Below, in pieces: positions 1 to 64,000 of a stretch of DNA of 64,000 nt; the first letter of the stretch is position 1, and the number at the start of each line of letters is the position of its first letter. Made by a program: the position numbers and the translations under genes. The stretch comes from Onchocerca volvulus (lineage: Eukaryota > Nematoda > Chromadorea > Rhabditida > Onchocercidae): positions 9,918,888 to 9,982,887 of the forward strand of contig HG738138.1 of the NCBI GenBank assembly GCA_000499405.2, read 5' to 3'. A model generated the notes under the pieces. The model did no database searches. It had not been told where the DNA came from and saw only the letters and a list, made by a program, of their open reading frames with translations.

Positions 1-98
1 AAAATGTTTGTCGCATTTGCATTTATAATATTGATTATCTACTACATGTGATTCGAGTTTCTGGTTATCATAATCGTTATACGAAAAAAATCTTCCAG

Positions 99-3000
99 GA
101 GGAAAACCCAAGTACAAGTAGTTTAGTTTCGGTATCGACTGAATCACTTTTGTATGGAAAGGCAAGTACGAGTTCAAGTTGCACAACTGTTGCTAGGACT
201 GATGATCAAGGCAAGTAATTAATATTTTTATTTTTCACTTTTGTTTTTGGCTTTAGCTCTTGATTTGCTTAATGATTGCTGCGGAAGTTTTGCTAGATGA
301 ATCATGAGTAGTTCTAAATTGTCGGTTTAAAAGGAGAGTTTCGCTTCATTCATGCAAATTTTTACCAAGCTTGCACTTAAAAGATCAGCTATAAGTTCTT
401 ATGTAATGAAGCATCGGAGTTGCGGAATATTTAAAAATTCGATAACCTCCGATATAATGACAAGGATTAAAGAGAGATTGAAACAGGTTGTGGATTATGT
501 ATTTTCTGAAAGTTTCGTTGAAATACCATTTCATTTGTCATTATTGGGATTAATTGTTGTGTTTTTACATTGAATGTTTACCTAACAATGTTTCCGTGCA
601 CTGTTGATTGGTGCTTTTCGCTTAAATTCGATCTCTCTACAATGCTTAGGTTTACAAGAATGGAAATTAGTTTGAGGGCAATGACAATAAGTAGCAAAAA
701 TTAATTGATCTTTTCTCTGTGAACTGTTTAAATTATTTCAGTGAAAAAATCGACGAGTCAGCAAGAGGACGTTCTTTCAGCATTGCAGAAACAACCAAGG
801 TCCTCAGAACAAAAGTGAGTATCACTTTTATAGATTGATTTGATATCTTGAAGATAGAGAGTTATTACCATCCTCTGATATTTAAAATGATACGCATGTT
901 TTGTGAATAGTACATATCTGATGTATTTCAGCGATCAAATAGGGCGAAAGGTGATTGATTTGAAAAGTATTACGAATGAAGAACCTCTTATAGATGTTTA
1001 TTTTTCGCACGCTCTTTCCGGAAGTGGTGGAATAGCTGTTTGCGGAAAAGTTAGTATTTTACCCAGTGAATTTCCGAAAGTTTCTTTTCTCGATGTTAGA
1101 TGAAGATTTATAATATTTTTGTTATAAATCATTTTTTTTTTTTTTTTCTGGAAACACCAATTCAGAATTCCTATGGTAATGTTGTTCGCTATAAAGCAGC
1201 AGCAAAGTGTTGTGACTAGTAGCAAAACTCATTTTTGTCTTCATTTTTTAGGTAAATTGGTTGTCTATGTAATATGGATTTCCTTATTTCCGAGTCACAA
1301 ATAAAGCAGTAGGGATTTTTCCTGATATGTCTTTGACTGTCACAGCTGAAAAAGAAAGTTAATGTCATATTATACTACAGGAGGATGATATTGATAAACT
1401 TAAAAATGACCGACCATTGAACTTGAGGATGAATGATGGTCACGATGTTAGTAGTGTTGGTTCACAAATGGCTGAAATATTGAAACCACAACATTCCTCA
1501 CAAAGGTATGTTCAGCGTATGCCAATCAAATGGCTCATATTGTTTTTATTTACCGGTCGATCACTTATTCGTAATTACAGAATAAAAGACTATGATTTCT
1601 GTGGGCTTTATGCGTTATTTACTGAACAGGATAGCGTATTCTAATGTCTTGTATCCAAAAATTTACATATATTTGTAAGTATTGTGCAGTTGCACTTTGC
1701 CTCAGTTCTATTGCTAATGCAAGTACTAAGCGGTTGTTTCGTCTTTTCTGAAAAGTTTTCATGGATTGTTTTGTAAATCGTTTAGTGCTGAAGTTAGTCT
1801 ATTTAAAGTTTTTTTTGTTTTTACTCCTCACCGATTATTGCGCCTGCTTCGCTTGGTTGTCTTTGTAAAGTTTGAGAAGGGGAATTTTTCTTAATACACC
1901 TGTCTTTCCATATTAAATTTTCAGAAATCTCTGCATATCTTATAAGATCTCCGCATTATAGTAGTCAATTTGTAGGGCTGGTGATGTGAAGGATGATGGT
2001 GTTAGTGATGGCAATAAAGCTGGGGAGAAGATTAATGAAGGAGTGAAGGATGGATCTCAGAAAAATGGTAAAAATGATGCGAGTAAAAGTACGCCAGTCG
2101 AAAATGTTAGGGGGAAGTTAGAAAAACACAAAATTGGAGGAAAAAGCAATGAGTGGAAAAAAGTTGCAAAAAAGACAACAGCAGAGAGTTCTTTATCAGT
2201 GATCGTTGATAGCATCACCAAAAGTTCAACAAATGATGATACTCCTGTGTCTCGTAAGCTTCCAGTTGTTATATATACCTTTCATCAACAATTTTCTTGG
2301 CATAACTTATAAAAATTTATGTCAAGAATTTATGCATTATTTTTGTTTGCTCCAATATTTGTAATATTAATACTTAGTTTCTTCAAAGATATTCGATATT
2401 ATAATGCATTTTTTTTTTTTTTTTTTTTTGTGTGGGCTAAATCATATTTAAAGTAAAAGTATCGGCCTTATAAGAAGAATTCAGAATCCACATATTATTC
2501 ATTATCCCTAAGCCAACTAAGATATGTAGATGTTTATTTCATCTTCTAACAAGTAGCAGCGTTTTTATATCGATCTCAAATTCTTGTGATATCCCATTCT
2601 TCTTTGCTTTTTTTTAAATGGGCCTATTTTTTATTGTAATTGAAACTAATTTTTATGATTTTTGTTTAAAGTAATACAAGAAGCAATGCACTGAGTGGAA
2701 TATTAATTTGAGGACTGCTTTTTGTTGTTATGTCTTTTAAGAAGATCGTCCTTTTTTTTTGTTTTCAGATCTAAAGACGCTCAAGGTGGTTTTATCACGA
2801 CCAACTGGACAAAAAGTATTCACTGCTCTGTCACCATCCAGTAAGGATTTTTCTGCTGTTCTCTTTTAGAATGGCTCTGCTTTTTTTAGTTCCTTTTCAC
2901 CGGACATCTTTGATATTCCTTATTTAGGTGGCACCGAACAGACAGTCAAAGATGTGGAAAAGACATATGATTCAGGAAATATGCAGGGTAATGCAAGTAT

Positions 3001-6000
3001 AACGCCGTTTACAGTTGATGAGCCACAAATTGCAAAAGATATTTGTGAGAAAAAAAAGAAGCATAAGAAGGTAATTTTATTGTTGATAGTGAATTAGTAT
3101 CGTAAAACTCGAGCAGTGCTATCGAATTGCTTTTAACACAATGATTTCAAGGAAAAGGATCGAAGTAAACATCATAGCAAGGAACATAAACGAAAGGATA
3201 AACGGAAGTACAAAGAACACAAGAAAAGCAAGACAAAAGACAAGGAAAAGAAATATATCAAACTAAGACCTGAAAAACTTTGCTTAAAACGATCTGGCGA
3301 GCATATCCGTAGGTCTTGCAAAATTGTTTTGCATTTTTCTATGTCCGCATTGTACAAATCAATTTTACATTATTCGCTGTCTCTAAACTGTCTAACTCTT
3401 CCAATTTTTCAAATGTTAAGAATGAATTGAATTATGATCCTTTATGGCTTTTAGCTAGAAATTCATCATTTATCGTAAATTAATCACTGAAAAAAGTGGT
3501 GTATGAAGTGTTCATGAAAGATAATATTTTCTACTTTAAACAAATTGTTACAGTGTCAGATGAAATGCCTACTCCGAAAATACCTAAACTGAAAATCCGA
3601 TTTGGATCTAACTCGAATGGCATTAATGCTTCGCCATCAGGTATTGTCTCTGCAACTTCGCCGATTATCCTGACTTCTGCTTTGTCGTCTGTTCAACCGT
3701 AAGCTTTTCTGCAAAAAGTTATTTATGTTGCATATTTTCTTCAGTTGATTTTTTTTTTCTCGTTATTCAATTGCTACTTTTTATTGGTCATTTTCAGGTC
3801 AGAGAGAGATGTTCCCTCATTAGTCGATCAAAACAGTCAGGTTATGCAACCCACAAATAAGGTAGAAGATACAGCGGCTTCCAGTCCATATACATCTCTC
3901 AGATCTGATGGAAATATTAAATCTCGAAAACGACAGCCAGTGACCAAGGCAGAGGTTACATTTTTTCAAATGAATTTCCATTTTAACAAATTTCGTTTTT
4001 TTTGTTTTTATCATGGTTTATCTTCACGTGTCCCTTTATTTATTTATTCGTTTCCATAACTTCGCTGTTGAATAGCTTATCCACGAATTGATCTGAACAA
4101 TTTAGAATGTAGTATGAGTTGTTGAATTGCTTTTGTAGCGTCTTCTCTTTAGAAAGGAATTTGCTGACTGTTAGCTATGTTTATCTCAGTTGTTTAAAAA
4201 TCTTTTTTTTTTTTTTTTTTTTGAGGCCCAAGATAAAAGTAATTATATAGATTAATATGAGTAGATTTTCGTTGTCTTATAATTTGTGAGCGTCAACTTA
4301 CTAAAATTAAATACTGGGAGGAGTTAAATGTTACTGTTAAAAAAGCTATTTTCATTGGTGATGAGGTAATTTATAACTCGATAAGTCTTACTTCCACGAC
4401 CATACTTAATATTTTTTGCGGGCTGATTATAGTTTTCAGCCACTACACTTATTTTTGAAGAGTGGAATAGGATGAATGAGTCATCGAGTGCTAGTTAGGA
4501 TAATGATGACCATTGATTTGTTATTTATAAAAATGTATTTCTGGACGAATAAAAGTATTCAGTTAGAGCCGCCATTTGCTATCGGCTCTGTCCCTTTAGG
4601 GAATAATGAGAAAGTTGATTCCGCTACCGGATATTTCGGGTTTGTATATAGTTTAAAAGAGAATAATTTTTTGAATTTCAAAGAGCATAATTTTAATGAG
4701 ACTGAATTGGTCATTGACAATGAAATTTTCAGTTAAAAGCGCTGCCGAAATTGCCATTGAAAGCGAGAACTTGTGGAACTAAAGAGTAAGTTATGTGAGG
4801 ATGCAGTTGCATTTTTAAATTCGTTCAGGTGGACACGTTACATTTTATAAGCTTTGCTCTTCTGTTGCTTCCACAGTTTTTGAATAGTGTTCTTCATGTC
4901 TCTTCGCTTTATTTCGCTTTATTCTTGCCCATCTCTCTTTATTCTTTTTTTATTTTTGATCATAGAAATCTTGAAATCATTTGCTGTTTTAGTTATTCGC
5001 GTATACATTTCATCTTTTTCCAATCGATATTTTTGCTGCGCTTTTATACAGATATCCTTTTGTTTTCCGTACTTGTTGGTTTGCTTTGCGTTTTCCCGAA
5101 ACGATTTACTGCAAACTCCACTGTCATAACCGTCAGTGTTCATATTGCTCTATAGCCTTTAACTGTATATAAAATTATCCATCCAGGTTCATCTGTACAT
5201 AAGGTCATAGAGATCTCAACCTGTTTAAAGAGCTTTATTTTAAGCTTTTCTGCACATGTTATTGTGCCCTTCAGCATCAGTGAAGAAATATGTTCTAAGT
5301 AAATGTAGGATGAGGATAAGGCAAATGTGCTCTGTTTATTACTCGTATTGTCATATTTTAGGACTATTTTTATTTTGTTGCATTCAGTTTTGTGTGTTCT
5401 TTCGCAACAGCCAACACTAAAAGATTAGCACCCTATCTGTTTTTATTCCATTAGCACTTTGCTTAGTTACTTTATATCTTTCGGTCAAGTAACATCTTTG
5501 TCGTGTTCATCATGTTTCTTCAAGTATTGTTTATAAAGAAAATAAAATGCGGAAAGTGGGGAATGAGGATGGTACTCCTACTGGTCGTAGTTTCATATTA
5601 GAAACTACGTCTCGGTGTTTTATCTGAATTAAGATGTATGCGTTACTGTTTAGTGCCCTCTGATTGCTGGGAAGTGGTGGCGCCGTCTCGCTTCTTTTAA
5701 CAGGCTTCTGTTATTCTGCTTTCGTAGTAATTGTGTACCATTAACGGATGAAAAGCCTGATGCCCGCTGCCCAGCACGCCAAGAGGACTTTAAAATAACG
5801 CACCGGTGCTTTGTGTCATGTTACAATTTCGCATTGAATGTTCGGAAATAAAGTTTTATCCTTTACTTTCCTTTTCCATACAGTACTTAAAAGCCGGTCA
5901 TTATCTTAAGGTCTTCAATGGTACGCGGAAGCCAAGCAACATTGTTTTGATATCATTTTGCATTGTCTTATATCTAGTATACCATTGCTCACCTTCAGTT

Positions 6001-8923
6001 ATGTCCTTTTTTTTTTTTTTTCGGATTTTTGGATCTACAAAACTACGTTTTGTTAGGAAGTGCTGAACCAGTCTTCCAGTCACGACAATTTCGTACCGCT
6101 TCAGTAAATCCAGTACCAAAAATTTTTGTCACTTACGAAACAGTCTAACAACCCACTAGAAACATCGAAATTTCGAGGACTGGATCTCCAATAATTTTAA
6201 GGAGCCCAATTGCCTAAGATTTTTATCCTTCGTACCTCTTATTAATTTAAGCATTTAGCAAAATTTCCAGCTCTTAGCACTTCCTGAGCAAAGCAGAACT
6301 CGAATCATCTTCTGCGGATTCGGAATAGATTGTTCTAATCTCGTATGTTGGTGAGAGTAAAGGTAAATATTTCAGGGGAAGTGGATTCACGGGTGGACAA
6401 GGATCAGCTGAAGTAGCCGCCAACCATGTTATTTCTAGAACCGATGCTGGGTCTGAACAAAGAAGTCACATGCAACAATCAGCGGGTAAGCATTTACGCC
6501 TGGACGATAGGAAGAAAGACTTCGGAAGCTGCTTCGATACCTATGGCGCTGCTGCTTTCAGTTCAACTGAAAAAGTGTTCAAAACTACAGGGAAAGAAAG
6601 AAACAGTGAAAGTGGTATTCGAGGTATGACGCCTAAGTATGATGTGAAAAGTCTGGGACAGCTGCCACCTGCCGACGCTTTTAGTACATTTTTGACCGAT
6701 GAACGATGCCAGGAAAAGGAGTCCTCAAAGAGAGATTTGGAAATACTGAAAAAAAGAATGGATCAAATACATGCTGAAGAGTTGGATCCAGTGAAGGCAA
6801 AGTTAGGGAAGGAAAAGGATCATTTTAAGCGTGTGTGCGACGGTGACTTACTATTTGACAAGGAAAAGCTGTATGTCAAAGACCGGACTTCTGGAAAATT
6901 GAAGAGTAAAGAATCAGAAGAGGGGAAAAAGGAACGACAACACTACAGCTTCGAGAAAGTGAAGGAGAGTAGGCGAGAAAGGGAGATACTCCATATACAA
7001 AGTGCTCGTGGGAAGGAAAGGGATCAAACCAAACGAGACGAGAAAGGTATGGGAATAGCAGGTGAAAAGAAGGAAGCACAGCAAGATCGACAAAATGAAA
7101 AGGGGAATGATGAAAGTGATAAGGGGAAAGGGAAGAAAATGGGATTGGTGGGCGTAAGATCGGGCGATATTTCGGGTGATTGCATTGCAGAGAATGACAA
7201 GAAACATCGGGAGAAATTGGGGAAAATTACTGGATCTGGAGAGCGACATAAGCGGAAGGGTACCAATAAGGATGAGGAATCTGGTAAAGATATGGAGAAA
7301 GCTGCAAAAGGATATACGAAAGAAAAAGGATGCTCGAGTGAGACGAAGGACAAGGGAAAACATTACAGCAAAAAAGCTGATATGGAAGAGAAGATTAAAG
7401 GTTGTGACAAGGAATTCAAGGATATGGAGAAACGAAGAAAACATTCAAGTGGTTGGGGTAAAGAGCATAGTACTGGGAAAAGTAGCAAAGAAGTCGAGAA
7501 AATTTCTTCTGGCGAAGAAGAGGACTTTGGCGGTCCAAGTTATGTAAAGACGAAGAATTCCGGTAAAGATGGACTTATGGGTGATCCTAGCAATTCCTGT
7601 CTTCCGTGCAATCCCTTGCTAAAAACTGAACAAGGTAACTGTATTTCATTAACTCTATTCCCCGGTCTTTGAAGGATTACGTTTTTTTTCCTCTATTTGA
7701 ATTTACTCACCTTTTGTTAGGTAACATTAGGTAGAGAAATCTCTACACCTATATGTTCACTTCCTCTCGCTGAGAAATGGAAATATTCGGACCCGTAAGA
7801 GCTCTCTCTATGAATCTGAAAAGAGCACAAATTGGGGTTTATTAGATATATAGAATCTTGATAGACGTTAGATATTGTTGATTTGTCAATTATAGGTATA
7901 GTAGATCGTGGAGAAGGGATCAGCTTATGAATTGAAAATTGATGGAGCAAAAAGATTGATGCTCTATCATAGATTATGAAATCTTTTGGTACTGATTGTG
8001 AACTTCTTTGGACTAGGTTGTATGTATAAGACTTCGCCAAATCTAGTTCTCATAAAATGTGCTGATATCGTTTGATGGATAAGCATGTTTTTGATGGATT
8101 GGTTTATATTTAGGAAAATTGTAGTTCGTTGTGTTTCTAGTCATATTTGCGAAAGAACAACTATCAAAGCGATGCAGCGCTGATAGTGATATTTTTGGGA
8201 GCGTATCACCGACTGTTGATTCGCTGACAAAATCTTCGGATAAGGTAATTTCCAGACAGTTTCAAAAGTTCATGATTTTCAGAAAGGATTAAGAAAATAT
8301 GTCAGTTGCGATTGGCTGTCTCTTTGTTTTTCAATTAGAGATGTAGATGTAAAAAGTAATATTACAGGCTTTTAAAAATCTTTTGTTCTGTCGTGGTGTT
8401 ACAGTAAGTATAAGCTTCCAATAATTCTTTAAATGAGATCGCAGGAGTATGCATTGAATTTTCTTAAAATTGTTGGAATATCGGAATTGAGATTTATGGT
8501 TATTGCCCCTATATTTGGAAAAACATTATATAGAAATCGTGACTGATGCATTGCTTACAATTATTTTAAATCTAGCTTTCTGTTCATTTGAGAAATCTGC
8601 CACACTGGATAGTGATGACTCTTTGGATAATATGTGGATCTGTCCAGAATGTTCGGTTGCTTATGTGGAAGGCGCAACTGATATGGTTGGTTGTGATGCT
8701 TGTGACAACTGGTTCCACTGGTAAGTTCTTTTTTCAACATATTTCATGCTATTTGAATGTTTGTTAGCTATTATAATCCACTGTTATGTTATAATTCAGG
8801 AATTGCGTGGGTTTGTTGGTTGCACCGCCAGATGACGCTCCCTGGTATTGTCAAAATTGTGCGAAAAAAAAGCTTAAGAAGAAAAACTTGTTGAAGAGTT
8901 CTTCCAAGAAAGGCAAGAAGTGA
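99..8923 (+). CDS. taf-3: TAF3-like TFIID subunit with C-terminal PHD finger (5' truncated by window)
   Basis: TAF3 is a TFIID subunit whose PHD finger binds H3K4me3 at promoters. Sixteen in-phase exons (1042 codons) can be joined: 99-210, 742-814, 932-1049, 1381-1505, 1976-2253, 2769-2840, 2928-3070, 3152-3308, 3554-3698, 3798-3954, 4563-4643, 4733-4785, 6376-7634, 8141-8244, 8593-8720, 8800-8923. The middle is Lys/Glu/Ser-rich and low-complexity, especially the 1.26-kb exon. The last two exons encode a full C4HC3 PHD finger: WICPEC, then VGCDACDNWFHWNC, then APWYCQNC. The Trp before CPEC and the Met before VGC match the TAF3 aromatic cage. A lysine-rich tail follows, as in TAF3. The N-terminal histone fold must lie upstream of the window. 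The intron after exon 99-210 uses a GC donor; the alternative GT reading hits a stop in the next exon. Family call is strong; the weakest exons are 4563-4643 and 8141-8244. Confidence 0.85.
2409..2429. repeat. Poly(T) tract in TAF3-like intron
   Basis: A run of 21 T inside the intron 2254-2768. Similar T runs occur at 1133-1148 and 4204-4222 in other introns of the same gene. Confidence 0.9.
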
Positions 8924-10071
8924 TATGGTTGTGATAATATTTGCATTAATTTATAATATTTTTAATTTTTTTCAGTTTTCGGAGGTCAGCAAATTTAAAA
9001 GCTGCTTCTCTCTGTTAGTTATTTAACTGTGGGTATGTTTTCAAGTAGACCACATAAATTTATCTTTTAGCTTTTTATTATTGAAAGATTTGTCCTACTA
9101 GAGTACGTTCATATTTCAATACGACCGTTCAAAGAGCACTTTCCCTATCTATTTCGCTACCTTTTTTTCTATCTGTATTGCTTTCTTGCTCATTTCTATG
9201 AATTCTTAGTATTGCATGCATCTATGTGGGAATTTTTTTGCTCGTATGTATAGTTATTGCAAAATCTTAGTGATTCTAATTTAGAGTTCAGCAGTGGCAG
9301 AGAAGTGAACTCAAAATCTACAAGTAGACAGTGTCATGATCTGCAGCAGGTCATCAGACCAAACTATCGATAATTAAATTAATGCGATGTTAATGTAAAG
9401 CTGACCTCCTTTCATTTTAAAAAGTGTTTTGAATATTTGTAATTGTAAAACAATTTTACTAATCATTTGCTCAACGTAATGTAAACATTCTTGTATGACC
9501 GTTCTTTTGGTATTTGGAAGCATTGTATAACAGTGATGAGGGTTGCATTAAGAAAGGAAAGGCAACATCATATCGTGTCGTAATCCTCATTTTCACTCTT
9601 CATAAAAAGGGTGAAGGAGCTCAGGAGAGTAATTCGGATGTTTTTAGAAAAGCAGTCATTCCTACTTGTCTTTATTGTTGCTGCTGTTTATTTGCTACCC
9701 CTCTTGGTGTCTTTCCGTTTTTATCGTTTTTATGGGACACAAATATAAAATGTTTTGTTCGGATGATCATTGCTTGTTGCTTGTTTTAGAATTTAAGTGG
9801 AGATATGCCATTAGTGTGTGTGTTGTGTTTTTTGTTTGTTCCATTACAGTCTTGTATTTTGGTCGTTTTCAATCATATATATATGTCAACAGAACTGTTG
9901 TTCTGTTGTTCTGTAACATTAACTTAAGACGGAAGAACGAGCAAATAGTATCAAATATCAGATCCAAGTTATCAAACTGTAGTTCATCTATTCATGTACA
10001 CTTTGCCTGTGGGAGTTTGCTATTTGCACTATGTATTTACAGTTTCTTTAAATCTGTTTAATCTCTGATAG
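8924..10071. other. Intergenic / 3'-flanking, no supported gene
   Basis: This is the AT-rich 3' flank of the TAF3-like gene. A short stretch near 9514-9625 reads as possible coding (ending in GKATSYRV before a GT), but it has no recognisable family and no confirmed partner exon. The other open frames here are T-rich and low-complexity. Confidence 0.5.
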
Positions 10072-11090
10072 TGACGAAGCTCGATGGTTTGTAGCTCAGG
10101 CTACTGCGTTTATGAGACTACAGTTAATGGATAAGAAATTTTTAAAGATGTTTGTAAACTTCCACTTAAAATCACATTCCGATTGCAAAGCTACCAAAGA
10201 AGTGATCGGATGGTGTAGTCTTATAAATACTGCTGGAAATCAGTGGACAGAGGATGCTTATTTCGTATCAACTCCCTAATTTTATGATTCCTCGATCTTT
10301 TCGGGCTTGAAAGTTTATGGATTGGCAGTGAAGAATTTAGGACTTATTGTTTTCTGGCATTTACAATTTGAAGTTGGGCCACATAACATGAACAGATATA
10401 TGTTGGACTTAGGCTTCATCTCGTGAGTTTTTGCATCTGCAGAAATATGTGAAGTAGGGTTAGAAATTTTCAAGGAATGTTTTATACAGATATGTTTAAC
10501 ACTTTAATGATGGTTCATTTTGATCCGATTCCAAATTGCGCACCAACTACTCAATTTCTCAAAGATTACTGGAACGTATATATGCCGCTTATTCGATTTC
10601 TCGCTCTTGTGGCTCTACAATGCTACATCCATGAAAATTTCCCAGATTTAATGCTTATTTTTTGAATTTCACATGTTGATTAAGCATTTTAGAAGTGGAT
10701 AAATTATAATAGAAAATAGCAATGTGGATGAATGAGCTAAAATGCTCTTTGTCGATGACCTGTGCACTTAATTTTCCATTTTTAATGGCAACTGTTTCTG
10801 TGAAACGGGTTTTCTGCTTATTAGCTTTTCTATATTGTCTTTTAGCCAAAAAAGGACCAACTTTTTGAATTGATTCTGCAAATGGCCACCGAAATTTTGA
10901 CATATTTGAGTAACGTATCTACCATTACCAACGCCGGCTACGAACTTTTTCATCAGAACTTTGGCAAGGCATTCCAAGTTATTAAATAGTCGATTAAAGG
11001 CTTCTTGGCTCAAAATATGAGCAATTTACAAACAATCAGATTAAAGGAAGGCATTAGTATACTTATATTAGCGTTCAGTGAATTAAAAAT
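10072..11090 (+). pseudogene. Coding-like sequence with in-frame stops, unknown family (possible decayed gene)
   Basis: The + strand holds long stretches with normal protein composition, interrupted by single stops. From about 10072 the frame reads DEARWFVAQATAFMRLQLMD and on to NQWTEDAYFVSTP, hits TAA at 10277-10279, and then continues in the same frame through VYGLAVKNLGLIVFWHLQFE to a good GT donor near 10423. A second block, after an acceptor near 10850, reads KKDQLFELILQMATEILTYL and on to GYELFHQNFGKAFQVIK, stops at TAG, and continues with similar composition. A possible middle exon (about 10470-10580) does not join in phase. I do not recognise the protein. It could be a decayed gene, or a live gene whose exon structure I have not solved. 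Confidence 0.4.
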
Positions 11091-11456
11091 AAAACGGAAA
11101 CACTAAATATGCTTCAGGATACATTTGGTAATGACAAAGATGTGTTCACCTTTAGTATTCCTGGTGTATCTACTAAATAGTCCTTTTAGCACACTCTGAA
11201 CATGATTCTGAACATTTCATGCGTGTCAGAGAATTCTGAAAAACATCGAACTAATTTAAGCAATGAGAGTGATATGAATCAAATGACATTATACTGCTCC
11301 TCAATCATCCGAAATTGAAACTTTGCACTCTTACCAGGAACTGTAGATAATTACAAGGTCACTGTCCGGTTTCCGCCCATCAGTCCTTTATTAACGATTC
11401 AAAAATTCAGAGACATACATAACAAAGCATAACAATCTAGTTTCGAGAACAACGCA

Positions 11457-13362
11457 ATGCTTCATTTTCTATCTGTTTTTCTTCTGGCTTCATTGGCTCC
11501 ATTTGGTATTTCTGATATTATTAAAACAGTTAGTTTGTCACGTATTCTTAATTTATTCACAATTCTGATAAGAATGGTCAGTGGCTAAACGCCGTACGCT
11601 GTTCAGAATCAGGCGTTGCGTTAATGTCTAAGCAATTTCTATTAACAGTACGTAACTGCTCTGCGCATTAATTTAGCTTTCAAAAGATATTTTCTTTCGG
11701 CTATTTATTGCAAATTCCAATTCCCACTGTAGATGAAAGAAGGGTAAAGCAAAGTTGAGGTATTACGATCTAACTGCTCATCAAAGATTATTTGAGCTAT
11801 TTGTCTCTGCGAAAGCGTCAGTTGCACAGTCATCTGTTGAATGAATAGAGCATTCTCTCGATTTATGCAATGAAAAAAACAAAACTTCGAACAAAACTTA
11901 CATATCGTTGTTCAAAAAATACTTTTTTAAACATTTATTCAGAAAACAATTGATTTTTCAAAAAAATAAACTTCAAATATAAGATATTACAGGAAAGTGA
12001 AATTAAGAAGAATTGTAAAAGAATTGAAATAATTGTGCACAAGTACAAAGCACTTGGAGCATCGGAAATAGATGAAATCAAAGATGAACGATACGATTTC
12101 CGGTGAAAAATACTTCCGTAATTTTATGTTATCTGTCTATAGTAGTGTTATCAAAACTAAATATTGATACTAACCATACCTTCAGTGTTTATACAACTTC
12201 AGTGTTTTTACAACTAAATTGAAATTTTTCAAAAAATGAAGATGGAAAAGGCATATTCAGATTATCATTCTATTTAACCTTTCATACTATCAACCTATTC
12301 AGTTCCCTCTTCCCATCTTCTTTATACAAGTGACCACTTAGTAGTAAGTAACTCATGATTTTATTCGAAATAATTGACGAAATCTGATCTCGACCTCATT
12401 CGGGCAAAAAATTTGGAATATTTCAGATTTTGCGCTTGTGAGAATAAAACTGGGGAACCGGAAAGAAGTAACAGTTGTAGCTGTTCAACAGTTGTTAGCG
12501 GTCTTACAACTTATAACTCGATGCCACAAACACTTGATTCCTCTAGTTGCGTTCATAATCCTCAGTACAAAAAATGTCTTATCGCCCAAGTCACAGTTAA
12601 TACCACTCAGGTATTCTTGGACTCTTCATTTCAATTCGTCTTTTTTTACATTTAATTTTTGAAGAATCAGAATCAATTATTTGCAGAATCTGCTGTATAT
12701 AAAAATTAGTGTTGGATCGCGTCATTTAACAGATCCGCCGTACCAGTCAATTACGAATTCCAGATTTAAGAATACCGCTTTATTATCATGCTCAAAGGAT
12801 ATCCGCTGCCGGAATTGCATCCCCTGCAAAAGCGGATTCATCTTGTAAATATAACCCATAATTGCACTTTACACCTTAGTTATACTCTCCGATGCATAAC
12901 AAAAGTATCGCCGAAACCAGTTTGCTTTTTTACATTAATTTAGTAATTTTATATTGTTTAGACTCAATTACATCAGTTTGTCCAGTGCCACACCGGTTGA
13001 TTCAAAGCAAACATACTTACCAGCTGCTGTACAATCCGATAAGATGGGACGATGGCCAGTCAAATCATTAAAAACATTTTCTTTCACGGAAATAGAGGAT
13101 TTTAATAGTGTAAGTTCTGTTTTTTTTTTTTTTTTTTCAAATTGAAAAGCTTAGAAATCCATTAATCTTTTTATGCGAACGCTGCAAAGTCTCGGTATCG
13201 CTCCGTGAAAATTTTCCAAAGATTAAAATGATTGCAACAATTGTGTCATCTAAATGTGAGCCTTTTTGAGAACGGAAGTTCTTAAATAGAAATGATCCTC
13301 GGGAAAACTGTTCCCAGAAAACTTTTGTAGATTTGTGTCAGTTACTACTGGACTCAAATTAA
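11457..13362 (+). CDS. Unrecognised secreted cysteine-rich protein (about 263 aa, 7 exons)
   Basis: Seven exons join with matching phases: 11457-11528, 11573-11647, 11993-12102, 12427-12610, 12687-12844, 12962-13109, 13318-13362 (792 nt, 263 aa plus stop). The first 19 residues (MLHFLSVFLLASLAPFGIS) form a clear signal peptide. The mature part carries about a dozen cysteines, in groups such as FCACE, SCSCS and RCRNCIPC, and two possible N-glycosylation sites (NKT, NTT). This suggests an extracellular, disulfide-bonded protein. I recognise no domain. If the intron at 12845-12961 is not removed, the message stops at 12846-12848 and gives a 200-aa form, so the last two exons are less certain. 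The next gene downstream encodes a CAP-family protein, but nothing shows the two are linked. Confidence 0.6.
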
Positions 13363-14950
13363 GGAAGCATCATTATCCCTTCTCTTCTCGACTTGATGCA
13401 ACTACAGCTTTACTGCTATTCTCAGTCCACGGCTTTTATCCGGAAAATTCTCACCAGATAACTTATAGTCTCCTGATGATGACGAAAAGAAAAAAAACTT
13501 TGTCGCAAACATTCCCAAACCAACTATTTGTTAATAATGGCTTCGATTCTCGCCTAATTTATCATCCAATTCTTCATTTAATGATTCTTCATTTAATAAT
13601 TTGAGTGCCGTGATGTGAATGATGACATAAGATGATGGCTCTTCAAAGCTTAACTACTAGGTTTCATGCTTGGAATATTCTGATTCCATGTTTAAATTTT
13701 CTTTTATGCCCAATAAAAATGTTTATTAGATTTTAGTATAGCCAAAAAGTTGAGGAAATAAATAAATGGGTGAGTAGGTATTGCAAAGAAAGAATTCTTT
13801 TCGTAAAGGAGTACAAAGTACTAATCAAATCATCGCATTAAAATTTGACCCACAGTTATTTCCGCAAAACAAAAGAAAAAAAAAAAGAAAAAGAAAAGTC
13901 ATCAGGCCAAGTTAGAAAAACGGAAATGGTGATCCTTTTAATCAAGACTTTGAAATGCAATGGTTTTTAGTGTCATGGTTGTAACGGATTTTGATCAATG
14001 ATGACGGGAGACTGAAAAAGTCTGGAAGACGAAAGATTCTCTTTCCAATTACCAATTTATAGTATCGTGTTTGCGTTTGGCTAAAAAAGTTCTGAATACT
14101 TGCACTCTGTATCTACTTTACGGTCATTTCAATGCAAACAATAGTTACTCATTCATCATGTCGTTTTTAAATAAACTTCTATTCAGATTGCGAAGATCGA
14201 GCAATGCTTATTACAAAGCGCCAAAAAGTACCACTTATTACCTTCCCAGTTCAATATTGCTATCTACAAGAATGCTGTAAGATCTTTCTTTGTTTCTAAT
14301 GGTGATCAGTAATAACAGCAAACTTCGCCTTAGGATAAGATAAATATCTCGGTAAAGTTTTTAAAAGTAAATTATATATACACCGTTCATATAGCTCAAA
14401 TATGTGCACATGTGCATAAGTGCATAGCTGTATCCACATTTGCATACGACAGTTATCGAAATATCTATTCTTCAGCTTTTTCAAATTTTATGATACGCAA
14501 AAAAAGTGGTGGGTCTTATGAGGAAATTTGCTCTAATTTCAAATATCCATCAACTTTTGCTAAAAATAAGGAATGTTTGTGCAAAACGACGTAACGATAG
14601 TGAATTTTTTTTGCGAAAAAAAAAAAAAAAAAACGAAGATTGAAAATCAAGCAGTTTTCAAAGTACATCATTGGTAACTCGGAAATGGCACGCTTCATGA
14701 AGTCGTCGAATCAAAAGATCATTAGTACGATCAGTCCATGTATTATTATAGTATGAGCATATTTCTATGCACACCTACGTATGTCTTCTTTTAAGACGTG
14801 TGTGCTTAGGTACAGTAGGTGTTTTGGAATGATAGGGAGTGGCAATATAATTATGATGAAATACCGAAACTGTCTGTACATATCTGAACCAGGAAATTTA
14901 TTGAATTTGTGTGTTGTGTTGTAATTATCTATTTTGCTTCACTACTTCAA
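13363..14950. other. Intergenic, no supported gene
   Basis: This is AT-rich sequence with short homopolymer runs: an A/G-rich run near 13869-13898 and an A run near 14616-14632. No open frame shows family features or splice-compatible partners. Confidence 0.5.
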
Positions 14951-17099
14951 ATGTCACTTCAAAGATGGGTAAGAGATGTATCATTTCCTGAAGTGCTGAT
15001 AGGAAACTGGATGAATCTAATTTTCATGGTTGTATCGCAAAACTGAGCATTCCAATAAAGTACATGGCCCACTAAATATGAAAAAATCGTAAAAATGCTG
15101 ATAAAAAGATGAATTTTTGAAGATGTTCGTATTATTCGACACAAAATTTTCTTTTTAATTAGTAATCTTTGAAGTTCTCTTGCAAGCACTACTTTTTTGT
15201 TCTCTCTTTTCCGGAATATTGAAACGTGTTAAGGTGCTTGAGTTACACAACCAGCCAATTTCATTAACGATTGAGCTGTTGCTTCGCTGGAACATGTTAC
15301 AAGTCCATAAGATCGGTAACATTGAAACAATAAATTATTGTTTATCCTCATCTTTATAAATCCTAATTAAGTATGTAAGGTTCCAATTAACACACGTATT
15401 TCATCACTTTTTGCAGATTCTTACTCGGCACAATGTTTACCGTGGCAAACACGGGGCCGGCTTGCTCAAAGTTAACAGTGAACTTGAACGGACAGCTGAA
15501 ATATGGGCACACCATTTGGCTAGCAGAGCAGATTGCTTGATACATGACCCATCAAAAAAGTATTTGAACTCAACTTATTCTTGCCTTCTACATTTAGGCT
15601 CTTCCTTACTCAGAATGATAAGATGGATCTCTTTTTTGACTATGTCGACATAAAGTCAAAAAAAGTCGAATTAATATTGTTAGTGAAATATAATTTTAAT
15701 CATTAACAGATTTGGAGAAAATTTATTCTACTACGCGACGAATTTATTGCCAGACGAAGAAACAATGGCACTAATGACTGTACAAAGCTTCTATCTTGAA
15801 GCATATGGATATAATTACAAAACGTCAGTTACTACAAAGCTTTACTCTGAAAAGAAAGAAGCAAAACATAAACCACAGCAAATGTCCAGTCATCTGCGCT
15901 GTGCTTTTTATAATATAACTGCAAATTAAAATTTCTATATCGGCATTTCAGAAAGGCTTATAATGCCAGTTTTAAGCCATTTCCTTTAATCTGAAACCTC
16001 TTACACTATTGATGGTTCGAATTGACTGATTTTGCTTAAATCTTCCAAGATATATGTGACCTGTCAATTTAATTCCTGAACTATCAATCTTACATTCACT
16101 ACAATCTTACCTGAGTGCACTTTCAGAAATATGGACCGCTTATGTTACTGTTCTTACGACTCATTCTGACCACTATTTTTCTCATCCAAGTGCCGCTCAT
16201 ACGAAATTTCTGCAATATATAGTATCATGATATGTTGTGGATATAGAGGAATATGTAAATACAGAGCTTGAATATAGATAAATGTAGAGAAATTTCAAAT
16301 ATGTTGTTGAAAGAAAATGCAATTATTTTCGACCAAAAAAACGAAACAATTTTATTTAATTTTATCATTTCCAAGTCTAGCTTTATTAACCTTACGCTCT
16401 TGCCCACCTAAAGATGGCTAGGGAAAAAAAAATGTATTTTCAAAAGTTCACGGTATTCGATGCTCTAACGTAGACCTTGCAAAAAAGTTTCATCTAACAA
16501 ACCGGAGATAATAAGTAGTTATATTTCAAAACTAATGCTGAAAAATTGTCAGTTAATTAACATGTAGTACTTAGAGATCATATTAAAAAAAAGCATACTT
16601 CATTTTTCCACTAAATCTCCATACAATTTCATAAGTATGAATAGTTTAGAAAGTAAGTTGACAGGACTAGTATGTCCAGCCGCGTTACGATGTTTTTCAA
16701 TCACTGCCATGTTTACGTCGCAATAAGATATCGAGTTAGTCACTCAACTCAATTCAACTCAAAAAAAACATGAATACAAGTTTCATCTTTATAGCTTTAG
16801 ATTATGAACAGTTTGCTCATATTCTCCACTCTGTTTTATTGAATTTCATAGTCAGCAATACTTCCAGGCATCATCACTTGGATTACAATCGCACTGGACA
16901 TTTTACTCAACTTGTATGGAAATCCACAACACAAATGGGTGTTGGCGTAGCAATGCGACGCTTCAGTGGACACCGCGTTAACAGCTGTCAGCCTGATTTC
17001 CCATCTACACTGATTTATGTCGTTGTTAAGTATGACCCGCCAGGAAATATACTTGACATGAAAAATTATGACGACAATGTTTTGCCACCGATACGATAA
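14951..17099 (+). CDS. GAPR-1/GLIPR2-like CAP (SCP) domain protein
   Basis: This is a CAP superfamily protein of the plant-PR1/GAPR-1 branch. Three exons are firm: 15417-15559, 15710-15823, 16868-17099. A short first exon at 14951-14968 (MSLQRW, followed by GTAAGA) fits in phase but is tentative. Without a signal peptide the product would be intracellular, like human GAPR-1 on Golgi membranes. CAP landmarks appear in order: ILTRHNVYRGKHGAG, the His of LIHDPS, the Glu of FGENL, the Glu of FYLEAYGYN, and the His of TGHFTQLVWKST. The four-residue CAP cavity is therefore intact. The C-terminus YDPPGN...NVLPP is the GAPR-1-type end. An extra loop of roughly a dozen residues with one Cys sits before the last strand. 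About 168 aa in this model, against 154 in human GAPR-1. Confidence 0.82.
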
Positions 17100-19326
17100 G
17101 ATAGCGTAAATAACTAGAAACTTTTTAAAATTTTCAACTATGGCAGTGCATTCAATCTTCACAAACAACATATCTAAATAATAAAACAAATTTAAGTACC
17201 ATTTCGCTTTTTGAAAAAGCATGTCAAAACATTCAAGGTTGAAACAAAGCAAACATCTTGCACATCACATGCTTGTACCATTAATCTTTTATTTAACGCA
17301 ACAAATTCGCGTATATAATCGCCTTTGGTACTGATATGCTCGGTCAGAGAAACAGTTTTTGTATCGAAAGATTAAAGTTAATTTATCAGCAGAAGATTAA
17401 GGTCAATTCCGCTTATCCTAGTATTTACTCTCACTATTTCAGTGGTTGTAAATATTGTAGAGGAATTACTAGTGATCTCATCACTTTATCTAATAAAAAC
17501 ATTATTAAAAAACCTGATGATAACTCATCAAGTGTATTCGATGCGTTTTAGGGAAACCATTTGACAAAAAATTTGAAGTGCACTCATAAAGCACAATTCA
17601 TCAAAATATAAATATACAGAATTCATCGAAATGTAAATGTTTCTCCTGAATAATAACAAAAATAAAACTCCATGGACGATGCTGTTGGTATAGACCCGAA
17701 TGATTTTACCAGAAATGTATTCAAGTAATCAAAATATTGTATTGTAAAAATATTTTCCACATGACTCATCACTCAAGATGAATATTAATGAGTGTTACCT
17801 ATCTAATGTAATTCTCATTTCTATTTGCAACTACCAAGCTTTATCTTCAATAGTAAATACCGGGAAATAATTCACACGCCTTTGATCTCATGACCTAGCT
17901 TATATACAACGGTAGGAATATGGCACAGAAGCGACCGCTATAAAAAAATTGCTATTAGTTGGAGAAAATGAATTAATTTAGGTAACGCGGTGAGCTGTAC
18001 TCCTTCATTTCTCATCTAACATATGTTCATCATCAACCAATCTCCCAGAAAATATCCCTACTATTCTTGGAAAAAATATCCCAGCTATCAACAATCAAAA
18101 AGAAAACTCCATATTTTACATCCAAACTTGTCGAGCGATATTCTTATCAACTATCGTCAACTATTCGACATCGATAGATTCGCCATCAAAGGTATTATTC
18201 TTTGCATAATTATTGTTCATAACAGATAATTAAAAAAAATATTTCCTCACGACAGACGCAAAACAATTTGTTATTTTGTCTTTCTTCATTATAGATTGGC
18301 ATAGTTACCGAAAAATGCTAACACCATATTTGAGATAAGCTCCATCTCATCTATTCCATTAATTTCACGGGAAAGCTTTCTTATTCTGTCCATGTAAATT
18401 CAGATCAAGTCATTCTGGATATCGAAACTTTGAAATCTCCTCAGACGAAGTATTTCAAGAACTGAATGGTCATTTTTATTTTAGTGTAAACCATGGATTA
18501 TTTTCCTTCCAAAAAATGAAACTATGTTGAAGTCATACTTGATGTCAGTATAGCATAAAGTTGATTTCAATTTCAGTCAACCATATAACTAAATTTTATG
18601 GTTTGCTGATGGTTGGAATTTTAAACCTACCAAGACTTGACCTCGAAAAACCCATCCAACTGCTCAAAAAAAAAAAAAAAAAAAAAAAAATTGAACAAAA
18701 AAAAGCAGGAAATGGCAAACGAAGATAACCAAAATATTATTCACTGTTTGATTGGAATGCTACCGAAGTTGTCACATATGCAAGATTTCGAAATAAATTT
18801 TTTTCCTTTCCAGACAAATTCAGTCTGAGATACATGCTAGTTCTCCCAAATTTCCCGGAATATATTACAGGCAACCTTACACCCCTGTCTCCCTGCCTTT
18901 CATCGTTTCATTCCATTTAGCTAGTATTTCGCGGCTGGCCAAAGTTTCCAGTGAAATTTATTACAAATGGAGAGATTTATTTTCAAACGAATCTGAATAT
19001 ATGTAAAGGATTGTGGATTAGTTGGGTGTTAGCTATCTTGGGTAAATGCTGAGAGCGAACGGAGAAGCACCATTCGATTGACAGAATTTGAATAAGGAAC
19101 AATCAGGAATTAAGAATGTCTTGGCTTATGCGGTAACAGAAAAAGATAACAGGAGACAAGGATAAATGAATTGTATAACAGGTCACTTTAATAGTGTGGA
19201 TTACGATGATACCATGCACTATTGTTGCATTTAATTTCAGAAATTTGTAGGATACATATAAATGATTATTTGGATACAAATCATAATGCAGATTACTACT
19301 TAAAGGGAAGAAAATGATCATCGAGA
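17100..19326. other. Intergenic, no supported gene
   Basis: About 2.2 kb between two + strand genes. Open frames are short and AT-driven with no family signature. It contains a 25-nt A run at 18666-18690. The promoter of the next gene probably lies at its right end, but no specific element is recognisable. Confidence 0.5.
18666..18690. repeat. Poly(A) homopolymer tract
   Basis: An uninterrupted run of 25 A, the longest A run in the window. No target-site duplication or retroelement was recognised next to it, so it is listed as a simple repeat only. Confidence 0.9.
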
Positions 19327-22300
19327 ATGAGTCACTATTTATCTATCTACAATCTTTCTCATCTCTTACTAATTAAATTAATTTACTGCATCATCCTACA
19401 AAGAAGTCAAGCTTTACGAATTACTGGCACCTGGAGCTCTCGTAATAATCAATTTTCAATTCTTGCTAAATTTGGCTTCCAGCAGATCGATCCATTGGAT
19501 GCGGAGCATAGCCGTGGATTTGTTTATGGCAATGTGTCTTCACCGATAATTAATGGAGGTAATTCTCTTTTTTTTTTTCCGGACTTTGCTTCACTTTGAA
19601 CTATTAAAATCCGTTCAAAAGATTGTATTCGTTTGCTATTTGACTTCAACTATTGTAGCGCGAGGAGTACTGCTAATTGTACCGAAAACACTTGTCAATG
19701 GATTTCTTAATAAAGCAACGCTAGAGCAGTCGTGCGATTCTTTGCTGCAGGTATTTCAGAAATATTTGATGGAATATGAAGTATTTTGGTCTTCACATTC
19801 TTTGTAATGTTTATTGAATCATATAATGCTTAATCAGTGGAGGAAGAGGCTTGTCACTTATAAAATCCCATATCATGCACAAGGCCTAAGGAAGTAATGC
19901 AGCTGCAGATTCCCCTACTGCTACCTTGTTGATCTCAGTCACTAATTCCACTTTAAATAATTTCTTCCTTACAGTTAGGCCATTATCGATTAGGTCAGTT
20001 ATGTTTACAGTGGATTACCCTTTAGGAAAATTTGTTGATTCTTTTTATTTTTACAAAATGTCTCTTCAATTTCACGCTTGTCATACAATTCATTGCGGCA
20101 CCGCTATGACTTATTACGACTATGCATTTCATCAGTGAACGTTACATTTTTGATCAAAACTAGAATTTCGATAAGATTGAAGGGCATAGGGAAAAAACAT
20201 AGGGATTCTTCCTGCTTCTTGCAGAATATTAGCTCACTTGCGTTTGAAGCAGAATGCCTTCCGGATGGTAAAGACGATGTGATGAGATGGATTCCGTGTC
20301 CAGCAGGAAAACTCTGTGTTGAGGAAGATATGCCTGAAAAGGTTTTAGTTTATATTATGTACCATTCCCCTTTTTAGCTGATTTTCATGCAGTTGAATGT
20401 TTATATAGCGTTTAGTGCATTGGCAGTTATGTACGAGACTTTTTCTGTAAATATTTTGTTTAGTTCATTATAAATCCCCAACAAATGAATCTGAAACATA
20501 TTGCAGCTAAAAAAAAAAAAATTGGTATTACTATAAAGGTTAAGGCGCATATAGCTTCTTAGTTCAAGCATAGCAAATGTACTTGACCAGTAATTGACGT
20601 TGACATCTACTACTCTTCAGGTAATAAATGATTCACAAATGACTCTCAGGATAGAGGAACCATCAGCTCCTCAATATTGGTATGTGATAATAGTTGCCTG
20701 TTATTTGGATATCCATTGTTTATGGAAATCATCAGTTAAGGAAGTTATTGTACATTATGATTTATGGCTTACAAACGGAAGTCCTCTTATGCATTACTTG
20801 AATCCTTTCGGCTATCAGTTCAGCTTCGAAGAACAAGTATGCTCCAGTTTTCCTCTCCAAAATGAGTAAAATCACATCTGAAAGTCGAGACATAATACCA
20901 TATATTTTTCGGTTTCTTTTTTTCTTGAGAACTTTCTGGTCTTTTTTTTTTCCTTTTTATTGATATGATTGTTTTTAGAATTCTGCTGAGATATACATGC
21001 TTTTGTTTATACTATATATAGTGGTTGGATTTTGTCAGTGGCGTTCTGTGATGTTATGCAACTCTGCATCATTTTTTCCACGCCATCAGCTTCTTAACTG
21101 TATTATTGTACTGAAAACGTTCGGTCTTACTTTGCACTGCTTAAATGTTATCACATTCTCTTTTGATGGTCAGGCAAGCTTTAAGCTTATTCAAATACAA
21201 GATTATTATCATGAATTCTCAGACACTTTGTCTTTGAAGAAGTGGTGTATTTTTATTTTCAGGGGATTTTGTTTGCTCGTCTTCTTGGTGAAATTGCTCG
21301 CTTGATGTCGACATGCCTTCTTTGTTTACTGCTCATATTACTTAGTTATGGTTGGTCATTCGGCAATAGCAGTGAAATTTTACTGTATCCAAAAGTTGTT
21401 ATTATCTGGGGACTTCTTACATCTGCTCATTTCCTGCTCTTTTTCATCAATTTTGTATGTTTTTGGCTCATTTCCATTTTTAAAACATTTGATGTCTTTC
21501 ATTCCAGATTAACCTCCTTGGTACTTGGTACTTTTTTCTCCTTTTTCTAGCTTCATTCTCGACTTTTACATACTATTATTTGTTGAAAATATGCAGTTTT
21601 TCGTTGATGATGTACTGCAAGATATCGACATATTTAAATCTTGGCCAGGCCACGGGATGATTTTGATTCGTATGCTACAAGCGCTTTGGTTCTTGATACA
21701 AATTCGTCGTCTGATAAATGAGTGAGTTCTCATTTAATATTTTCATAGTAACAATTAAGTATGAATATAATCATCATATCTTTCATCCATTCGAACTGCA
21801 GAGAAAGTGAGGAACAGAAAGCAGTCTTCTTGGCGCATTTCGGTGCTGGTTTTCTTGTATGGTTTGTTTATTTCTTTGGTCTTGGAATTATTGCTTCTTT
21901 TGTATCTGCTCTGTGGAGATTTAAAGTGATCCTTGGTAAGCCATAATTTCATCTATCTTTTATTATTTAATTTCATATTAATCTGAATACAGTTGTCAAA
22001 TACTTTCTTATAAATATATTTACTTTAATGTTACTATTACTGTTGCTTTTTTCAGTTATAACTACGGCGGCAAATTTTGTTGCAGTCACATGTCTGGTAC
22101 ATTTATTTTGGTCTACTAATTCGAATCGACATTATTTTCTGGCGAATATCATGTTAGCAGTTTTTATTTTCTTCATCATTTTTTATATTTCATATCAAAA
22201 TTTGTTGGGTGATTGAAGGTAACACTAACTCGTGGAATGTGTGGTTCGTCTTATAATCAATATATATATATATATTTTTTTAAATAACTCGAATCACATT

Positions 22301-22427
22301 TAGATCACACAGACGGTTTGTCCTAGCTAATGAGAATGAAGGCGAAGATTTTGAGAATCTGCTGATTAGTGACAGTGCTGATGCTGATGCGGAGAGCCTT
22401 GTTAGTAGCATATTGGAAAATATTTGA
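19327..22427 (+). CDS. GPR180/TMEM145-type seven-transmembrane protein
   Basis: This belongs to the GPR180/TMEM145 family (intimal-thickness-receptor-like), which has a luminal N-terminal domain followed by a seven-helix membrane domain. In-phase exons: 19327-19558, 19659-19750, 20225-20341, 20621-20836, 20979-21173, 21263-21454, 21597-21721, 21802-21935, 22056-about 22215, then a likely C-terminal exon 22310-22427. The ATG starts a hydrophobic leader ending in SQA before LRITGTWSSRNNQF, the family's N-terminal motif. DLWLTNGSP just precedes helix 1, as in TMEM145. The intron after 21173 uses a GC donor, which is the only phase-compatible choice. The 3' end is unresolved: reading through to the donor at about 22219 meets TGA at 22214-22216. 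The last exon, which encodes an acidic tail (ENEGEDFENLL...), joins that frame only across this stop or by a weak donor. Ligand unknown. Confidence 0.78.
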
Positions 22428-23231
22428 TTTTATTCATATTGATGGCTAAGCGAATCGTTGAAATATAATTTTCTTATTGCTCACTGCCTCATTTATTTAT
22501 GGTACTGTTGAGAAATCTGATTATGTGTCTTGGGAATACGGGATTATTTTGTTGACGTGGAATAAATCTTGTTATATTACCTCTTTGTTGCTCAGTCGTG
22601 CTTTTTATTATTCATCTTTGTTGTTGGTATTCGAATTTTAATTTTTTTTTTTTTTTTATAGAAATTATGCTGTGCTTTTTCTCATCAAAAAATAAATATT
22701 TTATTTCATTAGGTTGCCTTTGCAGCAGGATCGGCTGGCAAAAGCCGATACGAATTTGTCTGATTTCTTTTCTCGATATGTTGTTTTGTTTATTTTGAAG
22801 ATCTTGGGAATTTGTGTCATATGTTCTTTCCAATTTATTTTTCGGTCGTCCTACTTTTTCATGTCTTTTCGTCCATGCGGATTTACTAGCAATATACTTT
22901 ACATATCATCATTACCACATTATAAATAGCAATTTTGTAAAGTTAATTATGAAGTACCTGTTTTAATTACCAGTACAAATAGTTAATTTTTGCACAAAAT
23001 CGTCAGTGCTCTGTTTCCTGTCCTTTTTTTTTTTTTCTTTTTTCCTTTTTTATAATAATTGCGTTTGTTTCTGTTTCATGAATTCCAACGAATGGATAAA
23101 ACGACAAATTATTTGCATGGCTCAAGGGCAGATAACAGGTTAGAAATTGATCATCATTTTTTGTACTCCCAAAAGAACAAAAACAAATGGCAGAGTTCAT
23201 TGAGTTGAGAAACAAAATTTTTCATTAATTG

Positions 23232-23384
23232 TGTTGGGTGAAGTATCTGCTCAATTCTAGCTTTTACTCTGTCAGTAACTCTATTTTTGCTGACAATTGT
23301 AGTATTGTCTTTAGTGATTGTAACATTTTTAGCAATGCCAAGGTCTTCAAGAGTTAGATCTTCCATTTTTATCCTTCCGCATAT
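23232..23384 (-). pseudogene. groEL: Bacterial-type GroEL fragment (candidate nuclear Wolbachia transfer)
   Basis: On the minus strand about 50 codons read IKMEDL, TLEDLGIAKNV, TITKDNTTIV, a short gap, then RVKARIEQI. This is the part of the GroEL apical/intermediate region that follows the LTGG segment. The TLEDLG..AK.V.I.KD.TTI pattern is typical of bacterial GroEL, and animal mitochondrial HSP60 differs at these positions. Similarity fades on both sides within a few codons, and the flanks carry stops. Nematodes of the filarial group often carry degraded Wolbachia DNA in the nucleus, so that origin is inferred. It is non-functional: about a tenth of the gene, with no start and no rest of the chaperonin. 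Alternatives are a fragment of another alphaproteobacterium or, less likely, a chance match. Confidence 0.7.
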
Positions 23385-25656
23385 TTTCAGGAGGAGAAAA
23401 AGCAGTAACATTACGAGGACGAGACATAGTGAATTTGTTTTTTCTCCTTAGAATGGCAGTGAGATAGGGTGGAATATTCATTAATAAGCTTTTTTATTCG
23501 AAATTAATCGAATTCTGTTTTAATTAAATCTACAGAGTTGTTATCAAATGTAAGAAGCATTTTGAATCATTCACTTATTTCTCTCTCTCCATCCAAAATT
23601 ACTCGATTCTAATATTTGCACCTAGAGTAGTTTGTTTGCAGTCATATAACAAATCTTTTTCTGCAGAAAGTTTTCTTTATTTTACACCAACCGTTTTATA
23701 CTACCTGTAATATAAAAATTTCATTTATTTTTAGTTTGATTTCCAAAGAATTCTACTTTATTCCTTATGAGAATACAAAGTTCTAGAAAGGATATTTTCA
23801 ACCAAATAATTCAGTTGGGATTGAAATTGTTTGGCTTTTAGACACAATTACGTTTTAGAAATAATGGTCCATTTGACGGAACTGCTCACCACTGAATTTA
23901 ATAAATTCGTAGTTCGATCAATTTAGTTTTGAAAAATTTTGGGCGTTGTTTTGAATGCACTATTGATGGAATGTTTTTCTGTTACGAACTTCCACCTTCT
24001 ATTTCACTTTTGTATAAACTAATGCATCAAATGTCCAGCCCATCTGCATATCTGTTTAACAGATAGTCTTTTCGAATGAACATTGTGATAATCATTAGAT
24101 TAATTCGCTATTGCTTCAGAACTTATGTTTAGACTGCCTGTATTTTATTTGGGATGAAGGATAGATCGTATTGAAGAAAATCAATGATTGTTTTGAATGA
24201 ATGATTTTGCACCAGAATATTTTGTGATAGTGAAACATAAAAAGAAGACGACAGTAAGGTATTTTAAAATGAGGAGAAGTATCACGAAAAACAAATATCA
24301 AATTGCCTTATTCAAATATTTTCTTGTCATCCAGAGCTACTTTTGTAATCATTTAGAATTTTTATGGTGAGTATGATAAGTATTTACAGTCCTTGCTTCT
24401 AAATACCATCCAGCTCCAAATAATTTTTGAAAGCTAACCATAATTAACAATACATCTGCTGTGCAGTTTAGTACTATTTGTTAATAGCATTCTGTTGTAC
24501 GATAATCATCAAAAGTAAATTTCCAGACTTTTTTTTTAAGTTATTTTATTGCAACTGTCGTGAAGAATTATATATCCAAATTATTTATTAGTAATACAAG
24601 TTAGAAATGGTAAATATTTTGTTAATTGTTTCTTTAACTCATCCATCGTCTTATTGCCATCTTTAAACTTTTTTGTTTATCTCAGTCTGAATGTTTAAAA
24701 CCTAAATAATATCATCCAATAAATTTTACTTAATTTCCATCTTCCCTTTTGAAAGTTGTTTCTGGCTTAGTTCCCTCTTACATCCTAATTTTATTGACTA
24801 TAATTTATATAAAAGAGATTGCTAATATCACCCTACGTTGCTTCTAGGATTAAGATGTTTGGAAGTCGAAGACGATTCAGGAACTGGAATATATGCTATT
24901 TTTTTCATGGTAGATATCACAGCTGCAAATCTCCCCTTCTTGATAGCCTTTATTAGTTAAGGCGTTGTCTACTTTGTTACAGGAATGACGCAGAGCATCA
25001 ATTTTCTTTGTAAACTTGCTTAAAATTGCATTTACAAAACAGAAATATTAATTTTCGGAAATTTCAGCATGTGAACGAACCTCATGTCACATTTCATTTT
25101 AATCGTTTCAGATTGTGAATAATTGAAGTTGAAATAGTATTCGAGCAAAAAACTATCCAACGAAACTTGATGTTATCATTTTTACTCTACCTATCCGTTC
25201 AAGAAGGGAAAAGTTCTTTTTCTGCCATAAGATCATATTTGTCAATAAACAAAGATATTATGGTATTTTCAAGATATGCATTCTCTTCAGTTATAGGTTG
25301 GTGCTAGATTTAATAAGTTATCCTGGTCATACAGAATTTGATTTTGAAAAAGTGAAATTGAGCAACAAAAAGATTTCACCATCTATTTCACCATTGCAAC
25401 TCGTTACAAAATCAAAAATTATACAAAATAGCCAGTAGTTATTTAGATCTTACAAAAAAACACAAATATTTCTAAATCTATCTGATAAGGTTCTTGATAG
25501 TTTGGACCGTCTCTTAGACAACTGATATGCTGCAACATTTTCTTGGTGCACTTAAAGCTGCCGAGTATATTTATGCTACCGAACTCTGATGCTATTGAAC
25601 TTGTGAAAGCATAACTTTAGGTTGTTAACATATTTAATATGAATAATTCGCACCTC

Positions 25657-25727
25657 TCGACCAGTATCAGTATCGTAATCTTTCGATCAGTATCAGTATT
25701 ATAATCTGTCGATCAGTATCATAATAC
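25657..25727. repeat. 26-bp tandem repeat, about 2.7 copies
   Basis: Units starting TCGACCAGTATCAGTA / TCGATCAGTATCAGTA repeat at 25657, 25683 and 25709, with one or two differences per unit. The third unit is incomplete. It lies in non-coding sequence. Confidence 0.85.
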
Positions 25728-26176
25728 ACATACTGACGCCTTTTCTCAATGAAAAGTTCTTTTAAAGGAGAAGGTATTGACAAATATTCTTATTCAAACA
25801 AAAATTAATCAATGATTTATAGTTAAATTAGCAATGATTTTCGTTTTCATAACAAATCTTTTGATAAGTGAAATGTAATACATAAATGTATTTCGTTAAG
25901 GCAGCATTTCTTTCCATTGATAAAATACCACAGTTGCTGATAAACATAATAAGATTACTTAAGTTTTCATCTGATGATGCTTTAATGATTATATGCAGTA
26001 AGCACGAAATGACCTTCTGCGTTATTGGAAATTAACTATTTGAGCGTAGTTATTTAGTAATTTTTTGGAAAACTAGCAATGGATTATCGGAATACAAACG
26101 AAATGTTAATCTTCGAATGTGCCAACTGATAATTTTATTTTTCATGTGAAATGCTTCAGAACATTTGTCCTTTTTA

Positions 26177-29100
26177 TCACTTATATGAGTGCTGACTAAA
26201 GAGCAACGGATATCCACAGAACTTTGGCAAGCATTGGTTTTGACTCCATGCTGCTGGATTTATAAGCGGACTGAATCCCATTACGTTATTTGTCAATAGA
26301 TTCATACCACCAATTGTTTGATTTGATGTAATCTGAAATGTTATTACATTTTATCTGGAAATTTCTGATATAAATTAGCTGAAATGCTATTTTAAATGTC
26401 CATAAATTGGATTGAATATTCTAAATAATCTTTGCATTAAAAATTATGTTTAATTCTTGCATGGCTAATAATATTTATGTTTTCCCTATTCATTACTCCT
26501 TCGAGATATTTACACTGATGGAGAAGTTCGAAGAATAAACTAAGGATGTATTGCATAGCATCACATCCTGAAGCGTTATCTACGTTTTATATGAATACAT
26601 GGCATCAAATATATATTTAAAAGAACAAGAGTCAAAATGTAAATTACATTATTATCCGTAGATGTTCGACTCCAACTGCATCTTATTTTCTGACCGTTTA
26701 TCTCTTTTCCGTTCATCGAAATGATGGCTCGAGTCGCAGCTTCCTTACTCAAATATCGCACGAATGCGTATCCTTGCTGTTTGAAAAATCGCACTTCGAT
26801 CACAGTAGCAATTGTAGAAAACAACCGCATAAGGTCTTCATCTGCATTTATCCATAAATCAGATAAGAGTTTTTAAGAACCGTCTAATTCTTAGATCCTT
26901 ATTTTTTTTATTCTCAATTCTCATTGTCAGTTCTTAATACAAATTCTCAATTTTTCTAATTATCAAAACTGATGCATCTTTCAAAACTTTTCTACAGTAT
27001 GGTATATAAATCCAACTTTTTGATACATGTTTTTAACTAAATAACACTACATTTTACATTATTGCATCCCAAACTTTGCATTACAGTTTATAAGTTAACT
27101 CTTTTAATTGAAAAAATGAGGAGGGGAAGGCGGGGCTGTAGATATGGGAGGAACCAATTTCATTAAGAAATAACTCACTAAGAAACAAGCAAAAAATCAA
27201 ATTCCTGTGTTCCACTTTTTTAATTTAAAACCGTTCATCATAAACTTTCTTTTTTCCCCAAAAGAAGTCCGAAAACAAAGAAGGGATGCAAAGAACGGAT
27301 TCACTTTTTTCGGAAATTTTGTGTTTGAAGATTCTACGAGAACCGTAGGAGCAAAACTTCCTTTCAACTCTTTAATTCTTGTTTGTGGATACGGTCGATC
27401 ACAAATTAGCAGGTCTGTATACTTACCTCATAATGAAAAAAGCATCGAAAATCCCTAGAAACTTAGATTATGAATGTGCAACTTACAAGATGCAGCACTC
27501 AAATAATGGGTTTTAAAATTTAGTTTTTGATCTCTTCTGAATCAAACTGTTGTCAAAGAGAAAGGGTTAGACAAAGATATATACAGCTAATGACGAGAAA
27601 GATTAAAAAACGAAAACTTCATAACTTTTTTGCAAAGCAGTGACTTATTTGAAGGACCGAGGATTTTGCCTTTTGTAAAATCAACTTTTTGAGTGAAATT
27701 GTGATTATCTTGTCATTAATTTAAAGATTTATTGTTATATGAGCTAATATATGATATGTAAATGCAATCTGCATAATTTGCAATATACTGTAAGATGCGC
27801 AGTACAGCAAAGCTCACCTGTAGTAGCAGATGAAATGTTGCCTACATAAATGGATGTGTTGGCAGCATGGGTCGCGTTGAATATATTTTCATATGTGAGT
27901 TGCTTCATGGCATTTTCTTCGCCTCCATCAACTTTGCGTACTGCCCAGTTTGTACGTATTGGTCGTCGTCCGATCATCTGTCCGTTCATTTCCTCGATGG
28001 CCTTCTCTGCATCCTAAAAATTAGATCATGTTTGGGATAAAACACTACAATCTTACTAAGCTAGTATTTCTTAATGAAGATCGAAGAAGTGAGAGAAAGA
28101 GCTAGCTGGAAGTAAAAGATTTAACTCTTTCTAACTTATTATAACAGAAGTGTATGTGCTTGATCATTGCAAAAATTAAGCAGAATAGAAGAAAAAAAAA
28201 AAATATATAGAAGAGGTACGAAACGAAGATCAGTTCGCAAATTTCCGCAGTAGATAGCACAAGTGGTGCCGAATTAATTTAAAAGACGCAAAAGATGGAC
28301 AAAACTTACCTCCTTGAAAGAGAATGATACAAAGCCATAACCTCTAGATTTCAGTGTTTGAGGGTCTCTGATCACTTTGGCTTCACTGAAACATGACAAA
28401 CTTGTCAACGATGGGATGAGCTCTCACTGTCGGACGACAACATTTACCAGAGTTGTAAGACAAAAAGTTCGGGGTATCTAATATCTAGTAACTGCTGGAA
28501 ATTTCATTCAGGACAACTAGTGATGATGTATGTAGGCAATCAAGCAAAGCTGAAGTGTTCAGGAAATTCTGCAGTCAACGATAGTAAATGTTGGTAAGAG
28601 GAAAAGCTCACGGAGAGGGTGTAAAGAAGTAAATTGTAAGAGAGTCTGAAAACTGACGAGATTTCTCCAAAGCTTTCAAAGGCTGCTTTCAAGGTACAGT
28701 TGTCTACTTCGGCAGCAAGATCGCCAACAAATACATGGAAATTTTCTAAAATGAATCAAAATTGAGTTAGTGTTGCACGACTGTCAATCTGATGATCATT
28801 TATTTTCCTTTCCCCCTTTTATGAAATAACAATTCGATTTTAAACATACTATTCGTGCCGAATTTCGGTGACTGATTTCTTAGACATCCATTTGCTTTCG
28901 TTTCCTGCAAACATCATGGCAATGCTGTCGTAATTTTACTATTTATAAGCACTTTCTTTCTACAAAATCTAATTTGCATATCTCACTAAAGGGTGAAAGC
29001 GAGAACGCCTGGATGGTTTTAAAGCATTGTGAGCAATATCTCTGGATATACTGACACATACTAGGCCAATATATAATGCGGTTTGAATCACTGGCTATCT

Positions 29101-29609
29101 AGTAAGTACATGATAGACGGGTATTCAAAGTTATTTGATGACTGACATCGTAAATCTTTTCATAACACCTTAAATGCCAGACTGTACAAGTATAGAATTA
29201 TGTTACTATCGGGAAACAAGTGCACCAAAGGATCAAATGACCTTAGTGAAGTATCGTTAAAAATGTCAAGACGATTCGAAGCGGGTAACTTGTTGTAAAA
29301 AGAAGCTTTTGAACATACAGTGATCGATCGCTGATATGGATTGTAGTATAACGCGCCTGTGGAAGAATTTGAAGATGACTGAGGGAGGAGAAATATTGGG
29401 ACACCTTCGAATATATTCATAATTGATGGAAGCGTTGATGCTGGCTGACTATACTGATTGGTCAAATTTATATACTGTTGCAGTGGCTGATATCCAGAAT
29501 TGAACATTACCATCGAAGTGGAACAGACTGGTGATGGAGTATTTCCGGTCAAAGGGGGCTGAGCCGTTAATGCCGAATTTTTTATCTGTGGTAATGCTGT
29601 CGTTGTCAT
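26177..29609 (-). CDS. TIA-1/TIAR-like RNA-binding protein with two RRMs
   Basis: TIA-1/TIAR proteins bind U-rich RNA and act in splicing, translational silencing and stress granules. Minus-strand exons in order: 29609-29319, 28904-28850, 28745-28658, 28385-28310, 28013-27818, 26841-26648, 26332-26177, giving 351 aa in phase. The N-terminal about 97 residues are Ser/Gln/Asn/Pro-rich. RRM2 follows with NFHVFVGDL and RGYGFVSF, then IRTNWAVRK, the TIA-1 linker. RRM3 has SIYVGNI and GYAFVRYL, then IRCSWSR. The C-terminal exon is short and ends in SQHSYK. No RRM1 was found upstream to about 30.4 kb. The frame stays open for 42 codons before the chosen ATG without another ATG, so a further 5' exon is possible. 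Exon 1 could also end at 29169 instead of 29319. Likely ortholog of C. elegans tiar genes; which one is unclear. Confidence 0.85.
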
Positions 29610-32600
29610 GATTTTCTTCGTTAAATGATTGGTAAATGTTGAACTTAAGTCTTCTGATATCAACACCGATTGTTGCGAAAATGATGATGCACTGCTACAA
29701 TCATTTGTTGGATATGGACGCTTCAGGTTTATCACTTATTTTAAGACCTTTTGCAGGTCCGTTCTGAAAAAAACATTCTGAAAGTTTTCAAAGCAAAATA
29801 TTTCCAAATATTCAATCACTAATTTGTACGCTATCTCTATAATTGATAATTCGGTAATGGAAATTATTGAACTTTTGAAATGTGTCAAATAAAAAAAAAT
29901 TTATCCACAAATATTCCGCACTTTATATCGAATAAAATCATCAATTTTTTGATGAAAAATTGTATTAATATGCTTTGATTGATAGACGGAATGAAATTTC
30001 ACGAGATTTTCTTACATTTCAATTTTCCAACATGTGAAACGAAAATAAATTGAAAGATTTTTTAAATATAAATGTATTTAGGAGTTCCTGAGCTTAGTAG
30101 TCACGCCTAGGATTCTATTTATAAAATACTATTTACTCATAGCTAATGAAAAAAAGAAGGAAATTCTTTGAAAGTTAGAAGGAGTTCCACAAAGTTTAAC
30201 ATCCGAAAAGATAAGAAAAACAAAAGTAGAGAAAATGACCAGAAATTTAATAATGATGGTAATAGAAATACTGAACTAGTAGTGATGATACTAACTGATA
30301 TAGGCGATGTGTGATGAATGTCATAGCAATAGATAGCTCGCTTTTCCAAATTATCGTTTATTGAAAAAAATCAGTTATTACTTGAGCAGGAGAGAATTTA
30401 TTGCACTCAAATACGATCATACAACGACGCTTAGCCGTTTTATTTCTAATTATTTAAATTATTGATAAAAAAGTTTGATAATAGCTCACGACGTCGCATT
30501 TCTTCGATCTAACGAACAATTTTAAGGTAAAAATTATCAAATAGCGACAGTCAATTCAAAGAAGAGATTACTTTTCAAGATCAGTAATGGCTTCACACCA
30601 GCAAGATGTGTAACTATGCTACGATCCAAATATTTTTGTGTATCAGCGTATTATATATTCTTGAATGGACATAGAAAATGATCTTCTAAACAGAAGATTT
30701 GATAAAAAAAGAATGCATTAAAATGCGAATGATGAATAAAAAGTTGATAGAACCAAATAACACCAAATCCGGCAAAATCCATCTTATCGCTTAAAAATTT
30801 CATGCATCATTTATGGAGAAGTGGCAGGAAAGTTCTAGAGCAATGTTTAGTTTTTTAATAAAAAATATGTTGAATGTAGAATATTGATGCGGATGATATC
30901 ATCAGCAGCATCAACTGTTTGAAGTAGATATCCACTCTCAGACTCAATAACATTTTATGGATTCAAGAAGTTAAAATATGCTGTAAATTAGCATTTTGTT
31001 ACGTTATTCCGCCAATATTTTCCGAATGGAAGCGAATATTAAGAGTTTAAGCAATTTCTTGATCATCTGCCCACTTCAGTGATTTCGAGTACAGCTTTCA
31101 AATCTAATGGCTTAAAGAAACGAAGCAAAATTGGAGCACTTCAAAAAGCATAAAATAAAATTTCAGTTAAAAAAATGAAGGAAGTAATAGTAGTAGGAAG
31201 GTTGGAATGATGAAAAGTATCCAATGTGATTTCTTTGCCTATAAATCCACTCATTTTTTAAAGATACTTCATAAATGTGAACATTTTCACCTCTTTGACT
31301 CAATATTTAATTCTGCACATAAGTTTTCACTGTCAAACATATTTCACTGAAAGTGCTAAGATTGAGATTTTCCAATCCTTTATGCATTATGACACATTTT
31401 TCTTCCTTACTTTACCATCGCACAAATTTTGTGTCTTGAATGTAGAAAATGCTCCAAAGTTCAATACAATCAAAAGATTATCATAACAGCAATAGATCAT
31501 GCAATTGGTGCAGTGTGCAATCTTGCAAAACTGTACTTCGGTGGTTTGTGATTTATGTAACTATATTTTTAATCTTTATTAAATGAAGTCTTCCACGTGC
31601 ATAGATAAAACGAACTTTCATCCTTATCTCCGAGGTCAAGGGATCATGTGAAGCATAGAAAAGATAGATTTGGAATTTTTCCTAACTGATCTGGATGAAT
31701 AGAATTTCTGTAATTTGCATTTTAAACATTAATTTTACTCGAAAATTCAATTAAATATTTGCCTGTTCATCTAATGCTAACCTGTTTTGACGATATAATA
31801 GTGAATGCGGCAGAACAGTCCTAAGGGAGGACAGATGAAATGCTGAAAAAGAGTAGGTCATAGTTCATAATAATAGAACATTGCATGTATGATAATTGGC
31901 TTAAGTTTAGGTTATGCTGAGCATAAAACACAATACAATATGTCGTAATATCAAACATCAGATCGCATCGCTTGCATATGCAAGTCAAGCGTATACATAT
32001 ACAATTGCGAAGCTCACACACGGAAATACACGGAAAATCGGAGGATTCATACTTATAATTATATTGAATGAGGAATATCTCTTCAACTTTGTCACCTTTC
32101 ATTTCTTTTATTAAACAATTTTACATATAGAGAACAGAATATTTCCGAAAGACCGCAGCAATTCCGCGTCGCTTTATCAAGCACTTCATTCCTTCGAAAG
32201 AAGTAAACTTCAGAAGAAACTTTGATCATCTCCGCCATCCTTCTCCTGTCCTACTTAATCACTACATATTTTATCACTTTCTCAGTGAATTTCTATTAAA
32301 TTCAAAGAGTTCAAAACAATTTCTCCTTTGGCTATCAATAACTCTGCAGTGATGCAATGATTGACATATCAACGATTTTCGCAATAAATAAGCGCTTTTC
32401 TAAACTTTTTCACATTATTATTTCGTTCTATTTCAGAAACCAGCAATCTTGGTTTTGATACCAGTCAATCGATTCAATCGGTTACAAATATTCCCGAACA
32501 ATTAAGTAACTTACATTTTGTTTTGCTATTTGGCATGATTTGCAGTGGTATGAAATTTATATAACAGAAACAATATGACAGGGAATATTTGTTAGTTATC

Positions 32601-35233
32601 CATAGACAGAGTTCTTAAATTGGATATTAAATATCATATTTCTGGTTGCTTACGAACTGTAAGAAAAAATTCTACAATTACTGAATCGTTAAGTGAACGG
32701 TAACCGGATAAAATTACACCATTGGATAGCACAATGAGACCAGTTTTTTTCAAAAAATTAAAGTATTTGGTCGTGCAAATTGTCATAGAAAGGAAACAAT
32801 GATGGCGGCAGACTATTTTTAATTAGCAGGTTTCATCTAGTAATAATAAATTAGAATGAAAAATATTGTGGAAAAGAGAAATAAGCAAATAATAATAGAG
32901 CGCTGGAACAGATGATGATCTAAATTAATTCCAAAGTTTAGAATTTTAACGAAATTATAATTAAAGTAGAAAATCAACAGTAATAAACACAATTTGTTTT
33001 AATTTCACGTATGCACATGACTGAATTTTAAAGGAATGCGACTAATAAGATAGTCGAGAAGTAATAATGACCATTGAAATCCATATCAAAAAAAAAAGAG
33101 GAGACTGATAGTCGGGAACAGATACAAAGATGAAGGGACATTTGAAAGTAAGACACACCGGAACAGTTAGGAATGGGTAGAGAGATGTAAACGGGGCAAT
33201 ATATTTGTTGTCGTTTATTTTTAAAGCCAATTAAAATTTTCATTGTCGACCAATTAACCAAGAGTCATTTGGCTGAAGTTTGCTCCTTTGATGTTCTATT
33301 CCGTCAAACAGCAACTCATTCGTCTGCCACCCATCCATCTTTCCATCCCTTTACCTCCTCTCTTGTTATCATTTCCATCACTACTACAACATTTCCCATC
33401 CCAGTAATTCATCACTACTACTATTCAATACCAACATCATTAATAACAGGATTATCATCGCCTATATTTGTCACACAGTAACCTACTCATCTAATCATTA
33501 CTGAAGCTTTTGTCCTCTCATGTTTGCATCACACAAGTAAAATGGCATATTAATTTTGCATTGCATCTATTTTTATTACAATACAATGAGCTTCCAATGT
33601 TGCTTTTTTAAAAGCAAGTATAAATTGAAGCTTTCGATTAAAATGAAAAAAAAAATAGTAAACATCAATTTGGAATTAAATTCCAACCGTAAATGGACAT
33701 TGAAAAGGAAAGACGATTTGCAGTTCGTGGATATATTTAGGAATGAGAAAGTAGTGATTACTAAGCGAATGCATCTATTGATTTCCAGTATAATCAAAAA
33801 AAAAAAAAAAAAAACTCTAGTCGTTCAATGTATGCACAGCTTATCAAATTCCTTTGTAGTTATAATTCCATTCCAAAACTGGGCTTGCCACTGAACCCCA
33901 CGAGGTCCGTTAGTATTGCCACTTTTATAAAAAGTGGAACAGTCTAAATCATGTCATCCGTCAGTGTGATTTCACTCAATCTTTTGTTGATAAAAAACAC
34001 AAAGAGGAGACAGAATCTCAAAGCATTTGATGGAAATCAATGCAAGATCTCCCCATTTTATTCAGTTCCACTCTATCCTGTCAGTTTTGTATGCAGAATT
34101 TTACCTTTCTTTTATTTTCTCTTTGCTCATCCCATGAAGTATCTAATATTAGTCTGCCATAAAATAAACTTTGCTTTAGTGTCCATAACAGTAGTCGGTT
34201 TTACTCACTACTCCAAACTGAAATCGGACAATCTCTTCAAATACAATGAAATAACTAAATAGGCTTAAAAAAAATAAAAAAAAAAAATCACCAAGTTTTA
34301 TTGACTTTGGTAAATCACAGCCCTGAATCAACAACAAGCAACACAGATAAAATTTAAAAAAAAAAAATCAACAGAAAAAAAAAAGAATCAGAGGGTATGC
34401 AATAGTCCTCAAACAATGCAGTGAACCAGAAAAGACATGAAGTCTGTAACAGGCCGCTGATAAACCTAAGAGAGACTAATAATCCATTAATTATAATCGC
34501 ATATATTCTCTAACTATAAAGTTCAAGTTCAACGTATTAATAAAGCTGAACTGGTAAGCATCTTGCACTCAATTGGAAACAAATCAAGCACACTGCATAA
34601 CAAAAATTACACTGCTCACAGAACTGAACAAATAACATTTCATTGCAACAAATCATTATGAACAGATAATTTATTATATTATTAATATCTTTGAAAACAA
34701 AGAAATGGTAATATGCAATTATATGGTTTTTAACAAACCATAATATTTTATGAAAGTATAGAAGCATATGCGCTTGGAAAGCCAATGAGATGCTCAACAT
34801 AAACGCAAGTCATCGGATAGTCAGATGAGACACAATCTAAATGGAATTATTTCCTGGTTGTTTTCACAATTAAAAATAGAGAAATGCTCAAAGCAGATGA
34901 TGATATTATGATATGAACAGAAGTAAAGAAGAGAAAATAAGTTATAATATTAAAATAAGTTACAGACTTAGTTATAGTATTGAGCGACACAGATTAAAAA
35001 GAAAGATGAAAAGAACAACAAAGAGAATCAATGAGCAGAAAAAAATTACGTTCACAAAGAATGGCCCATCAAAATCAGATCATCAGCAACACCCGCTTCC
35101 TGAAATTCAAAAGTGACACTATAGACAATAACGAGAAACTATTAATTTTGTCCCTGAAATACACGAAAGACATCAAGACTTTTAATAATGATTTTATCAT
35201 TTCAAATAAAAAAACAAAGTAAGTAGGGAAAAA
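29610..35233. other. Intergenic, no supported gene
   Basis: About 5.6 kb upstream of the TIA-1-like gene and downstream of oga-1. Open frames are short, AT-driven or low-complexity (for example the Ser/Thr/His-rich frame at 33269-33481). Several A runs occur at 33798-33814, 34270-34288 and 34357-34384. Missing 5' exons of the TIA-1-like gene could lie here, but none is recognisable. Confidence 0.5.
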
Positions 35234-36887
35234 TTAAAACAGGCCTACCTTCAAAGTAATCAAACCTATTCTTGAGCATAAATTGATTTTTTCGCTGTCG
35301 GATGCATTCAGCACCATGAAAAATCCAGATGATCCTATAATAACAGAATCAAGTAAAAGAGTCTGTAGGGTCTTCTTTACTAAAAAAGAAATTCAGATGA
35401 AAGCTTACAGAAAAAACGAATTTATGAGAATTTGAAAACATAAAAATGAACAAAGAAAACCAATGAGAAAGTAAAAAAAAGACTGTAGTGGTATATCATC
35501 AAAATCTTCATTAGATATGATGGGAACTAAAACAGCACAAGGGCCAATGAAAAGGGAAGAGAATTTAGTTTATTTTTTATCTCTTATAAAACAGACAGCA
35601 ATGTAATCCGATTTTACCTAGAAAAGCTGTTAGTCAATATTCTTAGTTAAATAAATCACTGATAACATCAATGATGATTAAAACAATATTTTATGAAACA
35701 ACATAAATATTCTTTCGATTTTTTCTCTCATTTTTAAAAATGTTTCATATATATCATTTCATATGAAGCTTTTATAAATTGAAATTCCAGAACATAAAGG
35801 AACTTGCCATAAGCTCACCATTATAAGATAAGGCGATAGCTGTTATGCATACCAACCTACGAAAAACCACGGCATTTTGTGATAAGTCGTGACATTCTAT
35901 ATCAATCTATAACTTTATATAAAGTTTTTCCAAAATATTCTGAAATGATCCAGTAGCGATTCCACACACATTCTTATAATAAATGTTATTTTTCCAATAT
36001 CAATTAAATATTAAATCAATTAAATATATGAATAACAACCTGACTCGGAAACTGCTCGTAGAAATAGTCGGAAAAACCAGGCGGTCCCCAATCGACAATA
36101 TCTTCATATAGACGTAGCCACTTAAAATATTTTGTCAAAAACCAAATTTATTTTATCTTTCAATATGATGACAAAATGATAATTAAAATCTGCAGGAAAA
36201 GTTCATAAAATTCAAATAGATATTGCATTCCTTATTTGCAGTTTCTATCACCCACTATCAGTAGCAATATAGAATTGAATGAAAATCAGGTAAGCAGTAC
36301 TACTATCTAAAAATTTTCAATTTTTAGATAGAACGACTGCTTACCTGATTTTCATTCAAAAGTCTTTTTTGGTTCAGGAGAAAGAATGTGTAGGCGAAAA
36401 GCCATGATTAAAACAGAATTCCTGATACATTTGAAATTATTTGGATTTACCTGATGTTCAGTTTCCTCACTACAAGATATAGATTGCTGTTTCTCCGCTT
36501 CAACAAATACCTTATATTTCGAACGCATCTTTGGAATATACTGATTTCGGACCTAAAAACACATTGTTTGTTTGCAGTTACAAAATATTATTTCCTTCAA
36601 ACCTACTGCAGCGATAATTCCTCAGCCATATTGCTGTTCATTGTGAAACGAAAAATCTTATATCTATCTTATAACTCCGTAAACCTTTTCAGCAAATTGT
36701 TTCGCATCAAGTGCAGCACATATCACGCCAATGACTTGTCGCGGATTTCCCACGGCATCATTTTCAACTGCAACGAAGCAAGTCCGAGGCGTTGCGAAAC
36801 CAACATAAGCACCAATGTACCTTTAAAAAGCCAATCAAATGCATATCAAGTCAGATCTTTACCAAAAGTTCATATAAGTAAAGAAAA

Positions 36888-36943
<56 letters not shown>

Positions 36944-39900
36944 AGTCGCTATTTGATCAAGTTACTAAATCACTAACGAACAAAGCCTTGTGAAAAGAGA
37001 AAGGTTAGGAAATGCCTTAAAAGCAGCACAAGAATTCTGACCCAAGAAGTATGTTAGAGATGCCTTTAACTACATTATATTGAACTTTACATATAGTTTC
37101 TAATTCTTCATCTAAAAGAATAACTTACTTGTCAAAAAAAAACTCATTTTTGATTTCTTCTAGAATCCCCATGTTTGAAACATATTCATGTTCGGTTTTC
37201 CATATGTATCGAATGTTTTTCTGGAATCAAATACAATTTAAATTTAAGAAGCTCAATAACTGCAAATTCTACCACTACTTAAAACACCGAAAATGTAATA
37301 AGAAATATTTATGAAGGCGAAATGGCTCAAAATGTCGATTACAGTCTTGTAGAATAAGATTTTTTCTGAAAATACAACTTGGGACGAATCAACAAAACTT
37401 CATAATAAAATTTTTTACAACAACTACAAATTCTACTTATCCGAATAAATGTAAAGAGAGAGAAACATGATAACAATATACTTGCCCTCTTCCAAAAAAA
37501 AGAAAAATAGAAGGGAGAAACATACCATATCTTCATCTGCATAAGGCCTAACTGTATAGCAGTTCAAGAAAAGCGGCAGCACTGTTTTCAGCAAGAATAA
37601 GTCCGCTAAATTAGCATTCGAATATAGGAGCTTCTGCAAATCTGTCAGGAAACCGCCAGATAAAGTCCATGGTTCAACATCCGGAATACCCATACGCCAA
37701 AAACAATCACAATCTACAAAGATATCAAAAATAATCACATGGTTGGAAATCTTTAGTAAGAATTATTAGATGAAAAAACACTGCAATTAATGGAAAGATG
37801 TACCAGTAGGTGCGATATTTAAATGTCCACCGGCCATCCAAAGAACAAGTGCTTCCAGAATAGAAGTCATACCTTGAGCGTCATAGATGTATTGAAATAG
37901 TTCCTGAACAACGCTCTGCAAGAATAACGCTTACATATTTATGTCTTATAAATATCTGTTTCATGATGGATTTACACATTTTCAAAACGATTCTACATTC
38001 CAAACAAAGCAAATTTACTAATAATGCTTCTCTGAATAGTAATCAAAAATGTAAGAAATGCACTGAGGTTTGTAGTCTTAAAATAACAGCTGCAACAATC
38101 ATTATTCCATAGTATTTCAGAACTACTACATGAATAAGTTTGAGGGATAAATCGAAACTAAGCTCAACAAAAGTTGCTGGAAAATATAACTCAAACCATA
38201 AATACTAGAATTCCAAATATATCTCCTTATACAAAGGAATATTTAATTAATAATACAGTAAAATTGCGATCGCTTTCTCTTCCGGTTTAATAAAGAACGA
38301 ATTTCTGGGAAAACAACAGACACGATTAGGAAGCTGCGTGACATGTTGATAAAGTCTCGTTACATCACGTAACAGTTTGACAAAATCCTCACATCTCCGT
38401 TTCCACTCGTCACTCACAAATTCTTGTACCTTCTACAAATAAATGAAAAATCAAAAGTTTATCACGAATTCAACGAGGAAATAAAAAGTGTACCACAAAC
38501 ACGATACAGAAAACTGTATATTGCATTACTCATCGAATACCATATAGAATGAATAGTTAGAGAGTGTGTTATAGACACACTCCAATTCACAGTGAAACAT
38601 TCAAATGGATAAAAAACAGCAGTATGTGAATTCTTCAATTATAGCAGAAATAAAAACCAATACAACAGAAAGCTAAACCAATACAAGAGAAATAAAATAT
38701 CCTCAACAGTATTGTGACGTAATGAGGTCTTATGAAAATGAAAACTGAAAGAACAGCGAAAAAAATTTAGCAACCTGGTTGTCAATACTATTACTACTTC
38801 TCCTCATCACATATGAGTTCTCGTGAAGCCAAGAAAACTCCTGCAGCATTTGAATCCCACGGCGACCATGTTCAAATGGCAAATAAAACATATCGACAAA
38901 GACTGCCACTTGATCCACTCCAGTGATACTATAATAAATCTATGCCAGAACGACTCATTATGTTATTTCGTTTTTCAAAACCAATATATGAAATATATTT
39001 AACATATATAAACGATACGTGGAACAACTAAAGCATTTGAAATACTTTGTTTCCGAATCCGAATGAACACTGCTGTCCATACTGATGTCCGACGAAACTT
39101 CCAGCATTTCCTGAACACTTCCTTTGTTTTGATCTGATGCCTCCAATAACGGTTTTGTGTCATCCTGGAAACCGATCAACAGCACTTATGAAACATGAAA
39201 AGTGATCAAAAAATGCTTTTGGAGAGATCAAAAAAATGTCAAAAAACCTTGGTAACCGACATCAGATCCATTGGCTCACTATACTCAGAACACATCGAGT
39301 TTACTGTCTGTACCACTGAGCTGTTCTAAAAACAGGCTGATGTAAACTTGAACTAGCATTCCAAAACATGCAATTCATCTCATCAAGATGGAATTTATAA
39401 ATGTTCATGTAGCTGATTTATCTCTATAATTATTCCATGAAACTCAATCCTCACATTTTTTGGAATCAAACAATTTTTCAAACGAGAATCGATGATTATG
39501 TAGTAAGAATTACCTCAGCATTGAAGTAAATAATTGCTGTCTGACTGTCACTGTTGTCCGGAGCATTCAGTTCTCGAGAAACCAGAGAAATACTGCTTGT
39601 TGATGGCTTCAATTCGTTGAGTTCATTAGCTTCGGCTATTTTAACAGGCAAAGATCTGAAATAATTCGAAGTTGGAGATGTCATGAACATTCCAAAACTG
39701 GTTTTATTGAAATAAAATATGGTATCAACAAATTTAAGCGGAAGCATTAACATACGGATGAGAATTTGTTGACGATTCGGCGTTGAAGTATTCAATCCAT
39801 TTCTTAATACCTTCATCTAGAGCTTTTAGTGGATGATATAATCGTTTCGGCGAAGCATTCTCAACAATATGTGCTGCAACAGGAACTACATCACCTGCCT

Positions 39901-41829
39901 CTAATATAGCATCTGATTCCGCTTCTGAAAGGAATCGAAGGCAATCTAAAGGGAAGAAAAATACAAAACTTCTGACTTACAGACTTCTGAGATTCTTATG
40001 TTTTGCATGACCTCATTTAAATCTCCAGTCTAAAGATACAAAGGATTTCTAATTGTTCTAGAATATACGAAAAAATATAAGCTACACCTAAAATTATACT
40101 ACTTTCAAGCTATGGATGTCAGTTAACAGTAACACACACTCAGTCCTTCAGAAAAACTGTACCTTACCAATACAATCTCCAAATGATCAAAAATAAGCAT
40201 TGTGGCGATACCTTCCAGAACATCAGCATCTGCATGACAGCTATTCCATTCCGCTAATGTATAAAATGGCAAAAAATTAGCCTCATAACGACAATTTGGA
40301 TTCAATAAAATTCCTGCGATCTCCTCTTTCAGTCGTACAGGCCTGTAACACTTTTCAAAAGTAATTATGACGCCAGTACAAACAAGAAAATTTTTTTTAA
40401 AAATATTATACATACCTTCCTGCAAATGGACCCAGAAAAATCCGCTTAGGATCGTAATCATTGGCATGCAAATTATCCCAAATCACCGGTTTTCTTTGTA
40501 GTACAGCAGCAACACGTCGAATATGTTCGATTGTAATTTCACGGGATACTACGCGAGGTCCTCAAATATATCTACTTAACTTCCTGGCCCTTTATCAGAT
40601 TATTTCTAATAATATCAAAATCTCAAGTAAAATAATGATGAAGTTTCAATTTAAAAAAAAAAAAAAAAAAATTTCGCTCTCAAAAATAATTTCAATATAC
40701 GACCAAAACATACCTGTCCACAAAATATGTATATCTGCAACCAGCTTTTTACCCAGCGTAATTAAATAGTCCGATTCTTCCAACGATGGATTCGCTCGTG
40801 ATTCACAATACTCTACAAAAGAAATTCATCTCTGAAAGAGCAAAATGCCGCAAAACCAACAAAGATAAGTAACAGTAGTGCCTTCGGAAAATTGCTCTCT
40901 CAGATAAATCAGGTAAATGTTAAAAGATTGGCTAAACTCAGCATTGAGTCACCTGTAGGACAAAAAAAGAAATGAGGACATTTCAAAAATTCGTATAGAG
41001 AATTAGCGACAGTTAACTGGGCCATAACAATAGATGAAAATTGCTTTTTGTCGGCATCGTTCATTGTCATATCAATATCATCGAACAGCAACGCAAATGC
41101 ATCACATCCTAAACAGCGTACCTAGAAAAAGACACCATAAGAGTAAGTTAATCAGTTCAATAGGATACAAAGACAATATCTTTCGACTTCCTTTCAAAAA
41201 GTGTTACTTTCTATCAGTCTTCCCAGTAGGCAAAATTTACGGTTAGCCTTCCATATAACAGTATAAAAATGAGGATAATCAAATACAACCAACCTGCTCA
41301 GATTTATCATGCAGAGCTTTAATTTCTTTTTCATTTGAATAAATAATATCAATCCCAGGAGATAATGCGTACACGAATGTAACATTTTCCATCCTTGCTG
41401 TTTGGATCAAAGATTGCAATAACTCTGTAAATGAACAAACCGAGTACCCCATCCTTAATTTTTGCCTTGAAAAAAAAGAATATGTAGCGCTTCGATTTAC
41501 AAACCACCGACCTACTTCATCGGAATTGTACAATTGCCTCCAATCAGCTCTATGTTTCAAGTCGTCTTTTGGTGCGTAAATGTAAGTGTTCATTCCAAGA
41601 CGTCTCATTCTGGCGAATAAATCTTTCCGCTGGTCTGCTGTCCACGGTCGTCCATAGAATCCTGTTTTCAGATTGCCTTCTTTAATAAACATAAAACATC
41701 ATTAAATAATCAAAATGTAGTAATGTATACATCTAAAGTTTCAATTTTTCTCATACCTTCAACAATACCACACAAAAATTGCGCTGCACGACGCTCTTTC
41801 TCAGCTTTTGTTTTAGAGCGCGTCTGCAT
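35234..41829 (-). CDS. oga-1: Protein O-GlcNAcase (OGA), 23 exons, 886 aa
   Basis: OGA removes O-GlcNAc from Ser/Thr of nuclear and cytosolic proteins. Exons: 41829-41757, 41661-41512, 41424-41294, 41121-40953, 40812-40714, 40560-40416, 40342-40168, 40029-39981, 39945-39756, 39655-39514, 39325-39248, 39164-39046, 38928-38775, 38432-38322, 37915-37804, 37713-37526, 37220-37129, 36820-36685, 36552-36451, 36120-36040, 35939-35914, 35856-35819, 35334-35234. They sum to exactly 887 codons. The GH84 domain has [26 protein letters not shown] (catalytic Asp pair near residues 132-133), FFFCPTEYC and [13 protein letters not shown] Ser-rich acidic linker and stalk helices ([15 protein letters not shown]) follow. 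The C-terminal pseudo-acetyltransferase domain (about 680-886) contains [13 protein letters not shown] and ends [17 protein letters not shown]. Acceptor 41662 was chosen over 41686 because it restores VEGFYGRPW. Exon 35939-35914 is a 26-nt microexon. Length matches animal OGAs. Confidence 0.95.
36275..36359. other. 85-nt near-perfect hairpin in an oga-1 intron
   Basis: Two 24-nt arms (36275-36298 and 36336-36359) are exact reverse complements. An internal 4x4 mismatch follows, then a second 13-bp stem (36303-36315 with 36319-36331) and a 3-nt loop. In total 37 bp pair within 85 nt. It lies in the intron between oga-1 exons 19 and 20. The size and shape resemble a pri-miRNA or a very short inverted-repeat element. 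Both strands contain CAGGTAAGC, a consensus 5' splice site, so it could also act as a decoy donor. Confidence 0.8.
36890..36940. repeat. (TA)n microsatellite
   Basis: About 25 TA units without interruption, in the oga-1 intron between exons 17 and 18. Confidence 0.95.
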
Positions 41830-43278
41830 AATATAGTTTGGAGAGCATCCAATCCAGCGCACCGATCAGCACCTCCGATATACTGAAACTAATTGCTTGC
41901 ACTGCATGCAAGTTCTTTTTACAACACATTAATCACTTATTACAACTATCATAATGCTTGTACTGTGCAGCACATCATTCAATATCGTACAACAGTATCT
42001 GCGAAACTATACGGTACCACCCTTTGACTGTAAACTACATTAACACTTTCCGCTTCAAAAAACAAAAAACACCAACGAGACTAAAATTAGTGGTGTAAAA
42101 CACTGATAAATTGGTTTAGTAAGTGGATGCATCGATGGATACTTTTTACTCCACAATACAATCCTTAATTCTTCTAACAAATATAACCTGCACCACATCA
42201 TTTAGAAAGAAAATTACTGATCAAATTGTGCAGAAAATCCACTAAGGCCTATTAATTAGAGAATTGCACGACGTGATGTCTATCTAAATTTAACGTCAGT
42301 GCGTTATAATGCACGTTTCAAAATAACGCAGGATGTTCATTTCACTGCTCGTAAAAAGCAGAGATGAGCTAGTTGTTGCACTGAACTGCTTCCATCTTAC
42401 TGTCTCTCTATCTCGATGATTTTAGACTGTTCAAGCGTCCCTTTCACACAACTCAAATATATAAAAACACACTTAAACATCACTTACATACGCACAAATG
42501 TTAGTGAATGACAAAAACTAATGTACGCCAAATTGGCGAACCGTATCCAAGCCCACTTCGTGTATTTCCGGTAAGTGGCATCAGTGGGTCTCTTTATTCC
42601 GCATGGAGTGTAAAGCATTCGAGTCTGTTGATGTCCCGGGCTATTTAGCTAATTTTTAGTCCGTCATAACACTGTTCCCACTTCTCTATCCGTATCACCC
42701 TATCGCTATCACTGCATCACTGCACAAATAGTAACGTTGAATAATTCATAACTCTACACGCGCTGTCTTAAGGATATTGTCAGGCTGCCCCAACCTTATC
42801 CAACTTTATCCGATTCCACCAATCCATAATGCTGATACTGATCGCCTTACTATGTTTTTCTAATAACTAGGATTCAGGCTTACATTTCTTTCTATCAATT
42901 TGACCTTTCTGTCGAAGCCAAGATTCTCTTTATGTACTCGGATGATAATGCCTTGATCCACTGGCCTGCAGCAAATTCTATGGGGCTCATATTAAGAAGC
43001 CTATGCTTTGCTTATCTTAAACAATAGCTTGATCCAGAGATGGAATATTTTGTGAAAACTATTCATGCAAATGTTATTCTGCAAAAAATTATTGATTTTT
43101 TTTTTTTGTAGCTGCTTTATTTGTAAAAAATATCGTATGACTCTTTCAATTACAAACCTAAGTCGAAGGAAGAATTTGTACAGAATCATCAGGCTTTTCT
43201 GCGCTCGGTTTCATTACAAATATGAATGGGATATAATTATTTTTAAATGAGTATTATTAACAATTAAAACTTCAGGAT
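41830..43278. promoter_or_regulatory. Divergent intergenic region between oga-1 (-) and mtm-9 (+)
   Basis: The start codons of oga-1 and mtm-9 are 1.45 kb apart and transcribed away from each other, so both promoters should lie here. A patch near 42530-42660 is less AT-rich than its surroundings. No TATA box, initiator or known factor site can be claimed. A TTCAG lies three bases before the mtm-9 ATG and could be an SL trans-splice acceptor. Confidence 0.5.
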
Positions 43279-46200
43279 ATGGAGTTATCGGAGGCAATAG
43301 AACGGCCACGTATAGATAATGTATTCTTACGGAAAGGTCCTCGACAACCACAGTCAGGTTCAATAGCTCTCATTGGACATCATATGATTTTTTCACCATC
43401 TTCGGGCTCAACAAACTCCCCGAACGGAAAGGAACATAGCAGTGAACTTTGGGTAATTTTAACTGATTTACTAACAGAGTAACGGATTTCTTGTGTCACT
43501 GAATAATATATATCGGAAAGGTGATAACATTTGAATCATTTGATAGATTTTCAATCAGATGACGTGAATAGCATGAATAGCAGTAGTTTATTTGAATATC
43601 CAGATTGACATTCCCGATCCTGCCTTACATTCTTGGTTCAGTTGTATATTAAGGTCTCTAGGAACTTGAGAAGAGATGTCGATTAAGAAATCGGGCTTGC
43701 TTCATGATCTTCTCAAGCTTGATATAGATTTTCAAACGTACATTTGTAATAGCATTTTAGATCCATATGTACACAATATTATTGTCTAGAAATCTCTCTA
43801 GATCAAAACTTTCGCTTGACAGACTGGTAATACTGCTGGATGGTGTTATTGAAAATTATGCAAGAATGATGAAAAAAGGCAGTAGTTTCAGCTTCTCCAT
43901 CGTGCAGTGGATCGTGTCGTTGTGGAGCCAATCATTAAAGATAACTTAAGTCGTAGTGGAAAGCTGATTTTAAAGTGCAAGAACTTCATGATCTGTATTT
44001 TTGAAATCGAAGATTTGGATGACTGCGTCGCCGTTGCACGTTCTATCGAAAAATTATCTAATTTAAGCAAGTTATTATTACTATATTATTATTTATTCGT
44101 TATTTATTATTAATTATACAACCAAAATATAGATTGTTATTATTAATTACTGTGCATTATTGCTATGTTGTTATTATTAATTACTGTGTATTATTGCTAT
44201 TAATTTATTATTACTCATTTTTAATCACAAAAGTATGTAATAATGAGTCAAATGGTTTGACAGCTTTCGAAAAGTCTCGTTGTTAAATATCTATAATTTT
44301 TGATACTGAATTATACTGTTCTACAGGAAGAACGAATGATTAACAGATGTTTGCTTTTCAGAAGGCATACAGCACGACTATCCATTTTATTATCGATGCC
44401 CGTTTACTGTACTGGATAATGGATGGACTGCTTTTGATGCTGAACAAGAATATGCAAAGTTAAAGATACGGTGCAAAGATGGGTGGCGTATAAGTGCTGT
44501 CAACAAGGGCTTTCGGGTATGGCATTTTTCCTGCTATTTAAAGTTATCAGCCTTTCGCCGGCATAGATAAAATGATGTTTATTATAATTACTTTGTTGCA
44601 CAAGTTGCACTTTATTCGCTGAACTGTTCTTCGAACGAGATTGAGGTGTAGTCAGTGTAAGCATTCCTACAACACATTATCTCGATGTTGTACACGGCAG
44701 CTTTATATGAAGATTTTTGACTTCTAAGTTCGACAAAAATATATGGGAAATTGTAATAATAAATTAAATGGAATGTGCTCCAATAAATTCAGTTAACGAA
44801 AAAAAAGCTTTCGTCAACGGATTTTTTTTGCGGTCAACAAATAATCAGAAATCTATACAGACAGACTATCCAGTAGTTCTTGGATATTTATAAGAATGTC
44901 CTGAATGGTTTTTTCATAAAATTCTTTTAAATAGGTATGTAATACGTATCCTGAAATGGTAATTGTACCGAAGGGTATTGGCGATGATTATCTTAGAATA
45001 TCTGCTACTTTTCGAGATGGTGGACGTTTCCCCATACTAAGCTTTTATCACGAAGAAACGAAGGTTTGTTTTGGTCCTCATTGGTTTCATAGTAGACATT
45101 TCCTTTGATATATCTTGGAAAAATGCCATTTACTATTCACAACACAATCTGCTCTTCCTTTTAAAAAGCTTTAATTATATCATTCAGTCTTGTCTTATCC
45201 GTTGCGGACAACCTTTAGTTGGTCCTACGAATCGGCGGTGTAAAGAAGATGAAACGATCCTAAATTCATTATTGTCCTCAACAAGTAAAGGAGTTATTGT
45301 AGACACACGTACGAAAACTCTTGCACAAAGTGCTAAAAATAAAGGTATATCCAATGGCGTGTTTCGTTTTATTTATATCTGCTAATTTTTTTGCAAAACG
45401 TGCCGCCGCTACTGTAGTACCCCAATATGTTTTTATTTATTTTTTGTTTTTGATGTTTTTAATATTTGCTTTTTTTGACTATTAGTTTTGGCAAAGGCAA
45501 CAGTGGGTGACACAATCCCACAGATTTTTTCCAGATCAGTTGATATTTTAAAAACTTCACTGAAAAGGGTTTTACACGTAGGGAAGTCATTCGGGACTAT
45601 GTATCAGCTTTTTAAACTATGGAATTGATCAATATGAAGTTATTGCACATTTTTATAATCTTTTCTTGCGATATTTTCTACAAAATAGTTTACGTATTTT
45701 TAAGGATGGATAAACTGACTTGAAATTAATGGAAGTTAGGTATCTCTGCGATGTAAAGATATTAAAGTTAAGTTTATAAACACTTATTTTCTTTTGGTTA
45801 AAGGTGGCGGATGTGAGTCGCAGATGTTTTATTCGCAGTGGAAATATATATATGGTGGCACTCCACGAATCAAAGAAGTTCATGATGCACTGGCCAAATT
45901 AGTTGAATGTGAGTTTGACCTCTCGGTTGCACTGCGATATTCTTTGTTTTCAAAACATCAGGCACAGTTTTTCCAGATTTGTCTATTCTGGACTTCAGCA
46001 CAGTCCGTTCATTGTTTTGCATGACCATTTTCGAGCTACTCACTCTGTCATGTTTCATTTTAAAACTTTTAATTTATATCTGATTCCGTTCTGTTGTAGC
46101 ACATTAGCTTTGGTGTTTAGTATTATTATCATCCTCACATATTCTGGTATTTCTGTATTTAACATTCTGTGCAATAAAAAAAATATGAAAATGATGTATA

Positions 46201-48132
46201 GAAAAAAAAAGAAAATGAAGTAAATTTTAGTAATGTTGCTTTTCTCTTGTTTACTTAGAAAAAAAAAAAAAAATTCTTCCAAGAGTGATTCTATTATAGT
46301 GTGTACAGAAACGACTATCAGTGTTGATCGCTGGATATCTCGTCTCGGTTCTTGTGGCTGGCTTCAGTTTATTTCTGATATGCTAACCTGTGCAGCAACA
46401 GTAGCCCAATGTGTACATTGTGAAGGTAGTGCAGGTATGTAATCCGTATTTTATTCATTTATGTTTAATCATCTTCTTCAGGATATATGTTATTACAAAA
46501 AAATCAGTATTAATCCACGTAATGATTTTGCAAAAACGATACTTCTTCGGCAATTTAAATCGAACATCATTCTTGCCATTATTTATAATTTAGTAAGCAA
46601 ACTCTTGTTATATCATTTCTATTTTCCTATCCCGTTAAAGATTGCTATATTCCCAAGATAATTCATTTTGGATTTGAAGGGCTTCACCGAAATACTTCTA
46701 GGAGTCAGTTTGGTTGATTGTTTTCTATTGTTTATTTTTTCCTATTCCAACTATCGATGAGTTGACGATTTTCTGATTCCAAGAAATTTTTGGAAGTGTT
46801 TTAACATGCTCTTAATAAACGGAGCAATTTAATTCATTTGCTTATTAGAAGTCCCGGTAGTGGTACATGGTGCCGAAGGAACCGATTCAACTCTTTTGGT
46901 AACATCACTGGCACAACTTCTGCTAGATTCTGATTCTCGCACTATTCGAGGGTAAGTTAAATTGTCCCCTGCTATTAATTCGATAGTATAGGAAGTTTGC
47001 TTCAATAAATGTTTTTTTCCAGTTTCGAATCTTTGATTGAGCGAGAATGGATTTCTGCTGGGCATCCTTTTTCCTATCGATGTGCCCATTCAGCCTTTGC
47101 TACTGGTGCTATCACAGGACCGTATGAATCTCCTATGTTTCTGTGCTTCTTGGATTGTGTTTGGCAAGTTGGTCTCTTTAGGAATTGCTGTAGTTATATG
47201 TTTGAACGGCTCTAATTTCCCATTAATTTCCCATTTTTGTTTACCATTATTTTAAGGTGTATCAGCAGTTCCCGTGCTCATTTGAATTTACCGAGGAGTT
47301 TCTCATATTTTTGTTCGAACATGCTTATGCTTCCGAATTCGGATCTTTCCTCGGTAATTTTCAAATCTTGTCTAATTGTATAAAGTGAATTAATGTAATA
47401 TTGTAATCCTGCTTTGATTTATTATGAAGTATACGGCTAACTTCATCTACAGTGGTATGTTAGAGTAATTTTGCAGCGTTTATCTCAGTAAAAAAAATTT
47501 AATGACGAAAATGAACAACTAATTTTTATATATTTAGATGTTTAAAATGAGCTAATCCTTACTGACTAATTGAATTTCCTGTTTTGCTAGATTTATACTG
47601 TAGCTAATTTTAATTTGACTGTTTTAACTTATGATTTTTCAGGAAATAGTGAGAAAGAAAAGGCACGATTTGAAGTTAAAACGCAAACAGTGTCGCTTTG
47701 GTCATATGTGAATAACCCAGAAATATTGCGTACTTATGTGAACGCTTTGTACGAACCTAATTCAGCAGTATTGTGGCCCTGCGTTGCTCCACAAAGCATA
47801 GTAAGTTTCGTATCTCATCTGTTTCGTCCGACGTGTTGTTTGGTAATTGTCGAAAGCTGAAGTCATTTTCGAGTTTTCAGGCATTTTGGGAACGTCTATT
47901 TTTGCGATGGATTCGTGATTGGAAGCAAATGGATGGTATAAAACAAACGGTAATGCAGTGGAAAGTACGTGAAAAAGAACTACAGTCAAAAGTGCTAATA
48001 CTGAGAAGGTTTGCTTAATTTTAATTTCTTCAGATTTATTTAACTCATAATAACAGGTTTTGTAATGAACTTATTTTCAGACAATTGATGGAACTGTCGA
48101 AGGACATACAACTCACTAGCGTAGTCCACTGA
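43279..48132 (+). CDS. mtm-9: Myotubularin-related pseudophosphatase, MTMR9 type (570 aa)
   Basis: MTMR9-type proteins are inactive myotubularins that bind and stimulate active partners (MTMR6/7/8 class) acting on PI3P and PI(3,5)P2. Thirteen in-phase exons: 43279-43452, 43892-44066, 44362-44516, 44935-45063, 45188-45344, 45804-45908, 46300-46434, 46849-46951, 47023-47167, 47257-47353, 47643-47800, 47881-48008, 48081-48132. Residues 1-116 form the PH-GRAM domain, starting MELSEAIERPRIDNVFLRKG. The phosphatase-like domain has VIVPKGIGDD, FRDGGRFPILSFYH and CGQPLVG..NRRCKEDE. Where active enzymes have C-x5-R, this protein reads VVHGAEGTDST (residues 349-358), so the catalytic Cys and Arg are absent, as in human MTMR9. 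The C-terminal about 50 residues are coiled-coil-like (MQWKVREKELQSKVLILRRQ). The intron after 44066 has a GC donor. Human MTMR9 is 549 aa. Confidence 0.93.
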
Positions 48133-49262
48133 TTATCATTTCATGTTATCATATCATCATGTATAATCAACGCTAGCGAAAAACATGAATTTATTTCTAA
48201 CGAGAATGAATCTGTTGAATTAATAGTAGAGCTTAGCTACCCTCGAACTGAAGCATAGGTTAGATTTGCTTCATTTTTTTTTAATTTTTTGATTATCACG
48301 ATTACACGAATTTTTCTTTTGATTTTTCTACATCCACACTTTTCATTAAGATTCTATGCTCAGATCCCGAATTTCTGGAGATGATCGAACTTCTAGATCG
48401 CCCAATTACTCAGTGATTTCCGTTTTATCTAAATGCAAATACGCATCGAACATAGTTATTCTTGGTTGATCCCTCTTGAGTTTGATAGTTGATTGTTTCA
48501 GAATCATCGCTTGCTAATAAAAATGGTAATAACTCATCTGAAAATCTACAGTTAGCCTATTGCTGACTTGCTTTTTCTTCTTATTTGGTTCTTTTAAAAG
48601 GTTATAAATGTTATATGGAAATGATTTTCAAATATCTTTTTGATCTCAGTTTGTGCTTCCCTGCGCTTTATTTCCTTATATTTTTTTGGATTGTTCATGA
48701 TGCATATGAAAAAAATTGGAATACCTCATGCGAATGATGCTTACCACAAGATGGTTTCATGGATATTGTTTTGCACGGATAGTTTCGTGCGTTCTAACAA
48801 TTCTGTATCGTTGGACATTTTTTCTGCCATCTCTTCAGAGCATCTCAAGATTTTCTGTTCATATTGATTCAGACTATCCTTATTGATTGTTTATTCCTAA
48901 TACATGTAAATATTGCTTTGTAATCCTTACTTAACTTTTAAGGCTATTTTGTTAAAGTGATATGTAGTAGAACATCGGTGATTTTATCCCTGTTCAGATT
49001 TTGTATTTTCAATAATTTTTCTTGTGCCACTAATATATTCTTGCAAATTATAAATGATATATTTGTATACAGTAGCCACTGCAGCTTTAGTAAATGCAAA
49101 ATAATTTTGAATTTATTGCATAAACAACAGCAAATCCTCATGTTAAAAGTGGAGAGAACGGAGACAGTTTACACAATCCAACTTTTGAGAAAGTATTCGT
49201 AAGGGAATATTCCGTTGCATACACTGTGTCTCCATTTGAAGCATTATTTTTGGAAGCGAAAT
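48133..49262. other. Convergent intergenic region
   Basis: About 1.1 kb between the 3' ends of mtm-9 (+) and the LRR-like gene (-). Open frames are T-rich and none is supported as a gene. Confidence 0.5.
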
Positions 49263-50977
49263 TTAGTTCTTATGCAGCTCATCAATTTTCTTCACAATAT
49301 TAACGAAGAAGTCCTGCACATCCTTCACAATCTTCTCCTTGTCAATTTCATCGTATTTTGTCTTTAACACCTAAAAATATCTGGCTGTAGTTGATATTAA
49401 CCATTAAATCGGTCTAACAAATGTAGGGAAAAATCTCGACTTTTCATACCGTTTTGCAACACTAATTGGGCTAAAATCGCGTTTGATTTTTTTATTGCAG
49501 CTGTAACGCACTTTTTCTAGTGCAACGATTACAAAGTTTTTACCTTCCATAATTTTACTAGATAGCTGTATAGTATCTTATAGTGTTTGTCCACCTGGCA
49601 CTGGAAATCACATGTCTGAAACCATGTATTATTTAGGATGTCGACCTTATACAAAAAGCTAGGCCTGTTTAGCTTAGCAAACAACAATGAAGCACATAAA
49701 ATAGGCATATTCAGCGAGTGAAACAGGCTGATGAAAAAAAAAGGAAGCTTGCAGCACTACGTTGACCTTCCTTCACATCGCAACTGAAAGATGACAATGT
49801 AAAGTGCTTTCTTGTATTTATAAGAAAAATGAAACTTGCATCAGTCGGCTGCCCAATATTTATATCCGGTAGCCTATGGCCGTTGGTTATCATCGGTTCA
49901 CTTCCTTCACAATCACTGTACACCTGCAAAACCAATGAAATAATAGTTTCATGCTTAATATCAAAATAAATTTATAGATCGTATATCTATTTTACGAATT
50001 TAGTAATTGGTATCACATTGAAATGAATATTATTGAACTAGAATTTGCTATAACTTACCTTAACTGTTTTGTATTCTTTCAGCGAATCGCAGTCAAATCG
50101 TTCATTGCCTTCAACGTCAATGGCCTAAATACATTTCGAATGTAACCTTTTCCTACTGAAATTTAAAAATAATATTCAATTACTGGAGATGATTCATGGT
50201 ACCTTTAGGTCCGGATATTTTTCCAAAATGGATTTTTCGTCAGGAAGCTTCTCGATTGCATTATTTGTCAATCCTATCACTACAAAACCCCGTAAACGAG
50301 TATCCGGCAGGTTAAGCTGAAATTATCAAATTATGTTTCCTATCATGGATTCGATGTTGAAAAACATTTTTAGAAACTTACTGTAGTTCGACGGCCATTA
50401 TGGCAATAGATTACTTCGTCGTCTGTATCACACTGACATCCATCCAAACAAGGGAATACATACCCTTAATTAAATATGAAAAACTTATAAAAATTGTTAA
50501 GTAAATAACTAAAACAATGAATAAATAGAATCATTAAAATTACTTGGGGATATGTTATTAGTACGATACGCTCACTATTAAGTTCAACTGCTATCATTCT
50601 CTCTCATGTGAATTAGGCCGTGCAAGACTATTCCATTTCTATATTACACTGTTTCTGGCTAATCCAACAATGTTTTTTTCTGGAATAAACTTGCCAATAT
50701 TTATGAGATAGGATATTCTTTTTCATTCAACTATAGAATCACACTGATATTTTGAATCGTATGAGACAAAAAAGATCATGAGTAACACAATTGTGATGGA
50801 GCTGCTGTATGTGTGAATGAATAAGTTTTTCCTATTGAGGTTAGAAAACAGCTAATTATATATTAAAGTGAGAGAAAAACCATCTCGATATGACAGGTAT
50901 GGTTTTTAGAACTTACCATAAATTGCGGGTGAAATAATGGAAAGATAAAATGTCGCAAAAAGACTAAAGCTGATCAT
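49263..50977 (-). CDS. Small secreted LRR-like protein (211 aa)
   Basis: Seven minus-strand exons join in phase: 50977-50917, 50464-50382, 50316-50203, 50124-50059, 49923-49777, 49600-49544, 49370-49263. The ATG directly follows TTTCAG, so it may be an SL trans-splice site as well as the start. The first 20 residues (MISFSLFATFYLSIISPAIY) are a signal peptide. A cysteine cluster with an LRR N-cap look follows (CLDGCQC...YCHNGRR). One or two leucine-rich-repeat-like turns come next (LNLPDTRLRGFVVIGLTNN, then IEKLPDEKSI, LKAIDVEGN), then paired cysteines (FDCDSL, DCEGSEP). The C-terminus is a charged helix rich in Lys/Asp. This resembles small nematode secreted LRR proteins; role unknown. The splice at 49777 (GAT|GTGAAG) is the least certain. 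Confidence 0.7.
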
Positions 50978-53522
50978 CTGAAATAATAAATTTAAGTGAA
51001 AAATACTAACAGAGAAGTAGATTACTATCGATCTGTTGAATGGAACTGAGCGACATTATTCTTAGATGTCATTACGTAATTTGCACCATCACCAAAAATG
51101 AAGTGAATAGGGAAGGGAAGTTTCCAGAAGTTAAGGAATGAATGCTTAAGCACTAAACAGCCGCATTTATTTACGTAATACATTGATTTAATCGATGACT
51201 TCTAATGAAAAATAACAAATTTTTCAAGTGATTTCTGGATCAAAGATCAATTTCGAATATTTGCATTTCTCATTGCAATACATAAAACATATTCATTAAG
51301 AGGTGATACATCATCTGATTTCTATCGTCTCAATAAATTTTATGTCTTTTATTGACTGGAGTTACTGAATTAAAAAAAAAAAGTGAACAGAAAATAAGCA
51401 ATAGAAGTTTGAAATTCAATAATAAAGACATTGAAGTACACAAAGGTCATTTATTATTATTATTACACCGTTGGGTGATCGACGTCATATAAATTGCTCA
51501 TACACTGTTATGAACTTAAACAATGAGCAGCATGAAAAAATTCCAGCTCGGTAGCTTTAAAGGGTGGAAAGTTACACTTGGTCCATTTGTATGCAGCCTG
51601 TTTGCATTCAAGCTGGGCAAATCATATTCATAGTAGAAGTAAGTCAATAGCAGCTGCATTATAACAATGAGATGAAGCATCTTTGTACAGTTTATCAAAG
51701 CAGTGTGGAGTAAGCACGACATATGTTCAATTCTGCTTTGATAGAGAATAGATGTGACTCCTTGAACAGATGGATGTTCATTTTTCTCTGGAACTGAAAG
51801 ATATCCCAAGAAGTGCAATAGGAAGCACACTACGTAAGTGAAAAATAGTGGGAAGGTCAAAAGATAGGGTATATGACCTTGATAAATAATTAACGGTTAA
51901 CTTTATTGACCATTAACAACATATATATGTGAACAACAATGATTTCCTTATGTGCTCCAGAAACGAACTAGAAGAATCCCGCCTGATTATGGCATCCCAA
52001 TGATTCTTTTTCTTCATGAAATACAAACTGAGAGGCGTGCGTTTCCCACACAACTTCACTCTTCACGTACTTTATCAACTAATTAACGAAGCTTACGACA
52101 GAGAATCATTCTGTTTTTTTGTCCTTAATTGGAAGGCGATTGCTATTACTGAAAAGTACCGGAGATACTTCCGTCTTTGGCAGGAAAAATAGTAAAGCGC
52201 TCTGCCGAAAACAAATGTTGAAAATTAATCATTATAGAATGCTTCCATCCTCTGTTCCACCCTTCATTTCCCTGCCTCTCCCTTACTCTGTTCGTGATTC
52301 CCACAAAAAGGCACCAATTGAACCATTCTCATACAGTACACAGTTCGTCCCCATGCCTCTTTCACTTGAAAGCTGAATCGACATTTTAGATGTATGATTC
52401 CTAATATCAGCCATCTTTTTTTCATTAATTTCCTTCAGAATCAATTTACTGATATTCAGATCATTCTGTGTTTTTTATGAATGTATTATTCACAGGTTTT
52501 GATATATGTACTGTGAGGCTCAGTAATCTGAAATAGATTCACAAAAACCAATTTTTTTAAAAGAAATGGAAATCCAAAGAGAATAAACAGGATGAATGCT
52601 TTTGTTAGATTGGCATAAAAAAATGAAAATTTACTTTAATCAAATATTTTCATAATTTAATTATGTCACTATCTGAGTCTTGGTCCTAGACTAAACGAAA
52701 GTAAGCGAATGGAGCAAAAAATTTTTGAAATTCTTGAGGAGTAGAACTGTTATGTATCAGTCAGATTTCATAAAAATTCGATGCTTTGGCATAATTAAGC
52801 CATTCCATGGAATGAGGGAAGAAGTTGGTTACCATCTGACTTTGAGAGAGTAACCAGCTTCTCTTACTATAAATATAAAAGTTAATAATTTGCGTCTTCA
52901 TTGAATTACATCAAAATTATCTTTCATCGTCATTAATACTTTATGAAATGTTCTTAGCTCAGTTGAAACTATTAATGTTCCAAAATTTGGACGAAATCAA
53001 CAGCTCTGACACATTATAATAAAATGTTTTTAAATCCAAGATGATTAATTCTTCCTGCACACTCTAAACACCTTCGGTAGGAACCAGCAGATAAGCAAAA
53101 CGTTTTTAGTTTGATGCCATAATATATGCCAACAAATTTCTGCTCCTTTCTCCATGCTCGCCATCATTTCCCTTCCTTCCCGTTACAATCATATATTCTT
53201 ACCGGAAGAAACAATGTACCTTTTACCGTTCAAATACACGTATTTCCATTTATTTCTTAGCAACTTTTATTTCCTTAACATTGATGGTAATGAAGGCGAG
53301 TTGGAAGTATCCTCGAATAATTAGCTCCTGATTTCGTATTCCGGATTATTGGACTAACCAAATTTTCGCTTACCTTCAGCTTCTCCGGACGGTGAATGCC
53401 AGTAAGGAAGATTTCATGAACCGAGAAACCAATCATTTCCATTGCCAGATGATTGCATCTTGTATTTCCTTATTTTCTACTTTACTTTTATTTTAGGAGA
53501 TATATTTTTGGAAATCGTATCC
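50978..53522. other. Divergent intergenic region, no supported gene
   Basis: About 2.5 kb between the starts of the LRR-like gene (-) and the K2P channel (+). It presumably holds both promoters. Open frames at 51516-51860 and 52119-52376 have no family features or splice partners. Confidence 0.5.
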
Positions 53523-56500
53523 ATGGTATGGAATTTGGCCCGATTAGGCGGTGAACAAGAGGACGAAGGACTGAAGGTTATCATCATGTGCTTAAGAAAT
53601 AAAGCTTATAGCTCATTTTAAGGCTCAAGTTCCCATTTGCATGCTCATAAATATCATAAATGCAGATTCCAGGTGTTGCAGAAATTTTGCAGAAGGAAAT
53701 ATAGACGCTCTCTTACGAATGCTTTAAGAAGTTCGAAAGTTCAGAAGCCAGAATCCATAACGACAGAGGTTCAAAACGTAGAATCTCTTGGACTGAATGC
53801 AAATAATGTGACTGCGGTAATATTGTTTAGTATATGAGGAGATGTACTGCATAATTAATTTTTTTTCCGTCACTACTTTACATTCTTCTGTTCACTAATG
53901 ATCGCTTGATTTGAAATTTACTCATTTTGGCAACGCTTCTTATAAACAGTAATAAACACCGAAAAGAAGAACCAGCCGAATATGGCTAACAATATGAATA
54001 TCGATAAAACGGTCAAAATAATTTAATTCTGGACACTAAATCTGGTTTCTAAATGCAAATGAAAAACAGGCGCAAAACAAAATCAATCAGAAAAACGATA
54101 GTTATATCTCAGAAAACTCATTTAGAATATTTGGAATAAACCTGATTTTAAAAGGCAATACGAATAAAATTCTTAACAGTTTAGATTTTAGAATACTATA
54201 GATTATGGTGAATGCAGTATTTATAGTGAAGGAATTAGTCAGTCAAATGTGTACGATGTCATTGAAGAAATCTTAAACAGTCGGAGCAAGTAAGCTGCTT
54301 AATTTATTTCGAATATATTAGGAAGAATTAAGCTATTTCAATAGATCCATAATATAAAAGTACTGCATATGTTCAAATTTTGCCTGCACTGTTTGAATAT
54401 CGTCTTAGCGGTAGTGATATATTTGGATATAGTGCTTATCTCAATGGATTTGTAGGACTAGAAAGATTACATACTGTTTATTATGTATGCAAAGACAAAA
54501 ATATACTTTTGAGAGCAGAACTATGGATAGATTGAAAATGTCGAAACTTCGATGTAATGACTTTAATTTTGAAAATCGCTCTAGTGATACTTGTTTTCAA
54601 ATTTAAATTGTACGGATTATATGTTTCAATTGTTATTATTTATCAGCAGGTCAAACGAGCGTAATCCAATCAAATTGATGTGGTACAATCTCGAATTCAA
54701 GCTCGGTCGTTGGATAAAATGCGTATTATTATTGTTAGTGCTAATTGCATATGCACTTTTCGGTGGATTCCTTGTTCATCAGTTTGAAGCACCTGCTGAA
54801 CGTGAACTCAGTGCTCAGCTTGACCAAGTAACTTTACAGCTGACATCAATTGTTGCCTTTCCATGAATCCTTATTATCATTTTCCACTTACAGGAATCTG
54901 TAGAACGCTACAAAACTTATGTGAAAAAAATATCAGAATTATTTACGTCGCCACTCTGTCAATCTACAATAAAACACAGTGATGACCAAAATAGAACCGA
55001 GGTGTGCTTTATAGAATACTCTCACTTGATACAATAGTTTCTTTGCCATAACTCCTTGTTTCCACAGGAAAATGGAAAAGCGATTTCGTCTGTGAATTAA
55101 AATAATTGATCAAGTTACTAATTAGCAGTTGATAAAATTATTGGCTAAACAAAGGTTGACGGAATGAGTTGAGTTAATATCCCTATGCAATCATGATTTG
55201 AGTGGTTAGGTTTATGATGCAAAGAAACTGCTTTATCTTTTGAATTGTGATTAAATTAAAATGTGGAACATTCAATTGGATACTGTAGATAGCACGACTT
55301 TTAAAACAGATAACATGTAATAGAAGGCTTGAACAGCTATTAGTGGCGTACGACGAGCAGTTGGGAATCTCCGCCTACAAGCAGAATCCCTGGAAATGGG
55401 CTGATTATTGGAATGCTGTGTTTTATTGTGGTACCATCTTTACCACCATTGGTTTGTTCTTTTGTTTCTTTATTCAAAGAACCATAGAAAGCTTTCCATG
55501 CTCTTTTATCTTCTGTAATATTCTTTTTATGCAAACATACTATATTTCATATTTTAAAATCGCGCCACATCAATTATTGTTATTGTTTATAAACTGTGAA
55601 TGATTAACAAGAAATGCAGAAATACAATAGGATCTAAATTATAGAAATAAATGCAGGATATGGAAATATATGGTGCCGAACCACCGAAGGCCGGATTTTC
55701 ACCATTTTATATGCTTTGTTGGGTGTACCGTATATGTTGATAGTATTGAACGAATTTGGAAAACTGATTCTTGTATATGTACGCAATATTTGGCTTTTTA
55801 TCCGAAAAGGTCTCAAGTACTTCACAACACAATTTGTATTAAGGTGAACTGGTTGAAATTTTGGCATAAATATACTGCTACACACTTTTTGCTCATATTA
55901 AAATTATTTAAGGCGGAGAATAAGAGAGTATGAAGTCTCCAATGAAGCTCAAGTCAATGTGAAAAAAACCGGTGAAATAGTAGAAAACGATAATTGTGAC
56001 AACAACGAAAATGTTCGTTTCAACTTTTTCAATGCATGCATTTCTCTTATGCATTGCAGAATTCACATCATTTTTTTCACGGTTAAACTCAGCTAAGAAG
56101 CGCATTTCAAATATGGCAGGATATTTTCGTTGTTCCAACTTTTTTTTCTCTCGACTGTCTTAATCAACCTGCCTTAGCTTTTCCTGAATGATTGATGAAT
56201 GACATCAGATGTATGACAATATACTACGAAAGTATTCTTTTCTAAGATTATATTTTGAATAAGGAAATGACTAAACTGGTAATGCTAATTCCATGACTGT
56301 GCAGCTATTTCCGAAGTAAAAAAACAGGTAACAATCCTGCAACAGAAAAGTTTGATTTACTTAAATTAGCGTCAGTGTCAGTTACATCAACCATTTAAGA
56401 AGTGAGCAGAAAATCAAAGACCATATGGAAGTTGACTTGACCATATCATCTAACAAAGATGTAATGATTAATTGGAGATAAAAAAAAGCTGATATAGTAG

Positions 56501-57975
56501 ACACGACTTACTGTAGGGTTCGATGAATAAAGAGGACGATGCTTATGAAACATTTCCAATTTACGGCGCAGTGCTGATCATTGTTGTTTATATTGCACTT
56601 TGTTCATTCATATTTCGCATATGGGAACATTGGGATTATTTCACCGCTTTCTACTTCTTCTTCATCTCTTTAACCACCGTTGGACTGGGCGACGAAATGC
56701 CAGGTCATCCCCATTTTGCCTGCGGTAAATCCCTTTCACATTCAGTTCTTTGTGAATCCATCTTTACTCACTGCTAGCAGTTGCGATTTGATGAGTCTCC
56801 AACGTATCTTTCTCTCCCTCTTTTTGTTTTCCTGGCCTAACTCACTACCTTTCAGCTTACGTAAATTATTAAATATGATTTGGGTGGTTAAAAATTTATG
56901 CATAAATGAGTGTACTTTGTTCTCAGTATTTTTCATATTTTTCATCGTTGGACTGGCTCTGGTATCGATGTGTGTATCAAGCGTACAGATGGAATTCGAA
57001 ATGAGATTCATGAAAGCAATCAATCTGATCGATGAATATAGTAGAGAGCGACAACGTCGAGATCAGAAAAACTTGCTCAAAACTATCGGTAACTTCTACA
57101 TTTTTCTCCTTTTCAAATGATAAGGGTAATTAAATAATCAGTATCCTTTCTGTTGCATTGACAACGAAATCTTGTGTTTAAAAGGAGGAACGTTCAAGGC
57201 AACGATTTTCTCTGTTGAGAACTTATCATTTAGACTTATTTTTTTTTAATAGATATAAATTATATTTCAGGAGGTCCAGTAAGATTCATGAACTCAGTCC
57301 CTGTGTTGAACCCGATTGCGTTTATACCAATTGTTTCAAATGATCTCACAAAAGAACGGTACCTGTTTTATGACTATTTATGCTTTCGTGCGCTGCAATG
57401 ACTAACCCATCAGCAAAAACGCCGCATGCCGCGGGTGTTGACATTTCAGTATATTCATTTTCCACACTTCTGCATATGTTCACACTGATCCCAGTTCATT
57501 TCACCAATTGGAAAGTGATCATCATTTCAAGTTTCTGAATTATTAAATCAATCTTCAGTGCAAAACATATAGTCATGCCCGATTTCTTTCACAAATAGCT
57601 AAATGCTTTAAAGGAAGAATAAGTCTTGTTCAGTTGATCCAAACTATTTCAATTGGGTTAATTCTTGCAAATCGCTTTGATCAGGAGTGAGTGCCCAGCA
57701 GAAACACATGAAGCATGCAGTAACTCTTCATACTCCAGTATCTCATATCTGTTACTCATGAAGCTCGGATCATAGTGATATTAGTCGAGCTATCCTTCAT
57801 AGTCATACTGTTACTACTTAAATAGTTGTTGAAATGAGGTTTCAGATACAGGCATGTGCCTTCGGAAGAGTCACAGCAGATCTTCCAAAAAATGCCTTCC
57901 GTACTGGAAACAGTATTGTGTCGAACAAACATGCGGCTTTCTAAAATGAAAAGACAAGAAACTATATCAGCGTAA
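53523..57975 (+). CDS. Two-pore-domain (TWK/K2P) potassium channel, 534 aa
   Basis: K2P channels carry background K+ current as dimers in the plasma membrane. Fourteen in-phase exons: 53523-53576, 53673-53816, 54192-54289, 54650-54827, 54894-55001, 55337-55451, 55657-55843, 55913-55971, 56305-56327, 56410-56460, 56517-56724, 56927-57088, 57271-57358, 57846-57975. TM1 is CVLLLLVLIAYALFGGFLVH (about 123-142), followed by FEAPAE and an extracellular cap. Pore 1 filter TTIGYGN lies at 230-236, TM2 at RIFTILYALLGVPYMLIVLN, TM3 at IYGAVLIIVVYIALCSFIF, pore 2 filter TTVGLGD at 392-398, and TM4 at FFIFFIVGLALVSMCVSS. The 98-residue cytosolic N-terminus is longer than in most K2Ps and is basic then acidic. 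Exons 56305-56327 (23 nt) and 56410-56460 (51 nt) in the TM2-TM3 loop are short and less certain. The stop at 57973-57975 lies within a GTAAGT-like donor, so a longer isoform is possible. Which twk gene is unclear. Confidence 0.88.
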
Positions 57976-58508
57976 GTGTGAAATGCGGCAAATGTCTCAT
58001 GAATTTGTATTTTCGTATTTATAGCTAATTTTTGTGAAGCTTAAAATAGCATCCGAACACTTCTTATCTAAATGGATTACTATTTATGGCCAAACCGTAT
58101 CTATATCTTATTTTCTAATCTTTTTTTTCCTGGCAAAGGCAATCCATCTACAACGATTTGAAAAAGATCTTTCACTCAATTGGTACTCACTTTTTTCTAT
58201 CTTGTGTAAATGTTTGTGCTGCCATAAAATATATTTTGATCGCTCATTAATATTTCCACATATTGTTAAAGAACATATTTCACTTCCTTGTTGCTAATTT
58301 TTTGATGGGAAGAATACTGAACCAATTCTGTCAAGTTTTTTATGTCATCACCAATAGTAACGGCTTATTAACAAGTCCCACATACTAGCCAGAAACTGTT
58401 TGCGGACTGTTTTCAATAGGAATAGAGTTGCAGGTTCTGCAGAAAAAGGTTTTTAAGCAAGTCATGATAATTTGTCGACCGCAGATGTTAATGCAAGATT
58501 TCACAGTA

Positions 58509-58556
58509 TGAAAATGTGACTTGCTTGCAATAAATTATTAGCAAGTCGCATTTTCA
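58509..58556. other. Short hairpin, 17-bp stem
   Basis: TGAAAATGTGACTTGCT pairs with AGCAAGTCGCATTTTCA, with one G-T type mismatch and a 14-nt loop (58526-58539). It lies in intergenic DNA and its role is unknown. Confidence 0.75.
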
Positions 58557-58969
58557 CTCTTTTCTATCAAAAACATTAATAAAGGATCAGTCAGTGGTAA
58601 CCGTGTTATGGATGATATTCCATTCGACTCCGGCTTCAATGCTTCAACAAGCTGATTGTATATAGCATAGAAAGACTGATATACAATTCTATAAAAATAA
58701 AAATGTAAATGCTACATGTTACAAATGATATATCCCCGGAAGTTCTCCAGTGATTATTTTCAAATTTCGACACAACCTAGTATTCCAATAGTCATACTTC
58801 TTTATATAGACATAGCTTTTTTCACGTATAACGTCCGTGACAACTGAAAACAAGTGAAGAGGCGGAGTTATTGACTCCGTCTATCTTTTTTCTCTCATTC
58901 TCCTTCTTCCTTCCATCTCTCTCTCTTCTTAAGTAAAAGATACGATTAGCAATAATGACAGTAATTAAT

Positions 58970-59129
<160 letters not shown>

Positions 59130-59689
59130 ATTAGTCATTCCTTTGTAACCTTCAACTAGGATCAATGTCGATCATCGCTAACAAGGCGCCCTTTTCTATC
59201 ATTTTATATAGGGATGTCAACGGGATCGGTTTAATGCTCCGACTCGGGTTTTTTCCCCTTCATGTCGTTTTCTTCTTTTCTATTTAGTAAATTTATGATT
59301 AGATTTGTTTTATTAATATTATTGATTTTTAATTGTTGCATAATAAATAATAATAAGTAATTAATAATTATAAATAATAGTAAATAATGATAAATAATGA
59401 TAAATAATAATAAACAATAATAATTTGTGATAAATAATAAATAATAAAAAATAATACTATATTTTAAGCTCAGGACTAATTTTTGTTTTCAAATAGGCAA
59501 GTGTTTTTAAATAAATAAGGCGAGTAATTCAAGCTTTTTGTTTGTTTTTTGCTTTGTGAGGAATGTAATTTGTTTATTTTTTGACTTGTAGCGAGTGTAA
59601 TTGGGCCACACAATGTCGTGAACGTTCCATGACGTATTATGGAATGTTTCGTTCAAGCAATTTATTTCACAATACTATTTCACAACACT

Positions 59690-61330
59690 ATACTTGTGGG
59701 TATACAATATTTTTTGTTATTCTGTGTGGATATAGAGGTTACCTGGTTTGCTGACTTTAAAATACGCCAACACATAATTGTTCATATGAGAAGCAATAGG
59801 TCTCTTGATCTAAAAGGCACAATTCCAAAAATTGGTCTTGAGCTTTGTTAATGGTGAATGTAAACGCCAGTCGAATTAGGAATTGCAATTTCTTAAGCTG
59901 AAATGGCACATCCGTTGGAATCATAAGAATGCGAGGAATAAGGACATCTTCATCTTTGGAAGGTCCTGTCAAGAATGTTGTTTTACGACATTGCTCATCA
60001 ATTTTTATACTGCAAGCTGCTGCCGTTGCAAAGTTTTGGCTAGTTGATATTTCGCAACATGATAACTGGCATGCTATTTTCAGTTGCAGTACGTGCGGTG
60101 GCATCTGTGGCAGATCGAGTGAATTCAAAAATTCTGTTGGATAATTAACGGCTTCATCTGCTTTCATAATAGTGTCGACGGACTTGTATGTGACTGACTC
60201 TTTTTGCATGTTAGACTGAATAATATTATGAAAGTCTTTGAACGTCTTTGTTCTTGGCCGCAAGAATAGTCTTCACTTAGCCAATCGTGATCCTTAGAAT
60301 TGGTTTGAATATCGGGAAATTTTTTTCAACCAATTCTCCTTTTGACGTTACTAAATTGCAGAAATTATGAGGCAATGAAATTCATCTTGAGGTCAGATCA
60401 ACCGGCATCTTTCCGTCCCAAATTTCCAGCAATCGATGTAAGAGAATCCAAGTTGATCAATCGTTTTTAAGTTGAACACGCATATTTTAGTCAGTTCTTA
60501 CGTTTTGTTTCCGACGCAAGTTTACATCGAACAAAGCAGTAACAGATCGATTCTTTGATGGCATTCTCAATTGATTAAGAACTTTGTTCGCGATTTGTAA
60601 GCACAAGTTTTCAATCATTATCAACGCTTCATTGTAGATTTCTGCTGTGAAATCCATGTTCATATTTGAATCCTTCAGTTATATGCGATTCATATTTCTC
60701 CCATAACTCTGTTGGAAATGAAGAAGAGCAGGCGATCAGTATGACTGCAAACAGTGTACGAATTCGATTTAGATGTGACGTGTTGCATGCGTCATTAATG
60801 CATACATCCAGTGTCGGTCGTTGTCAGAACAACTGTATCCCATAAAAAAAACTTCTCAGCCTATCCCTAACAACACAGTTGTATTCATTATCAATCCTCC
60901 ATCTTCTATCATTTTCGAATTTATCCAATTCAGCGATAGGCCGTCTCTACAACCCGGTCATTTCATCTCAGTTACTTAAAATTCCCTTGTTACTCCTCTA
61001 TTATATTAGTAGTCTCGCAATTAATTTTTCCATGCTATTGATTTAATATCTGTAATTATCACGTTTATTGATGTAATGCTTGTATTTGTCATGCTTTGCA
61101 TTATCAAATTTTTCTAAACGGTTTAATTACCCAAGTTTGAGGTTGCGCTGAAAACAAAATTTCCCGACAGATAGGGAACGCTTTGATTCGGCGGTATATT
61201 TGGCAAGCAAAGCTTTTAATGGCTCTGATGGTTCTTCAAGTTGAGGTGGTTTAATTTTTCCGGTGGCGCAACACATTTCTTTCGTCTTATAAGCTGGACT
61301 TTGCATGATCCTAAGAAATTTCACAGCATG
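59690..61330 (-). pseudogene. Degenerate Helitron helicase (Pif1-like), minus strand
   Basis: Minus-strand segments match the Helitron RepHel protein in order. Upstream, at 61324-61190: CCATGKIKPPQLEEPSEPLK and LLAKYTAESK (the Helitron-like region before the helicase). Around 60760-60500: FPTELWEKYESH and fragments of a following segment. Around 60360-60220: FCNLVTSKGELVEKIFP and DHDWLSEDY. At 60200-59760: NYPTEFLNSLDLPQMPPHVL, LTGPSKDEDVLIPRI, TDVPFQLKKLQF and TINKAQDQFLELC, then VSKPGNLYIHTE to about 59690. The Walker A/NTPase core is missing between 60500 and 60360, and several frameshifts and stops occur, so it cannot encode a working transposase. Rolling-circle Helitrons use the Rep and helicase parts to move. 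The 5' and 3' ends of this copy were not located. Confidence 0.85.
61120..61141 (+). other. Exact copy of nematode spliced leader SL1 (22 nt)
   Basis: The + strand starts GGTTTAATTA at 61120 and ends CCAAGTTTGAG at 61141, matching the 22-nt SL1 leader at every position. It is not followed by an SL RNA body: the next bases are GTTGCGCTG instead of the usual GTAAAC-type donor, no Sm-site context is evident, and no 5S rRNA lies nearby. It abuts the antisense of the Helitron N-terminal region. A trans-spliced antisense transcript copied back into the genome would explain it, but this is inference. Confidence 0.85.
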
Positions 61331-62271
61331 GTTTCAAGGGGATTTTTGCATTAAATTTCTTCATTAAATTTCAGAGCTTTGCAATAAAGACCTTCTTCAA
61401 TCACTGTACCGATGAGAACTTGATAAGTTTTGCTCATATTTTCTACCGAAACAAAATATGAACATAAAGCTTTTTTTTGTTGCCAGTGCTAGATACTTTT
61501 TCTTAATCATGAACCTATGAACAGTTTATCGCGTTTTTTTCTACATAAAGTAATAATAAAAAATCATTCTTTTTACTTCACTAAAGAACTCTTTTTTCAC
61601 TCATCTATTTAATAAAATTCGTTCTGTTTGTTGCAGTTACTTCTTTCTTATTGAAAGAACCTGCACGAGTAAACTGCGGACTCCAACTACAATCATAAAA
61701 TGCATAATTTTGTTAATATCTGCATATTTTAGTTAATGTTTAATTGTTTAGATTTGGCATTGTTTGAAAAAGTTTGTTTGGAAAATTTGATAACACATAA
61801 ACTAAATGTATCATAAATTTTAGAACTTAAAGAAGAAAAGAATGTATTTTACAAATGATAAATCGGGGAACATTTGAAATGCTTTTATTAGTTTTAACAT
61901 TTCTAAACAGTCAATAATTTGCCGTGCCATTTGTCGTAATTTTTGATTCTCAGCAAATTTTCTGTAAAATTTCACACAGCTTTTTTAGTTCTGTCTCTAA
62001 AGCATTTCTTTTTCTCAGAACTTAAATTGATATTGTATAGAAAGGTTTTTAAAATTGAGGAAATTAAAATATTCTATATTTCATTTTAGTCCTAAACTTT
62101 GTAAAGCTTTTTCTTTTTTGGAAGCTTAATCGATATTGTGGAAAACCTTTGCAAATTTTTTTTTCTTCGCAAATTATTGAAATTAGGAAAATTATAATCG
62201 CGCAAGATAAACTATTGCAGCTTCTAGAGGATTATATATATAAAGTAAGCATATCTATATAAAATTGATAA
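61331..62271. other. AT-rich sequence between Helitron remnants
   Basis: A short minus-strand stretch near 61440-61355 reads YQVLIGTVIEEGLYCKALKF before a stop. It could be part of the element or of another decayed gene, and it is not recognised. The rest is T-rich with no supported feature. Confidence 0.4.
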
Positions 62272-62965
62272 CCTATTCGAATACAAGGTTGTGTCAAAAT
62301 TTGAAAACAATGGGTGAAAAACTTGCGAAGTTCCGTCCGCGCATTCTTACGATTCCAATGGATACGCATTTCAATTTAAGAGATTGCAATTCTCAATTCC
62401 ATAGACGTTTGCATTCACGATCAACAAAGCTTAGGGTCAATCCTTATAATTGTGCGGTTTAGATTAATGGGTAAAATTTACGAAAAGAGGCAATTCAAAG
62501 CACAATCTAACAATAGAAATCAGAGAGATGATCCTTAAATTGCTTGAACGAAACATTTGATTATACACTATTCTGACCTCGACATTTGTGCAACGCAACT
62601 ACATTCCCCAAAAATCAAAAAATAAACGAATCACATTTCTCACAAAGCAAAAAACAAACGAAAAGCTTGAACTGTTGATCGTCTTATTTATCTAAAAACA
62701 TTTGCCTATTCGAATGCAACGCGTATGAAAATTTCAAATCAATTGATGAATATTTAAAAACATGCGCGTATTTGACTGCAACTTTGTGTCAAAATTTCAA
62801 AGCAATAGGCAACGATTTTCCAATATCTAAGATTTTGAATTAATATAGATAAAACGCGTGTTTGAGGAGTTTCGGAGGTTTAAGATTCTGACCAAATGAA
62901 CATTGATGTTTTTATTTATATAGATTAGCTGGATCGGCCACCGCAGTGTGGCCGGGTTCAGCTAG
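62272..62965 (+). mobile_element. Helitron 3'-terminal part, plus strand
   Basis: The right end has the Helitron 3' signature: a strong hairpin (CGGCCAC at 62935-62941 pairing with GTGGCCG at 62948-62954, six-base loop), then CTAG at 62962-62965, followed by host T as expected for A/T insertion. Upstream are degenerate copies of a roughly 60-bp motif of the form CTATTCGAATGCAA...GTCAAAATTTCAAA...CAAT at about 62272, 62705 and 62766. The helicase scrap listed separately lies between the first and second copies. The orientation is opposite to the larger helicase remnant at 59690-61330. No 5' TC end was located. Confidence 0.75.
62328..62480 (+). pseudogene. Helitron helicase C-terminal scrap, plus strand
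   Basis: About 150 bp align base by base with the minus-strand copy near 59870-59940. Read in the helicase frame it gives FQFKRLQFSIP, a stop, TFAFTINKA, a stop, GQSL, a stop, LCGLD, a stop. These stops fall where the family has FPIRLAFA and INKAQGQSL. It is a second, independently decayed Helitron copy in opposite orientation to the first. Confidence 0.8.
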
Positions 62966-63173
62966 TTTATTTATAAACAAGAATAATAATTGGTTTACGC
63001 TTCCCCATAAGGATGCCATATCGAATAATTTCTCCTCCCTTTCCTTCTCAAACAAAACTAGTAATGGAACAAGAAAAAAAAGAAATGCCCTAAACAAAGG
63101 CAAAATTTTTGAACTCCTTCCCAAATTCACAAAGCAACATTTTCCTATGTTATGACAAATTTCGGTTCGGTGT

Positions 63174-64000
63174 TTAGCACGAATCCTCACAAAATAAACA
63201 AGGCTGTGGTGGTTCAACATTCAATCCGATAATATTGATGTCTTCCATTTGACAGTTACATAAACAACCATTTGCCGCACATTCCGCATGACCATTGAAC
63301 CAATGCCATAAATGTGCCATATGACCTCCGTGACGGCATTTCTAAACAAAAAACCAAACTAAACCTGTTCTATCGTTTTAAGTAATCCCAATTTCATATA
63401 TTTACTACCCTTTGAAATCTTTAAATCAGTAAAATAGATAAAAAGGAATTAACATAATAAGCAGTTTAAATATAATCAATATTTTAAAGACATCATTTAA
63501 AACCGTTTTAATGCTTAAATTCCCCAAACTTAAACATACATCACTTTTTTTTTTCGTTAACAAATTGCTGTTATCATTAAATTACTTATAGCACCCATTA
63601 ATGCACTAGATTTTCCTTCAAATCTTTAAATACTGAACAGCAATCATACAACATACGTTAGTTGCTTCCATTTAGCAGTAATTTAGAATGATTCATCTCG
63701 TTTTCAGCTGTATCATTGTATCATTGTCAGAGTAGGTCAAAACTTTCTGTACCAAGTAATATCAATTTTCAAAGTTTCGAAAAAAGAAAATAAGAGGCAC
63801 AGAATACCTGACACCAAGTGAACCAAGAAGATAATCGGCCAAGTTCGTGACATTCTGTTTGAACATACGAACCCATGTGCCTACGACACAGTATGCATTT
63901 CGGAAGTGGCTTCAAGCAATGGAGACATGCCATTTCTCTAGCTGGTATCGATGGAGCAGTAGATGACCTAGAAGTAATCTCTACCATTTCGTACTTTATA
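63174..64000 (-). CDS. mios: MIOS-type GATOR2 subunit, C-terminal zinc modules (5' part outside window)
   Basis: MIOS is a WD-repeat subunit of GATOR2, which relieves GATOR1 inhibition of TORC1 when amino acids are present. Two exons are visible: 64000-63808 (continuing off the window) and 63341-63174, joined in phase 0. The first ends in AREMACLHCLKPLPKCILC and SSWFTWCQ. The second begins KCRHGGHMAHLWHWFNGH, then AECAANGCLCNC, and ends with a short Cys-containing tail (CLFCEDSC). This matches the terminal zinc-ribbon/RING module of human MIOS (MACLHCRKPLP..C, FNNWFTWC..CRHGGH, WF..HAECP). The WD propeller and solenoid lie beyond the window. The 466-bp intron is featureless. Metal-ligand residues look complete. 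Confidence 0.9.

Follow-up and report, generated by a model that had tools for sequence, protein, structure and literature searches.

How an intact nematode spliced leader came to lie next to Helitron DNA is the question raised by the stretch of Onchocerca volvulus DNA analyzed here, a 64,000-nucleotide segment referred to below as the window. Positions 61120 to 61141 of the plus strand match SL1 (GGTTTAATTACCCAAGTTTGAG) at 22 of 22 bases and run directly into GTTGCG, as the original prediction had described. This was the sole match in the window at three or fewer mismatches, and none of 100 shuffled sequences gave a match, in keeping with the earlier view that chance is a very unlikely source. 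No SL RNA body follows the leader: Rfam reported no SL1 RNA in the locus spanning 61120 to 61141 (L009), while it did report SL1 RNA in five units of the genome's tandem array (L001). The predicted lack of an SL RNA body was thus confirmed. With GTTGCG behind the leader and no Rfam SL1 match, the broken SL RNA gene (an SL RNA relic) that had been offered as an alternative found no support at this site.

The leader belongs to a BEL/Pao-type retrotransposon, as an integral segment of its long terminal repeat (LTR), and not to the Helitron. It lies in sense orientation within a 348-bp solo LTR, 28 bases before the LTR 3' end. The region is composed as follows.

60503..60821, minus strand: flank X, of Helitron origin, separated from flank Y by about 1 kb of Helitron sequence in L028 and L036
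60822..61169, plus strand: solo LTR of 348 bp with ends TGTCAGAA...TCCCGACA, a member of a BEL/Pao-type cluster
60822..61119, plus strand: U3-like part of the LTR (putative U3), without AATAAA before SL1
61120..61141, plus strand: exact SL1, putative R region and trans-splice acceptor
61142..61169, plus strand: U5-like LTR end of 28 bases (putative U5)
61170..61285, minus strand: flank Y, of Helitron origin, with similarity to L010, L011, and L014 continuing to about 62955

The LTR ends read TGTC...GACA, that is, they are of the TG...CA type, and its relatives share these termini. It belongs to a cluster of 21 loci, together with the LTRs of L013, L015, L027, L035, and L069; L012, L016, and L018 are close relatives in which SL1 is inexact. 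No target duplication borders the window LTR (GTCGT precedes it and GATAG follows), and L013, L015, and L027 carry window-type termini with 5-bp target duplications. The window subfamily, unlike most relatives, has lost the AATAAA hexamer before SL1. A retrocopied trans-spliced mRNA with SL1 at its 5' end was rejected for the window, as its SL1 sits within a multicopy LTR. The A-tail and target duplication proposed as signs of an insertion around the junction are likewise missing: no A-tailed retrocopy was seen, the flanking pentamers differ, and SL1 is internal to the LTR. Elsewhere in the window, Ion_trans_2 was matched by an exon-like segment at positions 56517 to 56777, which probably belongs to a potassium channel gene.

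A search of the genome (94.7 Mb in 115 contigs), which the original prediction had suggested, returned 434 exact SL1 copies, and the same LTR arrangement recurs across the genome. A 313-bp array on contig C1 held 95 of the 100 SL1 places listed; the five array units scanned are SL1 RNA genes by Rfam. The base after SL1 was other than G in 80 copies (73 A, 7 T, and 0 C), and in 122 copies SL1 was followed by GT and then C, G, or T. Intact SL RNA sequence is therefore absent behind at least 202 of the 434 exact copies; the remaining 232 were kept as one undivided class. We read 156 of 180 listed places (70 of the 80 non-G copies and 86 of the 100 listed among the 122), which amounted to 145 distinct loci after identical contexts were merged. 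On the basis of upstream sequence, 142 of these fell into five clusters of 71, 26, 22, 21, and 2 loci, formed by single linkage, such that one cluster may contain several families.

Only three of the 145 loci lay outside the LTR clusters. Two of them (L139 and L144) look like SL RNA relics, in which degraded sequence akin to SL RNA trails an exact SL1; L144 also has a 5S rRNA match. The third (L150; C5:10846798-10846820, minus strand) has an exact SL1 followed by AAATGAATATG, with neither an LTR cluster nor an SL RNA body, and is the sole locus read that might represent a retrocopied trans-spliced mRNA; as a true retrocopy it was rejected, as inspection by eye of 1.5 kb downstream revealed no A-tail or target duplication. 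We also noted an SL1-LTR stretch repeated in a tandem array with a unit of about 1674 bases (C5:15610007, 15611681, and 15613355), whose units are 99.8 to 100% identical over the 572 bases read.

Target duplications, coding domains, and genomic neighborhood identify the SL1-bearing repeats as LTRs of BEL/Pao-type elements. Among the 34 SL1 loci with long flanks, TGT...CA ends were bordered by a perfect 5-bp target duplication in 15, compared to a mean of 1.02 of 34 when ends were swapped between loci, and the distance from the end of SL1 to the end of the LTR was 27 to 125 bases. In the window's cluster, L069 comprises Pao-type domains (DUF1759, DUF1758, RVT_1, Peptidase_A17, Integrase_H2C2, and DUF5641) between two LTRs (L060 and L061), each with SL1, and TGGTGCC, a candidate primer binding site, lies 5 bases past the 5' LTR. 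SL1 was found within 6 kb of a Pao peptidase match at at least 12 of 93 and at least 8 of 61 places, versus 0.8 and 0.5 at random; the places were those on the five large contigs, and the counts are lower bounds since 100 of 141 peptidase matches were used. The two lay on the same strand in 18 of 20 pairs. Two Pao-flanking LTR pairs are 99.8% identical over 519 bases, which indicates recent movement of SL1-LTR elements. At C5:7027861-7041474, two SL1-bearing LTRs that are 96.3% identical and 13.6 kb apart surround a Pao match, which lies in a frame reported open for 4187 amino acids.

SL1 has been placed within defined LTR boundaries, a poly(A) signal abuts it in most relatives, and its edges carry recurrent AG-anchored changes. 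AATAAA directly abuts SL1 in 92 of the 142 clustered loci and stands one base away in a further 13, for a total of 105; by cluster, the counts are 48/71, 23/26, 20/22, 13/21, and 1/2. When a 28-mer of AATAAA and SL1 was searched with three mismatches allowed, 665 matches were obtained, and the 100 listed were all exact and so were uninformative about variants. RNA is cut 10 to 30 bases past a poly(A) signal; accordingly placed, the 3' end of the element RNA would fall in or just after SL1, where the R region of an LTR is required to be. SL1 also appears better kept than its surroundings. In eight window-family copies, SL1 was identical at 165 of 176 positions, versus 2055 of 2497 for the rest of the LTR (Fisher P = 2.5e-5); this set was chosen by whole-LTR similarity, with overlapping duplicates counted once and the window excluded, and the SL1-containing bait may bias it. 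An edge pattern for cluster 1, which favors well-preserved copies, gave 13 of 15 slots with an exact SL1, one with an exact SL1 plus TTTGAG, and one with a single mismatch. The SL1 column identity of 1.00 in the family alignments is a product of picking exact copies and is not evidence of upkeep.

From these sequence features, we consider it probable that the element RNA gains the host SL1 by trans-splicing, that SL1 serves as the R region, and that the window holds a solo LTR of such an element. Transcription would start upstream of SL1 in the 5' LTR, and the RNA would be trans-spliced to the host SL1, with the LTR-borne SL1 (...CCAAGTTTGAG plus a purine) as the acceptor. Because of trans-splicing onto the LTR-borne SL1, the copied RNA would begin with SL1-U5. 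At the other end, the RNA, cut shortly past AATAAA, would terminate within the SL1 that the 3' LTR carries or shortly beyond it, and SL1 could then act as the repeat for the first strand transfer. New copies of the element would in this way receive their leader from the host SL RNA genes. Whether the host leader is in fact renewed in each cycle by trans-splicing onto the LTR's own SL1 copy is, judged from the sequences, an evenly balanced matter; renewal, if true, would keep the sequence used for strand transfer in step with that of the host.

If the LTR's own SL1 is the acceptor, variants at its edge are to be expected. The LTR sequence AATAAAG-GTTTAATTACCCAAG-TTTGAG offers three AGs in the transcript. 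Use of the last AG gives SL1-U5, the form of most loci; use of the middle AG gives SL1-TTTGAG-U5, seen in 7 of the 142 loci, in clusters 0, 1, and 2; and use of the first AG gives two SL1 copies in tandem, the second missing its initial G, an arrangement seen once in a somewhat decayed form (L206). These TTTGAG variants and the tandem are what trans-splicing onto the LTR-borne SL1 predicts, and AG-anchored junction variants, as expected of elements using the host SL1 as R, are present. All 7 genome-wide copies in which T follows SL1 are of the TTTGAG kind, and two of the seven TTTGAG loci (L042 and L043) represent one segmental duplication. The closest relatives may differ in little besides the six bases, as do L130 and L064, which are 97.9% identical over 532 bases. 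A degenerate six-base repeat, GTTGAG, occurs in L027 (cluster 3). A purine follows SL1 in 135 of the 142 exact loci; the TTTGAG loci make up the remaining 7. Within clusters, the recurrent shift of the U5 start is six bases; the other shifts are of one base (clusters 0 and 2) or, once each in cluster 0, of 10 and 34 bases. When directly adjacent SL1 tandems with exact ends were required, none was found, the L206 tandem being inexact. We took clusters and not loci as the unit of counting, since a block might be passed among the members of a cluster through recombination at SL1.

In five loci (L053, L073, L081, L128, and L131), a second, decayed SL1-like tail (AGTTTGAG and then ATTCG) lies on the U5 side, about 50 to 70 bases past the exact SL1. 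These double leaders give the impression of a new leader placed upstream of one already present. A pair of SL1-like sequences akin to the L053 subgroup was observed at C2:17264641.

The same junctions bear on an explanation that we regard as rather unlikely, namely that an ancestral Pao LTR captured SL1 once and that the leader was then inherited under selection, with the junction changes arising as replication slips. Selection would here act on a function of the DNA or RNA, with no new trans-splicing per cycle. A single origin is possible in that the clusters have termini in common and also some of the sequence around SL1. Slips, however, predict repeats of many lengths, whereas a search for repeats of the SL1 tail from 3 to 15 bases found the 6-base one only, in 7 of 142 loci. 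Moreover, this repeat occurs next to U5 sequences that are unrelated across three clusters, and the lone tandem begins right after AATAAAG.

A variant of SL1 with T at base 11 cuts both ways. It occurs 27 times genome-wide, about fourfold the 7 copies of a T-at-base-12 control, and three of the four inexact window-family copies carry it; its being overly common fits inheritance from a single capture. All 20 of the 27 copies that were read matched members of the SL1-LTR set, their best matches being spread over the five clusters, and the variants have close canonical-SL1 relatives (for instance, 97% to L107). Thus, the variant is not one inherited subfamily, which counts against a single capture. 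The base after the variant SL1 is a purine in 17 of 20 loci. The excess could equally stem from a mutation hot spot, from a variant SL RNA of the host, or from recurrent inheritance; it counts against strict renewal of SL1, an objection offset in part by the L206 tandem.

Further observations count against SL1 as the R region. A young Pao element on C4 (C4:8992902-9001005; C4:8996576) has a 2267-amino-acid frame, a target duplication (ACAGG), and LTR pieces that are 98.7% and 100% identical; SL1 is absent from its LTR, with a best match of 14 of 22 in the pieces read, while many SL1-bearing relatives occur in the genome. Pao replication can therefore proceed independently of SL1. This element, the base-11 excess, and the AATAAA-less window subfamily were all weighed against the proposed role. 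So were the features sought upstream. TATA-like motifs upstream of SL1 are clear in clusters 0 and 3, hardly present in cluster 1, and not found upstream in cluster 2; being clear in two clusters only, they were rejected as proof of an upstream start. AG was depleted in the presumed outron (373 versus 590 expected), and this was rejected as an outron signature because it is unspecific, AC and CT dropping equally. In addition, the usual splice acceptor is TTTCAG, and the TTTGAG at the end of SL1 is weak by comparison, which speaks against trans-splicing at this position. Finally, a single TTTGAG U5 block could spread within a cluster by template switching.

We also considered that SL1 in the LTR is itself the start of transcription, such that the RNA begins with SL1 by initiation and not by trans-splicing, and judge this improbable. 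SL1 belongs to the promoter in the SL RNA genes of Ascaris, R would still begin at SL1, and the preceding AATAAA would still put the 3' end within R. Nonetheless, the sequence upstream of SL1 in the LTRs did not resemble that of SL RNA genes, with a best score of 19.0 of 43 versus 18.6 for shuffles, in a comparison in which only one of two relic controls (32 and 23) stood out. In addition, initiation at SL1 does not predict the TTTGAG repeats, which trans-splicing onto the LTR-borne leader does.

We return to the site in the window. The repeat next to the LTR is a Helitron, as originally proposed, since other copies of it (L026, L028, and L037 among others) carry Helitron_like_N matches; the window open reading frame at 59757-60272 has a Pif1 2B match under the Pfam cutoff, and the short pieces at the LTR/Helitron junction gave no Pfam match. 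The LTR stands in place of about 1 kb of Helitron, as judged from L028 and L036, in which the two flanks are about 1 kb apart; the Helitron_like_N match of L028 falls within this gap. Two window-type LTRs whose starts are 889 bases apart occur in L013. The window's solo LTR probably arose by recombination between two LTRs about 1 kb apart in one Helitron, and such an event would account for the loss of Helitron sequence as well as for the absence of a target duplication. That a trans-spliced antisense Helitron transcript was reverse transcribed and inserted here is hardly credible: the window SL1 does lie near Helitron sequence of the opposite direction, but LTR copies elsewhere have the same SL1 and flanks, with target duplications and no need of a Helitron, and no exact SL1 was found in the Helitron copies L028 and L036.

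The original prediction fared unevenly on these points. It placed SL1 antisense at the edge of a Helitron remnant; the Helitron does read the opposite way nearby, but the leader is inside an LTR. Its core idea of a reverse-transcribed trans-spliced RNA gained support, while a Helitron origin and an insertion of that RNA at this spot did not. The antisense transcript through the Helitron fails because the unit that carries SL1 is the LTR, and the junction between SL1 and its flank is common to the LTR copies instead of to all Helitron copies.

If the proposed role of SL1 is correct, a host RNA-processing step becomes a step of reverse transcription, and an LTR retrotransposon lineage has ceded a portion of its terminal repeat to the host. 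Such elements would allow the study of a retroelement that relies on trans-splicing by its host. They would also explain the scattered SL1 copies of filarial genomes and caution against counting these as SL RNA genes.

Parts of this picture are already on record. SL1 beside Pao elements has been reported in Brugia malayi, whereas no account of SL1 as an R region was found in the literature available to us; the search missed subscription reports on Tas and is not proof of novelty. In B. malayi, 120 scattered "intrinsic" SL1 copies lie outside the SL RNA arrays, 60 of them within 1 kb of PAO retrotransposons and sometimes on each side of the element on the same strand, from which the integration of trans-spliced element RNAs was inferred (Foster et al. 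2020, PMC7181701). O. volvulus likewise has scattered SL1 copies beside Pao elements and outside the SL RNA arrays. Unlike the SL1 within LTRs described here, those copies are termed flanking, and the available parts of that account mention no LTR boundary, poly(A) signal, R region, acceptor use, or renewal (PMC7181701). In flatworms, SL-like loci have been linked to LTR and LINE elements, and 597 discarded loci have partial leaders within mobile elements (PMC12582326). These too were attributed to element RNAs that had been trans-spliced, but they differ in phylum, in the leader itself, and in being partial, and the portions available give no mechanism of LTR replication (PMC12582326). The domains and LTR ends of L069 fit the BEL/Pao group, which includes Tas of Ascaris; a spliced leader in the LTR is not mentioned in the BEL/Pao account as far as it was available (PMC3118150). 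Cer1 of Caenorhabditis elegans differs in being of the Ty3/Gypsy type and in carrying SL1 on a spliced 2.4-kb mRNA and not on the 8-kb RNA, and SL1 in its LTR is not mentioned in the parts available (PMC3315495). Nevertheless, Cer1 is a nematode LTR element whose RNA can be trans-spliced to SL1, as we propose for the elements described here (PMC3315495).
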